Shown here: positions 1-64,000 of the stretch, in pieces
Layout of the letters: each line of letters starts with the position of its first letter
How positions within the stretch are numbered: position 1 is the stretch's first letter
NCBI RefSeq assembly: GCF_030295405.1
Contig: NZ_AP027080.1
Coordinates: 3,580,001-3,644,000 of the forward strand
Reading direction: 5' to 3'
Length of the DNA stretch: 64,000 nucleotides
Source of the DNA: Mesoterricola silvestris
GTDB lineage: Bacteria; Acidobacteriota; Holophagae; Holophagales; Holophagaceae
Translations under genes and position numbers: made by a program
The notes under the pieces: model-generated
Database searches by the model: none
The model's input: only the letters and a program-made list of their open reading frames with translations
Told to the model about the DNA's origin: nothing

Positions 1-2
1 AC

Positions 3-956
3 GCGCCGCGCTTCTGCCAGGCCTACGGCATCAGCGCCGAAGGCTGCTTCGAGCACGGGGCCAGCGTCCTCCACCGCTTCGAGGCCGGGGGCGCCACCGC
101 GGAGGACCTGCGGGCCCGGGTGCTGGCCTTCCGCGACACCCGGCCGCGCCCCGGCAAGGACGACAAGGTCCTGGCGGGCTGGAACGGCCTGGCCCTCAGC
201 GCCCTGGCCCGGGGCCACCAGGCGCTGGGGGAGCCCCGGTTCCTGGAAGCCGCCGGGGCCCTGGCGGACTTCCTGCGCGCCGAACTGTGGCGGGACGGCG
301 GCCTCCTGCGCACCTGGCGGCGGGGCCACGGGCACACCCCGGGTTTCCTGGAGGATTACGGGGCCGTGGCCTGCGGCCTGGTGGACCTCTACGAGGCCGG
401 CTTCGACGCCCGGCGCCTGCGCTGGGCCTTCGAACTGGGGGAGATCCTCCTGGAGCGGTTCCAGGATCCCGGGGGGGGCTTTTTCGGGAGCATCGCCCGC
501 CCGGACCTCCTGGTGCGCCAGAAGCCCTTCCAGGACGGCGCGGTGCCCTCGGGGAACACCCTGGCCGCCCGGGCCCTCCTGGCCCTGGCCCGGCACTTCG
601 ACCACGACCCCTTCCGCCGGGCCGCCGAAGGCGCCCTGCGGGCCGCGGCGCCCCTCCTGGAGCGGGCCCCGGCCGCCGTCACGGGCATGGCCGGCGTCCT
701 GGCCTCGGCCCTGGCGCCGGGGCCCGAGGTGGTCATCGCCGGCGACCCGGGGGATCCCCGGGTGCGGGCCCTGGTGGCCGCGGCCCACGGGGCCCCGCGG
801 GCGGGGGGGATCCTCTCCCTGGTGGAGGCCGACCCCGCCCTGCCCCTGCACCGGGACCGCCGGGGCACGGAACCGGCGGCCTTCGTCTGCCGCCAGGGCG
901 TCTGCGAGGCCCCGGTCACCGATCCGCTCCGGCTCAGGGATCGGTTGACAAATTAA
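3..956 (+). CDS. YyaL-like thioredoxin/DUF255 protein, C-terminal part (5' end outside window)
   Basis: The reading frame is open from the window edge, so the N-terminus is missing; 317 residues are visible. The stretch DDKVLAGWNGLALSAL is the hallmark start of the (alpha/alpha)-barrel, N-acylglucosamine 2-epimerase-like half of the YyaL/spermatogenesis-associated protein 20 family. The C-terminal AAFVCRQGVCEAPV also matches the family's usual end. The thioredoxin-like DUF255 half would lie upstream of the window. The cellular role of the family is not firmly known; a thiol-linked or sugar-related function is only suggested by its folds. The stop codon lies inside the promoter proposed for the next gene. 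Confidence 0.85.
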   Translation, partial: APRFCQAYGISAEGCFEHGASVLHRFEAGGATAEDLRARVLAFRDTRPRPGKDDKVLAGWNGLALSALARGHQALGEPRFLEAAGALADFLRAELWRDGGLLRTWRRGHGHTPGFLEDYGAVACGLVDLYEAGFDARRLRWAFELGEILLERFQDPGGGFFGSIARPDLLVRQKPFQDGAVPSGNTLAARALLALARHFDHDPFRRAAEGALRAAAPLLERAPAAVTGMAGVLASALAPGPEVVIAGDPGDPRVRALVAAAHGAPRAGGILSLVEADPALPLHRDRRGTEPAAFVCRQGVCEAPVTDPLRLRDRLTN

Positions 957-973
957 TTAACAATAACTATTTT
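945..973 (+). promoter_or_regulatory. Sigma-70-type promoter for the Ser/Thr kinase gene
   Basis: TTGACA (945-950) is separated by 17 bases from TATTTT (968-973) in an AT-rich patch that stands out from the GC-rich surroundings. It overlaps the last codons of the upstream gene and lies about 60 bases before the kinase start. A GGCGGC/GCCGCC inverted pair (977-982 and 1012-1017) could form a hairpin in the leader. Promoter activity is inferred from the match only. Confidence 0.6.
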
Positions 974-1033
974 TGAGGCGGCGGCACCTAGGTGACCCGA
1001 TCGGTCATTTAGCCGCCCACCCCGGAGCCGGCC

Positions 1034-3010
1034 ATGCCCCAGCCCAACGCAAGGCCAGACTGGTACGAGAAGGGGAAGAAGGACGGCCGGTACGTCCTGG
1101 GCCCCCTGCTGGGCCACGGGGGCATGGGGGACGTGGTGGAAGCCTGGGACACGATCCTGGGGCGGCTGGTGGCCCTCAAGATCCTCACCCACGCCGAACC
1201 CGCGGCCATGGTGCGCTTCATGCACGAGGCCCAGCTCCAGGCCAAGATCGAGCACCCCAACATCTGCCGGATCTATGACATCGAGGCCCACGAAGGGGTG
1301 CCGCGCATCGCCATGCAACTGGTGCGCGGCCCCACGCTGGAGGACGCCACCCACGACCTGGAGCTCGAGGAGATCGTGGCCATCATCGCCGAGGTGGCCG
1401 GCACCCTGGGGGAGGCCCACCGCCGGGGCCTGATCCACCGGGACATCAAGCCGGGCAACATCCTCCTGGAGCCCTTGGAGGGCGGAGGGTGGAAACCCGT
1501 CATCTGCGATTTCGGACTGGCCCTGCACGTGGACGCCTCCGTGCTCACCCTGCCCGACGCCCTCACGGGAACCCCCGCCTACATGGCCCCGGAGCAGGTG
1601 CGGGGCAACCGCCGGCACATCGGGCCCCCCACGGACGTCTATGCCCTGGGGGGCACCCTCTACTTCCTCCTGGTGGGCCGGCCCCCCTGCGTGAGCACCG
1701 TCACCCAGGAGATGCTCAAGGTGAAGCGGGAGCAGCGCTTCCCCGCCCCCAGGGCCCTGGAGCCCACCATCCCGGTGGCCCTGGAGACCCTCCTCCTGCG
1801 CTGCCTGGCCCCGGCCCCCGCCGACCGCTACACCACCATGGAAGCCCTGGCGGACGACCTCTGGGCCTTCCTGGGCCGGGCCCCGCGCCGCGCCGCCCGG
1901 CGCTGGCGGAGCCTGGCCGCCGCCGCCGCGGCCCTGGGCCTCCTGGCGGGCCTGGGCGGCCTGGCCTGGCACCGGGCCGGCACCCGGGAACGCGCCCAGG
2001 AGGCCTTCACCCGCGCCACCCAGGAAGCCGGCAATCTCCTGGCCGGCCTGCACGATGAGCGCGAGCGGCCCCTCCACGACATCCGCGGCGCCCTGGCCCG
2101 CATCCGCGCCGCCAAGATCGCCGTGCGGGGATCCGGCGAACCCGCCTGGGACCTGGTGCGGGGGACCGCGGACTTCTGCCTGGCGGACCTCCCCGCGGCC
2201 CGCACGGCCCTGGGGAGGGCCTGGTCCCTGGGGCCGGCCCAGCCCGGCACCGCCTACCTCCTGGGCCTCGCCTGCGCCCGCCAGTGGCTGGATCTGGAGG
2301 AAGAACCGTCCCAGCGCGGCCAGGCCGCCCCGGAGGAACTGCGCGCCCAGGCCCTGGCCTGGTTCCACAAGGCCCGGGGGCTGAGCCGGGACCGGGAGGA
2401 ATTCGCCCAGGCCCTGGTCTCCCTCATGGGCCATGACCTTCAGGGCGCCCTCGCCCACTGCCGGGAAGCCGAGAAGGCCAATCCCTGGATGCGGGAGGCC
2501 GGGGCCCTGGGTTCCCTCTGCCTCACCCGCCTGGCCCGCACCTACCTGGCGGGGGGGGATGACGCCGCCGCGGAACGCACCTACCGGGAGGCCCTCCGCT
2601 GGGCCGAGGACGGCGCGCGCCAGGCCCAGAGCGACGGGGACCTCCGCCATGCCGCCCTGGTGGCGGCCCTGGGCCTGGCGGACCTGGCCCGGGCCCGGGG
2701 CAGGCTCACCCGGGAGACCGTCCAGGACCTGAGGACCCGTTCCGACCAGGCCCTCCTCATCGACCCGGACGCCCCCACGGCCCAGGCGGACTGGATCTCC
2801 ACCCAGTGCCTGGCGGCCCGCCACCAGGCCGACGCGGGCCTCGACCCCAAACCCACCCTGGACCACGCCCTGGCCTTCTACTGGACCCGCACCCAAGACC
2901 CACGCCCACCGGCCCTTCTGGCCGCCAAACGCATGCTTAACGGACTAACAACCGAGCGAGATCTCATGAGGCAGAAAACACAGCCTTGTTTCCGCCCCCC
3001 GGGAGCCTAG
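1034..3010 (+). CDS. Membrane-anchored serine/threonine protein kinase with C-terminal repeat domain
   Basis: This is a Hanks-type protein kinase of 658 residues. The visible motifs are the glycine loop GHGGMGDVVEAWD (27-39), the ATP-binding Lys in VALKIL (49), catalytic HRDIKPGN (135-142), Mg-binding DFG (159-161) and an activation segment with GTPAYMAPEQ. A basic stretch and one alanine/leucine-rich membrane segment follow at about residues 297-320. The remaining ~330 residues are helical, alanine-rich and TPR-like and would lie on the far side of the membrane. The layout matches PknB-like sensor kinases of Acidobacteriota and Myxococcota. It stands alone, with no phosphatase beside it, so its substrate is unknown. 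The start is set by conserved kinase spacing; no strong ribosome-binding site is visible. Confidence 0.92.
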   Translation: MPQPNARPDWYEKGKKDGRYVLGPLLGHGGMGDVVEAWDTILGRLVALKILTHAEPAAMVRFMHEAQLQAKIEHPNICRIYDIEAHEGVPRIAMQLVRGPTLEDATHDLELEEIVAIIAEVAGTLGEAHRRGLIHRDIKPGNILLEPLEGGGWKPVICDFGLALHVDASVLTLPDALTGTPAYMAPEQVRGNRRHIGPPTDVYALGGTLYFLLVGRPPCVSTVTQEMLKVKREQRFPAPRALEPTIPVALETLLLRCLAPAPADRYTTMEALADDLWAFLGRAPRRAARRWRSLAAAAAALGLLAGLGGLAWHRAGTRERAQEAFTRATQEAGNLLAGLHDERERPLHDIRGALARIRAAKIAVRGSGEPAWDLVRGTADFCLADLPAARTALGRAWSLGPAQPGTAYLLGLACARQWLDLEEEPSQRGQAAPEELRAQALAWFHKARGLSRDREEFAQALVSLMGHDLQGALAHCREAEKANPWMREAGALGSLCLTRLARTYLAGGDDAAAERTYREALRWAEDGARQAQSDGDLRHAALVAALGLADLARARGRLTRETVQDLRTRSDQALLIDPDAPTAQADWISTQCLAARHQADAGLDPKPTLDHALAFYWTRTQDPRPPALLAAKRMLNGLTTERDLMRQKTQPCFRPPGA

Positions 3011-3120
3011 ATTGGGTGCAGGGTAGAAAATAGTCGCTCTTCCCTTACACCTGAGGCCGTCTAAGAACGAGCCCCTTCCCCAGCGACGGCGATCCGGAAA
3101 CCGTCCACTGGCGAGACCCC

Positions 3121-3151
3121 GAAGCACCCTTTCGAGGGTGCTTCTTGTTTT
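3121..3151 (+). terminator. Rho-independent terminator with UUCG loop
   Basis: A perfect 10-bp stem (GAAGCACCCT paired with AGGGTGCTTC) is closed by a TTCG tetraloop at 3131-3134 and followed by TTGTTTT. It lies about 110 bases after the kinase stop and is the best terminator in this part of the window. Confidence 0.75.
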
Positions 3152-3249
3152 GGGTCGGGGGTGCGCTGCTTGGGCACGTGGGGCAGGAAGGAGGGTTGGG
3201 GTTGGATTTCCCCCCGCGCGCCTTGCCCCTTGTCGATGGATCACGGCAA

Positions 3250-3283
3250 GCGCATGCGCAGCAGCTCGCTGCTGTGCATGCGC
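3250..3283. repeat. Hairpin, 15-bp stem with CTCG loop
   Basis: Bases 3250-3264 pair with 3269-3283 over 15 positions with one G-T wobble, leaving a 4-base CTCG loop. No T-run follows on either strand. It lies about 120 bases beyond the stop of the minus-strand PLP-enzyme gene and might protect or end its transcript. Function is not known. Confidence 0.55.
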
Positions 3284-3405
3284 TCTCGGTGGGTCGGGGC
3301 CTGGTGGTGGGACCCGGGTGGGTCGCGCCATCCCTGCGGAACCTGGATGAATCAACATGCAGCCCCCGGCGGGGCAGGCTGGTGCGGGATGTCCGGACGG
3401 CTCCG

Positions 3406-4635
3406 TCAGGCCCCAAGGGCCTGGGCGAGGTCGGCGATGAGGTCCTGGGGATCCTCCAGGCCCACGGACATGCGGATCATGTTGTCGGTGATGCCGGCCT
3501 GGGCCTTCTCGGCAGGGGTCATGTCGGAGTGGGTCATGGAGGAGGGGTGCTCGATGAGGCTTTCGATGCCCCCGAGGCTCACGGCCAGCTTCATGTGCTC
3601 CACGGCGTCCAGCACCCGGAAGGCCTCGGCTTCGCCGCCCTTCACGCAGAAGGCGATGAGGCTCCCGGTGCCGGTGCACTGGTCCCGCCAGAGGGCCGTC
3701 TGGGCCTCGCCCATGGCGGGGCTGCCGGGATAGGCCACGCTCTGGACCTTGGGGTGGGTGAGCAGGAAGTCCACGATGCGCCGGGCACTGGCCTGCTGCT
3801 GCTCCATGCGCAGCTGGAGGGTGCCCAGGGAGCGCTGGATGAGCCAGGCGGTGTCCGGGTCGGAGTTGGAGCCCAGGATGGTGCGCATGACCTTGATCTG
3901 GCCCACCAGGGCGGCGCTGCCCATGGCCACCCCCGCCACCAGGTCGGAATGTCCGCCCAGGAACTTGGTGGCCGAATAGAGGATCACGTCCGCGCCCAGG
4001 GCGAGGGGCTTGCTGAAGATGGGTCCCATGAAGGTGTTGTCCACCACGGTCAGGATGCGGTGGTCCTCCCGGGAGTACCGGCCTGCGATCTCCGCGGCGC
4101 CCCGGATATCCGAGAGCATCATCGTGGGATTGGCCGGGGACTCGATGTAGATGACCTTGACGGTGGGGTCGTTCTTCACCATGCGCTCCAGTTCCTCCCG
4201 GGGGGTGCCGGCGGGGAACGGGATGGTGCGGATGTTGAACTGGGGGAGCACGCGGCGGAAGAAGAATTCCGTCCCGCCGTACACCGGGTCCGAGAACAGC
4301 AGCGTATCGCCGGGCTTCAGGAAGGCCAGGCAGGTGCTGGAGATGGCGCCCATGCCCGAGGAGAAGAGGGCGGCGGCCTCGGCGCCGTCCCACACCACGA
4401 CCTTGTCCTCCAGGATCTCGCTGTTGGGGTTGTTCACCCGGGTGTAGATGAGGGCCGGGCTCTCGCCGGCCTTGGCGCAATCCAGGCCGTAGGCGATCTC
4501 GAAGGCGCGCTTGCCCTCGGCGGCCGTCTTGAAGATGAACGTGGAGGTGCGGAACACCGGTGGCACGGCGGCGCCTTCGGAGCGCTGGGGGTCGTACCCG
4601 TGGGAGAAGATGCGCGTCTGCGGCTTGGCGGTCAT
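3406..4635 (-). CDS. Cystathionine gamma-synthase/methionine gamma-lyase family PLP enzyme
   Basis: A 409-residue PLP-dependent trans-sulfuration enzyme of the Cys/Met metabolism family, normal in length. The cofactor Lys is K224 in SATKFLGGHSD, and the PLP-ring Asp is D199 in VVDNTF. PVYGGTEFFFRR and SSGMGAIS match the family's substrate and phosphate loops. Members include cystathionine gamma-synthase, cystathionine beta/gamma-lyase, O-acetylhomoserine sulfhydrylase and methionine gamma-lyase, and sequence reading alone does not decide between them. It follows the arginine deiminase gene on the same strand with a 75-base gap, so the two are probably co-transcribed. That pairing suggests amino-acid catabolism rather than methionine synthesis, but this is inference. 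Confidence 0.88.
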   Translation of the reverse strand: MTAKPQTRIFSHGYDPQRSEGAAVPPVFRTSTFIFKTAAEGKRAFEIAYGLDCAKAGESPALIYTRVNNPNSEILEDKVVVWDGAEAAALFSSGMGAISSTCLAFLKPGDTLLFSDPVYGGTEFFFRRVLPQFNIRTIPFPAGTPREELERMVKNDPTVKVIYIESPANPTMMLSDIRGAAEIAGRYSREDHRILTVVDNTFMGPIFSKPLALGADVILYSATKFLGGHSDLVAGVAMGSAALVGQIKVMRTILGSNSDPDTAWLIQRSLGTLQLRMEQQQASARRIVDFLLTHPKVQSVAYPGSPAMGEAQTALWRDQCTGTGSLIAFCVKGGEAEAFRVLDAVEHMKLAVSLGGIESLIEHPSSMTHSDMTPAEKAQAGITDNMIRMSVGLEDPQDLIADLAQALGA

Positions 4636-4710
4636 GGGGGCTCCGGATCCTTGGCAGCTTGATTATGAAGCCCCGGGATCCGGAACCGGGGTGTCGGAGG
4701 TCACACCTTG

Positions 4711-5994
4711 TCAGCTTCTGGCCAGGGGCATGGTCATGCACCGCGGGCCGCCCCGGGCGCGGCTCAGTTCCGCGCTTTCGAGCATCACCGCCCACTTGCC
4801 CCCGTCCAGGAGATCGATGGAGGGATCCGCGATGAGGTCCCGGGCCATGAGGATCCGGTACCCGGCCTTGGCGAGTTCGTCCGCGGTGGCGTGGTTGCGG
4901 CTGTACATGACGATCACCCCGGGGGCGAGACAGAAGGCGTTGGCGCCGTCGGTCCACTGCTCCCGCTGCTGCATGATGTAGTTGTCCCCGCCGCAGCGGA
5001 TGGGCTCCAGGTCGATGCCCGCGCCCCTGAGGGCCCGGAGCAGGTTGGCCTCCACCGACGTGTGCAGGGTCGGATGGCGCAGGTCGAACTTCACGACGTT
5101 GAGCAGCTCGCGGCTCTGGTCCGTGAAGAAGGGCGGATAGATCAGGCACTCGCTCTCGCTCACCCGGGTGAAGATGGTGTCCAGGTGCATGGCGCTGCGC
5201 ACCTTGGGCATGAGCACCATGAGCAGGGTGTCGAAGGAGAGATCCTGCCGGCGCAGGTTCTCGGCAAGCATGTGGATGGCGTCCGCGGAGGTGCGCTCGG
5301 AGCAGCCCACGGCCAGGACCTTGTCGGAGAGCACCAGGGTGTCGCCGCCCTCCAGGCTCTGGGGCATGCGGATCTGGCCCTTGAGCAGCGGGGTGAGCTG
5401 GTCGAAGAGGCGGTCCGATTCCTGGAGGTGCCGCAGGCGCGGGTGGTGGCGGAAGACGTAGCTGAGGATCAGCGGCTCCCGCTCCCGGGCCCAGGTGGCC
5501 ATGAAGTTGATGTTGTACCCCCGGCCCACCACCGCCGCGGGGTCCCGCATGAACAGCAGGTTCGGGATGGGGCGGACCGTGTAGTCGAAGCGCTTCTGCC
5601 AGTGCGTGTGGTCGAGGGTGTCGTCCCAGGGGATGCCGGTGATCACGGCCCGCGCCACGTCCGCGGGGGCCATGTCCCGCAGCAGGTTGGCCGATTCGTC
5701 GGGCATGTCCACCAGGCGGCGGAAGTCCTCGATGAAGGCCAGCTTCACCCCTTCGGATTCCATGGACTCCACGAAGAGATCCTGGATGTCCAGCACCTCG
5801 TCGGCGACCCGGGCCAGGACCTTCCGGAAGACCTCATGCTCGGCCCGGGCCAGGTCCCCGTAGAGGATGTCATCGAACAACAGCTGTTCCATCATGTCCG
5901 GGACCATCATGTCCACTTCGGGGCCCGGCTTGTGCACGACCACCTGGCGCAGGCGGCCGATTTCGGAAAATATCGATAGCTCTATTGCGGGCAT
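4711..5994 (-). CDS. arcA: Arginine deiminase
   Basis: Converts L-arginine to citrulline and ammonia in the cytoplasm, the first step of the ADI pathway. The 427 residues carry the guanidine-modifying enzyme signatures: FMRDP (substrate-binding Asp), EGGDTL (Glu), MHLDTIFTRV (catalytic His and Asp) and the nucleophile C419 in GGPRCM nine residues from the C-terminus. Neither arcB nor arcC is next to it, so ATP gain from citrulline cannot be claimed from this window. The downstream neighbour is a PLP enzyme on the same strand. The start ATG at 5994 faces an intergenic region with palindromes and a candidate promoter. Confidence 0.93.
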   Translation of the reverse strand: MPAIELSIFSEIGRLRQVVVHKPGPEVDMMVPDMMEQLLFDDILYGDLARAEHEVFRKVLARVADEVLDIQDLFVESMESEGVKLAFIEDFRRLVDMPDESANLLRDMAPADVARAVITGIPWDDTLDHTHWQKRFDYTVRPIPNLLFMRDPAAVVGRGYNINFMATWAREREPLILSYVFRHHPRLRHLQESDRLFDQLTPLLKGQIRMPQSLEGGDTLVLSDKVLAVGCSERTSADAIHMLAENLRRQDLSFDTLLMVLMPKVRSAMHLDTIFTRVSESECLIYPPFFTDQSRELLNVVKFDLRHPTLHTSVEANLLRALRGAGIDLEPIRCGGDNYIMQQREQWTDGANAFCLAPGVIVMYSRNHATADELAKAGYRILMARDLIADPSIDLLDGGKWAVMLESAELSRARGGPRCMTMPLARS

Positions 5995-6024
5995 GGCGTC
6001 CTCAAAAACCGTCCAAAAGTTGAA

Positions 6025-6077
6025 GATAAGCTTATCCGAAAACGGTTTTCAATAAAAGTTTACCGATTTGGTCACAA
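6025..6077 (-). promoter_or_regulatory. Candidate arcA promoter with two overlapping or adjacent palindromes
   Basis: On the minus strand TTGTGA (6077-6072), a 17-base spacer and TATTGA (6054-6049) form a sigma-70-like promoter. A 13-base palindrome GAAAACGGTTTTC (6038-6050) overlaps the -10 box, and a perfect 12-base palindrome GATAAGCTTATC (6025-6036) follows, where a repressor would block initiation. The assignment to arcA rests on position only; the divergent peroxiredoxin gene could share the site. Confidence 0.45.
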
Positions 6078-6150
6078 TTCCCTTGCCCCGGCCGCGGAGC
6101 TCATCGTAGCCTGGGATTTCACTGGAAAACGTTCCATTCCTGGAGGCCTC

Positions 6151-6732
6151 ATGGCTGCTTTCGTCACTCAACCCGCCCCCGACTTCAAGGCCACCGCCCT
6201 CGTGAACGGCGAGTTCAAGGAGGTCACCCTCAGCCAGTACAAGGGCAAGAAGGTCGTCCTCTTCTTCTACCCCCTGGACTTCACCTTCGTATGCCCCACG
6301 GAGATCCTGGCCTTCTCCGACGCCGTGAAGGAATTCGAGGCCCGCGGCACCCAGGTGCTGGGCGTGAGCGTCGACTCCCACTTCAGCCACTGGGCCTGGG
6401 CGAACACCGAGGTCAAGAACGGCGGCATCAAGGGCGTGAGCTTCCCCCTGGTCTCCGACCTCTCCAAGTCCATCGCCGCCGACTACAACGTGCTCCTGCC
6501 CGGCGGCATCGCCCTGCGCGGCCTCTTCCTCGTGGACGAGGCGGGCATCCTCCGCCACATCACCGTCAACGACCTGCCCCTGGGCCGCAACGTCGAGGAG
6601 GTGCTCCGCGTCGTGGACGCGCTGGATTTCCACACCCAGCACGGCGAAGTCTGCCCGGCCAACTGGAAGAAGGGGGACAAGGCCATGAAGCCGACGCAGG
6701 AAGGGCTGCGGGAGTACGCGGCCAACCACTAG
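6151..6732 (+). CDS. Typical 2-Cys peroxiredoxin (AhpC/Prx1 type)
   Basis: Reduces hydrogen peroxide and organic peroxides in the cytoplasm. The peroxidatic Cys is C48 in TFVCPTE and the resolving Cys is C168 in GEVCPANW, so this is a typical 2-Cys enzyme of normal length (193 residues). GG and YF-type loops near the C-terminus that set sensitivity to over-oxidation are not obvious: the protein ends TQEGLREYAANH. GGAGG lies five bases before the ATG. No ahpF or dedicated reductase is adjacent, so the electron donor is unknown. It is transcribed away from arcA and converges on the 7274-7795 gene, with a long inverted repeat between them. Confidence 0.93.
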   Translation: MAAFVTQPAPDFKATALVNGEFKEVTLSQYKGKKVVLFFYPLDFTFVCPTEILAFSDAVKEFEARGTQVLGVSVDSHFSHWAWANTEVKNGGIKGVSFPLVSDLSKSIAADYNVLLPGGIALRGLFLVDEAGILRHITVNDLPLGRNVEEVLRVVDALDFHTQHGEVCPANWKKGDKAMKPTQEGLREYAANH

Positions 6733-6772
6733 CGGCGGGGTGAAGGTACGGGTTCCGGACCTTCGCCAGGGA

Positions 6773-6803
6773 TTCGCTGACGCAGACAAGCTGCGTCAGC
6801 GAA
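6773..6803 (+). terminator. Hairpin after the peroxiredoxin gene (left end of the inverted repeat)
   Basis: A perfect 13-bp stem, TTCGCTGACGCAG paired with CTGCGTCAGCGAA, has a 5-base ACAAG loop and starts 41 bases after the peroxiredoxin stop. No T-run follows, so termination is plausible but unproven. Confidence 0.5.
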
Positions 6804-7200
6804 AAGCTCGCGGCGGGAGATTGAGAGTGGGTGTTGGCACGCTCCGGCTTCGATGGGGGGTTGGGGCTGTTGTGGAGATGGGGGCTCTCCTGGGGGGCCT
6901 AGGGGTCAGGGACACGCTTCGAGTTTTCCGGCATGGAGAGCGGGTCGCGCCGACGTTGATCGCCTCAGGCGAAAGCGGCGTGGGCTTTGGGCTTGCGGGT
7001 GAAGGGATCGTGCTGATCGCAGAGGTTTGCGAGCGGTGCGGGCCAGTCAGCGTCGGCGCGAAGACACGGCCACCCTGGAACACTTGAAGCGTATCGCTGG
7101 ACCCTAGGCCCAACCGGGGAGCCGCCCCGCCTCCAGGGCCGCATCCCCCATCGAAGCCGGAGCGTGGCAACACCCACCCTCCACCCCGTGCCTGGAGCTT

Positions 7201-7231
7201 TTCGGTGACGCAGCTTGCCTGCGTCACCGAA
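7201..7231 (-). terminator. Hairpin after the 7274-7795 gene (right end of the inverted repeat)
   Basis: A perfect 13-bp stem, TTCGGTGACGCAG paired with CTGCGTCACCGAA, with a 5-base loop. Compared with the left hairpin one C-G pair is exchanged for G-C while pairing is kept. It lies 43 bases beyond the stop of the minus-strand gene. Confidence 0.5.
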
Positions 7232-7273
7232 TCCCTGACGAAGGTCCGGGACACGGGCGATTACCGGGTCGCC

Positions 7274-7795
7274 TCAGAGGAGGTTCATGGAGAACCCGGC
7301 GTACGGGCAGCGGACGCGGCGATCCCAGCCGATGCTGCCGGTGAGGAAGCCGACGTAGAGGGCGAAACGCTGGCGGTACTGGATGCCGAACTCGGCCCGG
7401 GCGGCGAGCTTCAGGAGGCCGGTGGTGCCGTTGAAGGTGCCCTGGGAACCCAGCCTCCACTTCTGGAGGGCGGCGCCGGCGGAGATCGTGGGGTGGAAGA
7501 CCGAATCGGGGGCCAACTCCAGGAGGCCGTCCATGCCGAGGCTGTAGTTGTTCATGGCCATGCGGTCCCCGTCGCCGGGGAAGGAGTCGACGTCCAGGCG
7601 GATGCGGGCCCGCATGGCCTCCTTGCCCAACAGCACGGCGAAGCCTCCGCCGGCGGCGGCGCCGGAGAAACCCAGCTTCTCGAGGGTGGAGCCGGGGCGG
7701 ATCGCCCGCATGTTCAGCTGGTACTGGATGCCGTCGGCCGCGGCCAGGGGCCAGGCGCATAGGAGGGTGAGCGAGACCGGCAGCAACCTGTTCAC
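7274..7795 (-). CDS. Small secreted protein, outer-membrane barrel-like, unrecognised
   Basis: 173 residues beginning with GTG at 7795, supported by GGAGGG five bases upstream on the coding strand. An N-terminal signal peptide ends near PLAAADG. The rest has alternating polar/apolar stretches, glycine-rich turns and a C-terminal RCPYAGFSMNLL, reminiscent of a small beta-barrel outer-membrane protein ending in a hydrophobic residue. I do not recognise a named family. It follows the DUF748 gene with a 15-base gap on the same strand, so the two probably form an operon; a role in the cell envelope is inferred from that. Confidence 0.7.
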   Translation of the reverse strand: MNRLLPVSLTLLCAWPLAAADGIQYQLNMRAIRPGSTLEKLGFSGAAAGGGFAVLLGKEAMRARIRLDVDSFPGDGDRMAMNNYSLGMDGLLELAPDSVFHPTISAGAALQKWRLGSQGTFNGTTGLLKLAARAEFGIQYRQRFALYVGFLTGSIGWDRRVRCPYAGFSMNLL

Positions 7796-7810
7796 GAATC
7801 CCTCCGCAAA

Positions 7811-10585
7811 TCACTTCAACTGGAAATATACCCGGCTTCCGCCCTCTTTCCGCGCTCTTTCCCCACCGTCCACGATGAAAACCCGGTCTTCGGGAACCCG
7901 GCCCGAAGCCAGGAGGCGGTCCCGGGCGCCCTGCACCCGGCGGCGCGCAAGGAGCCGGAGGGCGGCGGCGTCCACGTCGATGCGGGCCAGGAGCCGCGCC
8001 TCCATGTCCCCGGCGGCGGGTTCCGGGGCGGCCTTGGCCTCCTTGGGATCCTTGGGCGGGGGGAAGGCCTGGAGGTAGGCGGCGCGCAGGAATTTCGGAC
8101 GTTCCCCGGGGGCCAGGGGCTGGCCCTTGAGGCGCGCCAAAGAGGCCTCCAGCTCCGCGAGCTTGAGGGCGGGCACGTCGCCTTCGGAGGCGGTGCCCTC
8201 CATCTCCAGGCGCAGGCCGGGGCGCTCGAAGAGCCCCTTCTCGAGGGTCTCCAGGACCTTGGCGCCCTGGGGATCCACGGCGTCGGCCCCGGGCGCGAAG
8301 GCCAGGAGGCTGAGGTCCGCGTCGCCGCCCCCGAAGGCCTTGCCGATGAGGGCGAAGGGCGAGGTGGCGATCTTGGCGAAGACGTTGATGATGGCCCTCC
8401 AGATGACGCGCCCCAGCCTGAAGTCCGGGGAGGCCAGGTCCCCGCGCACGGGCACGTCCAGGTCGATGAGGCCGTGCCGGTCCCGCAGCAGGGCCAGGCC
8501 CAGCTTCACGGGGACGTGCATGGCCTCGGGGCTGTCCACCGCCTCCCCCAGGGTGAACTGGTCCATGCGGATGCGGTTCTCGCCTTCGAGCTTGCGGTCC
8601 TGGACCAGGTACTTCAGGTCCAGCTGCAGCTTCCCCTTCTCGATGCCGTAGCCCACGTAGCGGCCCGCGTAGGGCCCCAGGGGCGACAGGTCCATGCCGC
8701 CCATGACCAGGGTCAGGTCCGTGTAGGCGGCCTGGGAGAGGAGGTTCACCGTGCCCTTGGCGGTGAGGGGCGCCGCGCCGTCCACCAGGGCCTTGAGCTC
8801 CATGGACGCCCGGGACCCGGGGTCCGAGGAGAGCCGCCCCACCTGGCCGTCGACGTGGTCCAGGGAGAGGGCCACCACCGGCTGGAGGGTCCGGTCCAGG
8901 AACGTGAAGGAGCCCCCCTTGAAACGGAAGGCCCCGATCTCCGCCTTCACGGGGGCCGCGGGCGCTTGTGCGGCCTTTCCGGCGGGGGGCGCCGGGGCCG
9001 GCTCGGCGGTGCGCACGAACCTGAAGGCGGGCCGTTCCCAGTCCACGGCGCCGGTGGACAGGGCCATGGGGCTGGAGGTGGCCCGGATGCCGGCCACCCG
9101 CAGGGCGTCCCAGGCCACGTCGGCGTTGCCCGCCGTGGCCTTGAAGCCGTCCACGTGGGCCTGGCCCCGGAAGGCGTGCCGGGACGCGGGCACATCGAAA
9201 TCCGCGTGGCCGGCGAGCCCCAGGCGCCCGGCGACGAGGGTGGCCTCGGGCGCCGCGTAGCCGTCCAGGGGCGCCAGGTCCAGGTCGTCCACCTTGAGCT
9301 CCAGGGATCCGGCCGACTTCAGCGGCGCGGCGCTCCCCGTGGCGAGGATGCGGCCCCTGCCGTTCCAGCGCAGGCCCAGGTCCACGTCGCAGCGCTTTTC
9401 CGGATCCATGCTGAAGTTCCGCACGGTGAGGTTCAGCTGGTCCAGGGCCAGGTTCACGGGGCGTCTGGGCACCAGGTCCCGGAAGGCGATGGCCTGGTTC
9501 TCCACGCGGAGCTCGTCCAGGTCGAAGGTGAAGGGTTCCGCCTTCTTCGGCTTGGGGGGCACCCGGGGGGTGGCCATGCGCATGAGGTTGATGGCGCCGG
9601 CGGCGTTGCGCTCCACCTTGAGGCTGCCGTTGCGCACGGCGAGGGAGGCCACGTGGACCTTGGATTCCAGCAGATCGGCCTCCAGGCCCCGGAGCCGCAC
9701 CTCGGCCAGGTCCACCGCGGAGCCGGGAACCCCCGCCTCGCCGAGGGAGAGCCGGTCCAGGCCCGCCTCGCCCCGGTGGAGACGCAGGGCGTGCCTTCCC
9801 TCCCCCCAGAGCAGCTCGTACTCGGCCTTGAGGTCCAGGGAGCCGGAGAGGACATCCACGCCCATCTGGTCGCGGTAGTAGGGGGCGTACTTGGGCAGGT
9901 TCAGGCCCCCGACGAAGAAGCTGCCCTGGCTGCGCAGGGGCCCCACGAAGAAATGCCCCCGCCACCCGAAGGTCTCGCCCCGCTCCGTGCGCCCCGTGAA
10001 GGCGTAGGGGTTGTTGCTGTCGGGCTTCAGGCGGAAGGCGTCCAGGTCCAGGCTCAGGGGGCCCAGGGTGGTGGTGAAGGCGGGCGTGGTGGACCGGTCC
10101 GCGAAGACCACCTGGGCGCGCACCACGGTGAGCTTGTGGATGCGCAGGTCCGGGAGGGGCCCGGCGGGTTTCGCGGGTTCCGGGGAGGGCGCCAGCAGAT
10201 CCTGGAAGGTGGGGTTGCCGTCCCGGTCCAGCGCCACGTGGGCATGGAAGCCCTCCAGGCGGATCTCCTGGAACACCGGGGCCAGGCGGAACAGGGACTC
10301 GGCGCCCAGGTTCACGTAGAGGCGGTCCCAGCCCAGCAGGGCGGAGCCGTCCTTGTCCTTCACCAGGAACCCGTCCAGGGTGACGGAAAGGGCGAAGGGG
10401 TTCACGCGCACCCGGGCCGCCGTGACCTCCCGGTGGAGGAGGGGCCCCAGCCGCTTGGGCAGTTGCGCCCGGATGAGGGCCGGCGCCAGGAGGAACCCGG
10501 CCGCGGCATAGAGAACGACCAGGAGGCCGAGGACCTGCACCCAGCGGCGCCCCAGGACGCGTCGGAGGAGATTTGATGTATTCAT
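7811..10585 (-). CDS. DUF748 (AsmA-like) envelope protein
   Basis: 924 residues from ATG 10585. One N-terminal membrane segment (about residues 13-33, WVQVLGLLVVLYAAAGFLLA) is followed by a very long, repeat-rich beta domain. LRDRHGLIDLDVPVRGDL and the following VIWRAIINVFAKIATSPF are characteristic of DUF748. AsmA-like and DUF748 proteins are thought to span the periplasm and help move lipids to the outer membrane; this is family knowledge, not shown here. The C-terminal ~150 residues (ALKLAELEASLARLKG and on) resemble the family's OmpA-like tail. It is somewhat shorter than many proteobacterial members. A DPxPxxP-rich linker occurs near residue 540. Confidence 0.85.
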   Translation of the reverse strand: MNTSNLLRRVLGRRWVQVLGLLVVLYAAAGFLLAPALIRAQLPKRLGPLLHREVTAARVRVNPFALSVTLDGFLVKDKDGSALLGWDRLYVNLGAESLFRLAPVFQEIRLEGFHAHVALDRDGNPTFQDLLAPSPEPAKPAGPLPDLRIHKLTVVRAQVVFADRSTTPAFTTTLGPLSLDLDAFRLKPDSNNPYAFTGRTERGETFGWRGHFFVGPLRSQGSFFVGGLNLPKYAPYYRDQMGVDVLSGSLDLKAEYELLWGEGRHALRLHRGEAGLDRLSLGEAGVPGSAVDLAEVRLRGLEADLLESKVHVASLAVRNGSLKVERNAAGAINLMRMATPRVPPKPKKAEPFTFDLDELRVENQAIAFRDLVPRRPVNLALDQLNLTVRNFSMDPEKRCDVDLGLRWNGRGRILATGSAAPLKSAGSLELKVDDLDLAPLDGYAAPEATLVAGRLGLAGHADFDVPASRHAFRGQAHVDGFKATAGNADVAWDALRVAGIRATSSPMALSTGAVDWERPAFRFVRTAEPAPAPPAGKAAQAPAAPVKAEIGAFRFKGGSFTFLDRTLQPVVALSLDHVDGQVGRLSSDPGSRASMELKALVDGAAPLTAKGTVNLLSQAAYTDLTLVMGGMDLSPLGPYAGRYVGYGIEKGKLQLDLKYLVQDRKLEGENRIRMDQFTLGEAVDSPEAMHVPVKLGLALLRDRHGLIDLDVPVRGDLASPDFRLGRVIWRAIINVFAKIATSPFALIGKAFGGGDADLSLLAFAPGADAVDPQGAKVLETLEKGLFERPGLRLEMEGTASEGDVPALKLAELEASLARLKGQPLAPGERPKFLRAAYLQAFPPPKDPKEAKAAPEPAAGDMEARLLARIDVDAAALRLLARRRVQGARDRLLASGRVPEDRVFIVDGGERARKEGGSRVYFQLK

Positions 10586-10770
10586 GGGCAAAGACTAGCA
10601 CTTTTCCGGCCGGGGATATCCTCCTGATCCGGTCATGTATACCAAAAGTCACGATGCATGTGACAAACCCGCCTAAAGGACTACCATTGCCGCATAACCA
10701 TGGTCCCGAGACCATGACTACCCATTTCGGGTGTGTCGGTAATTCGGTCGACCCACAAAGGGAGAATTGA
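10586..10770 (+). promoter_or_regulatory. Divergent intergenic region with two inverted repeats
   Basis: This separates the DUF748 gene from the cDPG synthetase-like gene. An AGTCAC-GATGCAT-GTGACA type repeat (arms 10648-10652 and 10660-10664) and CATGGTC/GACCATG (10699-10705 and 10710-10716) are possible operators. AAAGGGAG before the ATG at 10771 is a good ribosome-binding site. No clear -35/-10 pair was identified. Confidence 0.35.
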
Positions 10771-12108
10771 ATGTCCACCCCGCGTCGTGTCGTCATCCTG
10801 GGAGCCGCCGGCCGCGACTTCCACAACTTCAACACCGTGTACCGCGACAACCCCGACTTCAAGGTCGTCGCGTTCACCGCCACCCAGATCCCCGGGATCG
10901 ACGAAAGGATCTACCCCGCCGTCCTGGCCGGGAAGCTCTACCCCGCCGGCATCCCCATCGTCCCCGAGCAGGAGCTGGAGCAGATCGTCAAGCGGGAGAA
11001 GCCCGACGTGGCCGTGTTCTCCTACTCCGACGTCACCCACGAGTACATCGGCCACATGGCCAGCCGCTGCATCGCGCAGGGCCTGGACTTCGAGCTGCTG
11101 GGCGCCGACAAGACCATGATCAAGTCCAAGGTCCCCGTCATCGCCATCACCGCCGTGCGCACCGGCGCCGGCAAGAGCCAGACCACCCGCTACATCTCCA
11201 ATATCCTCAAGGGCCTCGGCAAGCGCGTGGTGGCCATCCGCCACCCCATGCCCTACGGCGACCTGGCCAAGCAGGCCTGCCAGCGCTTCGGCACCTACGC
11301 CGACCTGGACCTCCACGAGTGCACCATCGAGGAGCGGGAGGAATACGAGCCGCACATCGATAACGGCTTCGTGGTGTACGCGGGCGTCGACTACGAGCAG
11401 ATCATCCGCAGCGCCGAAAAGGAAGCGGACGTGATCCTGTGGGACGGCGGCAACAACGACCTGCCCTTCTACGCCTCCGACCTGCACATCGTCATCGCCG
11501 ACCCCCTGCGCGCCGGCCACGAGTCCATCTACCACCCCGGCGAGGCCAATTTCCGCATGGCCCACGTCATCGTCATCAACAAGTGCGATTCCGCCAAGGA
11601 AGAGGACATCAAGGCCATCGAGGCCGCCGCGGCCCGCCTCAATCCCAAGGCCGTGGTCATCCGCGCCAACTCCCCCGTCACCTGCGAGCACCCCGAGAAG
11701 GTCAAGGGGAAGAAGGCCCTGGTCATCGAGGACGGCCCGACCCTCACCCACGGCTCCATGAGCTACGGCGCCGGCGTCGTCGCCGCCAAGGCCGTGGGCG
11801 TGGGCACCCTCGTGGACCCCACCCCCTACGCCGTGAAGTCCATCGCCGCCACCTACGCCAAGTATCCCAACGCCAAGGGCATCCTCCCCGCCATGGGCTA
11901 CGGCGCCCAGCAGGTGGCCGACCTCGAGCGCACCATCGAAGCCACCCCCTGCGACGTGGTCATCTCCGCCACGCCCATCGACATCACCCGCGTCCTGAAG
12001 GTCTCCAAGCCCATGGTCCGCGTGGCCTATGAGCTGGCCGAAGTGAAGCCCGGCCAGCTGGCCCAGCAGGTCAAGGCCGCCGTGGATGCCGCGGTGACCA
12101 CCCGCTAG
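10771..12108 (+). CDS. Cyclic 2,3-diphosphoglycerate synthetase-like P-loop protein
   Basis: 445 residues with an N-terminal Rossmann-like region (RRVVILGAAGRD) and a central P-loop GAGKSQT (132-138). Later come DVILWDGGNNDLPF (Walker-B-like), VIVINKCDSA (NKxD-like base recognition) and a glycine-rich C-terminal half. The arrangement and length match the family of archaeal cyclic 2,3-diphosphoglycerate synthetase, an ATP-using enzyme that makes the compatible solute cDPG from 2,3-diphosphoglycerate. Bacterial homologs carry that name without proof of activity, so the substrate should be treated as unknown. It is monocistronic: a divergent region precedes it and a strong terminator follows. 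Confidence 0.75.
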   Translation: MSTPRRVVILGAAGRDFHNFNTVYRDNPDFKVVAFTATQIPGIDERIYPAVLAGKLYPAGIPIVPEQELEQIVKREKPDVAVFSYSDVTHEYIGHMASRCIAQGLDFELLGADKTMIKSKVPVIAITAVRTGAGKSQTTRYISNILKGLGKRVVAIRHPMPYGDLAKQACQRFGTYADLDLHECTIEEREEYEPHIDNGFVVYAGVDYEQIIRSAEKEADVILWDGGNNDLPFYASDLHIVIADPLRAGHESIYHPGEANFRMAHVIVINKCDSAKEEDIKAIEAAAARLNPKAVVIRANSPVTCEHPEKVKGKKALVIEDGPTLTHGSMSYGAGVVAAKAVGVGTLVDPTPYAVKSIAATYAKYPNAKGILPAMGYGAQQVADLERTIEATPCDVVISATPIDITRVLKVSKPMVRVAYELAEVKPGQLAQQVKAAVDAAVTTR

Positions 12109-12122
12109 ACAGCCCCCGAAAG

Positions 12123-12162
12123 GAACGGGAGGGCGCCCCTGGGCGCCCTCCCGTTCGCATTT
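12123..12162 (+). terminator. Terminator after the cDPG synthetase-like gene
   Basis: A perfect 15-bp GC-rich stem (12123-12137 with 12142-12156) has a CCTG loop and is followed by GCATTTC. It begins 14 bases after the stop codon. The T-run is short, but stem strength and position support it. It could also serve the convergent hipA gene. Confidence 0.7.
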
Positions 12163-12202
12163 CAGGACGCCCGCCCAAGCACGTCCTAGGGGTCCGGACC
12201 GG

Positions 12203-13477
12203 CTACAGGCGGAGGAACTGCCTTGCCACCCCCTCAGCCTTGTCCGGTGCCAGCTCCGCCTTGGCGGCCCACTCGGGGAATGCATCCAGGGCCGCCGACA
12301 CCTCTGCGAGGATCCCGGCCGGGTTCCTCACGGAGAACCGGTCCGCCTCCGTCAGAAAGTCCTGGCGGGTGATGCCCTGGAACCGGCCGTTCACGCTCAT
12401 GAACTGCTGGGAGACCCACGTGCTCCCGGGCCGGTAGGAAAAGGTCAGGTCGTAGGCCGGGGCAAGCCGCCAAGTGCCACCCGGCCGGAGAATGAAGGCG
12501 ACGTTCTTGGGATGGTCGTCGCAGTTCCGGGCCATCACGTTGAAGGCCATCCGCCGGAAGAGCTCGTCGGTGGATTCCGGTGCCAGGGAGAGGGCCTTGA
12601 GGGTCATGAAGGCCTGGCCATAGGCATGGACCCCCACCTGGTTGAAATCAAGGTGCGCCAGGGCGCACAGGCTCTGCAGGTGCACCTTCCCCCCCGCCTC
12701 CCGGTCGAAGCGCCGGGTCATGAAATGGGCCCGGCCGTGTTCCTCAAGAAGGCGGCAATCGGCCATCTCGATGCCGGCGGCCCGGGCCATGAGGTGATAG
12801 GCGTACTCGACGCGGCCGTGTCCGGCGGGGTCCCCGAATTCCCCGCCCCCGGTGAGACCGTCGAACTTCAGGAGCCAGTGCTGGAAGCCTTCAGGGACCT
12901 CGAACTGGCCGCTCCGGAGTTCCTGGGTGGCCGGATTCCAGGCGATCACCGCCTTGGCCCGGGCCCCGCCCGCCGACGTGCCCACCCGGATGATCTCCGC
13001 CAAGGCCAAGCCCGCGGCCCGGTCACCTTCGATGCTCCCCTGGACCGCTCTCCGGGCTTCCTCCACCAAACGGGCCATCCGGAGGGGGGTCTTGGCGTCG
13101 GAGACGCTTCCCAGGGCGGGGCGGAACTCCAGGGCCCCCGCCCCTCTCCGTCCCATGTAGGCCAGACGGTCCAGGGCCGTCACCTGGTCCTTCCGGATGC
13201 CCTTCCGGGCCATCCAGGCGTCGATGAGGGCGTTGCCGAACCGGTCGGGAAGGGCGTCCGCGAGCATGCCGGGAAGGCCCTGGTAGGTCGGACGCGCAAG
13301 TTCCGGGAAGGTGAACCGCCGGCGGCCCCGCAGGGGCATCTGGAGCGGGGCCAGCTCGACGCCGCCCTTCACCCACCCGGGGTAGTACTCGAACGCGTAG
13401 GCGTTCGCCTGGGGGTCGAAGGCCACGGCCCCGACGTTCTTCCCCCAGATGCGCACCTGGATGGCAGGGGGCGTCAT
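12203..13477 (-). CDS. hipA: HipA-family serine/threonine kinase toxin
   Basis: 424 residues, close to the 440 of E. coli HipA. The family phosphorylates a target such as glutamyl-tRNA synthetase and slows growth. Visible motifs are the N-terminal domain with FEYYPGWV and LPDRFGN, an ATP-binding Lys in HWLLKFDG, the catalytic stretch NVMARNCDDHPKN (HxDxxxxN-like with DD) and the Mg-binding Asp in APAYDLTF. The start ATG at 13477 overlaps the antitoxin stop as ATGA, typical of co-translated hipBA. An in-frame extension upstream exists but runs inside the antitoxin gene and is not protein-like. HipA-like kinases without toxicity are known, so the activity is inferred. Confidence 0.9.
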   Translation of the reverse strand: MTPPAIQVRIWGKNVGAVAFDPQANAYAFEYYPGWVKGGVELAPLQMPLRGRRRFTFPELARPTYQGLPGMLADALPDRFGNALIDAWMARKGIRKDQVTALDRLAYMGRRGAGALEFRPALGSVSDAKTPLRMARLVEEARRAVQGSIEGDRAAGLALAEIIRVGTSAGGARAKAVIAWNPATQELRSGQFEVPEGFQHWLLKFDGLTGGGEFGDPAGHGRVEYAYHLMARAAGIEMADCRLLEEHGRAHFMTRRFDREAGGKVHLQSLCALAHLDFNQVGVHAYGQAFMTLKALSLAPESTDELFRRMAFNVMARNCDDHPKNVAFILRPGGTWRLAPAYDLTFSYRPGSTWVSQQFMSVNGRFQGITRQDFLTEADRFSVRNPAGILAEVSAALDAFPEWAAKAELAPDKAEGVARQFLRL

Positions 13478-13794
13478 CGGCGGTCCTCCTTCCTGCGAAA
13501 GGCCCGCTGGCGCTCCCTTGGGCCCTCCAGAAGCGCGATGGGGCTGACGGACGGTTCCGGCAGGAACGCCTCCAGGGACTGGACCCTGTCCAGGGCCTTC
13601 AGGACCCGCGCCAACGTCTCCACCGTGGACCCCGCCCCCTTCTCCAGGCCCTGGAGGGTCCGCCTTGAGATCCCCGCGCGCTCGGCCACGGCCCGCTGAT
13701 CCAGGTTGCATTGGAGGCGGTAGGCTCGAATCCGCCGTCCCATCTCCGCCGTCACCTCCGCGGGTGTCAGGAACCGAAAGTCAGAAGTGAGCAT
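13474..13794 (-). CDS. hipB: HipB-type XRE antitoxin/repressor
   Basis: 106 residues with an XRE helix-turn-helix at about 20-75 (RIRAYRLQCNLDQRAVAERAGISRRTLQGLEKG without a break in between) and a charged C-terminal tail ending KEDRR. It would bind and neutralise HipA and repress the operon. It overlaps hipA by four bases (ATGA). The start at 13794 is followed by a few non-conserved residues before the fold; the upstream DNA is markedly AT-rich with a promoter and a palindrome. Confidence 0.88.
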   Translation of the reverse strand: MLTSDFRFLTPAEVTAEMGRRIRAYRLQCNLDQRAVAERAGISRRTLQGLEKGAGSTVETLARVLKALDRVQSLEAFLPEPSVSPIALLEGPRERQRAFRRKEDRR

Positions 13795-13857
13795 TCTTTT
13801 GCCTCTAAAGGATGAATCGAAAGCACAAAGTTAATCATTTTGCGCCTTATAGCTCAC

Positions 13858-13908
13858 AATATACGCCCATTCAAAATTTCGTCAAAGCGCTATTTTTTGC
13901 GCATTGAC
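13858..13908 (-). promoter_or_regulatory. hipBA promoter with overlapping palindromic operator
   Basis: On the minus strand TTGACG (13885-13880), a 16-base spacer and TATATT (13863-13858) form a strong promoter about 65 bases before hipB. A palindrome with 10-base arms (13881-13890 and 13899-13908, nine of ten bases matching, 8-base spacer) covers the -35 box. Outer AAAATTT/AAATTTT arms extend it. This is the arrangement expected for autorepression by the HipBA complex. Confidence 0.65.
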
Positions 13909-14209
13909 CATAAATTTTAAGATCAATGCACAAATTTTGTTGCTTTATGGTAACCAGCGTCGGCGCCGTCCGACGCCGACCTGTCTCCCTCGAAGCGACC
14001 CCATCCATCCTTTGCCAGCCGCGCTCCATGCCAAGGCCTCCCCGGAGCGCCCCTGCGTTCCGGATTCCGAACCGCCCACCGAAGGGAATGCGCGCAGCAC
14101 AGCCCCATCGTCCCCTCCCCACCCCCCGTCATCGCCGGCTTGTCCGGCGATGACGAACCAGGGCGACCGTCCGGGACCCGTACGATCAAATACCAGGGCA
14201 GGATCCGGT
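13909..14209. other. Intergenic region between hipB and the porin gene end
   Basis: The first ~50 bases are AT-rich; the rest returns to high GC. A GTCGGCG/CGCCGAC pair lies at 13959-13980 and a 12-bp hairpin at 14127-14155. No gene is supported: the only long frames here run on from unrelated genes or lack coding character. Confidence 0.5.
14127..14155 (-). terminator. Hairpin beyond the porin gene
   Basis: A perfect 12-bp stem (CGTCATCGCCGG with CCGGCGATGACG) closes a 5-base CTTGT loop, about 55 bases beyond the porin stop codon. It may end the porin transcript. The same kind of CGTCATCGCCGG hairpin occurs as a dispersed repeat in many GC-rich genomes, so a repeat origin is possible. Confidence 0.45.
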
Positions 14210-15454
14210 TCAGAAGGTGAGGAGGAGCCCCAGCCCCGTCCCCGTGGTGCTGGCGCCGGGGGCGACGGTGCCCACGGGGGGGAACTCGGCGAGGCTTCCG
14301 GAGCGGCCGTTGGTCATGCCGAAGCAGGACATGAAGAGGTCCACGTTCTTCGCGATGGCGTACGAGTAGCCCGCGCTCCACTGGGTTCCCTCCAGGCCGT
14401 CGGTGCTGGCGCCGCCCCCGCCCACGCGCTGGGCGGAACCGGCGCTTCCGCGGCCGTAGGCGGCCCACAGCTGGTGCCTGCCGAGCTGCTGCTGGACGAG
14501 GGTGTACCAGTTGGTGCGCTTGTACTGGCGGATGGCGCCGGCGGCGGTGTCGTCGGCCTCGTACGTCAGCTGCTCGGCCACGGCGGAGACCTTGGTGCCG
14601 GTGGGGAAGGCGTAGGACGCCACCAGCTCCTGGCCGGTGTCGGAGGAGGAGCGGTTCGTGAGGGTGGCGCCGGCGCTGCCCCCGAGCTGCGAGAGGCCGA
14701 AGTAGTCGCTGTGGCGCTCGAAGCCGTAGCTGACCTTCAGGGGGCCCTGGGCGTAGGTGACGAGACCGGAATAGATGGTGGGGCTGATGGAGGGCGCGGC
14801 GGCGGTGGCCGTGGTCCTGCCCTCGTCCACGGAGATGCCCACCCGGGCGGAGAAGCCGTTCCACACGGGGGACCAGTACTGGACGCTGTTGCCCTGCCGG
14901 CGGTTGAAGGCGGCATCGGCCTTGCCGTTGACGCGGCCGCTCTGGGTCGTGGTGCCGGGGACGTTGAAGCCGGGGTTGGCGGTGAGGGCGTTGTCGAAGG
15001 GGCTCAGGCCGCGCAGGGGGCCCACGGCGAGGAGGGGGAACTTGTAGGGGGTGTCCCAGTTGCCGTAGAAGGCGGTGCCCCAGCTGCCCTTGAGGCCCAC
15101 GGCCGAATTGCGCCCGGCCAGCGTGTTGGGCGCGTCCCCGTCGGGGCTGATGGCGCTCTCCACCTGCCAGAACACCTGCAGGTCCTCGCCCAGCTTCCAG
15201 GCGCCGCGGAATCCCAGGTTGGAGGTGCCCGACGTGATGCGCAGGCGGGACGGCAGGTCCAGGCCGGTGTAGGCGGATCCCGGCACCTGGGCGGCGCCGC
15301 CCAGCGCGGGCGTGAGGCCGGGGGCCGTGGAGCCCGTGGTCTTCACGCTCTCCAGGAAGGGCAGCAGGGTCCCGTAGATCTGCACGTCGGGGGCCTGCGC
15401 GGAGGCGGCCAGGGTCACCAGGGCCAGGACGAACGGTGGGAGATTGCGTCGCAT
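14210..15454 (-). CDS. Gram-negative-type general porin
   Basis: 414 residues; a cleaved signal peptide (LALVTLAASAQAPD) is followed by VQIYGTLLPFLE, the usual first strand of Porin_4-family trimeric porins. LGFRGAWKLGEDLQVFWQVES and NRQ-type strands follow, and the protein ends in phenylalanine (GLLLTF), as outer-membrane barrels do. It would form a diffusion channel for small anionic or aromatic solutes. The ATG at 15454 has GAGGAG about eight bases upstream; in-frame codons further upstream are not protein-like. It is divergent from a LysR gene that leads into a UbiD/UbiX cluster, so it may admit the substrate of that pathway (inference). Confidence 0.88.
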   Translation of the reverse strand: MRRNLPPFVLALVTLAASAQAPDVQIYGTLLPFLESVKTTGSTAPGLTPALGGAAQVPGSAYTGLDLPSRLRITSGTSNLGFRGAWKLGEDLQVFWQVESAISPDGDAPNTLAGRNSAVGLKGSWGTAFYGNWDTPYKFPLLAVGPLRGLSPFDNALTANPGFNVPGTTTQSGRVNGKADAAFNRRQGNSVQYWSPVWNGFSARVGISVDEGRTTATAAAPSISPTIYSGLVTYAQGPLKVSYGFERHSDYFGLSQLGGSAGATLTNRSSSDTGQELVASYAFPTGTKVSAVAEQLTYEADDTAAGAIRQYKRTNWYTLVQQQLGRHQLWAAYGRGSAGSAQRVGGGGASTDGLEGTQWSAGYSYAIAKNVDLFMSCFGMTNGRSGSLAEFPPVGTVAPGASTTGTGLGLLLTF

Positions 15455-15643
15455 GATGGCGCTCCTCGAAAAGGGTGGACGTGTCCCCCGGCGGTACAGG
15501 CCGCGGCACGGGGACATTCGTGGATCGGGGCGCTTGCCCCGGGAGGAAAAAAATGGGTCACTATGGGAATACGCCCAGTCGGGGATGCGCCCAAATACCA
15601 TTTCGCACTGGGGACCATTTCAGGCCGATATGAGGGGATCCCC
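15455..15643. promoter_or_regulatory. Divergent porin/LysR control region
   Basis: Three symmetric elements are visible. TGTCCCC/GGGGACA has arms at 15482-15488 and 15510-15516. GGGGC-GCTT-GCCCC forms a hairpin at 15527-15540. A TGGG/CCCA-rich stretch spans about 15554-15592. LysR regulators usually bind a site like this upstream of their own gene and the divergent target. Which element is the site cannot be told by eye. Confidence 0.4.
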
Positions 15644-16528
15644 ATGGACACGAAGCGGCTCACCTACTTCTGCACCATCGTCGAGCAGGGACAGATCAGC
15701 CGCGCCGCGCGCCTCCTCAACATGTCCCAGCCCCCGCTGAGCCAGCGGCTCAAGGAGCTGGAGGACGAACTGGGGGTGCAGCTCATCATCCGCGAAGGCC
15801 ACGCCTGGCAGGTGACGGAGTCCGGGCAGCTGCTGTACGAAAGGGCCCGGCAGGTGCTGGACCAGCTGGGCGATCTCCCCTCGGAAGTGAAGAACGTCGC
15901 CGACGGCCTCTCGGGCACCATCCGCATCGGCACGTCCAGCGTCTGCGCCTCCACCTTCCTGAAGGTGCTGCCCTCCCTCCACCGGCGCTACCCGAGGCTG
16001 AAGTTCAGCCTTCTCATCTCCGACAGCTCGGACCTGGCGAACCACGTGGATTCCCGAGAGCTGGACTTCGCGATCCTGCTCCTGCCCGTGCCGGAGGAGG
16101 GCTACACGGTGCGCCTGCTGCCCACCGGAAACCTCGTGGTGGTCCTGCCCCCGTCCCTCGAGCCCGAAGGCATGCCCGAGCGGGTCGGCGTGGAGCACCT
16201 GGCGGGAATCCCCCTCCTGTGCATGCGGCGGTGGACCGGCGGCGGCACCTACGAATACCTGCTGAAGGCCTTCCAGGAGAAGAAGATCCGGCCGAACATC
16301 CTCCTGGACTGCCCCGACGTGCGCACCCTCCTGGGCTGCCTCCTGCGGGGCCTGGAGGCCGCGGCGATCATCCCCGCCTCGGAGATCCCCTCGACCCTGG
16401 GAGGCCGCTTCAGCATCCACCCCCTGGACCTTCCGGGCATGTCCCTCCACCCCGCCCTCATCCACCGCACCGACCGGTACCTCTCCCAGGCGGCGCGGGA
16501 CGTCATCGAGACCATCGTGGCCGGCTAG
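15644..16528 (+). CDS. LysR-family transcriptional regulator
   Basis: 294 residues. The N-terminal winged helix-turn-helix is clear: LTYFCTIVEQGQISRAARLL, then NMSQPPLSQRLKELEDELGV. The effector-binding domain begins near residue 90 (GTIRIGTSSVCAS). The length is normal. The long frame continues far upstream of 15644, but that part overlaps the porin gene and is not protein-like; ATG 15644 gives the conserved family start. It lies between a divergent porin gene and a downstream UbiD decarboxylase gene on the same strand. It is the likely regulator of that decarboxylation unit, with an aromatic acid as the probable inducer (inference). Confidence 0.92.
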   Translation: MDTKRLTYFCTIVEQGQISRAARLLNMSQPPLSQRLKELEDELGVQLIIREGHAWQVTESGQLLYERARQVLDQLGDLPSEVKNVADGLSGTIRIGTSSVCASTFLKVLPSLHRRYPRLKFSLLISDSSDLANHVDSRELDFAILLLPVPEEGYTVRLLPTGNLVVVLPPSLEPEGMPERVGVEHLAGIPLLCMRRWTGGGTYEYLLKAFQEKKIRPNILLDCPDVRTLLGCLLRGLEAAAIIPASEIPSTLGGRFSIHPLDLPGMSLHPALIHRTDRYLSQAARDVIETIVAG

Positions 16529-16662
16529 GAGGGTCGCCACGTAATCGCACGTGTCCCCCCTCCCCGGATCATATCGAAGGGCAATGGAGGGCAGTTGGAA
16601 ACGGTATTATCCGCGGCCGATCCGCCCGCGGTTTCATGGGGAATCCTTAAAGGAGGACCTCC

Positions 16663-18138
16663 ATGTCACCAATTGCAACCGCCGTGAACGTCCACGACCT
16701 GCGGTCGGCCCTCGAACTCCTCGGGCAGCACGAAGGCCAGCTGCACCAGACCGACGTGGAGGTGGACCCCGTCGCCGAGCTCTCCGGCGTCTACCGCTAC
16801 ATCGGCGCGGGCGGCACCGTGATGCGCCCCACCAAGCTCGGCCCCGCGATGCTCTTCAACAACATCAAGGGCTTCCCGGGCTCCCGCGTCTCCATCGGCA
16901 TGCTCGCCGACCGCAGGCGCGTGGCCCTGCTCCTGGGCACCACCGTGGACAAGGTTGGCACCGTCCTCTGCGAGGCCCTGAACAACCCCATCGTGCCCAA
17001 GGTGGTCAAGGCCGGCAGCGCCGTGTGCCAGGAGGTGGTGCACAAGGCCACGGATCCCGGCTTCGACATCCGCACCCTCATCCCCGCTCCCACCAACACC
17101 CCCGAGGACGCCGGCCCCTTCATCACCATGGGCCTGTGCTACGGCAAGGATCCCGAGAACGGCCAGGAGGACGTGACCATCCACCGCCTGTGCGTGCAGG
17201 GCAAGGACGAGATCTCCATGATGTTCGTCCCCGGGCGCCACCTGGACTCCTTCCGCATCAAGGCGGAGAAGGCCGGCAAGCCCCAGCCCATCTCCATCAG
17301 CATCGGCCTGGACCCCGCGGTGTACGTCGCCGCGTGCTTCGAGGCCCCCTCCACGCCCCTGGGCTTCAACGAGCTGGGCATCGCCGGCGCCGTGCGCGGC
17401 CAGGCCGTGGAAGTGGTGGAGTGCCTCACGGTGGACGCCAAGGCCATCGCCAACGCGGAGATCGTCATCGAAGGCTTCCTCCAGCCCGACGTGCGCGTCG
17501 TGGAGGACCAGAACAGCCACACCGGCAAGGCCATGCCGGAATTCCCCGGCTACAACGGCCCTGCCCACCCGAGCCTGCCGGTCATCAAGGTCACGGCCGT
17601 CACCCACCGCGTCAATCCCATCATGCAGACCACCATCGGCCCCTCCGAGGAGCACGTGAACCTCGCGGGCATCCCCACCGAGGCCTCCATCACCACCATG
17701 GTGGGCAAGGCCCTTCCGGGCTTCCTCCAGAACGTCTACGCGCATCCCTCGGGCGGCGGCAAGTACCTCGCCATCCTCCAGGTGAAGAAGGCCGTGCCCT
17801 TCGACGAGGGCCGCCAGCGCCAGGCCGCGCTCCTGGCCTTCTCGTCCTTCTCGGAGCTCAAGCACGTCATCCTCGTGGACGAGGACGTGGATCCCTTCGA
17901 CACCAACGACGTGCTGTGGGCCATGACCACCCGCTTCCAGGCCGACGCCGACGTCATCGCCATCCCCGGCGTGCGCTGCCACCCCCTGGACCCCTCCCAG
18001 ACCCCCGAGATGAGCCCGTCCATCCGCGGCAAGGGCATCGCCACCAAGGCCATCTTCGACTGCACCGTCCCCTTCGAGCTCAAGGCCCGTTTCCAGCGCG
18101 CCCAGTTCATGGAAGTCGACTACAAGCGGTTCCTCTAA
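16663..18138 (+). CDS. UbiD-family prenylated-FMN decarboxylase (aromatic acid type)
   Basis: 491 residues, the usual length. RSVIG-like FPGSRVSIG, the AEIVIEGFLQPD segment with the two conserved Glu of the catalytic E-R-E network, and the C-terminal HPSGGGKYLAI and FQADADVIAIPG are UbiD hallmarks. These enzymes decarboxylate (or carboxylate) aromatic and alpha,beta-unsaturated acids using prFMN made by UbiX. A UbiX-type gene lies two genes downstream, so cofactor supply is local. The similarity in layout is closest to hydroxybenzoate/gallate decarboxylases, not to the ubiquinone enzyme, because no quinone genes are nearby; the exact substrate is unknown. AAAGGAGG lies six bases before the ATG. 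Confidence 0.9.
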   Translation: MSPIATAVNVHDLRSALELLGQHEGQLHQTDVEVDPVAELSGVYRYIGAGGTVMRPTKLGPAMLFNNIKGFPGSRVSIGMLADRRRVALLLGTTVDKVGTVLCEALNNPIVPKVVKAGSAVCQEVVHKATDPGFDIRTLIPAPTNTPEDAGPFITMGLCYGKDPENGQEDVTIHRLCVQGKDEISMMFVPGRHLDSFRIKAEKAGKPQPISISIGLDPAVYVAACFEAPSTPLGFNELGIAGAVRGQAVEVVECLTVDAKAIANAEIVIEGFLQPDVRVVEDQNSHTGKAMPEFPGYNGPAHPSLPVIKVTAVTHRVNPIMQTTIGPSEEHVNLAGIPTEASITTMVGKALPGFLQNVYAHPSGGGKYLAILQVKKAVPFDEGRQRQAALLAFSSFSELKHVILVDEDVDPFDTNDVLWAMTTRFQADADVIAIPGVRCHPLDPSQTPEMSPSIRGKGIATKAIFDCTVPFELKARFQRAQFMEVDYKRFL

Positions 18139-18166
18139 TCCGCCAACCCCCTTTTCCGGAGCCACA

Positions 18167-18883
18167 ATGATCGGTCCTTTCGTCAACGGCGCGTCCGTCG
18201 TCCTCGGCAGCCTCACCGGCGCCTCCATGGGCAACAAGATCAGCGAGAACCTGCGCACCAAGATGCCCCTCGTGTTCGGGGTCTCCTCCATGGGCCTGGG
18301 CATCGCCATGATCGTCAAGGTCAAGTTCCTTCCCGCGGTGATCCTCGCCCTCCTGGTGGGCACCGCCATCGGCGAGCTCCTCCATCTGGAGGACTACATC
18401 ATGAAGCTCGCCAGCAAGACCCGCGGCTTCATCGACACGTTCGCCAAGCCCGCCGAGGGCATCACCCACGAGGAGTTCCTGGGCAAGTTCGTGGCCATCC
18501 TGGTGCTCTTCTGCGCCAGCGGCACCGGGATCTTCGGGGCCATGAACGAGGGCATGACCGGGGACACCTCCCTGCTCATGGTCAAGTCCTTCCTGGACCT
18601 CTTCACCGCGGCCATCTTCGCCACGGCCCTGGGCTACTCGGTGGCCACCCTCGCGATCCCGCAGTTCGTGATCCAGGGCAGCCTCTTCCTCCTGGCCACC
18701 AAGATCCTGCCCCTGACCACCCCCTTCATGATCGCGGACTTCTCCGCCTGCGGCGGCCTCATCATGGTCGCCACCGGCTTCCGCATCGCGGGCATCAAGC
18801 CCTTCTCGGTGGCCAACATGCTCCCGGCGCTCTTCATCGCCATGCCCATCAGCGCCCTCTGGGTGCGCTTCATGGTGCACTAG
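18167..18883 (+). CDS. DUF554 integral membrane protein
   Basis: 238 residues, almost entirely membrane segments. NGASVVLGSLTGASMG at the start, the LLVGTAIGELLHLED stretch and the C-terminal NMLPALFIAMPI match DUF554. The function of the family is not established; transport is often assumed. Here it lies between ubiD and ubiX with gaps of 28 and 1 bases, so it is very likely co-transcribed. It may move the aromatic acid or its product across the inner membrane, which is inference from position. GGAG precedes the ATG by about six bases. Confidence 0.85.
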   Translation: MIGPFVNGASVVLGSLTGASMGNKISENLRTKMPLVFGVSSMGLGIAMIVKVKFLPAVILALLVGTAIGELLHLEDYIMKLASKTRGFIDTFAKPAEGITHEEFLGKFVAILVLFCASGTGIFGAMNEGMTGDTSLLMVKSFLDLFTAAIFATALGYSVATLAIPQFVIQGSLFLLATKILPLTTPFMIADFSACGGLIMVATGFRIAGIKPFSVANMLPALFIAMPISALWVRFMVH

Positions 18884-18884
18884 G

Positions 18885-19454
18885 ATGTCCGGTCCCAAGC
18901 GCCTCGTGGTCGGCATCAGCGGCGCAAGCTGCGCCAACCTCGCCATCCGGCTCCTGCAGGCCATGCGGGGGCAGGAGGGCTGGGAGACCGACCTGGTCAC
19001 CACGGACGGCGCCCGCCGGACCCTGGAGCACGAACTCCACCTCGCCCCGGGGGAGCTGGAGGCCCTGGCCACCCGCATCCATGACGTCAGGAACATCGGC
19101 GCCACCATCGCCAGCGGCACGTACCGCACCGAAGGCATGGTCGTCATCCCCTGCAGCATGAAGACGGTGGCCGGCATCGCCCACGGCTACTCCGAGAACC
19201 TCCTCCTGCGCGCCGCGGACGTCACGCTCAAGGAGCGCCGCAAGCTGGTGCTCCTGGCCCGGGAGACGCCCCTGAGCGTCATCCACCTCCAGAACATGCT
19301 CACCCTGGCCACGATGGGTGTGGTGATCATGCCGCCCGTCCTCACGTCCTACCACGGACCCGCGTCCGTGGGGGACATGGAGGATCACCTGGTGGGGAAG
19401 GTAATGGCGGAGTTCGGGATGGAATACGAGAAGTTCAGGAGATGGAAGGGCTGA
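18885..19454 (+). CDS. ubiX: UbiX-family flavin prenyltransferase
   Basis: Joins dimethylallyl phosphate to FMN to give the prenylated FMN cofactor of UbiD enzymes. The 189 residues show the flavodoxin-like start VVGISGASCANLAIRLL, the VVIPCSMKTVAGIAHGYSENLL segment and the LARETPLSVIHLQNM and PPVLTSYHGP stretches typical of UbiX/Pad1. The ATG begins one base after the DUF554 stop (TAGGATG), so the three genes form an operon. UbiX proteins linked to catabolic decarboxylases are sometimes called subunit B of that decarboxylase. Confidence 0.92.
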   Translation: MSGPKRLVVGISGASCANLAIRLLQAMRGQEGWETDLVTTDGARRTLEHELHLAPGELEALATRIHDVRNIGATIASGTYRTEGMVVIPCSMKTVAGIAHGYSENLLLRAADVTLKERRKLVLLARETPLSVIHLQNMLTLATMGVVIMPPVLTSYHGPASVGDMEDHLVGKVMAEFGMEYEKFRRWKG

Positions 19455-19775
19455 ATGGCGGGGTGAGGCTCTGGCCGGATTGTTCGGAGCGGGTCGGAAG
19501 ATTCATTGAAAAAAATCAAACGCTGGGGCGCTGAGATCTCGCTGGGGCGCTGGGGAAAAGAAGGAAAAAAGCTGAAGGATGGGTGGAACCGCGGAATCGT
19601 TCCCGAAAGAGATTGGTCCCCCAGCGCCCCAGCGAGATCTCAGCGTCCCAGCGTTTGGTTTTTTGCTGGCATACCCGGATCGCCGGTTCCGTGCGTTGAC
19701 GTGAAGCGTTCCCTGGACACTCCCTGCACCGATCCGATCGGGAATGCCCCATCCCTGTTCAGACACAAGAGCCTT
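19455..19775. other. Convergent intergenic region dominated by an inverted repeat
   Basis: This lies between ubiX (plus) and the GNAT gene (minus). Apart from the inverted repeat at 19508-19666 it holds CCATCCCTGTTCAG (19749-19762), identical to a piece of the repeat at 20868-20881. No gene is supported. Confidence 0.55.
19508..19666. repeat. Inverted repeat with 48-base arms, flanked by A-run and T-run
   Basis: Left arm 19508-19555 and right arm 19619-19666 match over about 48 bases with two mismatches and a 63-base centre. Each arm holds a direct duplication of CGCTGGGGCGCTG around GAGATCT. The left arm starts with an A-run and the right ends in TTTTTT, so read in either direction it resembles a very long terminator between convergent genes. 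It may instead be a small palindromic element. Confidence 0.8.
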
Positions 19776-20249
19776 CTATTCCGCCAGCTTGCGAAGGGCC
19801 TCGCCCTCCACGCGGCAATGGAGCCATTCCCTCAGCACCTGGGCGCCCTGGCTCTCGTAGAACTCGATGGAGGGCTGGTTCCAGTCCAGCACGGACCAGG
19901 TGTACCGGGTGCAGCCCCGCTCCAGGGCGATGGCGGCCAGGCGCTTCAGGAGCGTCCTGCCGATGCCGTGGCCCCGGAACTCGGGTCGGACGAAGAGATC
20001 CTCCAGGTACAGCGAGGGCTTGCCCTCCCAGGTGCTGAAGTTGTAGAACCACAGGGCGAAGCCGGCGGGGCGCCCCTCCCACTCGGCCAGGATCACCCAG
20101 GCCAGGGGCGCTTCCCCGAAGAGGGCGCGGTCCATGTCGGCTTCGGTCGCCACGGCCTTCTCGGGGGCCCTTTCGTACAGGGCCAGTTCCCGCACGTAGG
20201 CGAGGATGAGGGGGATGTCGGCGGGGGCGGCGGGGCGGAGGGTGAGCAT
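19776..20249 (-). CDS. GNAT-family N-acetyltransferase
   Basis: 157 residues starting MLTLRPAAPADIPLILAYV. The acetyl-CoA pyrophosphate loop is RPEFRGHGIGRTLLKRL, preceded by the LYLEDLFV strand, and the C-terminal LDWNQPSIEFYESQGA is typical of diamine/spermidine-type GNATs. The acceptor is unknown; small amines or amino acids are likely by similarity. The ATG overlaps the stop of the upstream thioredoxin-like gene by one base (TGATG), so the two are translationally coupled. Confidence 0.9.
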   Translation of the reverse strand: MLTLRPAAPADIPLILAYVRELALYERAPEKAVATEADMDRALFGEAPLAWVILAEWEGRPAGFALWFYNFSTWEGKPSLYLEDLFVRPEFRGHGIGRTLLKRLAAIALERGCTRYTWSVLDWNQPSIEFYESQGAQVLREWLHCRVEGEALRKLAE

Positions 20250-20800
20250 CACTTCCCCGGCTTGGCGGCGTCCAGTTCGGACGCGAGGACGGCCGTCTCG
20301 GCCGGGGTGAGGGCGGGGGCGCCGTCCTTCAGGAGCGAGATGAAGGCCTGGATCTCGGCGGGGCTGCCGGGATAGCCGATGTTCTCCGCGGGGCCGCCGG
20401 CGATGGGGCGGATGGAGGAGGAGCGCGGCGCGCCCTGGGCGTCCAGCACCAGGTAGAAGGGGATCCCGGTCTTCGCGCCGGCGGTCCAGGTGGCGTACAG
20501 CTCCGCGGCGCCGGGGTTGTCCAGCTCCTTCTTGGGCCCGCGCTCCTGGATGGTGAGCCACTGGGTGACGAAGTGGCGGTCCATGATCTCCTTCACCGCG
20601 GGCCGGGCCAGGACGGCCTCCAGGCGCCGGCACCAGGAGCACCAGGAGGCGTGGAAGGCCACCAGCACCGTCCGCCCCGAGGGCGCCGCCGCGGCCTGGG
20701 CCTCCCGGAGGAGATCCTGGGCGGGCCGGGGTTGCCCCGCGAGGGCGGGGGTGGCGGCGAGGGCCACGAGGGCGGCTGGGAGCAGGGGAAGGCGCGGCAC
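20249..20800 (-). CDS. Secreted thioredoxin-fold protein (CSWC)
   Basis: 183 residues from GTG 20800, chosen because AAAGGA lies seven bases upstream and the codon opens a clean signal peptide (LPLLPAALVALAATPALAG). A longer in-frame start exists but adds a charged, non-signal extension. The active-site motif is FHASWCSWCRR. The family (DUF255/thioredoxin_7-like) acts in periplasmic disulfide exchange. IPFYLVLDAQG gives the cis-Pro region. It is followed by a GNAT gene with a one-base overlap. Its partner proteins are unknown. Confidence 0.85.
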   Translation of the reverse strand: MPRLPLLPAALVALAATPALAGQPRPAQDLLREAQAAAAPSGRTVLVAFHASWCSWCRRLEAVLARPAVKEIMDRHFVTQWLTIQERGPKKELDNPGAAELYATWTAGAKTGIPFYLVLDAQGAPRSSSIRPIAGGPAENIGYPGSPAEIQAFISLLKDGAPALTPAETAVLASELDAAKPGK

Positions 20801-20845
20801 GGCAGGTCCTTTCAGCGGTCCTCGATCATAACCTGCGGGCAGATC

Positions 20846-20995
20846 CCCTTCATCCCCTTGATCGGCGTCCATCCCTGTTCAGCAGGGCCGGGGCGGGGAT
20901 GGGTCGGGGGACCCGGGTAACGGGAGCGCCTACCCAATCCATCGCCGGCCCTGCTCAACAGGGATAAACGCCGATGTCGGGGATAAAAGGGATGG
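20846..20995. repeat. Inverted-repeat element, member of a dispersed repeat family
   Basis: Arms 20861-20891 and 20945-20975 match as reverse complements over 31 bases with three mismatches. Weaker matching continues outward to about 20846 and 20995. The motif GGGATAAACGCCGAT in the right arm recurs as GGGATGAACGCCGAT at 55172-55186, so this belongs to a repeat family within the genome. Confidence 0.78.
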
Positions 20996-21057
20996 AGGCA
21001 CCTGGGTGGGCCTGGGGACATCATCTGGGGAATCATCACAAAAGCAGTGCCTTTTCG

Positions 21058-21085
21058 TTGACTTCCCCGGGAGTACTCCTAACCT
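21058..21085 (+). promoter_or_regulatory. Candidate hydrogenase promoter with palindrome in the spacer
   Basis: TTGACT (21058-21063), 16 bases, TAACCT (21080-21085). The spacer contains the perfect palindrome GGAGTACTCC (21070-21079), a possible operator. A second TTGACC at 21086-21091 sits upstream of an AT-rich run. The match is weak, so this is tentative. Confidence 0.3.
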
Positions 21086-21155
21086 TTGACCAGTTTCCAG
21101 CATTGATTGAATATTTCATAAAAATGGGTCTCAATCTCATTTCCGAGGAGGCTGC

Positions 21156-22277
21156 ATGTCGGTGCCAAGGGAGTCCCTGTGGGAGACCATGAAGGGGAAG
21201 GGCTACAGCCGTCGCGAGTTCATGGAGTTCTGCGGCTTCGCGGCGGTGGCCGCGGGGCTGGGGACCCAGGCCACCGCGGCCGTCGCGGCCACCTTCGAGA
21301 AGAAGGGCCGGCCCCCGGTGGTGTGGCTCCACTTCCAGGAGTGCACCTGCTGCAGCGAATCCTTCATCCGGGGATCCCACCCGGTGGTGGCCGACGTGCT
21401 CCTGGACGCCATCTCCCTGGACTATACCCAAACCCTCCAGGCCGCCTCGGGCGCCGCGGCGGAGAAGTGCCTCCACGACACGATGAAGAACTACCCCGGC
21501 AAGTACATCCTCCTGGTGGAGGGCTCCGTGCCCACGGGCGCGGGCGGGGCCTACTGCTGCATCAACGGAGAAAGCGCCGAGGAGATCCTCAAGAAGGCCG
21601 CCAAGGACGCCGCGGCCATCATCGCCTGGGGCAATTGCGCCTCCTACGGCTGCGTCCAGGCCGCGAAGCCCAACCCCACCAACGCCACGGCCATCTCGAA
21701 GCTGGTGGGCAAGCCCGTGATCAACGTCCCCGGGTGCCCGCCCATCGCCGACGTCATGGCCGCGGTGGTCACGCACATCCTGATGTTCGGGCGCGGGCCC
21801 GAGCTGGACGCCCAGGGCCGGCCCAAGGAATTCTACGGGCGCCGGGTGCACGACACCTGCTACCGCCGCCCCTACTACGACGCCGGGCTCTTTGTGGACG
21901 CCTGGGACGACGAGGGCGCGCGCAAGGGGTACTGCCTGTTCCGCATGGGCTGCCGGGGGCCGGTGACCTACAACGCGTGTTCGGTGACCAAGTGGAACGG
22001 GAGCGTCAGCTATCCCATCCAGTCCGGCCACGGCTGCATCGGGTGCTCGGAGAACGGGTTCTGGGACAACGGGCCCTTCTACCGCCACCTGCCCCACACC
22101 CCGGGCTTCGGCATCGAATCCACCGCCGACACCATCGGCCTCGGGCTGGGCATCGGGGTGGCGGTGGGGGTCGCCGCCCATGCCGTCACCACCAACATCC
22201 GCAAACGCCCGCTCATCGCCGAGACGGTGAAGGAATCCTCCCCCGCGGGCCAGACTGAAGACGAAGGGGCCAAGTGA
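21156..22277 (+). CDS. hyaA: Uptake [NiFe] hydrogenase small subunit, O2-tolerant type
   Basis: 373 residues. The Tat signal has YSRREFMEF (17-25) with cleavage near residue 46, so the enzyme is exported folded and faces the periplasm. The Fe-S ligands include CTCC (63-66), CASYGC (161-166) and NVPGC (190-194). Subtracting 46 residues these match Cys 17, 19, 20, 115, 120 and about 149 of E. coli HyaA, the six-cysteine proximal [4Fe-3S] cluster that gives O2 tolerance. Later motifs CRGPVTYNAC and GHGCIGCSENGFWD bind the other clusters. A C-terminal membrane helix (TIGLGLGIGVAVGVAAHAV) anchors it to the cytochrome. GAGGAGG precedes the ATG; the stop overlaps the large-subunit start. Confidence 0.96.
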   Translation: MSVPRESLWETMKGKGYSRREFMEFCGFAAVAAGLGTQATAAVAATFEKKGRPPVVWLHFQECTCCSESFIRGSHPVVADVLLDAISLDYTQTLQAASGAAAEKCLHDTMKNYPGKYILLVEGSVPTGAGGAYCCINGESAEEILKKAAKDAAAIIAWGNCASYGCVQAAKPNPTNATAISKLVGKPVINVPGCPPIADVMAAVVTHILMFGRGPELDAQGRPKEFYGRRVHDTCYRRPYYDAGLFVDAWDDEGARKGYCLFRMGCRGPVTYNACSVTKWNGSVSYPIQSGHGCIGCSENGFWDNGPFYRHLPHTPGFGIESTADTIGLGLGIGVAVGVAAHAVTTNIRKRPLIAETVKESSPAGQTEDEGAK

Positions 22278-23995
22278 TGACCAAGCGCATCGTCATCGAT
22301 CCCGTCACCCGCATCGAGGGCCACCTCCGCATCGAGGCGGTGGTGGAGAACGGCGTCGTGAAGGACGCCTTCAGCGCCGGCACCATGGTCCGCGGCATCG
22401 AGAAGATCCTCAGGGGCCGCGATCCAAGGGATGCCTGGGCCTTCACCGAGCGCGTCTGCGGCGTGTGCACCACGGTCCACGCCCTGGCCAGCTGCCGCAG
22501 CGTCGAGGACGCCCTGGGCATCGAGGTGCCGAAGAACGCCGAACTGGTGCGAAACCTCATGTTCTGCGCGCAGTTCATCCAGGACCACGTGGTCCACTTC
22601 TACCACCTGCACGCCCTGGACTGGGTGGACGTGGTGAGCATGCTCAAGGCCGACCCCGCGGCCGCGTCCAGGATCGCCCAGTCCCTTTCCGCCTGGCCCC
22701 GGTCCAATCCCGGCCACTTCGCCGCCGTGCAGACCCGCCTGAGGAAGTACGTGGAAAGCGGCCAGCTGGGGATCTTCGCCAACGGCTACTGGGGCCACAA
22801 GGCCTACAAGCTCCCGCCGGAGGTGAACCTCATCGCCGTGTCCCACTACCTGGACGCCCTGGAGTGGCAGAAGGAGATCGTGAAGATCCACGCCATCTTC
22901 GGCGGCAAGAACCCCCACCCCAACTACCTGGTGGGCGGGGTGCCCTGCTCGTTCAACATCGACGAGGTCAACGCCATCAACACCGAGCGCCTCAACCACG
23001 TGGCCAGCCTCATCAAGGACGCCATCACCTTCGTGGAGCAGGTGTACGTGCCCGATCTCCTGGCCATCGCCGGGTTCTACAAGGACTGGGCCGCCATCGG
23101 CGGAGGCCTGGAGAACTACCTGGCCTACGGGGACCTGCCCACCCGGGGCATCCGGGACGTGGGTTCCTTCCTGCTCCCCCGGGGCGCCATCCTGGGCCGC
23201 AACCTCAACGAGGTCCACGAGGTCAACGGCCGGGACGAGAAGGAGATCAGGGAGTACATCTCCCACTCCTGGTACAAGTACGGCGGCGGGGACCAGGTCG
23301 GCCTCCACCCCTTCAAGGGCGAGACCGAGTTCAACTACACTGGCCCCAAGCCCCCGTACGACCAGCTCAACGTGGAGGGGAAGTACTCCTGGCTCAAGAC
23401 GCCGCGGTGGAAGGAGCATCCCATGGAGGTGGGCCCCCTGGCCCGGATGCTGGTTGCCTACGCCAAGGGCGACACCGACGTGAAGGAGCTGGTGGGGGTG
23501 GTGCTGGGCAAGCTGGACGTGCCCATCGGCGCCCTCTTCTCCACCCTGGGCCGCACCGCGGCGCGGGGCGTGGAGACCCAGGTGGTGGCGCACTGGATGA
23601 AGGGGTTCTTTGACGAGCTGGTCGCCAACCTCAGGAACGGCGAGGTCCGCACCCACACCCGCTACCACTGGGACCCCGACACCTGGCCCGCCGCGGCCGA
23701 GGGGGTGGGCCTCACCGAGGCCCCCCGGGGAGCCCTGGCCCACTGGATCAGCATCAAGGACAAGGTCATCGACAACTACCAGCTGGTGGTGCCCAGCACC
23801 TGGAACGCCTCCCCCCGGGACGCCCAGGGGCAGCGGTCCTCGTACGAGGCCGCCCTGATCGGGACGCCCGTGGCCAACGTGGACCAGCCGGTGGAGATCC
23901 TCCGGACGGTCCATTCCTTCGATCCCTGCCTGGCCTGCGCCGTGCACCTGTACGACCCCACCGGCCGGCAGATCCACCAGGTCCAGTTCAACTGA
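22277..23995 (+). CDS. hyaB: Uptake [NiFe] hydrogenase large subunit
   Basis: Carries the Ni-Fe(CN)2CO site that splits H2. From ATG 22277 (TGATG overlap with the small subunit; an in-frame GTG three bases earlier is possible) it has 572 residues. The N-terminal nickel motif is RVCGVC with C61 and C64, and the C-terminal motif is DPCLACAVH with C551 and C554. The tail of 15 residues after His557 should be removed by the maturation protease encoded two genes later. Length and motifs fit group 1 membrane-bound enzymes. It is exported together with the Tat-bearing small subunit. Confidence 0.96.
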   Translation: MTKRIVIDPVTRIEGHLRIEAVVENGVVKDAFSAGTMVRGIEKILRGRDPRDAWAFTERVCGVCTTVHALASCRSVEDALGIEVPKNAELVRNLMFCAQFIQDHVVHFYHLHALDWVDVVSMLKADPAAASRIAQSLSAWPRSNPGHFAAVQTRLRKYVESGQLGIFANGYWGHKAYKLPPEVNLIAVSHYLDALEWQKEIVKIHAIFGGKNPHPNYLVGGVPCSFNIDEVNAINTERLNHVASLIKDAITFVEQVYVPDLLAIAGFYKDWAAIGGGLENYLAYGDLPTRGIRDVGSFLLPRGAILGRNLNEVHEVNGRDEKEIREYISHSWYKYGGGDQVGLHPFKGETEFNYTGPKPPYDQLNVEGKYSWLKTPRWKEHPMEVGPLARMLVAYAKGDTDVKELVGVVLGKLDVPIGALFSTLGRTAARGVETQVVAHWMKGFFDELVANLRNGEVRTHTRYHWDPDTWPAAAEGVGLTEAPRGALAHWISIKDKVIDNYQLVVPSTWNASPRDAQGQRSSYEAALIGTPVANVDQPVEILRTVHSFDPCLACAVHLYDPTGRQIHQVQFN

Positions 23996-24006
23996 GCGGA
24001 GGGGAC

Positions 24007-24684
24007 ATGCCGGCCGCCACCTACAAGCGCGTCTATGTGTGGGAGCTGCCCGTGAGGGCCTTCCACTGGATCAACGGCTTCGCCGTGACGGCCCTGATCG
24101 TCACGGGCTACTTCATCGGCAACCCCATCCACGTGGGGTTCGCCCAGGAGGCCTCCGGCCAGTACTGGTTCGGCACCCTGCGCTTCGTGCACTTCGCCGC
24201 GGGCTACGTCTTCCTCGTCAACTTCCTGGCCCGCATCTACTGGGGCTTCGTCGGCAATCAATACGCGGATTGGCGCCAGTTCATCCCCACCTCCCGGAAG
24301 AACCTCGCCGAGATCCTGGACGTGCTCCGGGTGGACGTCTTCCAGACCAAGCTCAAGGGGCCCGTCCACCTGGGCCACAACCGCCTGGCGGGGACCATCT
24401 ACTTCGCCACCTTCTTCGCCTTCCTCTTCCAGGTGGCCACGGGCTTCGGCCTCTACGCCCCCATGAGCCGTTCCATCGCCGGCAAGGCCTTCGCCTGGGT
24501 CGTGCCCTTCCTGGGCGGTGACCAGGCCGCGCGCCAGTGGCACCATGCCATGCTGTGGTTCTACGTGATCTTCATTCTCGTGCACGTGTACCTGGTCTTC
24601 TACCACGACTACATCGAGGGCCGGGGCACCACCTCCTCCATGGTGGGCGGCTGGAAGTTCGAGAAGGAGCACCGTGACGCGTGA
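24007..24684 (+). CDS. hyaC: Ni/Fe-hydrogenase b-type cytochrome subunit
   Basis: 225 residues with four membrane helices. Candidate haem-ligand histidines lie in RAFHWING, RFVHFAAGY, HLGHNRLAG and WHHAMLWF followed by LVHVYLVFYHD, the pattern of HyaC/HupC di-haem cytochrome b. It takes electrons from the small subunit and passes them to the quinone pool, so H2 oxidation is respiratory. GGAGGGG precedes the ATG by about four bases, 12 bases after the large-subunit stop. Its 3' end overlaps the protease gene. Confidence 0.94.
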   Translation: MPAATYKRVYVWELPVRAFHWINGFAVTALIVTGYFIGNPIHVGFAQEASGQYWFGTLRFVHFAAGYVFLVNFLARIYWGFVGNQYADWRQFIPTSRKNLAEILDVLRVDVFQTKLKGPVHLGHNRLAGTIYFATFFAFLFQVATGFGLYAPMSRSIAGKAFAWVVPFLGGDQAARQWHHAMLWFYVIFILVHVYLVFYHDYIEGRGTTSSMVGGWKFEKEHRDA

Positions 24685-25174
24685 TCAGGTCCTGGTGCTG
24701 GGCATCGGCAACACCCTCCTGGGGGACGAGGGGGTGGGAGTCCACGTGGTGCGCCGCCTCATGGAAGCCCCCGCTCCCCCCGGCGTGACGTACCTGGACG
24801 GCGGCACCGGGAGCCTGGTGCTCCTGGAACCCATGCAGCGGGCCCGGCGCATCGTCCTGGTGGACGCCACCGCCGACGGCAACCCTCCCGGCACCCTGCG
24901 CCGGCTGTCCCCGAGGTTCTCCAGCGACTTCCCCCCCAGCCTCGCCGCCCACGACATCGGGCTCCGGGACCTGCTGGACAGCTTCTACCTCCTGGACCAG
25001 GGAACGCCGGACGTGGTGCTCTTCACCCTCAGCATCGCCCTGCCCCAGGACATGACCGTGGACCTGAGCCCCCATCTGGCGCAGGCCGTCCCCGGCGCGG
25101 CGGCGGCGGTGCTGGCCGAGGCCGGCCGGACCGGGCCTCGATTGTCCCTGGATTCCCGTCCGGACTGCCCCTAG
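24674..25174 (+). CDS. hyaD: Hydrogenase maturation protease
   Basis: Cleaves the C-terminal tail of the large subunit once nickel is inserted. The 166 residues begin with VLVLGIGNTLLGDEGVGVHV, the HycI/HyaD/HoxM signature with nickel-sensing acidic residues (the Glu of GDEG, the Asp of VLVDAT, and the His of AAHDIGL). The start is GTG 24674, overlapping the cytochrome gene by 11 bases. Accessory hyp genes are not in the window and must be elsewhere. Confidence 0.92.
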   Translation: MTRDQVLVLGIGNTLLGDEGVGVHVVRRLMEAPAPPGVTYLDGGTGSLVLLEPMQRARRIVLVDATADGNPPGTLRRLSPRFSSDFPPSLAAHDIGLRDLLDSFYLLDQGTPDVVLFTLSIALPQDMTVDLSPHLAQAVPGAAAAVLAEAGRTGPRLSLDSRPDCP

Positions 25175-25183
25175 TCTCTTAGG

Positions 25184-26038
25184 ATGATCCACCTCTGGCG
25201 CGAACTCACCGTTGCCGCCGCGGCCTTCGCCGCGGGCACCATCAATTCCATCGCCGGGGGGGGCACGCTGATCTCCTTCCCAGCCCTCCTGGGCATCGGC
25301 CTCACGGGACAGCAGGCCAACGTGACCAGCACCCTGGCCCTGTGGCCCGGATCCATCGGGGGCTTCCTGGGGCACCGGGAGGACCTGAAGGGCACCCGCC
25401 GCTTCGCCCTGCGCCTCGTGCCCCCTTCCCTCCTGGGCGCGGCCCTGGGCGCCTGGCTCATGCTGGCCACGCCGGCCAGGACCTTCGACCTCCTCATCCC
25501 CTGGCTCATCCTCACCGCCACCCTCCTCATGGCCGCCAACGATTCCATCTCCAAGGCCCTGGGCCACGTCCACGGCGGGGAGCGGAGCCGGACCTGGTGG
25601 ATGGGCGCCGTCTTCTTCCAGTTCCTGGTGGGCATCTACGGCGGCTTCTTCGGCGCGGGCATCGGGATCCTCATGCTCGCCGCCCTGAGCCTCCTGGGCC
25701 TCACCGACATCCACCAGATGAACGGCCTCAAGAACTTCCTGGCCCTGTCCATCAACGGCGTGGCCATCCTGCTGTTCCTGGGCGCCGAGTTCCTCTTCCA
25801 CGGCCGCAACGTCGTGTGGGGAACCGCGGCCCTCATGGCCGTGGCCGCCATGGGCGGGGGGTTCTTCGGCTCCCACATGGCCCACCGGGTGGGAAGGAAG
25901 ACCGTGCGCGCCATCGTCGTGGGCGTGGGGTTCCTCCTCACCGCCTGGTACTTCTACAAGATCCACAAACCGGCCGTTCCTGCGGTCCCCGGCCTCATAA
26001 TCCATACGTCCAACAATCCGGTTTTCGGAAACAAGTAG
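25184..26038 (+). CDS. TauE/SafE-family permease
   Basis: 284 residues, about eight membrane segments. The family signature is seen twice as inverted halves: AGTINSIAGGGTLISFPALL near the start and GIYGGFFGAGIGILMLAAL in the middle. Such proteins export sulfite, sulfoacetate or similar sulfur-containing anions, or act in metabolite efflux; the substrate is unknown here. It begins ten bases after hyaD on the same strand and may be read through from the hydrogenase operon, although a functional link is not evident. Confidence 0.88.
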   Translation: MIHLWRELTVAAAAFAAGTINSIAGGGTLISFPALLGIGLTGQQANVTSTLALWPGSIGGFLGHREDLKGTRRFALRLVPPSLLGAALGAWLMLATPARTFDLLIPWLILTATLLMAANDSISKALGHVHGGERSRTWWMGAVFFQFLVGIYGGFFGAGIGILMLAALSLLGLTDIHQMNGLKNFLALSINGVAILLFLGAEFLFHGRNVVWGTAALMAVAAMGGGFFGSHMAHRVGRKTVRAIVVGVGFLLTAWYFYKIHKPAVPAVPGLIIHTSNNPVFGNK

Positions 26039-26102
26039 TAGGTCGTGTTTGCTTAGGTAGGAGGCCCAGGCGCCCGGAGAGGTGCGCCCGGGGCGGTCCG
26101 AC

Positions 26103-26510
26103 TCATCGCACCGCAATGCATTTGATGGTCCGTTCCCCCGTTCCATCGGGGCGCGAAGTTCCACGCCCGGTTGAAAAGGTGACGGGCATGGCTTCCTCAA
26201 TGATGACCCACCCGGTCGGGACCGGCGAGTTGCGCCGGACCTTTTCCACGTCCCCCAACCGGGCCCCGTTCAGGTTCTTGATCCGGAATGTCAGGCTCGA
26301 GGCAGGTACCTTTGGGGCGATTCCTACCCACATCTGCGTCGGACCTAGGACTTCGATGACAACCCAACCCGTTGGGATCTCAGAATTCCCTTTGATATCC
26401 AGGACGTCCCCAAAGCCAGCGAACCCGGCGGACGTACAAAAGGCAGACAGGGCGACAGCGCGTACCCAATGGCCACTATTCGCGGGGGAGGTTGCTATGG
26501 ATTGTCCCAT
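26103..26510 (-). CDS. Secreted protein with duplicated IPxGW motif, unrecognised
   Basis: 135 residues from ATG 26510, with GGAGG five bases upstream. A signal peptide (VRAVALSAFCTSAGFAG) is followed by two copies of a short unit about 52 residues apart: FGDVLDIKGNSEIPTGWVVIE (without its last residue, near 33-52) and LGDVEKVRRNSPVPTGWVII (near 85-104). KNLNGA precedes the second copy. The divergent gene at 26770 carries the same units, so the two are distant paralogs. I do not know the family. A small periplasmic or surface beta domain is likely from the pattern of short hydrophobic strands. Confidence 0.65.
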   Translation of the reverse strand: MGQSIATSPANSGHWVRAVALSAFCTSAGFAGFGDVLDIKGNSEIPTGWVVIEVLGPTQMWVGIAPKVPASSLTFRIKNLNGARLGDVEKVRRNSPVPTGWVIIEEAMPVTFSTGRGTSRPDGTGERTIKCIAVR

Positions 26511-26769
26511 GAGTCCTCCGGTCTCCAGAGCGGAAGGGTGATTCAGTCCCCCGGGCTCTTTCAGAGTTAAACCTGATCCGCCGCGGCAACAGGTTCCGCT
26601 CCGCCCCGTGAACCACAGAGCTGGGTCGTCCTTCCGGAGCGCCCGGCATGGCCAAAACCGGTTTCGCGGCCTTGGAACCCAATGGATATCCCCGGCATTA
26701 CTGGTTCTATCCGGGAGTTCACCGTCACGGTCGATGGCTGGTGGCCCCGTTCAACAGAAGGAGGAACGT
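26511..26769. other. Divergent region between the two IPxGW genes
   Basis: Less GC-rich than neighbouring intergenic DNA, with strong ribosome-binding sites at both ends (GGAGG before 26510 and AAGGAGG before 26770). No convincing -35/-10 pair or palindrome was recognised. No further gene is supported. Confidence 0.4.
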
Positions 26770-27303
26770 ATGCAATGGATCTCCTTTCCCCATTTTCTGC
26801 CGGTAGTATGGCTTCTGTCCGGTGCCGTGAACGTGTGGGCCGGTTGCGGTGAGACCTTGACGGTCGAGAACAAACTCGGAACACGGATCTCTCCCGGATG
26901 GGTCATCACCGGGCAGTCCCATTCCGGGCCCGACCACTACAGCCCCCATTTCCCCGCCAAGCACTACCTAACCCTTGTAAACCTCAACGGGGCCCCCGTG
27001 GGCACGGTCATCGAGGTGCTGGGCTTTTCCCCCATCCCGCCGGGCTGGGCAAAGACCGCAACCTGGGGCGCCGAAGACATCGTGGAGCGGACGCACTTCA
27101 ATCTTCGGCATCGGATCGAAAAACAATTTGCAGCCGACTACCCCTTGGCGGACCAGGACACTCCTCCCGTAATTTATGGCGAGGTGGAATTCGACATAGC
27201 CTCAATTGATTGGAAGAGATCGGACGAGAAAAGGAAGCGGGAAAGGGAAGAGGCGGAAGAAAAAGCACCCACCCCGGCAGGGAGCTACATGCCTGCGCCT
27301 TGA
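26770..27303 (+). CDS. Secreted protein with IPxGW motif and charged tail, unrecognised
   Basis: 177 residues from ATG 26770, behind AAGGAGG. A signal peptide (FLPVVWLLSGAVNVWAG) is followed by GTRISPGWVITG (37-48) and then LVNLNGAPVGTVIEVLGFS leading to SPIPPGWAK (87-95), matching the repeat unit of the divergent gene. The C-terminal part is different: an acidic, then strongly charged helix rich in Lys, Arg and Glu (about 149-168) and a proline-rich end. An in-frame upstream extension lacks a signal sequence and is rejected. The shared motif and head-to-head order suggest one ancestral duplication. Confidence 0.65.
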   Translation: MQWISFPHFLPVVWLLSGAVNVWAGCGETLTVENKLGTRISPGWVITGQSHSGPDHYSPHFPAKHYLTLVNLNGAPVGTVIEVLGFSPIPPGWAKTATWGAEDIVERTHFNLRHRIEKQFAADYPLADQDTPPVIYGEVEFDIASIDWKRSDEKRKREREEAEEKAPTPAGSYMPAP

Positions 27304-27388
27304 ATCCCGTGTTTGCCCGAGCACGTCCGGAAACGGCCTTCCAGGATTCTTGGTGTTACGCCTTTGCATGACCTTCCCCCTTTCCTGT

Positions 27389-29773
27389 TCAGGGTTCCTT
27401 GAACCCCTTGGGCCTCCATTTTGCGCCCCAGGAATCCATCCCCAGTTCCCTTGCGAGCTGGCAAAGGCTTCCCAGCTCGGATGGACCTGGCTCCCCACCT
27501 GCAGCTGCCAGGGCTTCCAGCATCTCGTCGGCCTCCCGGGTGCGGCCCAGTCTAAGCAGGCTCTCCAGCAGCGGCCGGCTTAATTCCCAACTCCAGTTCT
27601 GGTAATAGCCCAGAACGGCCGCCGGGTGCTTGGCGCGGAGAAGCTTTTCCACCTCCTTCCGTCGAACCATCCAGCGCGGTCCAAGCAGGTCCGCCAGGTC
27701 CTGCCAACGCTCCTGGAGCTTAAGCCCATCCGCGGCAGCCGCCAGGATTTCCTGGGGCGGCCAGGCTCCTGGCAACGTCATGGGGCTCGGAGCCAAGCTG
27801 TCGAGGAAAGGTGCCAGTGGGCGATCCCAGTGGGGGGCAAAGGCAAACCATAGCCTCCAGAGGTCCATGTCGGTCGGGCACCGGCCAAGACCGGATTCCA
27901 GCCGGGGCAGGATCCGCCGCGCAAGACTTTCGGCCTCCAGGGCCTGGTTGCACTCGCCCAGTTCGCGGGGGGTGGGAACCCGCACCTGGGCTGCGCGCAT
28001 GACCCCTGGGCGACAGCCCAGGGGATCTCTCACAAGCTGCTCCAGGACAGCGAAGAAGGTCCGCCACGCCTCGATTTCAGGTCCGAGCATGGAGCCCGGC
28101 GGGTTAGGCCCCTCGGTCCGCTCCTCATGCCGAGCCCAGGCGATGGTGCCCCGGAGCCGGACCTCGATGGCGAGGGCCCCCAGGTGCTCCGGGTTCCGCT
28201 GGCGGAAGCCGACAACCCGGTCCAAATCCACGGGGAGACCCCGAGCCTTGTACTCGACCATCAGTTGCCCGCCCGTGGGAAGACGCTCCCCATGGAGCAG
28301 GGTCCGGCCTTGGGCGTCCAACAGTGCCCATCGTGGTCCCTGACCTTTCCAACCCAAGCGGTGGACCCAGGATGCTGGTACCTCCTCGAAGCCCAGGGTC
28401 ATGCCCAGCATGCGGAACGGCTTGTCGAAACCAGGGGGCGGGCCTTCGATCCCTTGACCCTGGTGGAAGAGGACCCGGTCGTGGCCCAGAAGGCCCTCCC
28501 TGGGGACCTGGACTGGGAGGGCCTGGATGGCGGTAATCCACATCGGAACCAAATCCGCACGCTCCAGAGATCGTGCCAGCCTCACGAGCCGGGTCTCCAA
28601 GCCGAGCGGAATCCAGCTTCCGTCCAGCTCCCCCAGGAGGGCGGGCACTTCGGACTCGCCGCCGGAGCGGACCAGGGCCTCGACCAGGGGAGAGAGCAAC
28701 TGGGCCCAGACCGTGTCCCGCTCCGCCACGCTCCACTTCTCGCTTTCGGCGGCGCTGGCCTCCGGTGGCAGGAGACAGGCCTTCCCGTAGAATGCCAACT
28801 TGGGCCGGACCAGATGGGCCCAAAGCGCCTGCCCCACTTCCATGGCGCCTCGCCAGTCTCCGGTTCGCTTTGCCTCCGCGTGGATGCGTTGAGCCAGGGT
28901 TCCATAGGGCATCATGGCCGCCTCGACGGGTCGGACCTGGAACCAGGTGATCCCTTCCAGGGCCCGCAACAGCCCGGGCTCCCCCAAGGCCTGATCCATT
29001 CGCAGGAGGTTGAACCAGGCTGGAGGGTATTCCGGGAAGCGCTGCACCTCCTTCAGCAGGCTGGGCCGGTGGCGCCGGTACAGGGCCTTCATCAGGGGGC
29101 TATGCCGCTCCGGCACGCCCTCGGGCAGCAGACCCCGGTCTAGGTTGAGGTTCAGCCCCACCCACCGCCCATCCTGGAGCAGCCAGTCCAGTTCCTGGGC
29201 CATCGGGCCCCAGACGCGGACATCTGCCTCCGGGGAGAGCTCCCGGCCCTTGTCCGCAGGCAGGTTCTGGAGTCGCGCCAGAAGCCGCGGGCGAAGGGCC
29301 CGGGCCAGGTCTAGCCGGGCCTCGTCATGGTCCGGCCGTTCCTTCAGGAAGGCCTGGAGCAGGGCCACGGGGTTCCGCTCTCCGCCCGCCTCCAACGCTC
29401 GGGCCAGGCTGTCGGCGTTGGGCAGACCGAGGCCCGAGGCCAGGGCCTTCCCGTCCCGGCCCAGTAGCACCCAAGCACGGGGTGCCCGGGCGGCGGTGCC
29501 CAGGCCCCCTCGTTGGCGAAGGGCGGCTCCTTGGGTCCGCGACTCGCCTCCGTCCTCCGAAACCTCCCGCCCCGCGACTCCCAGGTCCACCATCGCATCT
29601 GTTGCCAGCAGCTCCCAGAACCGGGGCCCCTGTTCGGCGAGGTCCCTCCTTGGGCCCAGGGCCACAAGGACTGGACCCCGGGGCGCTTCCAAACCTACCG
29701 GATTCAGGGCTTGGGCGAAACACAGGAAGGATGACATTTCAATAATTATATGAAGAACTTGCTCAATCAGCAT
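27389..29773 (-). CDS. Large hypothetical protein with helical repeats, probably secreted
   Basis: About 794 residues from ATG 29773; a TTG four codons earlier and an ATG twelve codons later are alternatives, and none has a strong ribosome-binding site. The N-terminus is hydrophobic (MLIEQVLHIIIEMSSFLCFAQA) and signal-like. Residues ~40-140 look like a degenerate thioredoxin-type domain (PRAWVLLGRDGKALASGLGL), followed by ERPDHDEARLDLARAL and many Leu/Ala/Trp-rich helices like a TPR or alpha-solenoid. No cysteine pair typical of thioredoxin is visible. Function unknown. It lies 21 bases after the 29795-30319 gene on the same strand, so the pair is probably co-transcribed. Confidence 0.65.
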   Translation of the reverse strand: MLIEQVLHIIIEMSSFLCFAQALNPVGLEAPRGPVLVALGPRRDLAEQGPRFWELLATDAMVDLGVAGREVSEDGGESRTQGAALRQRGGLGTAARAPRAWVLLGRDGKALASGLGLPNADSLARALEAGGERNPVALLQAFLKERPDHDEARLDLARALRPRLLARLQNLPADKGRELSPEADVRVWGPMAQELDWLLQDGRWVGLNLNLDRGLLPEGVPERHSPLMKALYRRHRPSLLKEVQRFPEYPPAWFNLLRMDQALGEPGLLRALEGITWFQVRPVEAAMMPYGTLAQRIHAEAKRTGDWRGAMEVGQALWAHLVRPKLAFYGKACLLPPEASAAESEKWSVAERDTVWAQLLSPLVEALVRSGGESEVPALLGELDGSWIPLGLETRLVRLARSLERADLVPMWITAIQALPVQVPREGLLGHDRVLFHQGQGIEGPPPGFDKPFRMLGMTLGFEEVPASWVHRLGWKGQGPRWALLDAQGRTLLHGERLPTGGQLMVEYKARGLPVDLDRVVGFRQRNPEHLGALAIEVRLRGTIAWARHEERTEGPNPPGSMLGPEIEAWRTFFAVLEQLVRDPLGCRPGVMRAAQVRVPTPRELGECNQALEAESLARRILPRLESGLGRCPTDMDLWRLWFAFAPHWDRPLAPFLDSLAPSPMTLPGAWPPQEILAAAADGLKLQERWQDLADLLGPRWMVRRKEVEKLLRAKHPAAVLGYYQNWSWELSRPLLESLLRLGRTREADEMLEALAAAGGEPGPSELGSLCQLARELGMDSWGAKWRPKGFKEP

Positions 29774-29794
29774 ATGTATTTTCAACTCTTGCTC

Positions 29795-30319
29795 TTATCT
29801 ATTTTTAAAATATTCATTTATTCCACGCGCAGACGTAACCCAATTTGATTTCACATTAATTACATCATGGCAATTGGAACATGTGCTCAGCATCTCGAGG
29901 CTTCTGCTCATCATGTTTGCATACGCAGCCATGGTAACGGAAGAATGGGGAGGGATATTCACCGGATAGGCCCGGGTGAGACTGACGACCACCGAAGTCC
30001 CTACCCTGGCACAGGCCGAGCCCAGGCTGATGGACCCGTCGAATTCGCTCCTCACCTCCCCCCGGACTTCCTGTGAAAAGGATTGCATGACCGCAGTCTG
30101 ATTATTGAACGTATTATAGAATAACTGTTGCCCATTCCTGGGATTAACCCAGTTCGCGCCAACCGAGCCACTCGGGATATCCAAACGCCCAGAACCGTGG
30201 GCGCACATGCTGGCACCCGGCGTTACAGACTGGCCCATCAATCGCCAGCCTGAAGATGCGCCAATCACCAATGCCATCCAGCCGAGACCGGTCCTGCCAA
30301 GTCCACGTAATCCTTGCAT
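29795..30319 (-). CDS. Small secreted protein with a CxxCH motif, unrecognised
   Basis: 174 residues from ATG 30319, with GGAG about six bases upstream. A signal peptide ends near SSGWRLMGQS. The C-terminal part contains CSNCH (147-151), a single c-type haem attachment motif, and further cysteines occur at about 39 and 103. One isolated CxxCH can occur by chance, so haem binding is only a possibility. The DNA is clearly less GC-rich than the core genes around it, which suggests a different origin. It is upstream of the large hypothetical gene on the same strand. Confidence 0.6.
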   Translation of the reverse strand: MQGLRGLGRTGLGWMALVIGASSGWRLMGQSVTPGASMCAHGSGRLDIPSGSVGANWVNPRNGQQLFYNTFNNQTAVMQSFSQEVRGEVRSEFDGSISLGSACARVGTSVVVSLTRAYPVNIPPHSSVTMAAYANMMSRSLEMLSTCSNCHDVINVKSNWVTSARGINEYFKNR

Positions 30320-30620
30320 GGTTTCTCCTGAAGGACCCAATTGGGGTGCGGAGCCGACGCCCTGACTCCAACGCAGGTCATTCGGCGAGGCAATGCCTTC
30401 ACCACGAATGTCCGTATTCTGAAGATGGTTTCCGTTTATACCCAATATTATAATTTAATAGAAACCTCAGTTCATCAACTCGCACTTGTTGGTTGGTCCC
30501 GGCGTTAAGGCGTGGTCATGAAACCACCGGGAACTCCGCTTTGCCCCGAGCGCATCCCTCGATGCCTTCGGGATCCACTCATGAATAGCCATGCACCACC
30601 GTCCCGCCACGGAGGCTTCC
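30320..30620. other. Intergenic region with an AT-rich, symmetric TATAAT
   Basis: No gene is supported between the two divergent small secreted-protein genes. At 30446-30458 a short AT-rich stretch holds ATTATAAT, which offers a TATAAT on both strands and could serve as the -10 of either neighbour. No good -35 partner was seen. Confidence 0.4.
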
Positions 30621-30911
30621 ATGCCGTTCCCCGCCACCCCTCTGATCCTTGCCGCGCTCCTTGTCCTGGAGACCCCCTGCACGACCCTTGAGGAGGCCAA
30701 AGCCGTTGCTGAATGTGACACCCTTGGCGAGGCGGTAACGGCCCGAAAGACCCTACAAACGGACGGGACGAAGGGATGGGAGGTGCTGGTGCATATGCCG
30801 GGGAAGAAGAGGGGTTGGCGCTGCATCATCGACTGGGATCTCGGCAAGGTCCGACTCAAGGACTCCATCCCAAACCCGCCCTCCAGGACGCATTGCCCCC
30901 GCTCCGCCTGA
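30621..30911 (+). CDS. Small putative secreted protein
   Basis: 96 residues from ATG 30621, preceded by GGAGG at a good distance. The first ~20 residues (FPATPLILAALLVLETPC) look like a signal sequence. The rest, with WEVLVHMPGKKRGWRCIIDWDLGKVRLKD, suggests a small folded domain with two or three strands. No family is recognised. The upstream in-frame ATG at 30591 would add ten polar residues before the signal and lacks a ribosome-binding site. Confidence 0.5.
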   Translation: MPFPATPLILAALLVLETPCTTLEEAKAVAECDTLGEAVTARKTLQTDGTKGWEVLVHMPGKKRGWRCIIDWDLGKVRLKDSIPNPPSRTHCPRSA

Positions 30912-31172
30912 GGGGTTCCTCCTTGCGTTCCGAATGGAATACCGCTCGGGTCCCTTCGCGTGCATTTTCTGATGGGCAACACCTTCGGGGCATTCCCGGT
31001 CCTTGGAGGCTGCCATGCGTTGCTCGCCTTCCCTGATCAGGGTCGGCGCAGGTCGGTCGCCACGCAAGGCCCCTCGCAGCCATCCACTCAGGTGAAGCCC
31101 AGCCCCATCGTCTCCTACGGACTCCAACGAGGCCGCCTGCCCGGCCGAGAACCGGGGCCGAACGTCCTGGTC

Positions 31173-33026
31173 CTACCGCGGCGGTCCCAGGAACGTCCAG
31201 GGGCTCTTCAGGAACTCCCGCCCCAGCCAGCTCAGTTCGCGGAAACCCGTCACGCCCCGGGCCTTCATGGCCGTCCTCAGGGCCAGGTGGAACGATACGC
31301 CGAAATTGCAGATGCCGATGAGGACGATGCTGGCGAGGCCCCAGGCGATGTCGGTCCACCGGGGCGCGTCCTGCACGGCGCAGAGGGCCAGGGACGCGGC
31401 GTTGAGGGTCACGTGGCGGACCTCCACGCGCAGGCCCGCGAAGGCGAAGGCCACGGGCAGGAAGCCCAGGAGCATGCCCAGGGCCACGTAGCCCACCACC
31501 CCGCTGAAGTGGCGCCCGACGCCGCGTCCCAGGGCCTCGGCCCCGGCGGGGCCCAGCCAGTTGCGGAGGCGGCGGTGGCCGGCCACGGCCTCGGGAAGGC
31601 GGCGGTACGCGCTCCAGTTCGCGGCCCAGCCCGCGGCGAGGCTGGACATCCAGAGCAGCACCCCGGTGAGGATGGCGAAGGGGATGGTCCAGGAAAGGAA
31701 GGGATGGAGCCCGTGGAGGCTGTGGGCGGCGGTGGCGGGGTCCACGAAGGGGCGCCCCAGGACCCGCATCCAGGCCAGGGCCAGCACCGCGGTGACGGGG
31801 ATCGTCACCAGGACGTTGCCGGCGGTGGCCATGGCCTGGCTGCGGGTGATCCCGGCCACCAGGGCCCGGAGGCCGTCCCGGGAACGGCTGTCCTCCAGGG
31901 CCCCGGCGAGGCTCGCGGCGGTCATGGCGGGCTGCTTGGAGGCGAGCGTCAGGCCCAGGAACTGCATGGCCACGAAGCTGAGGGTGTAGTTGGCCGCGAA
32001 GCCCAGGCCCCCCACCAGGGGCGCGACGGCGGCCGCGGCCAGGGCGTATTTGAAGAAGGCCGTGAAGGCCGTGAGGGCGCCGCCTCCGGCGGCGGACCAG
32101 AAGGTGCTCACCCACTCCCCGCGGGATTCGGCGATGTAGTGCTCGCCGGTGCGCCCCGTGTGCTCCACCACCTTGCGGGCCATGTGGCGGAGGGAGCCCT
32201 TCACGAGGGTTCCCAGGCGCCGGGCCCGGGCCTTCCTCCGGATCAGGTCGGCGGCGAAGGCCCTGCCCCCGAGCCGGCCCTGGATGACATCCACCAGCCT
32301 GCCGCACCGCTCCACATGGGCTTCCAGGAGGTCCAGGCGGTACACCAGCTCCGAGCTGGTGCCGTGGCTCTCCAGGTGCTCGTGGGCCCGGGCCAGGCGC
32401 CGCCGGCAGTCCTCCAGGAGCCCGGTCCAGCCCGGGTCCCCGCCCCCGCGGAGCACGGCCGCGGCTTCCGGGAGCCGCGCGAAGGGGGAATCCAGTTCCC
32501 GCTCCTGGGGCCCCAGGCCCAGGAGATCCCGGGCCAGGCCCAGGGCCGCGGCCCGGTGGGCCAGGAGCTGGACGGCGTCCCAACGGGCCTCGGCGGGCAC
32601 GGCGAGGAGCTCGTCCCAGAGGCCGTCCCCGGCGGGGAGGGCCTCGAGCCAGTCCGCGTCGGCTTCGTCCAGTTCCAGCCGGTGCAGCAGGGCGGAGAGA
32701 TCGTTCTCGGGGTCGAGGCTGGGCACGAAGCGGTCCACGAGGAGCTCCACCGCCTCCCGCAGGAAGGATCCGTGGGTGGGCAGGCCCGCGTCGGCCAGGA
32801 GGCCCACCGCGCTGGTGTGGCCCCACACCGCCTGGATCCGGGCCTTCCAGCCCGCGCCGAAGGGCCTCAGGTCCAGGTGCTCCTGCAGTTCCTGGAGGCG
32901 CCGGAACCGCTCGGAGGTCAGGCCCCCCTTCGGATCCCCGTCCAGGACCCACCGGAGGAGCCCCTCGAACCAGGCCTCGTCGGCGCCAGGGGCGGCAAGC
33001 ACCTTGGTGAGGAGAATGGAAGCCAT
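31173..33026 (-). CDS. SpecificRecomb-family membrane protein (COG4389)
   Basis: 617 residues. The N-terminal half is soluble and helical (LRFL-type repeats, EHLESHGTSSELVYRLDLLEAH), and the C-terminal half has several membrane segments. FVAMQFLGLTLASKQPAMTAA, the NVLVTIPVTAVLAL stretch and the closing GFRELSWLGREFLKSPWTFLGP are recognisable for this family. It is named site-specific recombinase after gcr of Neisseria, but it lacks the active-site pattern of tyrosine or serine recombinases and is an integral membrane protein, so the name is probably misleading and the function unknown. It stands alone on the minus strand, with AGGAT before the ATG. Confidence 0.8.
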   Translation of the reverse strand: MASILLTKVLAAPGADEAWFEGLLRWVLDGDPKGGLTSERFRRLQELQEHLDLRPFGAGWKARIQAVWGHTSAVGLLADAGLPTHGSFLREAVELLVDRFVPSLDPENDLSALLHRLELDEADADWLEALPAGDGLWDELLAVPAEARWDAVQLLAHRAAALGLARDLLGLGPQERELDSPFARLPEAAAVLRGGGDPGWTGLLEDCRRRLARAHEHLESHGTSSELVYRLDLLEAHVERCGRLVDVIQGRLGGRAFAADLIRRKARARRLGTLVKGSLRHMARKVVEHTGRTGEHYIAESRGEWVSTFWSAAGGGALTAFTAFFKYALAAAAVAPLVGGLGFAANYTLSFVAMQFLGLTLASKQPAMTAASLAGALEDSRSRDGLRALVAGITRSQAMATAGNVLVTIPVTAVLALAWMRVLGRPFVDPATAAHSLHGLHPFLSWTIPFAILTGVLLWMSSLAAGWAANWSAYRRLPEAVAGHRRLRNWLGPAGAEALGRGVGRHFSGVVGYVALGMLLGFLPVAFAFAGLRVEVRHVTLNAASLALCAVQDAPRWTDIAWGLASIVLIGICNFGVSFHLALRTAMKARGVTGFRELSWLGREFLKSPWTFLGPPR

Positions 33027-33110
33027 GGATCATCCTATGCGGGGGCCGCGGGCGGGGGAAGCCTGCGCCGCGGCGGGGCACCGGAGCATAGCATGGGGCC
33101 CGGGGAGGGC

Positions 33111-34307
33111 CTACGCCTCCCGCAGCCGGTCCAGGATGCCTTTCCAGGCCGGCAACCGGGGCCCCAGGAGATCCTCGATGGGGGCGTCGTCGACATCCCG
33201 GTGGAGCCCGAACACCTGGAAATCGCCCACGGAGGTGGACAGGACTTCCGCGGCGTGGACGATCACCTCGGGCGTGATCCCCAGGGCGGGGCGGGGGCCG
33301 TGGTGATGGGCGACGGCCTCCACCACCGCCCCCGGGAGGCCCCAGAGGCCCAGGAGGTGGGCGCCCACCTCGCCGTGGTGGACGCCCAGCACGTCCATCT
33401 CGGCGTCCAGGAGTTCCACCCCGCCGGACGCGAGGAGGCCTGAGATCCGCTGGTACTCGGCCGGGAAGCCCGAAGCCATCAGGAGCAGGCCGATGTCGTG
33501 GAGGAGCCCCCCGGTGAAGCAGTCCGCGGCCTGCTCCCGGCCCAGGCCCTCATGTCTGGCGATCCCCCGGGCCCCCGCGGCCAGCTCCAGGCTGTGGCGC
33601 CAGAGGTGGCCGCCATTGAAGCCGGGGGGGAAATCGCGCACCTGCTGGAAGATGCCGTGGACGAGGGCCAGGGCCTTCAGGGTGTCGAACCCCAGGAAGG
33701 CCACGGCCTCCGCCGGATCCGAGACCCGCTGGCGCAGGCCGAAGTATGCGGAATTCACCAACTTCAGGATGTTCCCCGTCATGCCCGGGTCCTTCTCCAC
33801 GACCCTTCCCAGGTCCTCCACCGTGGTGGCCTCGATGGCCAGGAGGGCCTGGATCTCCTGGTAGGCGGCCGGCAGCACCGGAAGGTGGGAAATCCCCCCC
33901 AGGACCCGCCGGATCTCGTCGCTGCGCAGCCGGCCTCCGATTTCGCTGGCGGACTGGATCACGGTGCGGAGGATCCCGGGGTCGCAGGGCTTGGAAAGGA
34001 ACTGGTGGGCCGCGCCCTCCACCTGGAGGATGAGGTCGGAATCCGCCTGGCCCGAAAGCACCAGCCGGATGGTGCCGGGATAAAGGCGCATGACCCGGTT
34101 GAGGAATTCCGCGCCGTTCATGCCCGGCATGCGCATATCCGCCACCACCACGTCGAAGGGTGCCCGGGCCAGCTCCTCCAGGCCCTCGGCGCCGCTGGTG
34201 ACGAAGACCATGTCCCACTCGCCGCGCATGCTCCGCAGGAGCCGCTGGAGGCCCTGCAGAACGAGCGGTTCATCATCCACGAACAGGATCCGGGTCTTGG
34301 CGGCCAT
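33111..34307 (-). CDS. Receiver-HDOD response regulator
   Basis: 398 residues from the ATG at 34307, just before the receiver domain. Receiver: acidic pair D11-D12, phospho-acceptor D57 in VVVADMRMPGMNG, conserved Lys K107 in LSKPCDP. HDOD domain at about 130-330: HLPVLPAAYQEI, NILKLVNSAYFG and EAVAFLGFDTLKALAL, with GLLHDIGLLLM after it. HDOD proteins bind partners or nucleotides and are not themselves active phosphodiesterases. It is divergent from a PAS histidine kinase and begins a block of signalling genes. Its output (motility, c-di-GMP, chemotaxis-like) cannot be told. Confidence 0.9.
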   Translation of the reverse strand: MAAKTRILFVDDEPLVLQGLQRLLRSMRGEWDMVFVTSGAEGLEELARAPFDVVVADMRMPGMNGAEFLNRVMRLYPGTIRLVLSGQADSDLILQVEGAAHQFLSKPCDPGILRTVIQSASEIGGRLRSDEIRRVLGGISHLPVLPAAYQEIQALLAIEATTVEDLGRVVEKDPGMTGNILKLVNSAYFGLRQRVSDPAEAVAFLGFDTLKALALVHGIFQQVRDFPPGFNGGHLWRHSLELAAGARGIARHEGLGREQAADCFTGGLLHDIGLLLMASGFPAEYQRISGLLASGGVELLDAEMDVLGVHHGEVGAHLLGLWGLPGAVVEAVAHHHGPRPALGITPEVIVHAAEVLSTSVGDFQVFGLHRDVDDAPIEDLLGPRLPAWKGILDRLREA

Positions 34308-34409
34308 GGCGCTTGGCAATCCTCTCCATTCTATCGTTCGGATTTCCCGAAGGCTGAATTTCATTCCGGGGACGAATCAGACGATACCATCTAGCAGGTA
34401 CCCCTCAAG

Positions 34410-36455
34410 ATGTCCGAACGTCCCCCGGAAATTCACCAGCCCCGCGCCCTCCTGGTCATCGAGGACGACCCTCTTTTTTCGGGCGCCCTGGTCGAACTGG
34501 CCGCCAGGGCCCTTCCGGGCGCGGCCGTGGCCGGGGTGGCCACCCTCGGGGAGGGCCTGAGGCGGGTCCGCGGGGGCGGCATCGAGGTGGTGGTCCTGGG
34601 CTCCGGCCTCGGGGGCGGGCCGGAGCTCCCCGCCCTGGACCTCCTCCGCCGGGAGGGCGGCGGGGTCGCCACCGTCCTCGTGGCCAAGGCGGACCCGGAG
34701 GCCGTCGCGATCCAGGCCCTGCGCAAGGGGGCCCAGGATTGCCTGGGGCGGGCGGAACTCTCCCCGGAGCTCCTGGCCCGGTGCCTCCGCCGCGCCTTCC
34801 AGCGAAACGCCTGTCTGCTTTCCCCGCCCGGAGGGGGCGCGGAGCCGGGAACGGAAGGTCAATTGCGGCAAAATCAGGAGATGTTCCGGATCATCACCGA
34901 GAATGCCGGCGACCTGGTGACGTTGCTGGACCGTTCCGGCCACCGGTTGTTCCAGAATTTCGCCCACGCCCGGACCCTGGGTTTCACCATGGAGGAGCTC
35001 AGCGAATTCCCCCCGATGTTCCTGTACCACCCCGAGGACCGGGAGCGGCTCCAGGAGGAGCTGGAACGGCTCTTCGAGGGCGACGGGGAGGGCACGACCC
35101 TGTTCCGGATGCTGCACAAGGACGGCACCTGGCGCCACTTCGAGGGCCGGGCGGCGGTGGTGCACGGGGGTTCCGCCCCGGCGGACCGGGCCATCATCGT
35201 CTCCCGGGACGTCACGGAACGGGTGAAGGCGGATACCGAGCTCCTGAAGGCCCACGCCATCAAGAACCTCATCCTGGAGAACTCCACCCTGGGCATCGCC
35301 TTCGTGCGGGACCGGGTCTTCGAATGGGTCAATTCCCGCATCGGGGAGATCCTGGGGCGGCCCGTGTCCGAACTCCTGGGCGCCCCGACCCGGTTCCTGT
35401 ATCCCGACGACGCGTCCTACGCCGCCATGGCCCACGCCACCTACGACGCCATGGTCCGGGGCGAGTGCGCCGACATCACCTGGCAGCTCCTGCGGGGGGA
35501 CGGATCCCCGTTCTGGTGCCGCATGATCGGAAGGCCCCTGGACCCCTCCCGCCCCCACGAAGGTTCCGTGTGGCTCATGGAGGACATCACCGACCAGCGC
35601 CGCATCGAGCAGGAGCGCCTCTCCCTGGAAGTGCAGCTGCGCCACGCGCAGAAACTGGAGGCCATCGGCCAGCTCGCGGCGGGCATCGCCCACGAGATCA
35701 ACACGCCCACCCAGTACATCGGCGACAACACGCGGTTCCTGGCCGAGGCCTTCCAGGACCTGCTGCGGGTGGTGGAGGCCCAGGAGGAGGCCCTCCCCGC
35801 GCCTCCCGGCCACCTGGCCGAGCTCCTGGAGGAGGTGGACCTGCCCTACCTCAAGGAGGAGATCCCCAGGGCCCTCGACCAGTCCGCGGAGGGCATCGCC
35901 CGGGTCACCCGCATCGTCAAGGCCATGAAGGACTTCTCCCACCCCGGCAGCGAGGATCCCCTGGAAGTGGACCTGAACCGCTCCATCGAGAGCACCATCA
36001 CGGTTTCCCGCAACGAATGGAAATACGTGGCGGATCTCGTCCTGGACCTGGACCCGGACCTGCCGCCGGTGCTGTGCTACCCCAACGAGATCAACCAGGC
36101 CGTCCTCAACCTCGTGGTCAACGCCGCCCACGCCATCGGCGAGGCCCAGGGCGGGGACTCCGAGGCCAAGGGCACCATCACCGTCTCCACCGCCCTGGAG
36201 GCGGGCATGGCCGTCATCCGGGTGCGCGACACGGGCGCGGGGATCCCGGAGCACGTCCGGCCCCGGATCTTCGATCCCTTCTTCACCACCAAGGAGGTCG
36301 GCAAGGGAACCGGACAGGGCCTGGCCATCGTCCACACCGTCGTGGTGGAGCGCCACCGGGGCTCCGTCGCCTTCGAGACGGAGACCGGAGCGGGTTCCGT
36401 CTTCACCCTGCGCATCCCGGTGGCCCCCGCCCCGGAGGGGAGGCCCCTTGGCTAG
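34410..36455 (+). CDS. PAS histidine kinase with degenerate N-terminal receiver
   Basis: 681 residues, without membrane segments. Residues 11-130 fold as a receiver by pattern (ALLVIEDDP at the start, GAQDCLGRAEL at the end), but the phospho-Asp position is Gly (VVVLGSG, about 64) and the conserved Lys is Arg, so it should not accept phosphate. Two PAS domains follow (about 155-280 and 285-400). The H-box is AAGIAHEINTPTQY with H428. The N-box is NLVVNAAHAIGEA, the G1 box DTGAGIP, and the F/G2 boxes FDPFFTTKEVGKGTGQGLAIVH. It lies one base before the next receiver gene on the same strand, so it is probably its kinase. Confidence 0.93.
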   Translation: MSERPPEIHQPRALLVIEDDPLFSGALVELAARALPGAAVAGVATLGEGLRRVRGGGIEVVVLGSGLGGGPELPALDLLRREGGGVATVLVAKADPEAVAIQALRKGAQDCLGRAELSPELLARCLRRAFQRNACLLSPPGGGAEPGTEGQLRQNQEMFRIITENAGDLVTLLDRSGHRLFQNFAHARTLGFTMEELSEFPPMFLYHPEDRERLQEELERLFEGDGEGTTLFRMLHKDGTWRHFEGRAAVVHGGSAPADRAIIVSRDVTERVKADTELLKAHAIKNLILENSTLGIAFVRDRVFEWVNSRIGEILGRPVSELLGAPTRFLYPDDASYAAMAHATYDAMVRGECADITWQLLRGDGSPFWCRMIGRPLDPSRPHEGSVWLMEDITDQRRIEQERLSLEVQLRHAQKLEAIGQLAAGIAHEINTPTQYIGDNTRFLAEAFQDLLRVVEAQEEALPAPPGHLAELLEEVDLPYLKEEIPRALDQSAEGIARVTRIVKAMKDFSHPGSEDPLEVDLNRSIESTITVSRNEWKYVADLVLDLDPDLPPVLCYPNEINQAVLNLVVNAAHAIGEAQGGDSEAKGTITVSTALEAGMAVIRVRDTGAGIPEHVRPRIFDPFFTTKEVGKGTGQGLAIVHTVVVERHRGSVAFETETGAGSVFTLRIPVAPAPEGRPLG

Positions 36456-36456
36456 G

Positions 36457-37527
36457 ATGCGGATCCTCCTGGTGGACGACCAGCAGCTGATCCTGCTGGG
36501 CCTGGAGCGGATGCTCCGGCGCATGCGCAACCTCTGGGAAGTGGTGGCGGCCGAATCCGGGCGCAAGGCCCTGGAGCTGCTCGAAGTCCAGCCCTTCGAC
36601 GTGCTGGTCACCGACCTCAACATGCCGGGCTACAGCGGCGTCCAGCTCCTGGAATGGGGCCGGGAACACCATCCGGAGATGATCCGCATCGTGCTCTCCG
36701 GGCACCAGGAAACCGCCATGCTCCATGGCGCGGCGCGCCTCGCCCACAGGTTCCTCACCAAGCCCAGCGAACCCGGGCTCCTCCTGGCGACCCTCGTCCA
36801 GGTGTCGGAGGCCCGGGACCTGGGGCAGGCCGACGCGGCGCTCTTCGGGACGGTGACGGGCATGGGGCAGCTGCCGGGGAGCCCCGTCACCGCCCACCGG
36901 GTGCGCAGGTACCTGGAGGATCCCTCGGTTCCCGCCGCGACCCTGGGAGCCCTGGTCTGCCAGGATCCCGGCCTTTCGGCCAAGGTCCTGCAGCTGGTCA
37001 ATTCCGCCTTCTACGGCCCGCCCCGGGCCACCGTGGACCCCTGGGAGGCCGCGCAGCTCCTGGGCCGGGAGGAGCTGGCCGATCTCCTCTGCGATCCGGC
37101 TCCGCCCGACGCGGAAGCCCGGCTCAAGCCCCTGCGCGAATCCCATCTGCGCGCCGCCCGCCTTGCCCTGGCCATCACCCGCGCCGAGGGCGCCCCGGCG
37201 CCGGTCCAGGACCTGGCCTACTGCGGGGGCCTCCTTTCCGCCGTGGGCCCCATGATCCTGGCCCTGGCCCGGCCCGGAACGGAGGGCCAGGACGGACCCG
37301 GGATCTCCCGGCTCTACCTGGCCCTCCTGGGGCTTCCGGCGCCGCTGCTGGACCTCGTGGGGAACCTGGAGACCCCGGGCCGGGCGCAGCTCGCCGATCC
37401 CCTGGCCATGGCGGCCGTGCACGTGGCGGCGGGCCTCGGGGATGACGGATTCCTCGCCGGCGCGGGCCTGCTGAACCGCGTCCCGGGATGGCGGAACCTC
37501 GAACCCGCGGAAAGGGAATTCCCATGA
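36457..37527 (+). CDS. Receiver-HDOD response regulator with eroded HDOD domain
   Basis: 356 residues from ATG 36457, one base after the kinase stop (TAGGATG); a TTG at 36448 is possible but less likely. Receiver with D53 (LVTDLNMPGYSG) and K102 (LTKPSEP) intact. The HDOD region keeps VLQLVNSAFYGPP but then loses much of the usual pattern and is alanine-rich, so it is divergent from the protein at 33111-34307. Its stop overlaps the next receiver gene by four bases (ATGA). It is co-transcribed with the kinase before it and the regulator after it. Confidence 0.88.
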   Translation: MRILLVDDQQLILLGLERMLRRMRNLWEVVAAESGRKALELLEVQPFDVLVTDLNMPGYSGVQLLEWGREHHPEMIRIVLSGHQETAMLHGAARLAHRFLTKPSEPGLLLATLVQVSEARDLGQADAALFGTVTGMGQLPGSPVTAHRVRRYLEDPSVPAATLGALVCQDPGLSAKVLQLVNSAFYGPPRATVDPWEAAQLLGREELADLLCDPAPPDAEARLKPLRESHLRAARLALAITRAEGAPAPVQDLAYCGGLLSAVGPMILALARPGTEGQDGPGISRLYLALLGLPAPLLDLVGNLETPGRAQLADPLAMAAVHVAAGLGDDGFLAGAGLLNRVPGWRNLEPAEREFP

Positions 37528-38675
37528 GCCCCAAGGTTCTCCTGGTCGATGACGACCCCAACATCCTCGCCGCCTACACCCGGACCCTGCGCAAGCGGTT
37601 CCAGTTCGACACGGCCCAGGGGGGCGAAGAAGGCCTGGCCTGCATCCGGGACAACCCGCCCTACGGCGTCATCCTCTCCGACATGCGCATGCCCGGCATG
37701 GACGGGATCCAGTTCCTCAGCCAGGCCAAGGAACTGTCCCCGGATTCAGTCCGCATGATGCTCACCGGCAACGCCGACCAGAACACCGCCATCGACGCCG
37801 TGAACGAGGGCAACATCTTCCGCTTCCTCACCAAGCCCTGCGACCCCGATACCCTGGCGCTCTCCCTGGAGGCAGGTATCAAGCAGTACCAGCTGGTGAC
37901 CGCGGAACGGGAGCTGGTGGAGGGCACCCTCAAGGGCAGCCTCGCCCTGCTGGTGGACCTGCTTTCCATCGCCGACCCGGTGGCGTTCGCCAGGAGCCAG
38001 CACCTGGGCCCCCTGACCCAGAAGCTCGCCCGGGCCCTGGACCTGGAATCCACCTGGGTGGTGACCGTGGCCTCCATGCTCAGCCAGATCGGGGCGCTGA
38101 CGGTCCCCCCTTCGGTCATGGCCAAGGCCCGTTCGGGCGACCCGCTCACCTCCCACGAGCGCGAGACCGTCACGCGCCTGCCGGAGATCGGCTCCGACCT
38201 CATCCGGCACATCCCGCGCATGGAGGAGGTCGCCCAGGCCATCCTCTTCATGAACAAGAACTACAACGGCTCGGGCTTCCCCCCCGTCCACGCCCGGGAG
38301 GAGGAGATCCCCCTGGGCGGGCGCATCCTGAAGGTCGCCTCCGATTTCCTGGACCTGGAGGAACGGCGCGGCAGCGCCCATGCGGCCCTGGCGGAAATGA
38401 CCCAGGCCTCCCTCTTCTACGACCCCAAGGTGCTCCAGGCCCTGGCGCGCACCCTGGAGATGCCCGACGAGCCCGTGGCCGCGGACCAGGACCTGCCCCG
38501 CCTCGCCACCCACGACACCGTCCAGGCCGGCCAGATCCTGGTTGAGGGCGTCGAGACCCGGGAGGGGATCCTGGTCTATCCGCCCCTCACCCGCGTGGGG
38601 GAGAGCCACCTGGAGCGCCTGAAGAACTTCGCCCGGCTCGTGGGCCTGAAGGAGCCCTTCCTAGTCCTTGGATGA
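37524..38675 (+). CDS. Response regulator with degenerate HD-GYP output domain
   Basis: 383 residues from ATG 37524. The receiver is intact: D53 in LSDMRMPGMDG and K104 in LTKPCDP. The output domain follows the HD-GYP outline of RpfG-like c-di-GMP phosphodiesterases, but the metal ligands are gone. HDIGK is SQIGA, the QHPxxG motif is RLPEIG, and HHExxDGxGYP is NKNYNGSGFP. EIPLGGRILKVASDFLDL keeps the fold. It should be a non-catalytic, possibly binding, output. It overlaps the converging histidine kinase gene by 15 bases at the 3' end. Confidence 0.9.
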   Translation: MSPKVLLVDDDPNILAAYTRTLRKRFQFDTAQGGEEGLACIRDNPPYGVILSDMRMPGMDGIQFLSQAKELSPDSVRMMLTGNADQNTAIDAVNEGNIFRFLTKPCDPDTLALSLEAGIKQYQLVTAERELVEGTLKGSLALLVDLLSIADPVAFARSQHLGPLTQKLARALDLESTWVVTVASMLSQIGALTVPPSVMAKARSGDPLTSHERETVTRLPEIGSDLIRHIPRMEEVAQAILFMNKNYNGSGFPPVHAREEEIPLGGRILKVASDFLDLEERRGSAHAALAEMTQASLFYDPKVLQALARTLEMPDEPVAADQDLPRLATHDTVQAGQILVEGVETREGILVYPPLTRVGESHLERLKNFARLVGLKEPFLVLG

Positions 38676-40286
38676 GATGGGAAGGCGCACGGTGAAGGTC
38701 GTGCCCCTGCCCTCCTCCGTCTCGAAGCCCACCGTACCGCCGTGCTTGGCCGCGACGGAATGGACGATGGCCAGCCCCTGCCCCGTGCCCTTGCCCACGG
38801 CCTTGGTGGTGAAGAAGGGGAGGAACACCTGGTCCTGGATGTGTTTGGGAATGCCCGTGCCGGTGTCCTCCACCTGGAGCACGGCCCAGTCCCCGTCCCG
38901 GGAGGTGCGCACCGTGATCCTCCCCTTCTCCCCCGAGCCGCCCAGGGCGGCCTCGATGGCGTGGGCGGCGTTGATGATCAGGTTGAGGATCATCTGGTTC
39001 ACCTCACCCGGGTAGCAGGAGATCTTCGGCAGGTCCGGGTCCAGTTCGGTGTCCAGGAGCGCGACGTATTTCCACTCGTTGCGCGCCACGATGCAGGTGG
39101 TCTCCACGCACTGGTTGAGGTCCACCACCACCCGCCCGGGCACCCCCGGGTGGCTGAAGATCTTCATGGCCTTCACGATGCTGGATACGCGGGTAAGACC
39201 CTCCAGGGACTGCTGGATGGCCCGGGGCACCTCGCCCAGGAGGTAGTCCAGGTCCTCCCGCTGGATCAGCTCGCGGATGCCCGTGGCCCGCGCCGCCAGG
39301 CCCGCATCCTTGGAGGCCTCGTCCAGGAGCCCCCCCTCCTCCCGGAGGATCTCGGCCAGGCTGTTGAAGGCCTCCTCCAGGAACCGGACGTTGTCGCTGA
39401 TGTACTGGGTGGGCGTGTTGATCTCGTGGGCGATGCCCGCGGCCAGCTGCCCCACGGCCTCCAGCTTCTGGGCCTGGCGCAGCTGGACCTCCATGGAGGC
39501 CCGCTCGAGCTCGGCCTGCTTGCGGCTCGTGATGTCCCGGGAGATGAGAAGCACCGTCTCGTTGCTGGCCGAAGCCGTCTCCACCACCGCCGCCCGGCCC
39601 TCGAAGATGCTCCAGGCGCCGCTGCGGTTGAGGATCCGGTACTCGAAGAAGGGACTCAGCCCGCTCCGGAAGGCGTCGCGGATGTTCCTCAGGTAGGCCT
39701 CGGCATCCCCGGGGTGGACCAGGTCCTCCAGCCGGAGCGCCTTCCATTCGGGTTCGGAATAGCCCAGCACCTTGGGGTGGGAGTGGCTCGTGAAGACCAC
39801 CTTCCCGTCCGTGTCCAGCACCGAGATGAGGTCCAGGGCATGCTCCGTGGTGGCCTTGAAGAGGGTCTCGGCCTTGCGCAGGCGCTGCATGATCTGCATG
39901 CGCTCCGTGAAATCCGAATGGTGGAAGACCACCATGCCCCCCGAGCGCACCGCCAGGACCCCGAACCACTGGGTGGAGTCCCCCTTGAGCGGGAATTCCA
40001 GGCGCAGGCGCGGCACCTTCCCTTTGAGCACCGCCAGGAGCCCCAGGGCCACGATGGAGAGATTCCCGTCCGCCGAGGACGTCACCTTGCGCACCGCCGC
40101 CCCGTAGTCGTCCCCGGGGCCCAGGCCCGCCACGAAGGGATTGCCCCCCTCGTAGGCCGCCCAGCCGCGGTTGACCACGGAGACGAAGCCGTCCAGGTCC
40201 ACCAGGGCCGTCCAGGAATCCAGGGATTCCAGCAGCGCCTCCAGGGCTCCTGGAGGGGGTTCGCCGGAACCGGGTAGGGGATTCAT
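38661..40286 (-). CDS. PAS histidine kinase (soluble)
   Basis: 541 residues from ATG 40286; another ATG at 40295 is possible, and neither has a clear ribosome-binding site. An N-terminal PAS-like domain (about 15-130) is followed by a second PAS (about 145-275, ALDLISVLDTDGKVVFTSH). The H-box GIAHEINTPTQYI has H287, and the ATP-binding region has NLIINAAHAIEAA, DTGTGIP and FFTTKAVGKGTGQGLAIVH. The H-box region is nearly identical to that of the kinase at 34410, so the two are paralogs. It ends inside the 3' end of the degenerate HD-GYP gene, converging on it. Partner regulators are probably those at 36457 and 37524 (inference). Confidence 0.92.
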   Translation of the reverse strand: MNPLPGSGEPPPGALEALLESLDSWTALVDLDGFVSVVNRGWAAYEGGNPFVAGLGPGDDYGAAVRKVTSSADGNLSIVALGLLAVLKGKVPRLRLEFPLKGDSTQWFGVLAVRSGGMVVFHHSDFTERMQIMQRLRKAETLFKATTEHALDLISVLDTDGKVVFTSHSHPKVLGYSEPEWKALRLEDLVHPGDAEAYLRNIRDAFRSGLSPFFEYRILNRSGAWSIFEGRAAVVETASASNETVLLISRDITSRKQAELERASMEVQLRQAQKLEAVGQLAAGIAHEINTPTQYISDNVRFLEEAFNSLAEILREEGGLLDEASKDAGLAARATGIRELIQREDLDYLLGEVPRAIQQSLEGLTRVSSIVKAMKIFSHPGVPGRVVVDLNQCVETTCIVARNEWKYVALLDTELDPDLPKISCYPGEVNQMILNLIINAAHAIEAALGGSGEKGRITVRTSRDGDWAVLQVEDTGTGIPKHIQDQVFLPFFTTKAVGKGTGQGLAIVHSVAAKHGGTVGFETEEGRGTTFTVRLPISSKD

Positions 40287-40444
40287 GGGGACCATTGTCG
40301 GCTGGGCCCGGGGCCGGGTCCATGGGGAAAACGGCCGGGCCGCCGTCCCCGGCCCCGGGGGGTGCCGGGATCCCATCGGCCGGACATCAAGGAGTTATAC
40401 TGGATTTCCTCCCCAACCCAACCCATTCCATGATGCCGGGCCCC

Positions 40445-41662
40445 ATGAACCACAATGCCGTCGTCGGATCGGCCCTGACCGCCCTTCTGCGGAACAAGCT
40501 CCGCAGCGCCCTGACCGTCCTGGGCATCACCATCGGCATCGCCGCCGTCATCGGGGTGGTGGCCATCGGCAAGGCGGGCCAGGCCCGGGTGGAACAGCAG
40601 ATGAAGAACCTGGGAGACAACTTCGTCTGGATCGAGGCCGGGGGCCGGGCGGTGAACGGGGTGCGGACCGGTAGCCGGGGCACCAAGACCCTGACCCTGG
40701 AGGACGCCTGGGCCATCCGCACCCAGATCCCCCTCATCAAGAACGTCTCCCCCAACGTGGACGCATCCACCCAGATCGTCTACGGCAACCAGAACTGGTT
40801 CTGCACCTTCCGGGGCGTCTCGCCGGAATATTTCGACATCAAGCGCTGGACCGTCGACCAGGGCGCGGCCTTCACCCAGGAGGACGTGGAGCAGGCCGCG
40901 GACGTGTGCGCCATCGGCCGCACCCTCCAGACCCAGCTCTTCGGGGGGGAGGATCCGGTGGGCAAGGTGATCCGGGTGGGCGCCCTGCCCTGCAAGGTGG
41001 TGGCGACCCTCCTTCCCAAGGGCGTCTCCGCCACCGGACAGGACCAGGACGATACGCTCCTCCTGCCCTACACGACGGCTCAGAAGAAGCTCATGGGCAT
41101 CACCTGGCTGGAGGACATCCTCTGTTCGGCGGTCTCCCAGGAGGTGGTGAAGCTGGCCGGCCAGCAATCCGCGGCCCTCCTGCGGGAACGCCATCATCTC
41201 CGGCCCGAGGTGCCCGACGATTTCAACATCCGCAACCCCGAGGACGTCATCCAGGCCCAGATGGAGGCCAGCCGGACCCTCTCGCTCCTCCTGGTGGCCA
41301 TCGCCTCCATCTCCCTCCTGGTGGGCGGGATCGGGATCATGAACGTGATGCTGGTCTCGGTCACGGAACGCACCCGTGAGATCGGCGTCCGGGTCGCGGT
41401 GGGAGCCACCGAGGAGGCCATCCAGCTCCAGTTCCTGGGCGAGTCCGTGCTCCTGAGCCTGGTGGGCGGGGCCGCGGGCGTGGCCCTCGGCCTCCTGGCC
41501 AGCGCCTTCATTGGGCGCGCGCTCCAGTGGCCCATGGAGGTCTCCGTCCAGGCCATCCTCCTGGCGGTGGTCTTCTCCGTGGGGGTCGGCATCTTCTTCG
41601 GGTACTACCCGGCCCGGAAGGCTTCCCGGCTGGATCCCATCGAGGCGTTGCGCTATGAATGA
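40445..41662 (+). CDS. MacB-like ABC transporter permease
   Basis: 405 residues from ATG 40445; ATGs at 40430 and 40433 add a few residues and cannot be excluded. The MacB/FtsX topology is clear: first helix after NKLRSALTVLGITIGIAAVIG, a periplasmic domain (about 45-280) and three C-terminal helices (LLLVAIASISLLVGGIGIMNVM, without its last residue, then two more) ending in YYPARKASRLDPIEALRYE. Unlike E. coli MacB, the ATPase is a separate protein encoded two genes later. It overlaps the membrane-fusion gene by eight bases. It probably exports a peptide, antibiotic or envelope factor with its partners. Confidence 0.92.
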   Translation: MNHNAVVGSALTALLRNKLRSALTVLGITIGIAAVIGVVAIGKAGQARVEQQMKNLGDNFVWIEAGGRAVNGVRTGSRGTKTLTLEDAWAIRTQIPLIKNVSPNVDASTQIVYGNQNWFCTFRGVSPEYFDIKRWTVDQGAAFTQEDVEQAADVCAIGRTLQTQLFGGEDPVGKVIRVGALPCKVVATLLPKGVSATGQDQDDTLLLPYTTAQKKLMGITWLEDILCSAVSQEVVKLAGQQSAALLRERHHLRPEVPDDFNIRNPEDVIQAQMEASRTLSLLLVAIASISLLVGGIGIMNVMLVSVTERTREIGVRVAVGATEEAIQLQFLGESVLLSLVGGAAGVALGLLASAFIGRALQWPMEVSVQAILLAVVFSVGVGIFFGYYPARKASRLDPIEALRYE

Positions 41663-42956
41663 AAATCCCGTGAAAGCCAAGGTCCTGGGGCTTGCCGCAT
41701 GGGCCCGGTCCCACCGGTGGGTGGCGGGCGGGATCCCTTTGGGGATCCTCCTTCTGCTGGGCCTCATGGCCTTCACGGGCGGCAGCCGCCTCACCCATTT
41801 GACGGTCAAGGTCCTCCAGGGCGATATCCGCGATTCCGTGGACGCCACCGGCACCGTCAGCGCCGTGATCACGGTGCAGGTGGGCTCCCAGGTCTCGGGG
41901 GCCATCGCGCGGCTCAACGCGGACTTCAACAGCAAGGTCCGCAAGGGCGACGTGGTCGCCCTCATCGCGCCGGAACTCTTCCAGGGCGCCCTGCTCCAGG
42001 CCCAGGCGGACCTGGCCAATTCCAGGGCCAACGAGGTCGCCGCCGGGGCGGACCTGGCCAAGGCGAGGGCGGCCCTGGTCCGGACCCGGGCCGATTTCCA
42101 GCGCATCTCCACCCTCGCCGCCCAGAAGATCGAATCCACCGCCTCGGTGGATCTCGCCCGGGCCAACTACGAGACCGCCCAGGCCTCGGTGGAAGGCGCC
42201 GCCGCCGCGGTCCTGCAGGCCAAGGCCCAGGTGAGCCAGAAGGAGGCGGCGGTGTCCGTGGCCCGGACCAACCTGGACTACACGGTGATCCGCTCTCCCA
42301 TCGACGGAACCGTCCTGGCGCGGAACGTGGACGTCGGGCAGACCGTGGCGGCCTCCCTCCAGGCGCCGACCATTTTCACCATCGCCCAGGACCTCACCAA
42401 GATGCAGGTCTACGCCAAGGTGGACGAATCCGACGTGGGCCGCATCCAGCCCGGGCAGCCGGTCTTCTTCACCGTCGACGCCTATCCCCGGGAGCATTTC
42501 ACCGGGAAGGTCAGCCAGATCCGCATGAACCCGACCCGGGTCCAGAACGTGGTGACCTTCGACGCGATCATCGACTTCGGGAACCCCGACCTCAAGCTGT
42601 TCCCGGGCATGACGGCCTACGTCTCGATTCCCGTCGCCGCGGCCACGAACGTGGTCAAGGTGCCCAACTCGGCCCTGCGCTACCGGCCGCCCATGAGCCC
42701 GGAGGAGATCAGGACCCTCTATGCGCGCCACGGCATCGTGCCCGGCGGGAAGGACCCTTCCGGCACCGGGCGCCCCGCGCAGGCCGTGGTCTGGAAGCGG
42801 GCTTCGGACGGGTCCCTGTGGCCCGTGGAGGTGTCCCTGGGCATCACGGACCACACCTTCACGGAAGTGAAGGGCGGCGCCCTCAGGGCCGGGGATGAGG
42901 TGGTCACCACCTCCGCGGATCTCAAGAACCCCCTGCCCCAGGGAGGGCGGCGGTGA
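41655..42956 (+). CDS. MacA/HlyD-type periplasmic adaptor protein
   Basis: 433 residues from ATG 41655. One N-terminal membrane segment (about 24-42) is followed by a lipoyl half (VTVQVGSQVSGAIARL), a coiled-coil hairpin (ALLQAQADLANSRANEVAAG and on) and the returning lipoyl half IRSPIDGTVLARNVDVGQTV. The beta-barrel domain carries the KVDESDVGRIQPGQPVFF signature. The C-terminal part has an insert between the barrel and the membrane-proximal domain (MSPEEIRTLYARHGIVPGGK). It bridges the permease to an outer-membrane channel, which is not encoded here. It overlaps both neighbours. Confidence 0.92.
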   Translation: MNENPVKAKVLGLAAWARSHRWVAGGIPLGILLLLGLMAFTGGSRLTHLTVKVLQGDIRDSVDATGTVSAVITVQVGSQVSGAIARLNADFNSKVRKGDVVALIAPELFQGALLQAQADLANSRANEVAAGADLAKARAALVRTRADFQRISTLAAQKIESTASVDLARANYETAQASVEGAAAAVLQAKAQVSQKEAAVSVARTNLDYTVIRSPIDGTVLARNVDVGQTVAASLQAPTIFTIAQDLTKMQVYAKVDESDVGRIQPGQPVFFTVDAYPREHFTGKVSQIRMNPTRVQNVVTFDAIIDFGNPDLKLFPGMTAYVSIPVAAATNVVKVPNSALRYRPPMSPEEIRTLYARHGIVPGGKDPSGTGRPAQAVVWKRASDGSLWPVEVSLGITDHTFTEVKGGALRAGDEVVTTSADLKNPLPQGGRR

Positions 42957-43699
42957 GCGGAGCCGGCCCCGTGATCCGGGCCGAAGGCCTGCACAAGTAC
43001 TACGACCTGGGGGAGAGCCGGGTCCACGCCCTCCGGGGCGTCAGCGTGGACGTGGAGCGGGGCGGGTTCCTGGCCATCATGGGGGCGAGCGGCAGCGGCA
43101 AGTCCACCTTCATGAACATACTCGGGTGCCTGGACCGGCCCAGCGCCGGCAGCTACTGCCTGGATGGCGTCGACGTGGGCCACCTGTCCAAGAGGGCCCT
43201 GGCCGGCATCCGGAACGGCAAGCTGGGGTTCGTCTTCCAGGGATTCAACCTCCTTCCCAGGACCACCGCCCTGGAAAACGTCCTGCTGCCCACCCTGTAC
43301 TCGGCGGTCGCCAAGACCGAGGCCCTGGCGCGGGCCGAGGCGGCCCTGGCCCTGGTGGGCCTGGCGGACCGCATGGGGCACTACCCCTCCCAGATCTCCG
43401 GAGGCCAGCAGCAGCGGGTCGCCATCGCCCGCGCCCTGGTGAACCGGCCCTCGATTCTCCTCGCCGACGAACCCACCGGCAACCTGGACAGCCGCACCGC
43501 GGTGGAGATCATGGGGCTTTTCCAGACCCTCAATGCCCAGGGACTGACCATCGTCCTGGTCACCCACGAGCCCGATATTAGCCAGTTCGCCAAACGGGTG
43601 CTGGTCTTCCGGGACGGCCGGATCCGCAAGGACGAGCCCAACGCCGATCCGCCCAGCGCCATGGAGACGCTGGCGTCCATGCCGACGCTGGAGGACTAG
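42953..43699 (+). CDS. MacB-like ABC transporter ATPase
   Basis: 248 residues from GTG 42953, overlapping the adaptor stop by four bases. Walker A GASGSGKST (44-52), Q-loop GFVFQGFNLL, signature SGGQQQRVAIARAL, Walker B ILLADEPTGNLDS and the switch His in VLVTHEPDIS are all present, so it should be active. It powers the MacB-like permease, completing a permease-adaptor-ATPase operon. It is followed by an inverted repeat and a tRNA gene. Confidence 0.94.
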   Translation: MSGAGPVIRAEGLHKYYDLGESRVHALRGVSVDVERGGFLAIMGASGSGKSTFMNILGCLDRPSAGSYCLDGVDVGHLSKRALAGIRNGKLGFVFQGFNLLPRTTALENVLLPTLYSAVAKTEALARAEAALALVGLADRMGHYPSQISGGQQQRVAIARALVNRPSILLADEPTGNLDSRTAVEIMGLFQTLNAQGLTIVLVTHEPDISQFAKRVLVFRDGRIRKDEPNADPPSAMETLASMPTLED

Positions 43700-43704
43700 C
43701 AAGA

Positions 43705-43733
43705 GGGGAGCACCCTTCCGGCGCTCCCCCTTG
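43705..43733. terminator. Hairpin between the ABC operon and tRNA-Pro
   Basis: GGGGAGC (43705-43711) pairs with GCTCCCC (43723-43729) over seven bases. On the minus strand the stem is followed by TCTT, so it could end the tRNA transcript as well as the ABC operon. Short T-run, moderate support. Confidence 0.45.
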
Positions 43734-43740
43734 ATCCAAA

Positions 43741-43818
<78 letters not shown>

Positions 43819-43858
43819 CGAAGCATCGATCTTAACCTGAACCGGGCCTCCGGGTCCA

Positions 43859-44254
43859 TCACCCTTTCTGGCGGGTGCGCAAAAGGTCCAGCACGGCCTT
43901 GAAGGCATCGGGCTCCCGGCGCTCCCGGGGCGGCTTTTCGGGATCCGGGGGATCGCAGGGGACGATCTCCATGGAATTCATCTTGAGTTTCCAAAGGCGC
44001 AGGAGGCGTTCCTGCACCTGGGGCCACACGGCGTCCGCGGCCTTGCGGAGGTTGGGGATGAACTGGGGCTGCCAGCAGCCCACCACCAGGGTGCCGCGGC
44101 TCACCCGCAGGAGCCGGGTGTGGTTGACCAGGGCGGGGCCCACCACCAGGAGCCAGCCGTGGCGCAGGCGCGCCTCCGTGCGGGCCTGGGGGTCCGGGGG
44201 GAGGCCGGAGGCGGCCCGCAGGGGGACGAGGTCCCGGGCCCCGGAGCGCCTCAT
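43859..44254 (-). CDS. DUF721 (DciA-like) protein
   Basis: 131 residues from ATG 44254. The DUF721 core is WLLVVGPALVNHTRLLRVSRG followed by TLVVGCWQPQFIPNLRK, and the C-terminal half is charged and proline-rich. DciA, a member of this family, helps load the replicative helicase in bacteria lacking DnaC; this short protein may do so, but the family also has RNA-binding-like members. The ATG overlaps the CoA-transferase stop (ATGA). Longer in-frame extension upstream runs over the CoA-transferase gene and is not protein-like. Confidence 0.75.
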   Translation of the reverse strand: MRRSGARDLVPLRAASGLPPDPQARTEARLRHGWLLVVGPALVNHTRLLRVSRGTLVVGCWQPQFIPNLRKAADAVWPQVQERLLRLWKLKMNSMEIVPCDPPDPEKPPRERREPDAFKAVLDLLRTRQKG

Positions 44255-45366
44255 TCCGGAAGCCGGGGAGGGGGGATCCGGGACCGGGCCCGCAGGTCGT
44301 TGAAGAGCACCGGGGAGGCCAGCATGGGGATCATGCGGCCCCCGGCCTCGTCGTAGAGCGTCGTCACCAGGTGGTGGAGGGTCCCGGCCTGGCGGAAGAG
44401 GACGTCGTCCACCGTGCGCACGCGGCTGGCGGGGATGGCGTGGATGTCGCAGAAGGTGGTGGCGGCCTCCACCGTGGATGAGCGGAAATGGGCCTCCAGC
44501 AGGGGCAGGAGCCGCTCCCGGTCCGTGACCCGGCCCCGGTTGGAGCGCCACCCGGGCTCCCTGTCCAGGTCGATGCCCGCCCACATTGCGAGCAACTCGA
44601 ACTGGCGGTCGCTGCCGCAGCCCAGGGCGATCTCGCCGTCGCTGCAGGCGAAGGTCTGGTACGGGACGATGTGGGGATGGCCGTTGCCCATGCGCCGGGG
44701 GGGCTCGCCGGTCATGAGGGTCTCGGAGGCCACGTTCACCAGGGAGGCCAGGGCGGCCTCCATGAGGGGCACCTCCACGTGGAGGGCCTCCCCGGTGCGC
44801 TCCCGGTGGAGCATGGCGGCCTGGATCCCGTTGGCCAGGTAGAGCCCCGCGATGACGTCCACCACGGCCACGCCCGTCTTCATGGGGGCGCCGGGGGTCT
44901 CGCCGGTGATGGACATGAGGCCGCTCTCGGCCTGGAGGACGAAATCGTAGCCTGGGCGCCTGGCAGCCGGCACGTCCGAGGCGAATCCCCGCACGGAGGC
45001 CACGATGAGCTTGGGGTAGCGCTCGTGGATCTGCTCCCAGGTGAAGCCCAGGGCCTCGGCGGAATCCGGCAGGAAGTTCTCCACCAGCACGTCGGCGGTG
45101 GTCATGAGCTCGGCCAGGATGGCCCTGCAGCCCTCCTCCTCCAGGTCCAGCGCCAGGCTGCGCTTGCCGCGGTTGGCGCACCGGAAGTAGGCGCTCTCCC
45201 CGGTGCCCGGTTCGAAGGGCGGGCCCCAGCCCCGGGTGGGGTCGCCGGTGGGGGGTTCGATCTTCAGGACCTCGGCGCCGAAATCCGCCAGCAGCTGGGT
45301 GGCGAAGGGCCCCGCCAGGATGCGGGAGAAGTCCAGGATCTTGTAGTGGGAGAGGAGGTGGGACAC
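44251..45366 (-). CDS. CaiB/BaiF-family CoA transferase
   Basis: 371 residues starting at GTG 45366 (SHLLSHYKILDFSRILAGPFA). Family III motifs are present: ILAGPFATQLLADFGAEVLKIE, split here as LAGPFATQLL and ADFGAEVLKIE, then NRGKRSLALDL, and the Asp-containing AARRPGYDFVLQAESGLM, where the catalytic Asp is expected. It moves CoA between carboxylic acids such as carnitine, formate/oxalate or aromatic acids; the substrate is unknown. No acyl-CoA enzymes are adjacent. It follows the YmdB-type gene by 11 bases and overlaps DUF721. Confidence 0.88.
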   Translation of the reverse strand: MSHLLSHYKILDFSRILAGPFATQLLADFGAEVLKIEPPTGDPTRGWGPPFEPGTGESAYFRCANRGKRSLALDLEEEGCRAILAELMTTADVLVENFLPDSAEALGFTWEQIHERYPKLIVASVRGFASDVPAARRPGYDFVLQAESGLMSITGETPGAPMKTGVAVVDVIAGLYLANGIQAAMLHRERTGEALHVEVPLMEAALASLVNVASETLMTGEPPRRMGNGHPHIVPYQTFACSDGEIALGCGSDRQFELLAMWAGIDLDREPGWRSNRGRVTDRERLLPLLEAHFRSSTVEAATTFCDIHAIPASRVRTVDDVLFRQAGTLHHLVTTLYDEAGGRMIPMLASPVLFNDLRARSRIPPPRLPE

Positions 45367-45377
45367 GGGCCGGTTTC

Positions 45378-46151
45378 TCAGGGGAGCGTCTTGAGGATAC
45401 GCTGGATCGACTGCGCCTTCCGCCCTTCCGTGACCACCAGGACGCCGTGGAGCTGGGGGTCCCCCTCGGCCACGTCCCACTTCTCCCCCTTGACCTTCAG
45501 GAAGCGGCTGAGGCTGGACTCCTTGGCCATCCCGATGACCCCCCCGTAGGGCCCCGTCATGCCCAGGTCCGTGACGTAGGCGGTGCCCCCGGGCAGGACC
45601 TTGGCGTCCAGGGTGGGCACGTGGGTATGGGTGCCCAGGACCGCCGCGACCCGGCCGTCCAGGTACCAGCCCATGGCCTGGGCCTCGCTGGTGGCCTCGG
45701 CGTGCATGTCCACCAGGACGATGTCGGCCCGCTCCCGGGCCAGGATGGCGTCGACGCACCGGAAGGGGTCGTCGCAGGTGGGCATGTGGACCCGCCCCAT
45801 GAGGTTGATGACCAGGATCTCCTGGCCCCCGGGGGTGTGGAGCTTCACGTAGCCGTTGCCCGGGGTGCCCGGGGGGTAGTTGGCGGGCCTCAGGAGCCGC
45901 GACTCCACCTGGAAGTAGGGGACGATGTCCTTCACGTCGAAGGCGTGGTTCCCGGTGGTGATGACATTGACCCCCAGGTCCTCGAACCACTGGCGGGCGA
46001 TGCGCTCGGTGATGCCGTGCCCGTGGGCCGCGTTCTCGCCGTTGACGACGATGAAATCCAGGGCCAGTTCGCGCCGGAGGACGGGCAGATGCGCCTCCAC
46101 CAGCCGCCGGCCGGGTTCCCCCACCACATCTCCCAGAACGAGAATCCTCAT
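45378..46151 (-). CDS. YmdB-like metallophosphoesterase (TIGR00282)
   Basis: 257 residues. The calcineurin-like metal ligands are LGDVVGEPGR, VNGENAAHGHGIT, TGNHAFD, DMHAEATSEAQ and GTHTHVPT, the pattern of B. subtilis YmdB, a 2',3'-cyclic nucleotide phosphodiesterase with a broad effect on gene expression and biofilm formation. In many bacteria it sits near rny and cell-envelope genes; here the downstream neighbours are a CoA transferase and DUF721. It appears to be the first gene of this minus-strand operon. Confidence 0.92.
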   Translation of the reverse strand: MRILVLGDVVGEPGRRLVEAHLPVLRRELALDFIVVNGENAAHGHGITERIARQWFEDLGVNVITTGNHAFDVKDIVPYFQVESRLLRPANYPPGTPGNGYVKLHTPGGQEILVINLMGRVHMPTCDDPFRCVDAILARERADIVLVDMHAEATSEAQAMGWYLDGRVAAVLGTHTHVPTLDAKVLPGGTAYVTDLGMTGPYGGVIGMAKESSLSRFLKVKGEKWDVAEGDPQLHGVLVVTEGRKAQSIQRILKTLP

Positions 46152-46331
46152 GGGGAAACCTTAACAGGCTTGGCGGAAGGCCGCCTACGGGGTGGGACGG
46201 ACCGGGGCCGCCCGCGATTTTTTCAACTTTCCCAGGCACCGGAGCCTCCATAGCGGCACCAGAGAATTGAATACCCCCTGCCGGTCCGCCCGGGCCGATC
46301 CTGCTAGGCTTAGACTTTTAACGAGTGCCGC
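46152..46331. promoter_or_regulatory. Divergent region before the S55 peptidase gene
   Basis: Contains TTGAAT (46267-46272) and TAGGCT (46305-46310), but the spacing is too long for one promoter. GATTTTTTC lies at 46217-46225. No convincing promoter or operator was found and no gene is supported. Confidence 0.3.
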
Positions 46332-48104
46332 ATGCCCTTGCCCTTGAGATCCTTGATCATTTCATGCGTTCTGGCCCTCCTCGGGCCCCTGGCGACGGCC
46401 GCCGCGCAACCCCCCGCCACCATGGGGGTCAGCGAGATCCGCACCGGCATGAAGGGCGTGGGCCGCACCGTCTGGCAGGGCGGGAAGATCGAGACGTTCC
46501 AGTTCGAGGTGCTGGGCCTCCAGAAGAACTTCGCCCCCGGCCGGAGCCTCATCCTGGTGCGCGCCAGCGGCGGCCCCCTGGCCAACACCGGGATCCTCGC
46601 GGGCATGAGCGGCTCCCCCTGCTACATCGACGGCAAGCTCATCGGGGCCCTTTCCATCGGCTTCGCCTTCGAGAAGGAGCCCATCGGAGGGATCACCCCC
46701 ATCGGCGAGATGCTGGACGGCCTCCGGGACCTCACCGAGGCGCCCTCCACCCGCACCCCCCTGATCCTTCCCCGCATGGAGCCCCCCAAGGTCCTGAAGT
46801 CCGCCCTCCTGGGGCACATGGTCCCCGTGAGCGAGATCCTGGGCACCACGGAGGTCCCCGAAGGGGGCCAGATGCTGCCCATCCCCGTGTTCGGGGCCTC
46901 CACCGCCCCGGAGCTGCAGTCCCTGTGGGCCGGGCTGCCCCTGAAACCCATGGGGGCCGTGGCGGCCGGAACCGGCACCGGGGAGGCCAGCCCCCTGGAA
47001 CCCGGCGGCATGGTGGCGGTGAACCTCGTGCAGGGCGACCTGGAGATGTCGGCCTCCGGCACCATCACGTACCTTTCCGGGAAGAAGGTCCTCTGCTTCG
47101 GCCACCAGCTCTTCAACCTGGGGGCCGTGGACCTGCCCCTTTGGTCGGCCTCGGTGGCCGTGTGCGTGCCCAACTACAACAGCTCGTTCAAGCTCTCCCA
47201 GTCCGTGGCCCCGGTGGGCGCCCTGCGCCTGGACCGGAGCATGGGCATCGCGGCCCTCCTGGGCGCCGAGCCCCGCATGGTGCCCATGCGCGTGGGGCTG
47301 AACCTGGGCGGCAGGCGCAACCTCAACTTCAAATTCGAGCTCATGGACCACCCGGTGGTCACGCCCAACCTGGCCGCCATGGTGCTGGCCCAGACCATCT
47401 CCACCTACGTGCGGGGCGCGGGCTTCCAGAGCCTCTCCCTCCAGGGCAACATCAAGCTCGCCGGGCACCCCGCCATCGAGATCGAGAACATGGTGGCCGA
47501 CCTCAACGCCAACCGCATGGCCATGTATCTGGGCGGCATCCTCCAGGTGCTCACCATGAACCCCTGGGAGCGCCCGGTGGTGGAGGGCATCAGCCTCACC
47601 GTCAAGGCCGAGGAGCGCCTGGACCTCACGGCCATCAGCGGCGTGCGCACCCTCAAGGCCCGGGTGAAGCGGGGGCAGACCCTGCCGGTGTACGTGGTCC
47701 TGCAGAACATCCAGGGCGTGAAGGAGACCACCACCATGAACCTCTTCGTGCCGCCCTCGGCGCGGCCCGGCAAGGCCACGCTGCTGGTGGGCGACGGGTT
47801 CAGCCTCATCAACGCCGATCCCGACGAGCGGGCCATCGACGTCTCGGGCCTGGGCGACCTGGTGCGCATGCTCAACGGCGGCATGCGCAACAACCACGCC
47901 TACGCGCTCCTGGTGCAGACCCAGCCCGGGGCGGGCCTCCGGGGCGCGCGCATCGAGGGCGTGCCCCCGACGATCACGGCGATGCTGGGCGCCGACGGCG
48001 ATTTCAACGCCAACCGGCTGCAGCGCCAGATCATCAGTCGCGGCGTCCTGCCCCTCGAATCCGAGGTGCGGGGCCTCATCAGCATGGAACTTGAAGTCGA
48101 ATAG
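46332..48104 (+). CDS. SpoIVB-type S55 serine peptidase domain protein
   Basis: 590 residues with a signal peptide (SLIISCVLALLGPLATAAAQ). The N-terminal domain MGVSEIRTGMKGVGRTVWQG and the catalytic-Ser loop LAGMSGSPCYIDGKLIGA (90-107) match the SpoIVB S55 family. In spore formers SpoIVB triggers sigma-K processing; this organism shows no sporulation genes here, so the role must be different, probably periplasmic proteolysis or signalling. The ~450 C-terminal residues are beta-rich and lack a recognised domain. A secreted propeller-like protein begins 19 bases downstream. Confidence 0.87.
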   Translation: MPLPLRSLIISCVLALLGPLATAAAQPPATMGVSEIRTGMKGVGRTVWQGGKIETFQFEVLGLQKNFAPGRSLILVRASGGPLANTGILAGMSGSPCYIDGKLIGALSIGFAFEKEPIGGITPIGEMLDGLRDLTEAPSTRTPLILPRMEPPKVLKSALLGHMVPVSEILGTTEVPEGGQMLPIPVFGASTAPELQSLWAGLPLKPMGAVAAGTGTGEASPLEPGGMVAVNLVQGDLEMSASGTITYLSGKKVLCFGHQLFNLGAVDLPLWSASVAVCVPNYNSSFKLSQSVAPVGALRLDRSMGIAALLGAEPRMVPMRVGLNLGGRRNLNFKFELMDHPVVTPNLAAMVLAQTISTYVRGAGFQSLSLQGNIKLAGHPAIEIENMVADLNANRMAMYLGGILQVLTMNPWERPVVEGISLTVKAEERLDLTAISGVRTLKARVKRGQTLPVYVVLQNIQGVKETTTMNLFVPPSARPGKATLLVGDGFSLINADPDERAIDVSGLGDLVRMLNGGMRNNHAYALLVQTQPGAGLRGARIEGVPPTITAMLGADGDFNANRLQRQIISRGVLPLESEVRGLISMELEVE

Positions 48105-48122
48105 GCGCACGTGGAGACCATG

Positions 48123-50243
48123 ATGAAGAACCTCACCCCCGCACTGGGCACGATCCTCCTCGCTTCGGCGGGCATCGTCTCGGCCCAGCAACCCTCGGCC
48201 ACGTTCGCGTCGTTCAACGACTGGCTCACGTCCGACGCCAAGGGCGTGCGCATCGGCGCGGACGGCAAGCTCCGCCTCGCCCCCGGCCTCCGGCGCGTGG
48301 GCACCCTCCCCGAGGGCGTCGTGTGGGCCGCCGTTCCCGACGGCTCCGGGGGCGCCTACCTCAGCGCGGGCAACGAAGGCAAGCTCTTCCACTACACCGC
48401 CGGCCAGGTCAAGCCCCTGGCCCAGGTCAAGGGCGGCATCGTCTTCGCCATGGCCCGCCTGGGCCAGGACCTGATCGTCGCCCCCAGCGGGGAGAACAAG
48501 CTGTTCCGGGTGACCCCGGGGGGCGAGGTGAAGCCCTTCGCGGACATCGACGCGCGCCTGGTGTGGGCCATGGCCGTGGACGGCACGGAACTGGTGCTGG
48601 CCGGGGGCGGGGAAAAGGGCGCCGCCCTGGTCCTGGCCCGGGAAGGGCACAGCCGCAAGCTGGCCGAACTGCCCGAGGAGACCGCCTTCACGGCCCTGGC
48701 CTCCGACGGCAAGGGCGGCTACTACCTGGGCTCCCACGGCAGGGGCCTGGTGCTCCACTACACCGGCGTGCGCACCGGGGACCGCATGGAGACCCTCATG
48801 GCCACGGGCTTCGAGGAAGTGCGCGCCCTGGTGGTGGAAGGCGGCGAGGTGTTCGCCGGGGCCACCAACGGCCTCTCCAGCAAGTTCGCCTCCGGCAGCC
48901 TGGAGCGCCGGGAGGGCTACCTGGCCGAGCCCGGCACCACGACCAAGTCCGCCGTCATCCGCCTGGACAAGGACCGGGTCCCCCAGACCCTGTGGCAGAG
49001 CGCCCAGAACCAGATCTTCGCGCTGACGGCCTGGAACGGCCAGCTCCTGGTGGGCACCGGCAACCGGTCCCGGCTCTTCGCGCTGCCCCTTTCGGAAAAG
49101 GCCCGGGGCGAGTCCCCCTTCAGCGCCCTCCAGGACCTGGGCGCGGCCCAGGCCACGGCCTTCCTGCGCGTGGGCTCCGACCTGATGGTGGTGGCCTCCA
49201 ACCCCGCCGAACTCCACCTCCTCAACGAGAGCCAGGCCACGGACGGCACCATCGAGAGCCGGGTGCTCAAGGCCTCCCCCCTCGCGGACTGGGGCCGAGC
49301 CTACGTGGAGGCCGAGACGCCCCAGGGCACCGGCGTGGAATTCCAGTTCCGCACCGGTTCCACCGAGACCCCGGACGGCACCTGGTCCCCCTGGACCCCG
49401 CCCCTCCTCAGCGGCGAGCGCCCCCACGTGGCCCCGGCCCGCTTCGCCCAGTTCCGCCTCAAGCTCGCCAGCACCCGGGGCGGGGCGACGCCTTCCGTGG
49501 AGGGCGTGCGGGTCCACTGGGCCAACCGGAACCTGGCGCCCCTGTGGGAATCCGTGGACATCATGCCTCCGGGGCTGGTGGTCACCCGCACCGCGCCCCC
49601 CGACGACATCGGCATCGAGCGGGTACCCCTGGAGACGCAGAAGCTCATTCCCGCCCTGGCCTACGCCGGCAGCGAGAAGCGCAGCTTCCGCCGGGGCGCC
49701 CAGGCCTTCTTCTTCCACGTGGCCGACCCCAACGGCGACCAGCTGGAGTTCGGCCTCCGCCTCCTGCCCGAAAGCGGCGCCCCCATCGAACTGGAAAAGG
49801 CCTGGAAGGAGCGGTTCTTCACCTTCGACACCCTCGCCGTGCCCGACGGCAAGTACCGCCTGGAGATCACCGCCTCCGACGCCCCCAGCCAGCCCCTCAA
49901 CACCGCCCTGACGTCCACCCTGCGCACCGCGCCCTTCCTCATCGACCACACCCCGCCCGTCATCACCGAACTCACCGCCACCCCCGAGGTGGACGGCGTG
50001 CGGGTGCGCTTCACCGCCCGGGACCAGACCTCGGTCCTCAAGGAGGCCGCCCTGTCCGCCGACGGCGACGCCTGGGTCCAGGTGGCCCCGGACACCCGGA
50101 TCTTCGACACGAAGGAGGCCACCTTCAACGTGCTGGTCCCCCGGGCCCGCATCAAGGGCAGCCGGGTCCTGGTGAAGGTCACGGACCTCTCCAACAACGA
50201 GCAGACGGCCACCGTGGCCATCGGCGAGGTCAAGAAGAAGTAG
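48123..50243 (+). CDS. Secreted beta-propeller-like protein with C-terminal Ig-like domains
   Basis: 706 residues from ATG 48123, six bases after GGAG; starts at 48111 (GTG) and 48120 (ATG) are weaker. A signal peptide (ALGTILLASAGIVSAQQ) is followed by repeats resembling propeller blades: VWAAVPDGSGGAYLSAGNEG, DLIVAPSGENKLFRV and YYLGSHGRGLVLHY. The C-terminal third reads like Ig/fibronectin-type beta domains (VWTPPLLS-type strands, PVITELTATPEVDGVRVRF). Function unknown. It follows the S55 peptidase closely on the same strand, so it could be its substrate, partner or regulator (inference). It overlaps the converging HutD gene by 14 bases. Confidence 0.78.
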   Translation: MKNLTPALGTILLASAGIVSAQQPSATFASFNDWLTSDAKGVRIGADGKLRLAPGLRRVGTLPEGVVWAAVPDGSGGAYLSAGNEGKLFHYTAGQVKPLAQVKGGIVFAMARLGQDLIVAPSGENKLFRVTPGGEVKPFADIDARLVWAMAVDGTELVLAGGGEKGAALVLAREGHSRKLAELPEETAFTALASDGKGGYYLGSHGRGLVLHYTGVRTGDRMETLMATGFEEVRALVVEGGEVFAGATNGLSSKFASGSLERREGYLAEPGTTTKSAVIRLDKDRVPQTLWQSAQNQIFALTAWNGQLLVGTGNRSRLFALPLSEKARGESPFSALQDLGAAQATAFLRVGSDLMVVASNPAELHLLNESQATDGTIESRVLKASPLADWGRAYVEAETPQGTGVEFQFRTGSTETPDGTWSPWTPPLLSGERPHVAPARFAQFRLKLASTRGGATPSVEGVRVHWANRNLAPLWESVDIMPPGLVVTRTAPPDDIGIERVPLETQKLIPALAYAGSEKRSFRRGAQAFFFHVADPNGDQLEFGLRLLPESGAPIELEKAWKERFFTFDTLAVPDGKYRLEITASDAPSQPLNTALTSTLRTAPFLIDHTPPVITELTATPEVDGVRVRFTARDQTSVLKEAALSADGDAWVQVAPDTRIFDTKEATFNVLVPRARIKGSRVLVKVTDLSNNEQTATVAIGEVKKK

Positions 50244-50775
50244 TCAGCTCCACCACGGCCATCACCCCATCCCCCCGGGCCTCCCCCCCGCCCTCCCACT
50301 CCAGGAGGTCCAGGGGGCCGAGGACCTGCCCCGCGATCTCGAGGGTGCCCTCCAGGCACACCACCACCAGCACCTGCGCCCTGGGCAGCGGCGCGGGGGC
50401 CGCGAGGACGCTGAGCCGGTGCCGGGCCCGGCCCCGGGCCGACAGGACGTTGAAGTCCCGGCAGGGCCCCCCCAGGAGCCGCCCGGAGGTCGCCCAGTCC
50501 CCGGAGAAGGCCACGGGCCGCAGGGGGCCCTCCAGGAGCTGGGTGCCGTGCTCCCCGTGGTCGAGCTCCAGGGCTCCTGAGAGGACCATGAGGCTGCGGT
50601 CCACGCCCGGGAAGCGGGAGAAGGGGCCCGAGGCGGGCACGTCGGCCATGCTGATGCGCCAGAGGAAATCCCCCGCCAGGGACGCGCCGGGGGGATGGAT
50701 GAGGAGCTCCGTGGTGGAGCCCCCCCCATCCTTCCAGGGCATGGCGCGATAGTCGGCCGGGCCCAGCCTGCGCAT
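50230..50775 (-). CDS. HutD/Ves-family cupin
   Basis: 181 residues starting MRRLGPADYRAMPWKDGGGSTTELL (interrupted here: the family start is xxMPWKNGGGxTxE), with WRISMADV and RSLMVLSGALELDHG typical of HutD/Ves. The fold is a bicupin. HutD accompanies histidine-use genes in Pseudomonas and is thought to limit urocanate or formylglutamate, but no hut genes are seen here. Its ATG overlaps the sppA stop by one base (TGATG), so it is coupled to sppA translation. Its 3' end overlaps the converging 48123-50243 gene. Confidence 0.88.
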   Translation of the reverse strand: MRRLGPADYRAMPWKDGGGSTTELLIHPPGASLAGDFLWRISMADVPASGPFSRFPGVDRSLMVLSGALELDHGEHGTQLLEGPLRPVAFSGDWATSGRLLGGPCRDFNVLSARGRARHRLSVLAAPAPLPRAQVLVVVCLEGTLEIAGQVLGPLDLLEWEGGGEARGDGVMAVVELTTSS

Positions 50776-52556
50776 CACCGGATGGCGAGGTCGAAGGGCA
50801 TGCGCGCGTAGACGCCCCGGGGATCGCTGAAGGCCCCCAGGCCGCTGATCACGTGCTGGACCTGCCCCTGCAGGGTGTCGGCGGAGCTGCGCGAGTAGGG
50901 GCGCGTGCCGCCTCCCAGGGCCTTGAGCATCCTCTCCACCGGGGTCTTGGGCTCGGAGGGGCCCTCCAGGCGGTAGTCGGATTCGATCTTCGCCTTCTTC
51001 GCGGCATAGGCCACGGCGTCCTGCAGGCTGCCGATCTCGTCCACCAGGCCGATGCGCAGGGCGGAGGTGCCGGACCACACCCGGCCCTGGGCGATCTCCT
51101 GCACCTGGTCGCGGGTGAGCTTGCGGCTCTCGGCGACCTTGGTGACGAAGAGGTCGTAGATCCAGTCCACCATCACCTGGGCCCGCTGCAGTTCGGCGTC
51201 GGACTTGGGGCGGGCGATGGTGATGGAATTGGCCAGCTTCGAGGTCTGCACGCCGTCCCAGGTGATGCCGTGCTCGTTGGCCAGGGACTTGACGTTGGGC
51301 AGCAGGCCGAAGACCCCGATGGACCCGGTGATGGTGGTGGGCTCCGCGAAGATCCGGTCCGCGTAGGTGGAGATCCAGTACCCGCCCGAGGCCGCCAGGT
51401 GGCCCATGGACACCACCACGGGCTTGTCCTTGCGGGCCAGCACCAGCTCCCGCTGGATGAGCTCGGAGGCCGGGGCGCTGCCGCCGGGGCTGTTCACCCT
51501 CAGGACGATGGCCTTGACGCGCTTGTCCAGGCGCAGGCGCCGTAGCTCGTTGCTCAGGGTCTCCCCGCCGATGGTGCCGGAGGCCCCGGCGCCGTCCACG
51601 ATGGCGCCTTCCGCGAACACCAGGGCGATGCGGTTGGAGCCGGTGGGGTCGGGGAGGGTCTTGGCGTAGGTGGCCATGTCCACCTGGGGAAAGTCGCGGT
51701 CACTGGCCTTCTTGCCGGAGACCTCCTTGAGTTCGTCCAGGACCTGGTCGTTGGCCAGGAGCTTGTCCACCAGGCCGGCCTTCAGGGCCTCGGGCGAGGT
51801 GAGGGTGCCCTGCTGGTCGGCGATGGCCTGCATCTGATCGGGGGAGAGCTTGCGGTCCCCGCCCACGGCCGTCTTCCACTCCGTCCACAGATCGTTCATG
51901 AGCACCTGCAGCTCCTCCCGGGCGGGGTCGCTGAGCTTCTCCAGGACGTAGGGCTCCACGGCGCTCTTGTACTTGCCCACGCGGGTGACCTGCACGTCCA
52001 CGCCGTACTTCTTGAAGGCCTTGCCGTAGAAGGTGACCTCCGAGGCGTAGCCCGTGGCGTCCAGCACCCCCAGGGGATCCATGTAGACCTTGCCCACGCC
52101 CGCGCAGAGGTAGAGTTCCCGCTTGGTCCAGTACTGGTTGTAGGCGATCACGGGCTTGCCCGAGACCTTCCGGAAGCGCAGGATGGCCTCCCGCAGTTCC
52201 TTGAGGGCGGCGGGGCCGGAGCCCACGCCGTCGGGGCGCACGATGCCGGTGATGTAGAGGGCGCTCAGCCCGGCGTCGTGGGACGCATGGTCGATGGCCT
52301 GGATGAGCACGTGGAGGGGAACGCCCTCCGCCTGCCCGCCTCCGGCCGCCCGCTGCAGCAGTTCCGCCGCCCCCGGCTCCGCATAGGAATCCGTGAAGTT
52401 GGTGTTGAGGTCCAGGATGAGCACCGCCTTGGCGGGAACCACCGGCTTGGTGGGCCCCATGGAGGCCACCAGGATCACCAGGAGCACCAGCGCGGCCCCC
52501 GTGAAGAGCCCCAGGGCCACCAGCGAAGCCGCCAGGGACTTGAAAAAGTCTTTCAT
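50775..52556 (-). CDS. sppA: Signal peptide peptidase SppA, 67K type
   Basis: 593 residues, the double-domain form. An N-terminal membrane anchor (about 8-33) precedes two crotonase-like domains. The catalytic Lys is K197 in GKYKSAVEPY, which is the exact E. coli context, and the nucleophile Ser is S390 in HLAASGGYWIS. It degrades cleaved signal peptides in the inner membrane. The ATG at 52556 was chosen because the hydrophobic anchor starts directly after; upstream in-frame codons run into the divergent gene's control region. It is co-transcribed with hutD. Confidence 0.94.
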   Translation of the reverse strand: MKDFFKSLAASLVALGLFTGAALVLLVILVASMGPTKPVVPAKAVLILDLNTNFTDSYAEPGAAELLQRAAGGGQAEGVPLHVLIQAIDHASHDAGLSALYITGIVRPDGVGSGPAALKELREAILRFRKVSGKPVIAYNQYWTKRELYLCAGVGKVYMDPLGVLDATGYASEVTFYGKAFKKYGVDVQVTRVGKYKSAVEPYVLEKLSDPAREELQVLMNDLWTEWKTAVGGDRKLSPDQMQAIADQQGTLTSPEALKAGLVDKLLANDQVLDELKEVSGKKASDRDFPQVDMATYAKTLPDPTGSNRIALVFAEGAIVDGAGASGTIGGETLSNELRRLRLDKRVKAIVLRVNSPGGSAPASELIQRELVLARKDKPVVVSMGHLAASGGYWISTYADRIFAEPTTITGSIGVFGLLPNVKSLANEHGITWDGVQTSKLANSITIARPKSDAELQRAQVMVDWIYDLFVTKVAESRKLTRDQVQEIAQGRVWSGTSALRIGLVDEIGSLQDAVAYAAKKAKIESDYRLEGPSEPKTPVERMLKALGGGTRPYSRSSADTLQGQVQHVISGLGAFSDPRGVYARMPFDLAIR

Positions 52557-52618
52557 ATCTATACCCCCGGATTCGTTTCCACCATGGTACTGCCGCTGCA
52601 CGGCCCTTTGATACCCCT

Positions 52619-52646
52619 TTGGCAATGGTGACAAAAAGAGTAAACT
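52619..52646 (+). promoter_or_regulatory. Candidate promoter for the bacilliredoxin gene
   Basis: TTGGCA (52619-52624), 16 bases, TAAACT (52641-52646), with AGGAG 12 bases further on and the GTG start at 52670. The hexamers are good but the spacing from -10 to start leaves a very short leader. Confidence 0.4.
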
Positions 52647-52669
52647 TTAAGGGAACGCAGGAGACCCCC

Positions 52670-53080
52670 GTGGCAAACTACCCCGAATACATGGTCGCTC
52701 CCATGAGGGACGAACTGAGCGAGGCCGGCTTCCGGCACCTCATGACCCCCGCCGACGTGGACGAGGCCCTCCAGCGCCCCGGCTCCACCCTGCTCGTCGT
52801 CAATTCCGTGTGCGGCTGCGCCGCCGCGGGGGCGCGCCCGGGGGTGGTGAAGGCCCTGCGGGAGAAGGGGCTCCGCTTCGACCACCTGGTCACGGTCTTC
52901 GCGGGCATGGAGACGGAAGCGACGAAGCGGGCCCGGGAGTACTTCGAAGGCGCCCCCCCCAGCTCGCCCCAGGCCGCGATCCTCAGGGACGGGCGCCTGG
53001 TCCACCTCATGGGCCGCATGTCCTTCCTGGACCGCACGCCGGAAATGATCGCCGAGGAACTCGCCGCGTCCCTTTCGTGA
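52670..53080 (+). CDS. BrxA/BrxB-family bacilliredoxin
   Basis: 136 residues from GTG 52670, with AGGAG six bases upstream; a longer in-frame start at TTG 52619 would place the promoter inside the gene. NSVCGCAAAGARPG holds the CGC redox motif, followed by VTVFAGMETEATKRAREYF and PPSSPQAAILRDG, as in B. subtilis BrxA (YphP) and BrxB (YqiW). These remove bacillithiol from oxidised proteins or act as thiol isomerases. Whether the organism makes bacillithiol cannot be seen here. Confidence 0.92.
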   Translation: MANYPEYMVAPMRDELSEAGFRHLMTPADVDEALQRPGSTLLVVNSVCGCAAAGARPGVVKALREKGLRFDHLVTVFAGMETEATKRAREYFEGAPPSSPQAAILRDGRLVHLMGRMSFLDRTPEMIAEELAASLS

Positions 53081-53114
53081 CCGCTGACCGCCCGCCCATG
53101 CGTACCATGGGTTC

Positions 53115-54464
53115 ATGCGAACGTGGCACCTCCTGGCCCTGATCCCCTTCTGCCTCCACGGGCAGGAGCCCCCGCCCCCCTCCACCATCGCGGCCCCCAT
53201 CCGGGTGGACCTGGGGCCCATGTTCGCCACCGCGGAGCGCACCACCCCCGTGACGCCCCAGGGGGTGGAGACCTGGACCAACCTGCCCGGCCTCGCCCAG
53301 GGGAGCCCCGCCTACCGGTTCAACCTCTACCGGGAACCCCTGTACTTCGTGCTCAAGGGCAACCGGGTGCTCATGCACACCACCGTGAACTACTGGTTCG
53401 AAGTGGGGCTGCGCATGGGCTCCTACATCAAGAGCATGGGCTCCTGCGGCCTGCCCCCCGAGACCTTCCGCAAGGCCCGGCTGGGCATCCAGGCGGAGGT
53501 GTCCCTCACCCCGGACTGGGGGCTGGACCTCAAGCTCACCCCCGAGGAGCCCCTGCGCATCGACGGCTGCCACATCACGTACCTGGGCTACGACATCACG
53601 GACAAGGTGCTGGCGGGCATGAAGGACAACCTCGCCAAGGCCACCCAGGCCCTCCAGGGGCAGATCCAGGACGCCACCCGGCTGCGGCCCCGGGCCGAGG
53701 CGGCCTGGCTCCAGGCCCAGCAGCCCGTGGAGCTGGCCCCCGGGGTGTTCCTCATGCTCAACCCGGAGCGGGTGCGCCTCAGCCCCTGGACCAGCCAGGG
53801 CAAGGTGCTCACCTTCACCCCCGAGATCCAGATCCGGCCCGCGGTGTGCCTTGGGGAGCGGCCCCAGCCGGTGCCCAGGCCCCTGCCCCCCCTGGATCTC
53901 TCCCCCCAGCCCATCGCCCCGGGCTTCAGCCTCCAGATCGACGCGGACCTCAGCTACGAGCACGCCTCGCGGCAACTCACCCAGCAGCTCGGCGCCCAGC
54001 CCTTCGACACCGAGAAGGGCCGTTTCGAAGTGAAGCGCGCCGTGGTCCGGGGCAAGGACGGCTGGGCCTACCTGGACCTGGACCTCAAGGGCAAGGTCAC
54101 GGGCCGCCTCACCCTCAAGGGCCGCCCCGCCTTCAACGAGGCCCTGGGCACCCTGGTCCTGGAGGACCTGGACTACACCCTCGAGACCAAGAACTGGATC
54201 ACCAGCTTCGGCGAATGGCTCTACCGCGGCACCCTGCGCAAGACCCTCACGGAGAAGTGCAGCTTCTTCCTGGACAAGAGCCTCAAGGACCTGAAGGAGA
54301 AGACGAAGGCGGGCCTCAATCGCCCCCTCACGCCCCAGGTGGCCCTGAGCGGCGACGTGGACGCGTTCCGGGTGGGCCGGGTGGAGGTGCTGGAGGACCG
54401 CTTCAAGGTGGTGGCGCGCCTGGAGGGCGTGGTGCAGATCGGCGTCAATCCCGATGCGCGCTGA
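53115..54464 (+). CDS. DUF4403-family secreted protein
   Basis: 449 residues with a signal peptide (WHLLALIPFCLHGQ). VRGKDGWAYLDLDLKGKVTG, the ETKNWITSFGEWLYRGTLRK segment and NRPLTPQVALSGDVDAFRV are typical of DUF4403, a two-domain lipid-binding-like fold related to BPI/TULIP by structure prediction. Function is unknown, possibly lipid transfer between membranes. The next gene overlaps its end by 11 bases and encodes a small membrane protein, so the pair probably works together. Confidence 0.82.
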   Translation: MRTWHLLALIPFCLHGQEPPPPSTIAAPIRVDLGPMFATAERTTPVTPQGVETWTNLPGLAQGSPAYRFNLYREPLYFVLKGNRVLMHTTVNYWFEVGLRMGSYIKSMGSCGLPPETFRKARLGIQAEVSLTPDWGLDLKLTPEEPLRIDGCHITYLGYDITDKVLAGMKDNLAKATQALQGQIQDATRLRPRAEAAWLQAQQPVELAPGVFLMLNPERVRLSPWTSQGKVLTFTPEIQIRPAVCLGERPQPVPRPLPPLDLSPQPIAPGFSLQIDADLSYEHASRQLTQQLGAQPFDTEKGRFEVKRAVVRGKDGWAYLDLDLKGKVTGRLTLKGRPAFNEALGTLVLEDLDYTLETKNWITSFGEWLYRGTLRKTLTEKCSFFLDKSLKDLKEKTKAGLNRPLTPQVALSGDVDAFRVGRVEVLEDRFKVVARLEGVVQIGVNPDAR

Positions 54465-55005
54465 GGCCTTCCGGGAGCTCGGCGCGCGGCTCCGGACCCT
54501 GGCGACCCAGGCCGCCTCGCGCCTGGCCCGGCGCCTCCTGGGCCTCCTGTCCGAGCTCTGGCAGCGCTCCACCGCCCACCGGATCCTGGGCGCCGCGACC
54601 CTTCTGGTGCTCGCGGCGATCCTGCTGGCCGGCCTGCGCGCCGCGCCCCTGGTGTACGGCCACTACGCCCTCCGCCACGCCGCGGCCATCGCCGCCCGGC
54701 AATCCCGCATCAAGGGCGAGGAGGCCACCCTCCTCTCCCTGCGCCGGCGCGCCTTCGACCTGGGCCTCACGGAGGCGGCGCTGGAGGAGGGCGCCTTCAC
54801 CCTCGCCCCCGGCCTCACGGACGACGGCCCCGTGTGCACCGTCTCCTACGCCTTCACCCACCAGGTGAACGTCTACGGCCTCTTCCGCCTTCCGGTGCGG
54901 TTCCGGGGCCAGGTCACCGGCGTCCAGCTGGACCCCGCGCCGAACCCGGGGGCCATCGATCTGGATGAAAGGATTCAAGGTCTATCGGCAAACCCCAGAT
55001 CCTGA
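54454..55005 (+). CDS. Small membrane-anchored protein next to DUF4403, unrecognised
   Basis: 183 residues. An N-terminal amphipathic arginine-rich helix is followed by one membrane helix (ILGAATLLVLAAILLAGLRAA, about 44-64) and a C-terminal soluble domain with FTLAPGLTDDGPVCTVSYAF and FRLPVRFRGQVTG strands. No family is recognised. The gene overlaps the DUF4403 gene by 11 bases, pointing to co-translation. Confidence 0.7.
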   Translation: MRAEAFRELGARLRTLATQAASRLARRLLGLLSELWQRSTAHRILGAATLLVLAAILLAGLRAAPLVYGHYALRHAAAIAARQSRIKGEEATLLSLRRRAFDLGLTEAALEEGAFTLAPGLTDDGPVCTVSYAFTHQVNVYGLFRLPVRFRGQVTGVQLDPAPNPGAIDLDERIQGLSANPRS

Positions 55006-55268
55006 CTAGGTGAGCTGACTCCACCTTTGACCTGACGTTCCTTATCCTGCTCTTTCCCCTGGATCCTGTTCATCTCCGTTTGGAATTCGCTGGGAGTTGT
55101 CGCCACCTTTGGTTCATGGACGTCAAGTAACATGCACTCCGACCCACCTACTCGGCGGCCCTGCGGAAACCGGGATGAACGCCGATGGATGGGATGAACG
55201 GGGATCCGCTCAACCTGGAACAGCCCCTTCATCACGGTTTCAAGGCAGCAAGGGTCTGCCGACTCCCC
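55006..55268. other. Intergenic region with a half-copy of the dispersed repeat
   Basis: Lies between convergent genes. The right half holds the repeat at 55155-55205; the left half (55020-55090) is less GC-rich and contains CCTGGATCCTGTTCATCTCC, a loose inverted match to the same family. No gene is supported. Confidence 0.5.
55155..55205. repeat. Half-copy of the dispersed repeat at 20846-20995
   Basis: GCGGCCCTGC, then a variable stretch, then GGGATGAACGCCGATG and GGGATGAACGGGGAT align to 20945-20994 at about three quarters identity, with the order of blocks kept. Confidence 0.65.
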
Positions 55269-57326
55269 CTAGAACTCCAGCACTTTCCTCATCCCCGCCA
55301 GCACCTTCTCGGTGTTGGGGAGGACCGCTCTCTCCAGGATGCGGTTGAAGCCCACGGGCGTGAAGGTCGAGCCCACGCGGCCCACCGGCGCGTCCAGCCA
55401 GGGGAAGCACTGCTCGGAGACCTGGGCGGCCACCTCGCCGCCGAAGCCGCCGAAGACCTTGTCCTCGTGCACGACGATGGCGCGGTGGGTCTTCTTCACG
55501 CTGGCGAAAATGGTCTCGGTGTCCAGGGGGTTGAGGCTCCGCAGGTCCACCACCTCCACGCTGCGGCCCTCGGCCTCCAGCTTGTGGGCGGCCTCCAGGG
55601 CGAAGTGCACGGGGGTGCCGTAGGCGAGCACCGTGAGGTCGGTGCCCTCCCGGCGCACCCGGGCCTTGCCGAAGGGCACGGCGAAGTCGGCGGGGATGTG
55701 GGCCTTGCTCTGGGCGGCGTTGTAGAGGAACTTGGGCTCCAGGAAGAGGCTCACGCCCCGGCTCCGGATGCAGGTGCGCAGCAGGCCCGCGGCGTCGTCG
55801 GCGAAGGCCGGCACCACCACGCGGATGCCCGGGATGGTGGTGAGGAAGCCCTCGATGTTCTGGCTGTGGTAGAGGCCGCCGCCGATGTAGCCGCCGGAGG
55901 CCAGGCGGATGGTGATGTTGGGCACCTGCTTGCCCATGCTGCGCCAGGACTCGTGGGAGATCTCGATGAGCTGCTCGGTGGCGGGCCAGAAGTAGTCGGC
56001 GAACTCCGCGCCTTCCACCACCACGCGGATCTTGTCGTCCAGGCGGGAGAAGCCGTTGGCGGTGCCCGTGATGAAGTCCTCGGCGATGGGCCCGTTGAAG
56101 ACCCGGGTGCGCCCGAACTCCTGCTGCATCCCCTTGGTGATGTTGAAGATGCCGCCCTTCTCCTTGTTGGCCACGTCCTGGCCCCAGATGTAGGTGTCGG
56201 GGTTGGCCCGGAACTCCTCCTTCAGGGTCTGGTTGATGGCATGGAGCATGGTCTCCTTGGGGCCGTCCTCGTTGTGGGTGCCCGCGGGGAACAGGGGCGT
56301 CACCCAGGGCTCGGGCACCAGGTGCTCGAAGATGGCCGCGGGGTCGGGGTCCGGGGAGGTGATGGCCTGGTCGGAGGCCGCGTTGTAGGTCTCCAGGTTG
56401 GCCTTCTCGATCTCGGCCAGCTCCGCCTCGGTCACGCCGTGCTCCAGGCAGTGGCGCCGGAAGCGCGGGAGCGGGTCCTGGGCCCGGGCCGCGGCCAGCT
56501 CCTCCGGGGAGCGGTAGAGCTCGTGCTTGTCGCTGTTGGAGTGGCTCCCGATGCGCACGCAGTCGGCCTGGATGATGGCGGCGCCCTTGCCGGACTTGGC
56601 GAAGGCCACGGCCTCCCCCAGGGCCCGCATGGAATCCAGGGGATCCTTGCCGTCGCACTTGAGGATGAGCAGATTGGGGAACCCGCTGAAGTTGTCGCAC
56701 ACGTGCTCGTTGGCGGTCTGGTCCGACTTGGGCACGGAAATGCCGTAGCCGTTGTCCTGGAACACGAAGACCACCGGCAGCTTCTCCAGGCTGGCCCCGT
56801 TGATGGCCTCGTACACGTAGCCCTCGGAGACGCTGGATTCGCCCTGGCTGCTGAACACCACGGCGTCCCGGCCGTAGGTCTTCACCGCCCGGGCCAGGCC
56901 CACCGCGTGCTGGGTGTGGTTGCCGGTGCAGCTGGAGACGTTCTGGATGTGGATCTCGGGCTTGCCGAAGTGGTTGGACATGTGGCGCCCGCCGCTGGAG
57001 GGGTCCGCGGCCTTGGAGATGCCGTTGAGGATGATCTCCAGGGGCGTGAGGCCGCCCGCGAGGCAGGTGAGCAGGTCGCGGTAGTAGGGGAAGAGGTAGT
57101 CCTGCCCCGCCCGGAAGGTGAGCCCCAGGGCCAGCTGGATGCCGTCGTGGCCCGCGCAGGGGGCGTGGTAGGACCAGCCGATGGCCTGCTTCAGGTAATT
57201 GGGCGCCTTGTCGTCCAGGACCCGCCCCATGTGCATGGTGCGGTACCAGCCCTTCAGGGTCGCCGCGTCCGGTCCTTCTGCCACCTGGGCCCGCGGGCCC
57301 GCCTTTTCAGCCTTGGTTTCGATCAT
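55269..57326 (-). CDS. 2-oxoacid dehydrogenase E1, fused alpha and beta subunits
   Basis: 685 residues in one chain. The N-terminal half (about 1-320) is the E1-alpha, with the ThDP motif around VVFSSQGESSVSEG and FQDNGYGIS. The C-terminal half (about 345-685) is the E1-beta, with FGRTRVFNGPIAEDFITG, EGAEFADYFWPATEQLIEI and HEDKVFGGFGGEVAAQV. The fusion is of the branched-chain/pyruvate two-subunit type (often called alpha-ketoacid dehydrogenase alpha/beta). It decarboxylates a 2-oxoacid and passes the acyl group to a lipoylated E2, not encoded in the window. It lies 52 bases after the Nfu-type gene on the same strand; Nfu proteins supply Fe-S clusters to lipoate synthase, which fits the need for lipoyl-E2. 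Confidence 0.92.
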   Translation of the reverse strand: MIETKAEKAGPRAQVAEGPDAATLKGWYRTMHMGRVLDDKAPNYLKQAIGWSYHAPCAGHDGIQLALGLTFRAGQDYLFPYYRDLLTCLAGGLTPLEIILNGISKAADPSSGGRHMSNHFGKPEIHIQNVSSCTGNHTQHAVGLARAVKTYGRDAVVFSSQGESSVSEGYVYEAINGASLEKLPVVFVFQDNGYGISVPKSDQTANEHVCDNFSGFPNLLILKCDGKDPLDSMRALGEAVAFAKSGKGAAIIQADCVRIGSHSNSDKHELYRSPEELAAARAQDPLPRFRRHCLEHGVTEAELAEIEKANLETYNAASDQAITSPDPDPAAIFEHLVPEPWVTPLFPAGTHNEDGPKETMLHAINQTLKEEFRANPDTYIWGQDVANKEKGGIFNITKGMQQEFGRTRVFNGPIAEDFITGTANGFSRLDDKIRVVVEGAEFADYFWPATEQLIEISHESWRSMGKQVPNITIRLASGGYIGGGLYHSQNIEGFLTTIPGIRVVVPAFADDAAGLLRTCIRSRGVSLFLEPKFLYNAAQSKAHIPADFAVPFGKARVRREGTDLTVLAYGTPVHFALEAAHKLEAEGRSVEVVDLRSLNPLDTETIFASVKKTHRAIVVHEDKVFGGFGGEVAAQVSEQCFPWLDAPVGRVGSTFTPVGFNRILERAVLPNTEKVLAGMRKVLEF

Positions 57327-57378
57327 CGCCGGTCCTTCGCAGAGATTTCACTCAGTCGCATCGGCCGCGCACGGCCGT

Positions 57379-57921
57379 TCAATAACTAATGACCCGGATC
57401 TGGGGGTCCACTTCGTCCTGCAGGAGCCCCTCGATGTACCGCAGGGTCCCCCCGCCGGAGCTGGGGCAGGAGCCGCAGGCTCCGTGGTAGCTGATCTGCA
57501 GGGTGTTCTCCTCGAAGGAGATGACTTCCACGCCGCCGCCGTCCCCGGCGAGGCCGGGCCGGATGCGCTCGTCCAGGAGCTTGTTGATGCGGTCCAGCTT
57601 CTCGTCGTCCGCCAGGGAGCTGCCCGGGGCCGGGGCGTTGCCGTCCACCGCCTCCATCTCCAGGTCCTCGATGGCCTCGCAGATGGGATCGATGAGGCCG
57701 CTCCATTCGTCGTCGGGCGCCTTGTTCACGGTGACGAAGCGGTCCATGTAGAAGACGGAGGTGATGCGGCCCAGGGCGAAGAGGCTGGAGGCGAGGGGAT
57801 CCCCCACCGCGGCCCCGAAGTCCCGGAAGGAGCGCGTCCCCGAGCGGAGGATGGGCCGCTGCACGATGAACTTCAGCGCATCGGGATTGGGAGTGGGTTC
57901 GATGTTGACGACCTTGGGCAT
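57379..57921 (-). CDS. Nfu-type Fe-S cluster carrier
   Basis: 180 residues. The N-terminal Nfu domain (MPKVVNIEPTPNPDALKF) is followed by the NifU C-terminal domain IRPGLAGDGGGVEVISFEENT with ISYHGACGSCPSSGGGTL, holding the cluster-binding CGSC. The arrangement is that of NFU1 of mitochondria, which carries [4Fe-4S] clusters to lipoate synthase and other enzymes. AGGA precedes the ATG at 57921 at a good distance. It is upstream of the fused E1 gene on the same strand. Confidence 0.92.
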   Translation of the reverse strand: MPKVVNIEPTPNPDALKFIVQRPILRSGTRSFRDFGAAVGDPLASSLFALGRITSVFYMDRFVTVNKAPDDEWSGLIDPICEAIEDLEMEAVDGNAPAPGSSLADDEKLDRINKLLDERIRPGLAGDGGGVEVISFEENTLQISYHGACGSCPSSGGGTLRYIEGLLQDEVDPQIRVISY

Positions 57922-58034
57922 ACGGTTCCTCGCCACTGACTTGAATAGTTTACTAGAAATGTCGGGATTATCCAGTCCAAACTGGGGGAAAGCCGCAAAC
58001 GAAGTGCGGGCAATCTGAAAGATGGAGAATCCCC

Positions 58035-58814
58035 ATGCTCGAAGCCGAACGTGAAGCCTGTATAGCCGCCGCCCAGGCAGGTGGAAGACTCCTCCTGACC
58101 TATTTTCGTAAGTTGGATCCCAGCACCATTTCCGAAAAGTCGAAGAACGACCTGGTGAGCGAAGCCGACCGTGCAAGCGAAGCGGCCATCCAGAAACTGC
58201 TGGCCGATCGCTTCCCCGGCCATGGCTTCCTGGGGGAGGAGACCGGCCTCACCGGCCCCGTGGAGGGCCCCGTCTGGATCGCCGACCCCCTGGACGGCAC
58301 CCTCAATTTCATCCAGGGCCTGCCCCACTGGTGCGTCTCCGTGGCCCTGTGGGACCCCCAGGGTCCCCTGGCGGGCTGCATCTACGATCCGCTCCGGGAG
58401 GACCTCTTCGTGGCGGTGCGGGGCGGGGGCGCCACCTGGAACGGCAAGCCCATGCGGGTCTCCGCCCAGCCGGGCCTTACCGGGGCCTTCCTGGCCACCG
58501 GCTTCGCCTGGCAGCTGGGGGACCGCTTCGAGATCTTCGCCCGCACCCTGCCGGCCATCTTCCACCGGGCCAAGGCCATCCGCCGGGGCGGCTCCGCAGC
58601 CCTGGACCTGGCCCACACCGCCTGCGGCATCTACGACGGGTACTACGAGATGGGCCTGCGCAAGTGGGACTTCGCGGCCGGGGTCTTGCTGCTCCAGGAG
58701 GCGGGCGGCACGATCACCGACTGGCAGGGCGGCGGCACCTGGGTGGAGACGGGGGACGTGGTCACCGGCAATCCCCCCGTGCAGAAGGACCTCCTCGCGG
58801 CACTGGGAGCCTGA
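58035..58814 (+). CDS. suhB: Inositol monophosphatase family protein
   Basis: 259 residues. Motif A is FLGEETG (metal-binding E68, E69) and DPLDGT (84-89), and motif B is KWDFAAGVLLLQEAGG, so all catalytic residues are present. It hydrolyses inositol-1-phosphate or a similar sugar phosphate; SuhB of E. coli also has an RNA-antitermination role. It is divergent from the Nfu gene and converges on the OPT transporter gene. Confidence 0.93.
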   Translation: MLEAEREACIAAAQAGGRLLLTYFRKLDPSTISEKSKNDLVSEADRASEAAIQKLLADRFPGHGFLGEETGLTGPVEGPVWIADPLDGTLNFIQGLPHWCVSVALWDPQGPLAGCIYDPLREDLFVAVRGGGATWNGKPMRVSAQPGLTGAFLATGFAWQLGDRFEIFARTLPAIFHRAKAIRRGGSAALDLAHTACGIYDGYYEMGLRKWDFAAGVLLLQEAGGTITDWQGGGTWVETGDVVTGNPPVQKDLLAALGA

Positions 58815-58866
58815 TGCGGCGAGGCCGGAGCGGTTTCCCGGCTCCGGCCCCTTCCCGAACGAAAGC

Positions 58867-60894
58867 TCACTCCGCAGCGGGTTTCGCCGCGCGGCTGTAG
58901 ACCACCACGAAGACGCAGAGGGCCGTCATGGCCGCGATGGCCAGCCATTCGCCCAGGGCGCCCTCCACGGAGGCCTGGCTGAGGAGGGGGAAGCCCTCCG
59001 GCCACTTGATCTTGAAGGCGCTGGCGATCACCCCGACGATGCCGCCGCCGGCCATGAGGCCGCTGGCCACCAGGATGCCGCGGTTCTCCCGGGCCTTCAC
59101 GGTGGCGTCGGTGTCGGCGGCGCCCTTGCGGTTCACGATCCAGGAGATGACGCCGCCCAGGAGCAGGGGGGTGTTCACTTCGATGGGGAGGTACATGCCC
59201 AGCGCGAAGCCCAGGGCGGGCAGTTCCACCATGCGCAGCACCAGGCTCAGCACCACGCCCAGGGAGAACAGGAACCAGCGCAGGGGCATGGCGGTGGTGC
59301 CGAAGATGCCGTCCAGGATCTCGCGCATGGCGCTGGCCTGGGGCGCGGGCACGGCGGCGGTGCCGAAGCCCTGGCGGCTCATGATCCACATGGCCAGGCC
59401 CGTGAAGACGGCGGCCACGAGGGTGCCCAGGAACTTCAGCCACATCTGCCTGGCGGGGGTCGCGCCGATCCAGTGGCCGATCTTCAGGTCCGTGGCGAAG
59501 GCGCCGCTGGCGGAGAGCGCGGTGCACACGACGCCGCCCACCATCAGGGTGATGAACATGCCGACGCCCCCGCCGAAGCCCAGCTTCAGCATCACGAGGC
59601 CCGTGATGATGAGGGTGAGCATGGTCATGCCGCTGATGGGGTTGGTGCCGATGGTGGCGATGGCGCGGGCGGCCACGGGCGCGAAGAGGAACGCGATGAC
59701 CATGACCACGAGGGTGCCCACGAAGGCCGCGAAGAAGGCCCCCTTCATGCCCACCCCGAAGGAGAAGAAGAGGAAGGCGCAGAGGCAGAAGATGAGCAGG
59801 CCCATGCCCACGAAGGAGTTGGGCAGGGTGCGCGCGGGACGGGGGACGATCTTCGAGGCTTCGGCCTTCTCGGTGCTGCGCAGGCCGGCGAGGTTCTTGC
59901 CGATGGACTTGATCATGGCGGGCATGCCGGCCAGGACGCCCATGATGCCGGCGCCGGCGATGGCGCCGATGCCCATGATGCGCACGTAGTTCTTGAAGAT
60001 GAGCTCGGGCGACATCTGGGCGATGGGCACCAGGCCCGGGGGCAGGGCCGCGGGGACGTGCTGGCCGATGGCGTGGATCATGGGCACCAGCACGAAGGTG
60101 GAAAGGATGCTGCCCGCGGCGATGACGGCCGAATAGCGCAGGCCGATGATGTAGCCGATGGACATGGTGGCCGCGCTGTTGAGCATGTTGAAGGCCATGA
60201 ACTGCTCGCGCAGCTTGGCGCCCACGTAGGCGTGGCGCAGGGTGATGGTCTCGGACATGGCCCGGAACATGGACGAAGCCCCGTCGTAGAGCATGCCCAG
60301 CGCCGCGGACCCGGCCAGGATCTTGGCCTGGTTCCCCACGCTTTCGCCGCTGGCGAGGATCTCGGCGGTGGCGGTGGCCTCGGGCCAGGGGAAGACGCCG
60401 TGGTTGTCCACCATGAAGTTGTGGCGCAGGGGGATGAGGAAGAGGATGCCCAGGCACCCGCCCAGGAAGGACACCACCACTACCTGCCACAGCTGCGGGT
60501 AGGGCACGTTGGACCCGGGGACGGCCGCGAGCATGTAGAGGGCGGGGATCGTGAACACCGCGCCCGCCACCACGTGGCCGGAGTTGGCGCCGATGCTGGT
60601 GATGATCACGTTCTCGAGGATGGTGCTGCGGCGCAGGTAGAACCGGGAGATGCCGATGGCCAGGATGCTGATGGGAATGGCGGCCTCGATGCCCTGCCCC
60701 ACCCGCAGCGCCAGGTAGGCCGCGGCCATGGAGAAGATGGCGCAGAAGAGCATCCCGTAGAGCACGGACCGCCCCGTGACCTCCAGCACCCCGTCCTGGG
60801 GCACCAGGGGCACGTACTCCTCCCCAGGCTCCAGGACTCGCCGGTAGTTCTCCGGCAGCCCCTTGATGGCTGTGGATTCGTTGGCATCGGACAT
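58867..60894 (-). CDS. OPT-family oligopeptide transporter
   Basis: 675 residues from ATG 60894, with AAGGAG seven bases upstream. It has about 14-16 membrane helices. GRSVLYGMLFCAIFSMAAAY at the N-terminus, ENVIITSIGANSGHVVAGAVF (without its last residue) and TNPISGMTMLTLIITG are characteristic of the prokaryotic OPT branch, which imports oligopeptides or metal chelates with protons. The downstream gene on the same strand context is suhB (convergent), while the upstream neighbour at 60974 is an aminopeptidase, giving a peptide uptake and breakdown unit. Confidence 0.92.
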   Translation of the reverse strand: MSDANESTAIKGLPENYRRVLEPGEEYVPLVPQDGVLEVTGRSVLYGMLFCAIFSMAAAYLALRVGQGIEAAIPISILAIGISRFYLRRSTILENVIITSIGANSGHVVAGAVFTIPALYMLAAVPGSNVPYPQLWQVVVVSFLGGCLGILFLIPLRHNFMVDNHGVFPWPEATATAEILASGESVGNQAKILAGSAALGMLYDGASSMFRAMSETITLRHAYVGAKLREQFMAFNMLNSAATMSIGYIIGLRYSAVIAAGSILSTFVLVPMIHAIGQHVPAALPPGLVPIAQMSPELIFKNYVRIMGIGAIAGAGIMGVLAGMPAMIKSIGKNLAGLRSTEKAEASKIVPRPARTLPNSFVGMGLLIFCLCAFLFFSFGVGMKGAFFAAFVGTLVVMVIAFLFAPVAARAIATIGTNPISGMTMLTLIITGLVMLKLGFGGGVGMFITLMVGGVVCTALSASGAFATDLKIGHWIGATPARQMWLKFLGTLVAAVFTGLAMWIMSRQGFGTAAVPAPQASAMREILDGIFGTTAMPLRWFLFSLGVVLSLVLRMVELPALGFALGMYLPIEVNTPLLLGGVISWIVNRKGAADTDATVKARENRGILVASGLMAGGGIVGVIASAFKIKWPEGFPLLSQASVEGALGEWLAIAAMTALCVFVVVYSRAAKPAAE

Positions 60895-60973
60895 CGGTTC
60901 TCCTTGGAAGGTCGGACGGCGCGCCCGGGAGGCGGCGCCGCGCATGCGGGATTCGATGGGGATCAGGCCCGGG

Positions 60974-62749
60974 TCAGGCGGGGAACTTGTCGAGGACGCC
61001 CTGGACCACCCGGCGCGACAGGCCGTGGTAGCCCGGGGAGGCCTGGGCGAAGATCTCCCGGGCCAGGGCCCGGGTGGCGGGGGTGGCGCCCAGGGCCGAA
61101 TAGAGGGGCCGCAGGTACTTCATGCGGCCCACCCGGGCCAGGACCTCCCGGATGCGGGGGAAGACGGGCTCGTAGCCCGAGCCCGCCGCGACGGTGAGCC
61201 ATTCCACGAGGATCTCGTAGTTGCCCCGGCCGGTCAGGCCCAGGGCCCCGTCCAGCCACGCGCAGTCGGCGTGGGGGAGGGCGCGGGGGAGGTTCTGGAG
61301 GTACACCAGGAGCTCCGTGGGGCTCCAGGCCTCCAGCACGGCCTTCTCCGGGCGCGCCGCGGCCTTGCCCAGGGCTTCCAGGGCCTCCAGGGCGGCGGAA
61401 CGGAACACGGGGGCGTTGGCGGGCATGCCGGGCCGGTGGAGCCAGGCGTCGGCGTCCACCCGGGCCAGGAGGCCGGGGTGCCGCTCCTCGGCGAAGGCGC
61501 AGAACATCTCGGTGGTGATGGAGGTGAAGCGGAAGCGCTTCATGTAGGCCAGCACGAAGGCGTCCATGGCGGGCCGGCCCAGGGCGGCCTCCAGCAGCGC
61601 CACCAGGCGCGCCCCCTTCTCGTAGGGGATGCTGGAGAAGGCGTCGTCGGGGTCCACGCCCTCCAGGTGGGTGCGGAGCACGGTGAGCTCCGGGTGGTCC
61701 TGGAAGCGCGCCAGGGATTCGTCCAGGGCCTTCTGGCCGATGGCCCAGCCCATGGCGGCGGCCTCGGGGCCGCGGATGGCCTCCAGGATGCGGCGCTCGG
61801 CCCACACCGTGAAGCCCTCGTTGAGCCAGAAGTGCTCGGCGGTGGCGTTGGTGACGAGGTTCCCGGTCCAGCTGTGGGCCAGTTCGTGGGCCACCACGTC
61901 CACCAGGGAGCGGTCCCCGGCCAGGAGCGTGGGGGTGAGGAAGGTCATGCGGGGGTTCTCCATCCCGCCGTAGGGGAAGGAGGGGGGCAGCACGAGCATG
62001 TCGTAGCGGTCCCAGTCGTAGGGCCCGAAGAGCCCCTCGGCGCGCACGATCATGTCCTCCACGCCGGCGAATTCCCAGGCGGCCTTTTCGATGGTGGTGG
62101 GTTCCGCCCACACCCGGGCCCGGGGGCTCAGGTCGCGGCTCTCCAGTTCGCCCACGGCCAGGGCCAGGAGGTAGGGGGGGATGGGCTGGGGCATGGAGAA
62201 GCGGAAGACCCGCGTGCCGGGGACCTCCCCGGCGCCGTCCCAGGCGGGCCCGGCGGACATGACCGCCGAGAGGGCCTCGGGCACCACCACCTCGGCGTCG
62301 TAGCTGACCCGGGCGTAGGCCGAATCCTGGCAGGGCACCAGGGTGCGGGCGTGGATGGCCTGGCACTGGCTGAAGAGGAAGGGGTGCCTCCCGCCCTCGG
62401 TCTGGGCCGGCTCCAGCCACTGGAGGCCGATGGCCTCGGGGCTGGTCTCGTAGGCGATGACCACGGCCCCGGCCCCCGGGGGCAGCTCCAGCCGCATCCG
62501 GCGGCCCAGGATGGGATCCTCCGCCCCCAGCTCGAAGGGCACGTCCTGATCCAGGGCCGGCACCCAGGCCCGGAAAACGGTCAGCCCCTTGGTGTCCAGG
62601 TCCAGGGTCCCGCCCGCGGAGGCCGTGAACACCAGCGTGGCCTCGCCGTTCAGCACCCGGCGGTCGAAGTCCACCAGGAAGCGCAGGTGCCACCGCTCCG
62701 TGCGGGGCTGGCGGTCGTCGTAGTACGAATGGGGATCGAGCCGGGCCAT
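60974..62749 (-). CDS. M1-family zinc aminopeptidase (LTA4 hydrolase-like)
   Basis: 591 residues. The exopeptidase motif is PYGGMENPRMTFLTPTLLAGD, split here as PYGGMENPRMTF and LTPTLLAGD, followed by the zinc site HELAHSWTGN and, 18 residues after its second His, the Glu of FWLNEGF. A C-terminal helical domain completes it. The layout is closer to leukotriene-A4 hydrolase/aminopeptidase B than to PepN. No signal peptide is seen, so it is cytoplasmic. It releases N-terminal residues from peptides, which fits its place between an OPT transporter gene and a dipeptidase gene. Confidence 0.93.
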   Translation of the reverse strand: MARLDPHSYYDDRQPRTERWHLRFLVDFDRRVLNGEATLVFTASAGGTLDLDTKGLTVFRAWVPALDQDVPFELGAEDPILGRRMRLELPPGAGAVVIAYETSPEAIGLQWLEPAQTEGGRHPFLFSQCQAIHARTLVPCQDSAYARVSYDAEVVVPEALSAVMSAGPAWDGAGEVPGTRVFRFSMPQPIPPYLLALAVGELESRDLSPRARVWAEPTTIEKAAWEFAGVEDMIVRAEGLFGPYDWDRYDMLVLPPSFPYGGMENPRMTFLTPTLLAGDRSLVDVVAHELAHSWTGNLVTNATAEHFWLNEGFTVWAERRILEAIRGPEAAAMGWAIGQKALDESLARFQDHPELTVLRTHLEGVDPDDAFSSIPYEKGARLVALLEAALGRPAMDAFVLAYMKRFRFTSITTEMFCAFAEERHPGLLARVDADAWLHRPGMPANAPVFRSAALEALEALGKAAARPEKAVLEAWSPTELLVYLQNLPRALPHADCAWLDGALGLTGRGNYEILVEWLTVAAGSGYEPVFPRIREVLARVGRMKYLRPLYSALGATPATRALAREIFAQASPGYHGLSRRVVQGVLDKFPA

Positions 62750-62882
62750 GAATGTTCCTCGTGGATGGACGGGAGTTGGATTTTCGCGACGCGTTTCGGA
62801 AGTTCCAAGGGACTCCGGCCATTATCCACCGGCGGCGCCGGCATGGGGATCACAATTCGAGGTAGCCCGGGGTCCTCTCCCC

Positions 62883-64000
62883 TCAGTGCCCCTTCTTTTC
62901 CGCCTCGGGGATCCGGATGGCGTCGCCCTTGTCCCGGACGATGGCGCGGTACCAGTCGGGGTTGTAGGGGGGGTGGGTCACTTCGCCCTTGGCGTCGCGG
63001 ACGTTGCCGTCCAGGTACTTCCAGATGAGGGTCTCCCCCAGCTTGCGCCAGCGGGCGGTGACCATGTCGCCCTGGCGGCAGGAGTAGTCCGTGAGGTAGG
63101 CCTTGGCCAGCTCGGGGGACTGCTGGTAGAGCGCCTTGGCGTGGGCCTCCACCTCGGGCTGGTGGGCCAGGAAGCCGCCCTCCAGTTCGCGCTGCACCTT
63201 CTGGATGTCCACGATCATCTCGTCGTAGCGGCTGTAGGCGTAGTTGGCCACGAAATTGAAGGTCCAGAAGGCGCTGTCCCAGCTGAACTCGTTCCAGGTG
63301 CCGGTGCCCTCGGCGAAGCTGTGGGGCACGGCCTTGTTGGCGCAGTACATGGGCACGTAGACGGTGGAATAGGTGTCGTCCACGCCGAACCACAGCACCC
63401 CGCCGATGGCGTCGGGGAGCCAGGACCGGGACTGGCTCACGTAGGACCAGCCGGTCTGCTGGGTGGAGATGGCGCGCTCGTGGAGGTAGGCCTTGCCGTC
63501 CACCTTCCACTCCATGGGCCGCCACCGGTAGGGCGTGTGGTAGGGGCCGGCGCCCACGTCCTTGGTCATGTCCAGATCGGTGCCCTCGTAGTGGTCCCGC
63601 ATGAGCTCCATGACATCGCGCACGCTCAGCTTGTGGTCGGGGGTGACGCACAGCGGCATGGGCTTGGCGCCGGGGGTGCCCTTGGCGATGTCGATGGGGA
63701 TCTTCAGGGACGGCGCGGCGCGGTTGAACACGCTCCACACCCGGGCCTCGCAGAAGCGCAGGGCGCCGAAATCGGCGGGGGCGTAGACGTCGGTGAAGCT
63801 GAAATCCTTGTCCTCGCCCTTGAAGTAGCCCTTGTCCCGGGCGAAGGAGATGACGTCCTTGGCATAGAGGCAGGTCTTGGGGTCGTTCAGGGGGAAGCGG
63901 CTGATGCGGGCGTGGTTGGCGTGGGCGGAAATGGTGCCGTCCGGGACCTTCACGGCCACCCACACGGCGCCCTTCTGGCCCTTGCCCTTGCCGATGATCT
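62883..64000 (-). CDS. C69-family dipeptidase, C-terminal part (5' end outside window)
   Basis: The frame is open to the window edge, with about 372 residues visible. VWVAVKVPDGTISAHANHAR, the SRFPLNDPKTCLYAKDVI region and SVRDVMELMRDHYEGTDLD are typical of C69 dipeptidases (PepD-like, N-terminal-nucleophile hydrolases). The nucleophile Cys is at the N-terminus after propeptide or signal removal and lies outside the window. It cleaves dipeptides, consistent with the aminopeptidase and OPT genes downstream on the same strand. Confidence 0.9.
   Translation of the reverse strand, partial: IIGKGKGQKGAVWVAVKVPDGTISAHANHARISRFPLNDPKTCLYAKDVISFARDKGYFKGEDKDFSFTDVYAPADFGALRFCEARVWSVFNRAAPSLKIPIDIAKGTPGAKPMPLCVTPDHKLSVRDVMELMRDHYEGTDLDMTKDVGAGPYHTPYRWRPMEWKVDGKAYLHERAISTQQTGWSYVSQSRSWLPDAIGGVLWFGVDDTYSTVYVPMYCANKAVPHSFAEGTGTWNEFSWDSAFWTFNFVANYAYSRYDEMIVDIQKVQRELEGGFLAHQPEVEAHAKALYQQSPELAKAYLTDYSCRQGDMVTARWRKLGETLIWKYLDGNVRDAKGEVTHPPYNPDWYRAIVRDKGDAIRIPEAEKKGH

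Follow-up and report, generated by a model that had tools for sequence, protein, structure and literature searches.

Divergent genes of Mesoterricola silvestris appear to encode short members of a widespread, unnamed family of secreted tandem beta-repeat proteins

A divergent gene pair on an insertion

P0001 is a 135 aa predicted secreted protein encoded on the minus strand at 26103-26510 of the window, i.e. the 64,000-nucleotide stretch analysed here, which covers positions 3580001-3644000 of the Mesoterricola silvestris genome, a single contig of 4.99 Mb. P0002, a predicted secreted protein of 177 aa, is encoded divergently on the plus strand (26770-27303). An earlier sequence-only reading had described these two ORFs, and both were confirmed at their positions with the motifs it had quoted. 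The intergenic region comprises 259 bp (26511-26769); a consensus scan found no sigma-70-like site in it. Both genes have a GGAGG a few bases 5' of the start codon, and both products begin with a signal-peptide-like N-terminus (all judged by eye). Each protein contains two IPxGW units. The motifs are SEIPTGWV and SPVPTGWV in P0001, with tryptophans W49 and W101 at a spacing of 52, and RISPGWV and SPIPPGWA in P0002, with W44 and W93. In either protein, the second motif is preceded by NLNGA..G.V..V. Past IPxGWV, the unit includes one more strand ('TIKCIAVR', 'LTLVNLNGAP'); both units of P0001 are therefore complete. P0002 ends in a charged C-terminal tail.

Both genes are located on an insertion of about 5.2 kb (25967-31173), which is missing at the same site in the congeners G001, G004 and G005. 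There, about 110 bp (G004), 2 bp (G005) and 97 bp (G001) separate the TauE gene from the gene found here at 31173-33026, which defines 25967-31173 as inserted. The GC content of the insertion is 0.626, that of its flanks 0.674 and 0.712. GC3 amounts to 0.67 for P0001, 0.70 for P0002 and 0.56-0.77 for two other genes of the island, as against 0.92-0.97 for the flanking genes. Since the congener sites are empty and GC3 is low, the island was likely acquired horizontally. No integrase was detected among the ORFs scanned inside the insertion.

The insertion also carries a gene for a 798 aa TPR-like protein (27389-29785, minus strand), which has a 42% relative elsewhere in G001, and two smaller ORFs of 216 aa (29795-30445; very low GC3) and 106 aa (30591-30911). 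None of these three products has a clear family. The similarity of the TauE/SafE gene (25184-26038) to its congeners ends at base 25966; its C-terminal tail differs over about 23 residues and was apparently supplied by the insertion.

Homology and distribution of the repeat unit

In a two-sequence BLASTP comparison, P0001 and P0002 are homologous with E=2e-7, and at E<=0.01 they are the only copies in their own genome. In the search of the genome, the family profile matches the two-unit domain of P0002 (26845-27096, plus strand) with E=3.5e-17. When a profile was built from 66 unit segments of other bacterial phyla alone, without any Holophagaceae unit, P0001 scored 56.5 bits and P0002 39.4 bits, compared to shuffle maxima of 8.2 and 7.0 (2,000 shuffles each). 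The units of this profile were chosen by the pattern P-x-x-W, so full conservation of P and W within them is by construction, which does not apply to the scores of P0001 and P0002. A four-unit Haliscomenobacter profile yielded 14.3 and 10.9 bits, whereas 500 shuffles of each protein reached at most 5.7 and 6.5. Profile-profile comparison gave 98.7%; as the two alignments have one Holophagaceae protein in common, this result is circular in part, and the 66-segment shuffle test is cleaner. The IPxGW unit is more than a chance resemblance. The sequence-only reading was right that each protein holds two copies of a shared unit, and the similarity, whose disappearance in a profile comparison it had considered, persists in the 66-segment and the profile-profile comparison.

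The unit has a length of about 36 to 52 residues and is built around the motif Ile-Pro-x-Gly-Trp-Val. Its consensus is nlnGApyGaeltvmsgSpIPaGWViisstgsswtIk, with P, G, W and small and aliphatic residues conserved. A strict pattern scan of 84,980 species found 38 loci. Twenty-one of them clearly belong to the family and encode between 2 and about 10 units in tandem; as the pattern is strict, this number is a lower bound. The remaining 17 were attributed to chance by their reading frame and lack of repeats. Members, which are predicted to be secreted, were found in the Bacillota (Paenibacillus, Fontibacillus, Bacillus sp. FJAT-28004 and Brevibacillus) and elsewhere in Chromobacterium sphagni, Aquimarina, another member of the Bacteroidia, the Saprospiraceae and a Holophagaceae MAG, so that the family is spread over Bacillota, Bacteroidota, Pseudomonadota and Acidobacteriota. 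Except for one fusion of 1321 aa, the proteins comprise 135-407 aa. A Haliscomenobacter plasmid encodes a relative of five units with extra cysteines. The Aquimarina members contain a lipobox-like sequence and are, hence, presumably lipoproteins.

Within the same family of bacteria, 3 of 77 genomes carry the unit. This suggests that it is dispensable and is silent on its role. In the phylum-wide sample, one of 396 genomes carries it, in a search of reduced sensitivity. The congener G003 encodes two relatives, P0003 and P0004, on different contigs, and P0003 has two units. The 1321 aa protein is encoded in G017, another genome of the Holophagaceae; four units, each about 36 aa long, form its N-terminus, and PKD, four Ig-like domains and a right-handed beta-helix come after them. 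Searches of viral contigs with single proteins, alignments and the pattern revealed no relatives, and neither plasmid searches with P0001 and P0002 nor phage searches with their relatives gave a match.

Several further sequences were encountered. P0004, a relative of P0002 (L006:1477-2034), retains the first unit and continues with unrelated sequence after the SP of the second; this break inside a unit possibly marks a pseudogene or a recombination point. In another genome of the same phylum, a 93 aa cysteine-bearing protein with no obvious signal peptide (L024:1489-1770) could be a two-unit variant (17.8 bits, shuffle maximum 5.4). P0008, a secreted-looking protein from a Streptomyces plasmid common to two strains (L026:2914-3282), resembles two cysteine-bearing units and is left doubtful because its 6.4 bits lie below the shuffle maximum of 9.1. 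One viral pattern match contains a stop and was ascribed to chance. Among weak same-family matches (E about 0.006-0.01), four of the eight loci were read: three lie in a transketolase-like ORF and one in an unrelated ORF, and the matches were rejected on this reading.

The sequence-only reading had also suggested an ancient duplication into a pair. What it had missed is that the unit extends beyond this pair: it is a widespread tandem repeat, located here on a probably acquired island. In a tree based on 79 usable columns, P0002 and P0004 are sisters (support 98/95). P0001 joins them with a support of 95/69 at a point where long branches meet. Holding all four Holophagaceae proteins together was not clearly rejected (p-AU 0.055), and the highest identity of P0001, 41%, is to a Paenibacillus segment. 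Nowhere else were two such genes observed head to head; in G003, they are on different contigs. The shared unit stands; for an ancient duplication into a head-to-head pair, the support of 95/69 is not decisive. It is plausible that the pair arose by duplication; P0001 and P0002 may be duplicates or co-acquired paralogues.

Predicted structure and comparison with known families

The sequence-only reading had raised the question of a single beta domain. AlphaFold2 predicts the five-unit Brevibacillus protein with a pLDDT of about 97 over the five units and a pTM of 0.75. Each unit in this model has three strands, one before the SPIPxGW loop and a hairpin after it. The two-unit domain of P0001 (26106-26420, minus strand) is predicted with six strands, three per unit (pLDDT 83, pTM 0.73); its long linkers are of low confidence. 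Both models point to a beta module.

P0001 and P0002 match no entry of Pfam or NCBIfam up to E=10, nothing meaningful in PHROGs and nothing significant in sequence searches of the PDB. Ten relatives showed only short, inconsistent and mostly summed matches in Pfam and NCBIfam, none of them convincing. Foldseek found no match in the PDB at E<=0.001 for the Brevibacillus or the P0001 model and no match in BFVD for the five-unit model. A literature search for IPSGWV returned no paper. The earlier statement that no named family has this pattern thus holds for all these collections, and a strong hit to an SH3-like or Ig-like domain did not appear in Pfam, NCBIfam or Foldseek searches. Matches of long arrays to CBM65, PUA, ANAPC10 and beta-lactamases were rejected, being mostly sums of tiny repeated matches that depend on the member and include no passing stretch. 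DUF7694 was discarded as well: one Paenibacillus variant alone scores 28.4 (cut-off 27), over 26 residues, and its gathering score was reached neither by the nine other members nor by P0001 or P0002.

Could the unit be a divergent version of a known small beta fold, i.e. WW-like, MABP beta-prism-like or Listeria GW-module-like, and bind peptides, lipids or teichoic acids accordingly? WW domains start with P-x-G-W and form a small three-strand sheet. The IPxGW unit shares this start, followed by a hairpin, the three strands and a similar length, and two of three weak profile matches in the PDB are WW domains (E of 0.36 for a chain in which P-x-G-W segments occur twice, E of 0.71 for a YAP1 fusion). 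However, a second W 18-24 residues past the first, where WW domains have theirs (spacing about 20-22), is present in none of 67 units. The MVB12-associated beta-prism (MABP) 3tow has the highest Foldseek probability among the matches listed, 0.23, but with E=0.49 and TM-scores of 0.14 and 0.20 it is not significant. Listeria GW modules comprise about 80 aa and are SH3-like. They share with the IPxGW unit the secreted state and the Gly-Trp dipeptide, whereas P0001, P0002 and ten relatives lack a Pfam match to them, WW domains also being missed for P0001 and P0002, and no fold match is significant. Conserved GW dipeptides are described for the cell-wall-binding domain of IspC (PMC10714868). With no candidate reaching significance, we consider such a kinship quite improbable.

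The PKD and Ig-like arrays of bacterial surface proteins are likewise extracellular tandem beta modules and occur in the same chain as the unit in the G017 relative. In contrast, the unit itself has no significant sequence or fold match to either; on two arrays, summed matches of a PKD-like kind stayed below the threshold. It is possible, and put forward here with reserve, that IPxGW represents an extracellular repeat fold not described before, which has a ligand class of its own, moves between phyla by horizontal transfer and grows by unit duplication.

Putative function of the arrays

The units contain no conserved polar set that looks catalytic. At ten loci read by eye, the repeat genes are solitary and no neighbouring gene was seen to recur; this speaks against both an immunity partner and an enzyme encoded in an operon. 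Extracellular binding modules are commonly found together with PKD, Ig-like and beta-helix domains. Together with the tandem units, the apparent export and the one fusion to such domains, these features favour extracellular binding or adhesion as the role of the arrays, a reading that we prefer with a confidence slightly short of even. The unit is predicted to consist of a strand, an S-P-I-P-x-G-W loop and a beta-hairpin. Since the units follow one another in tandem, with 2 to about 10 per protein, duplication could extend an array. The proteins would leave the cytoplasm by their N-terminal signals, the Aquimarina versions as lipoproteins. The units may stack, each offering an identical small surface, and several copies would provide avidity. 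The pair of M. silvestris would have reached the genome on the horizontally acquired island. It counts against a binding role that two-unit proteins such as P0001 give little avidity, that the charged tail of P0002 has no counterpart and that a multi-domain architecture was seen only once.

Small size, apparent secretion, horizontal movement and a patchy distribution across phyla would also fit a role in inter-bacterial conflict as a secreted inhibitor, a toxin or a protein of the immunity type, whose repeats would form a scaffold around a partner protein. One Brevibacillus member matches the Tsi3 model with 23.6 bits. This is, however, far below the cut-off of 45 and applies to one of ten members tested, and a toxin or partner gene recurs beside none of the ten loci, so that this role appears unlikely. 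A structural part of an extracellular layer or matrix, with arrays that assemble or coat the cell and have no foreign ligand, would agree with the regular tandem units, the absence of catalytic-looking residues and the lipoprotein-like Aquimarina versions. Against it speak the small size of all proteins but the fusion, the frequency of short arrays and the lack of export or anchoring genes beside the repeat genes at the ten loci; its probability is low, too.

Extracellular binding or adhesion remains the preferred reading. P0001 and P0002 are probably short members of a widespread, unnamed family of tandem beta-repeat proteins with predicted export. As this family occurs in at least four bacterial phyla and has no Pfam, NCBIfam or PHROG entry, its description would fill an annotation gap. 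The regular, short and confidently predicted beta unit, present in arrays of varied length, would make it a ready model system. The standalone genes allow the function to be tested by simple deletion, and the empty congener sites point to a recent gain or loss of IPxGW genes within the genus.
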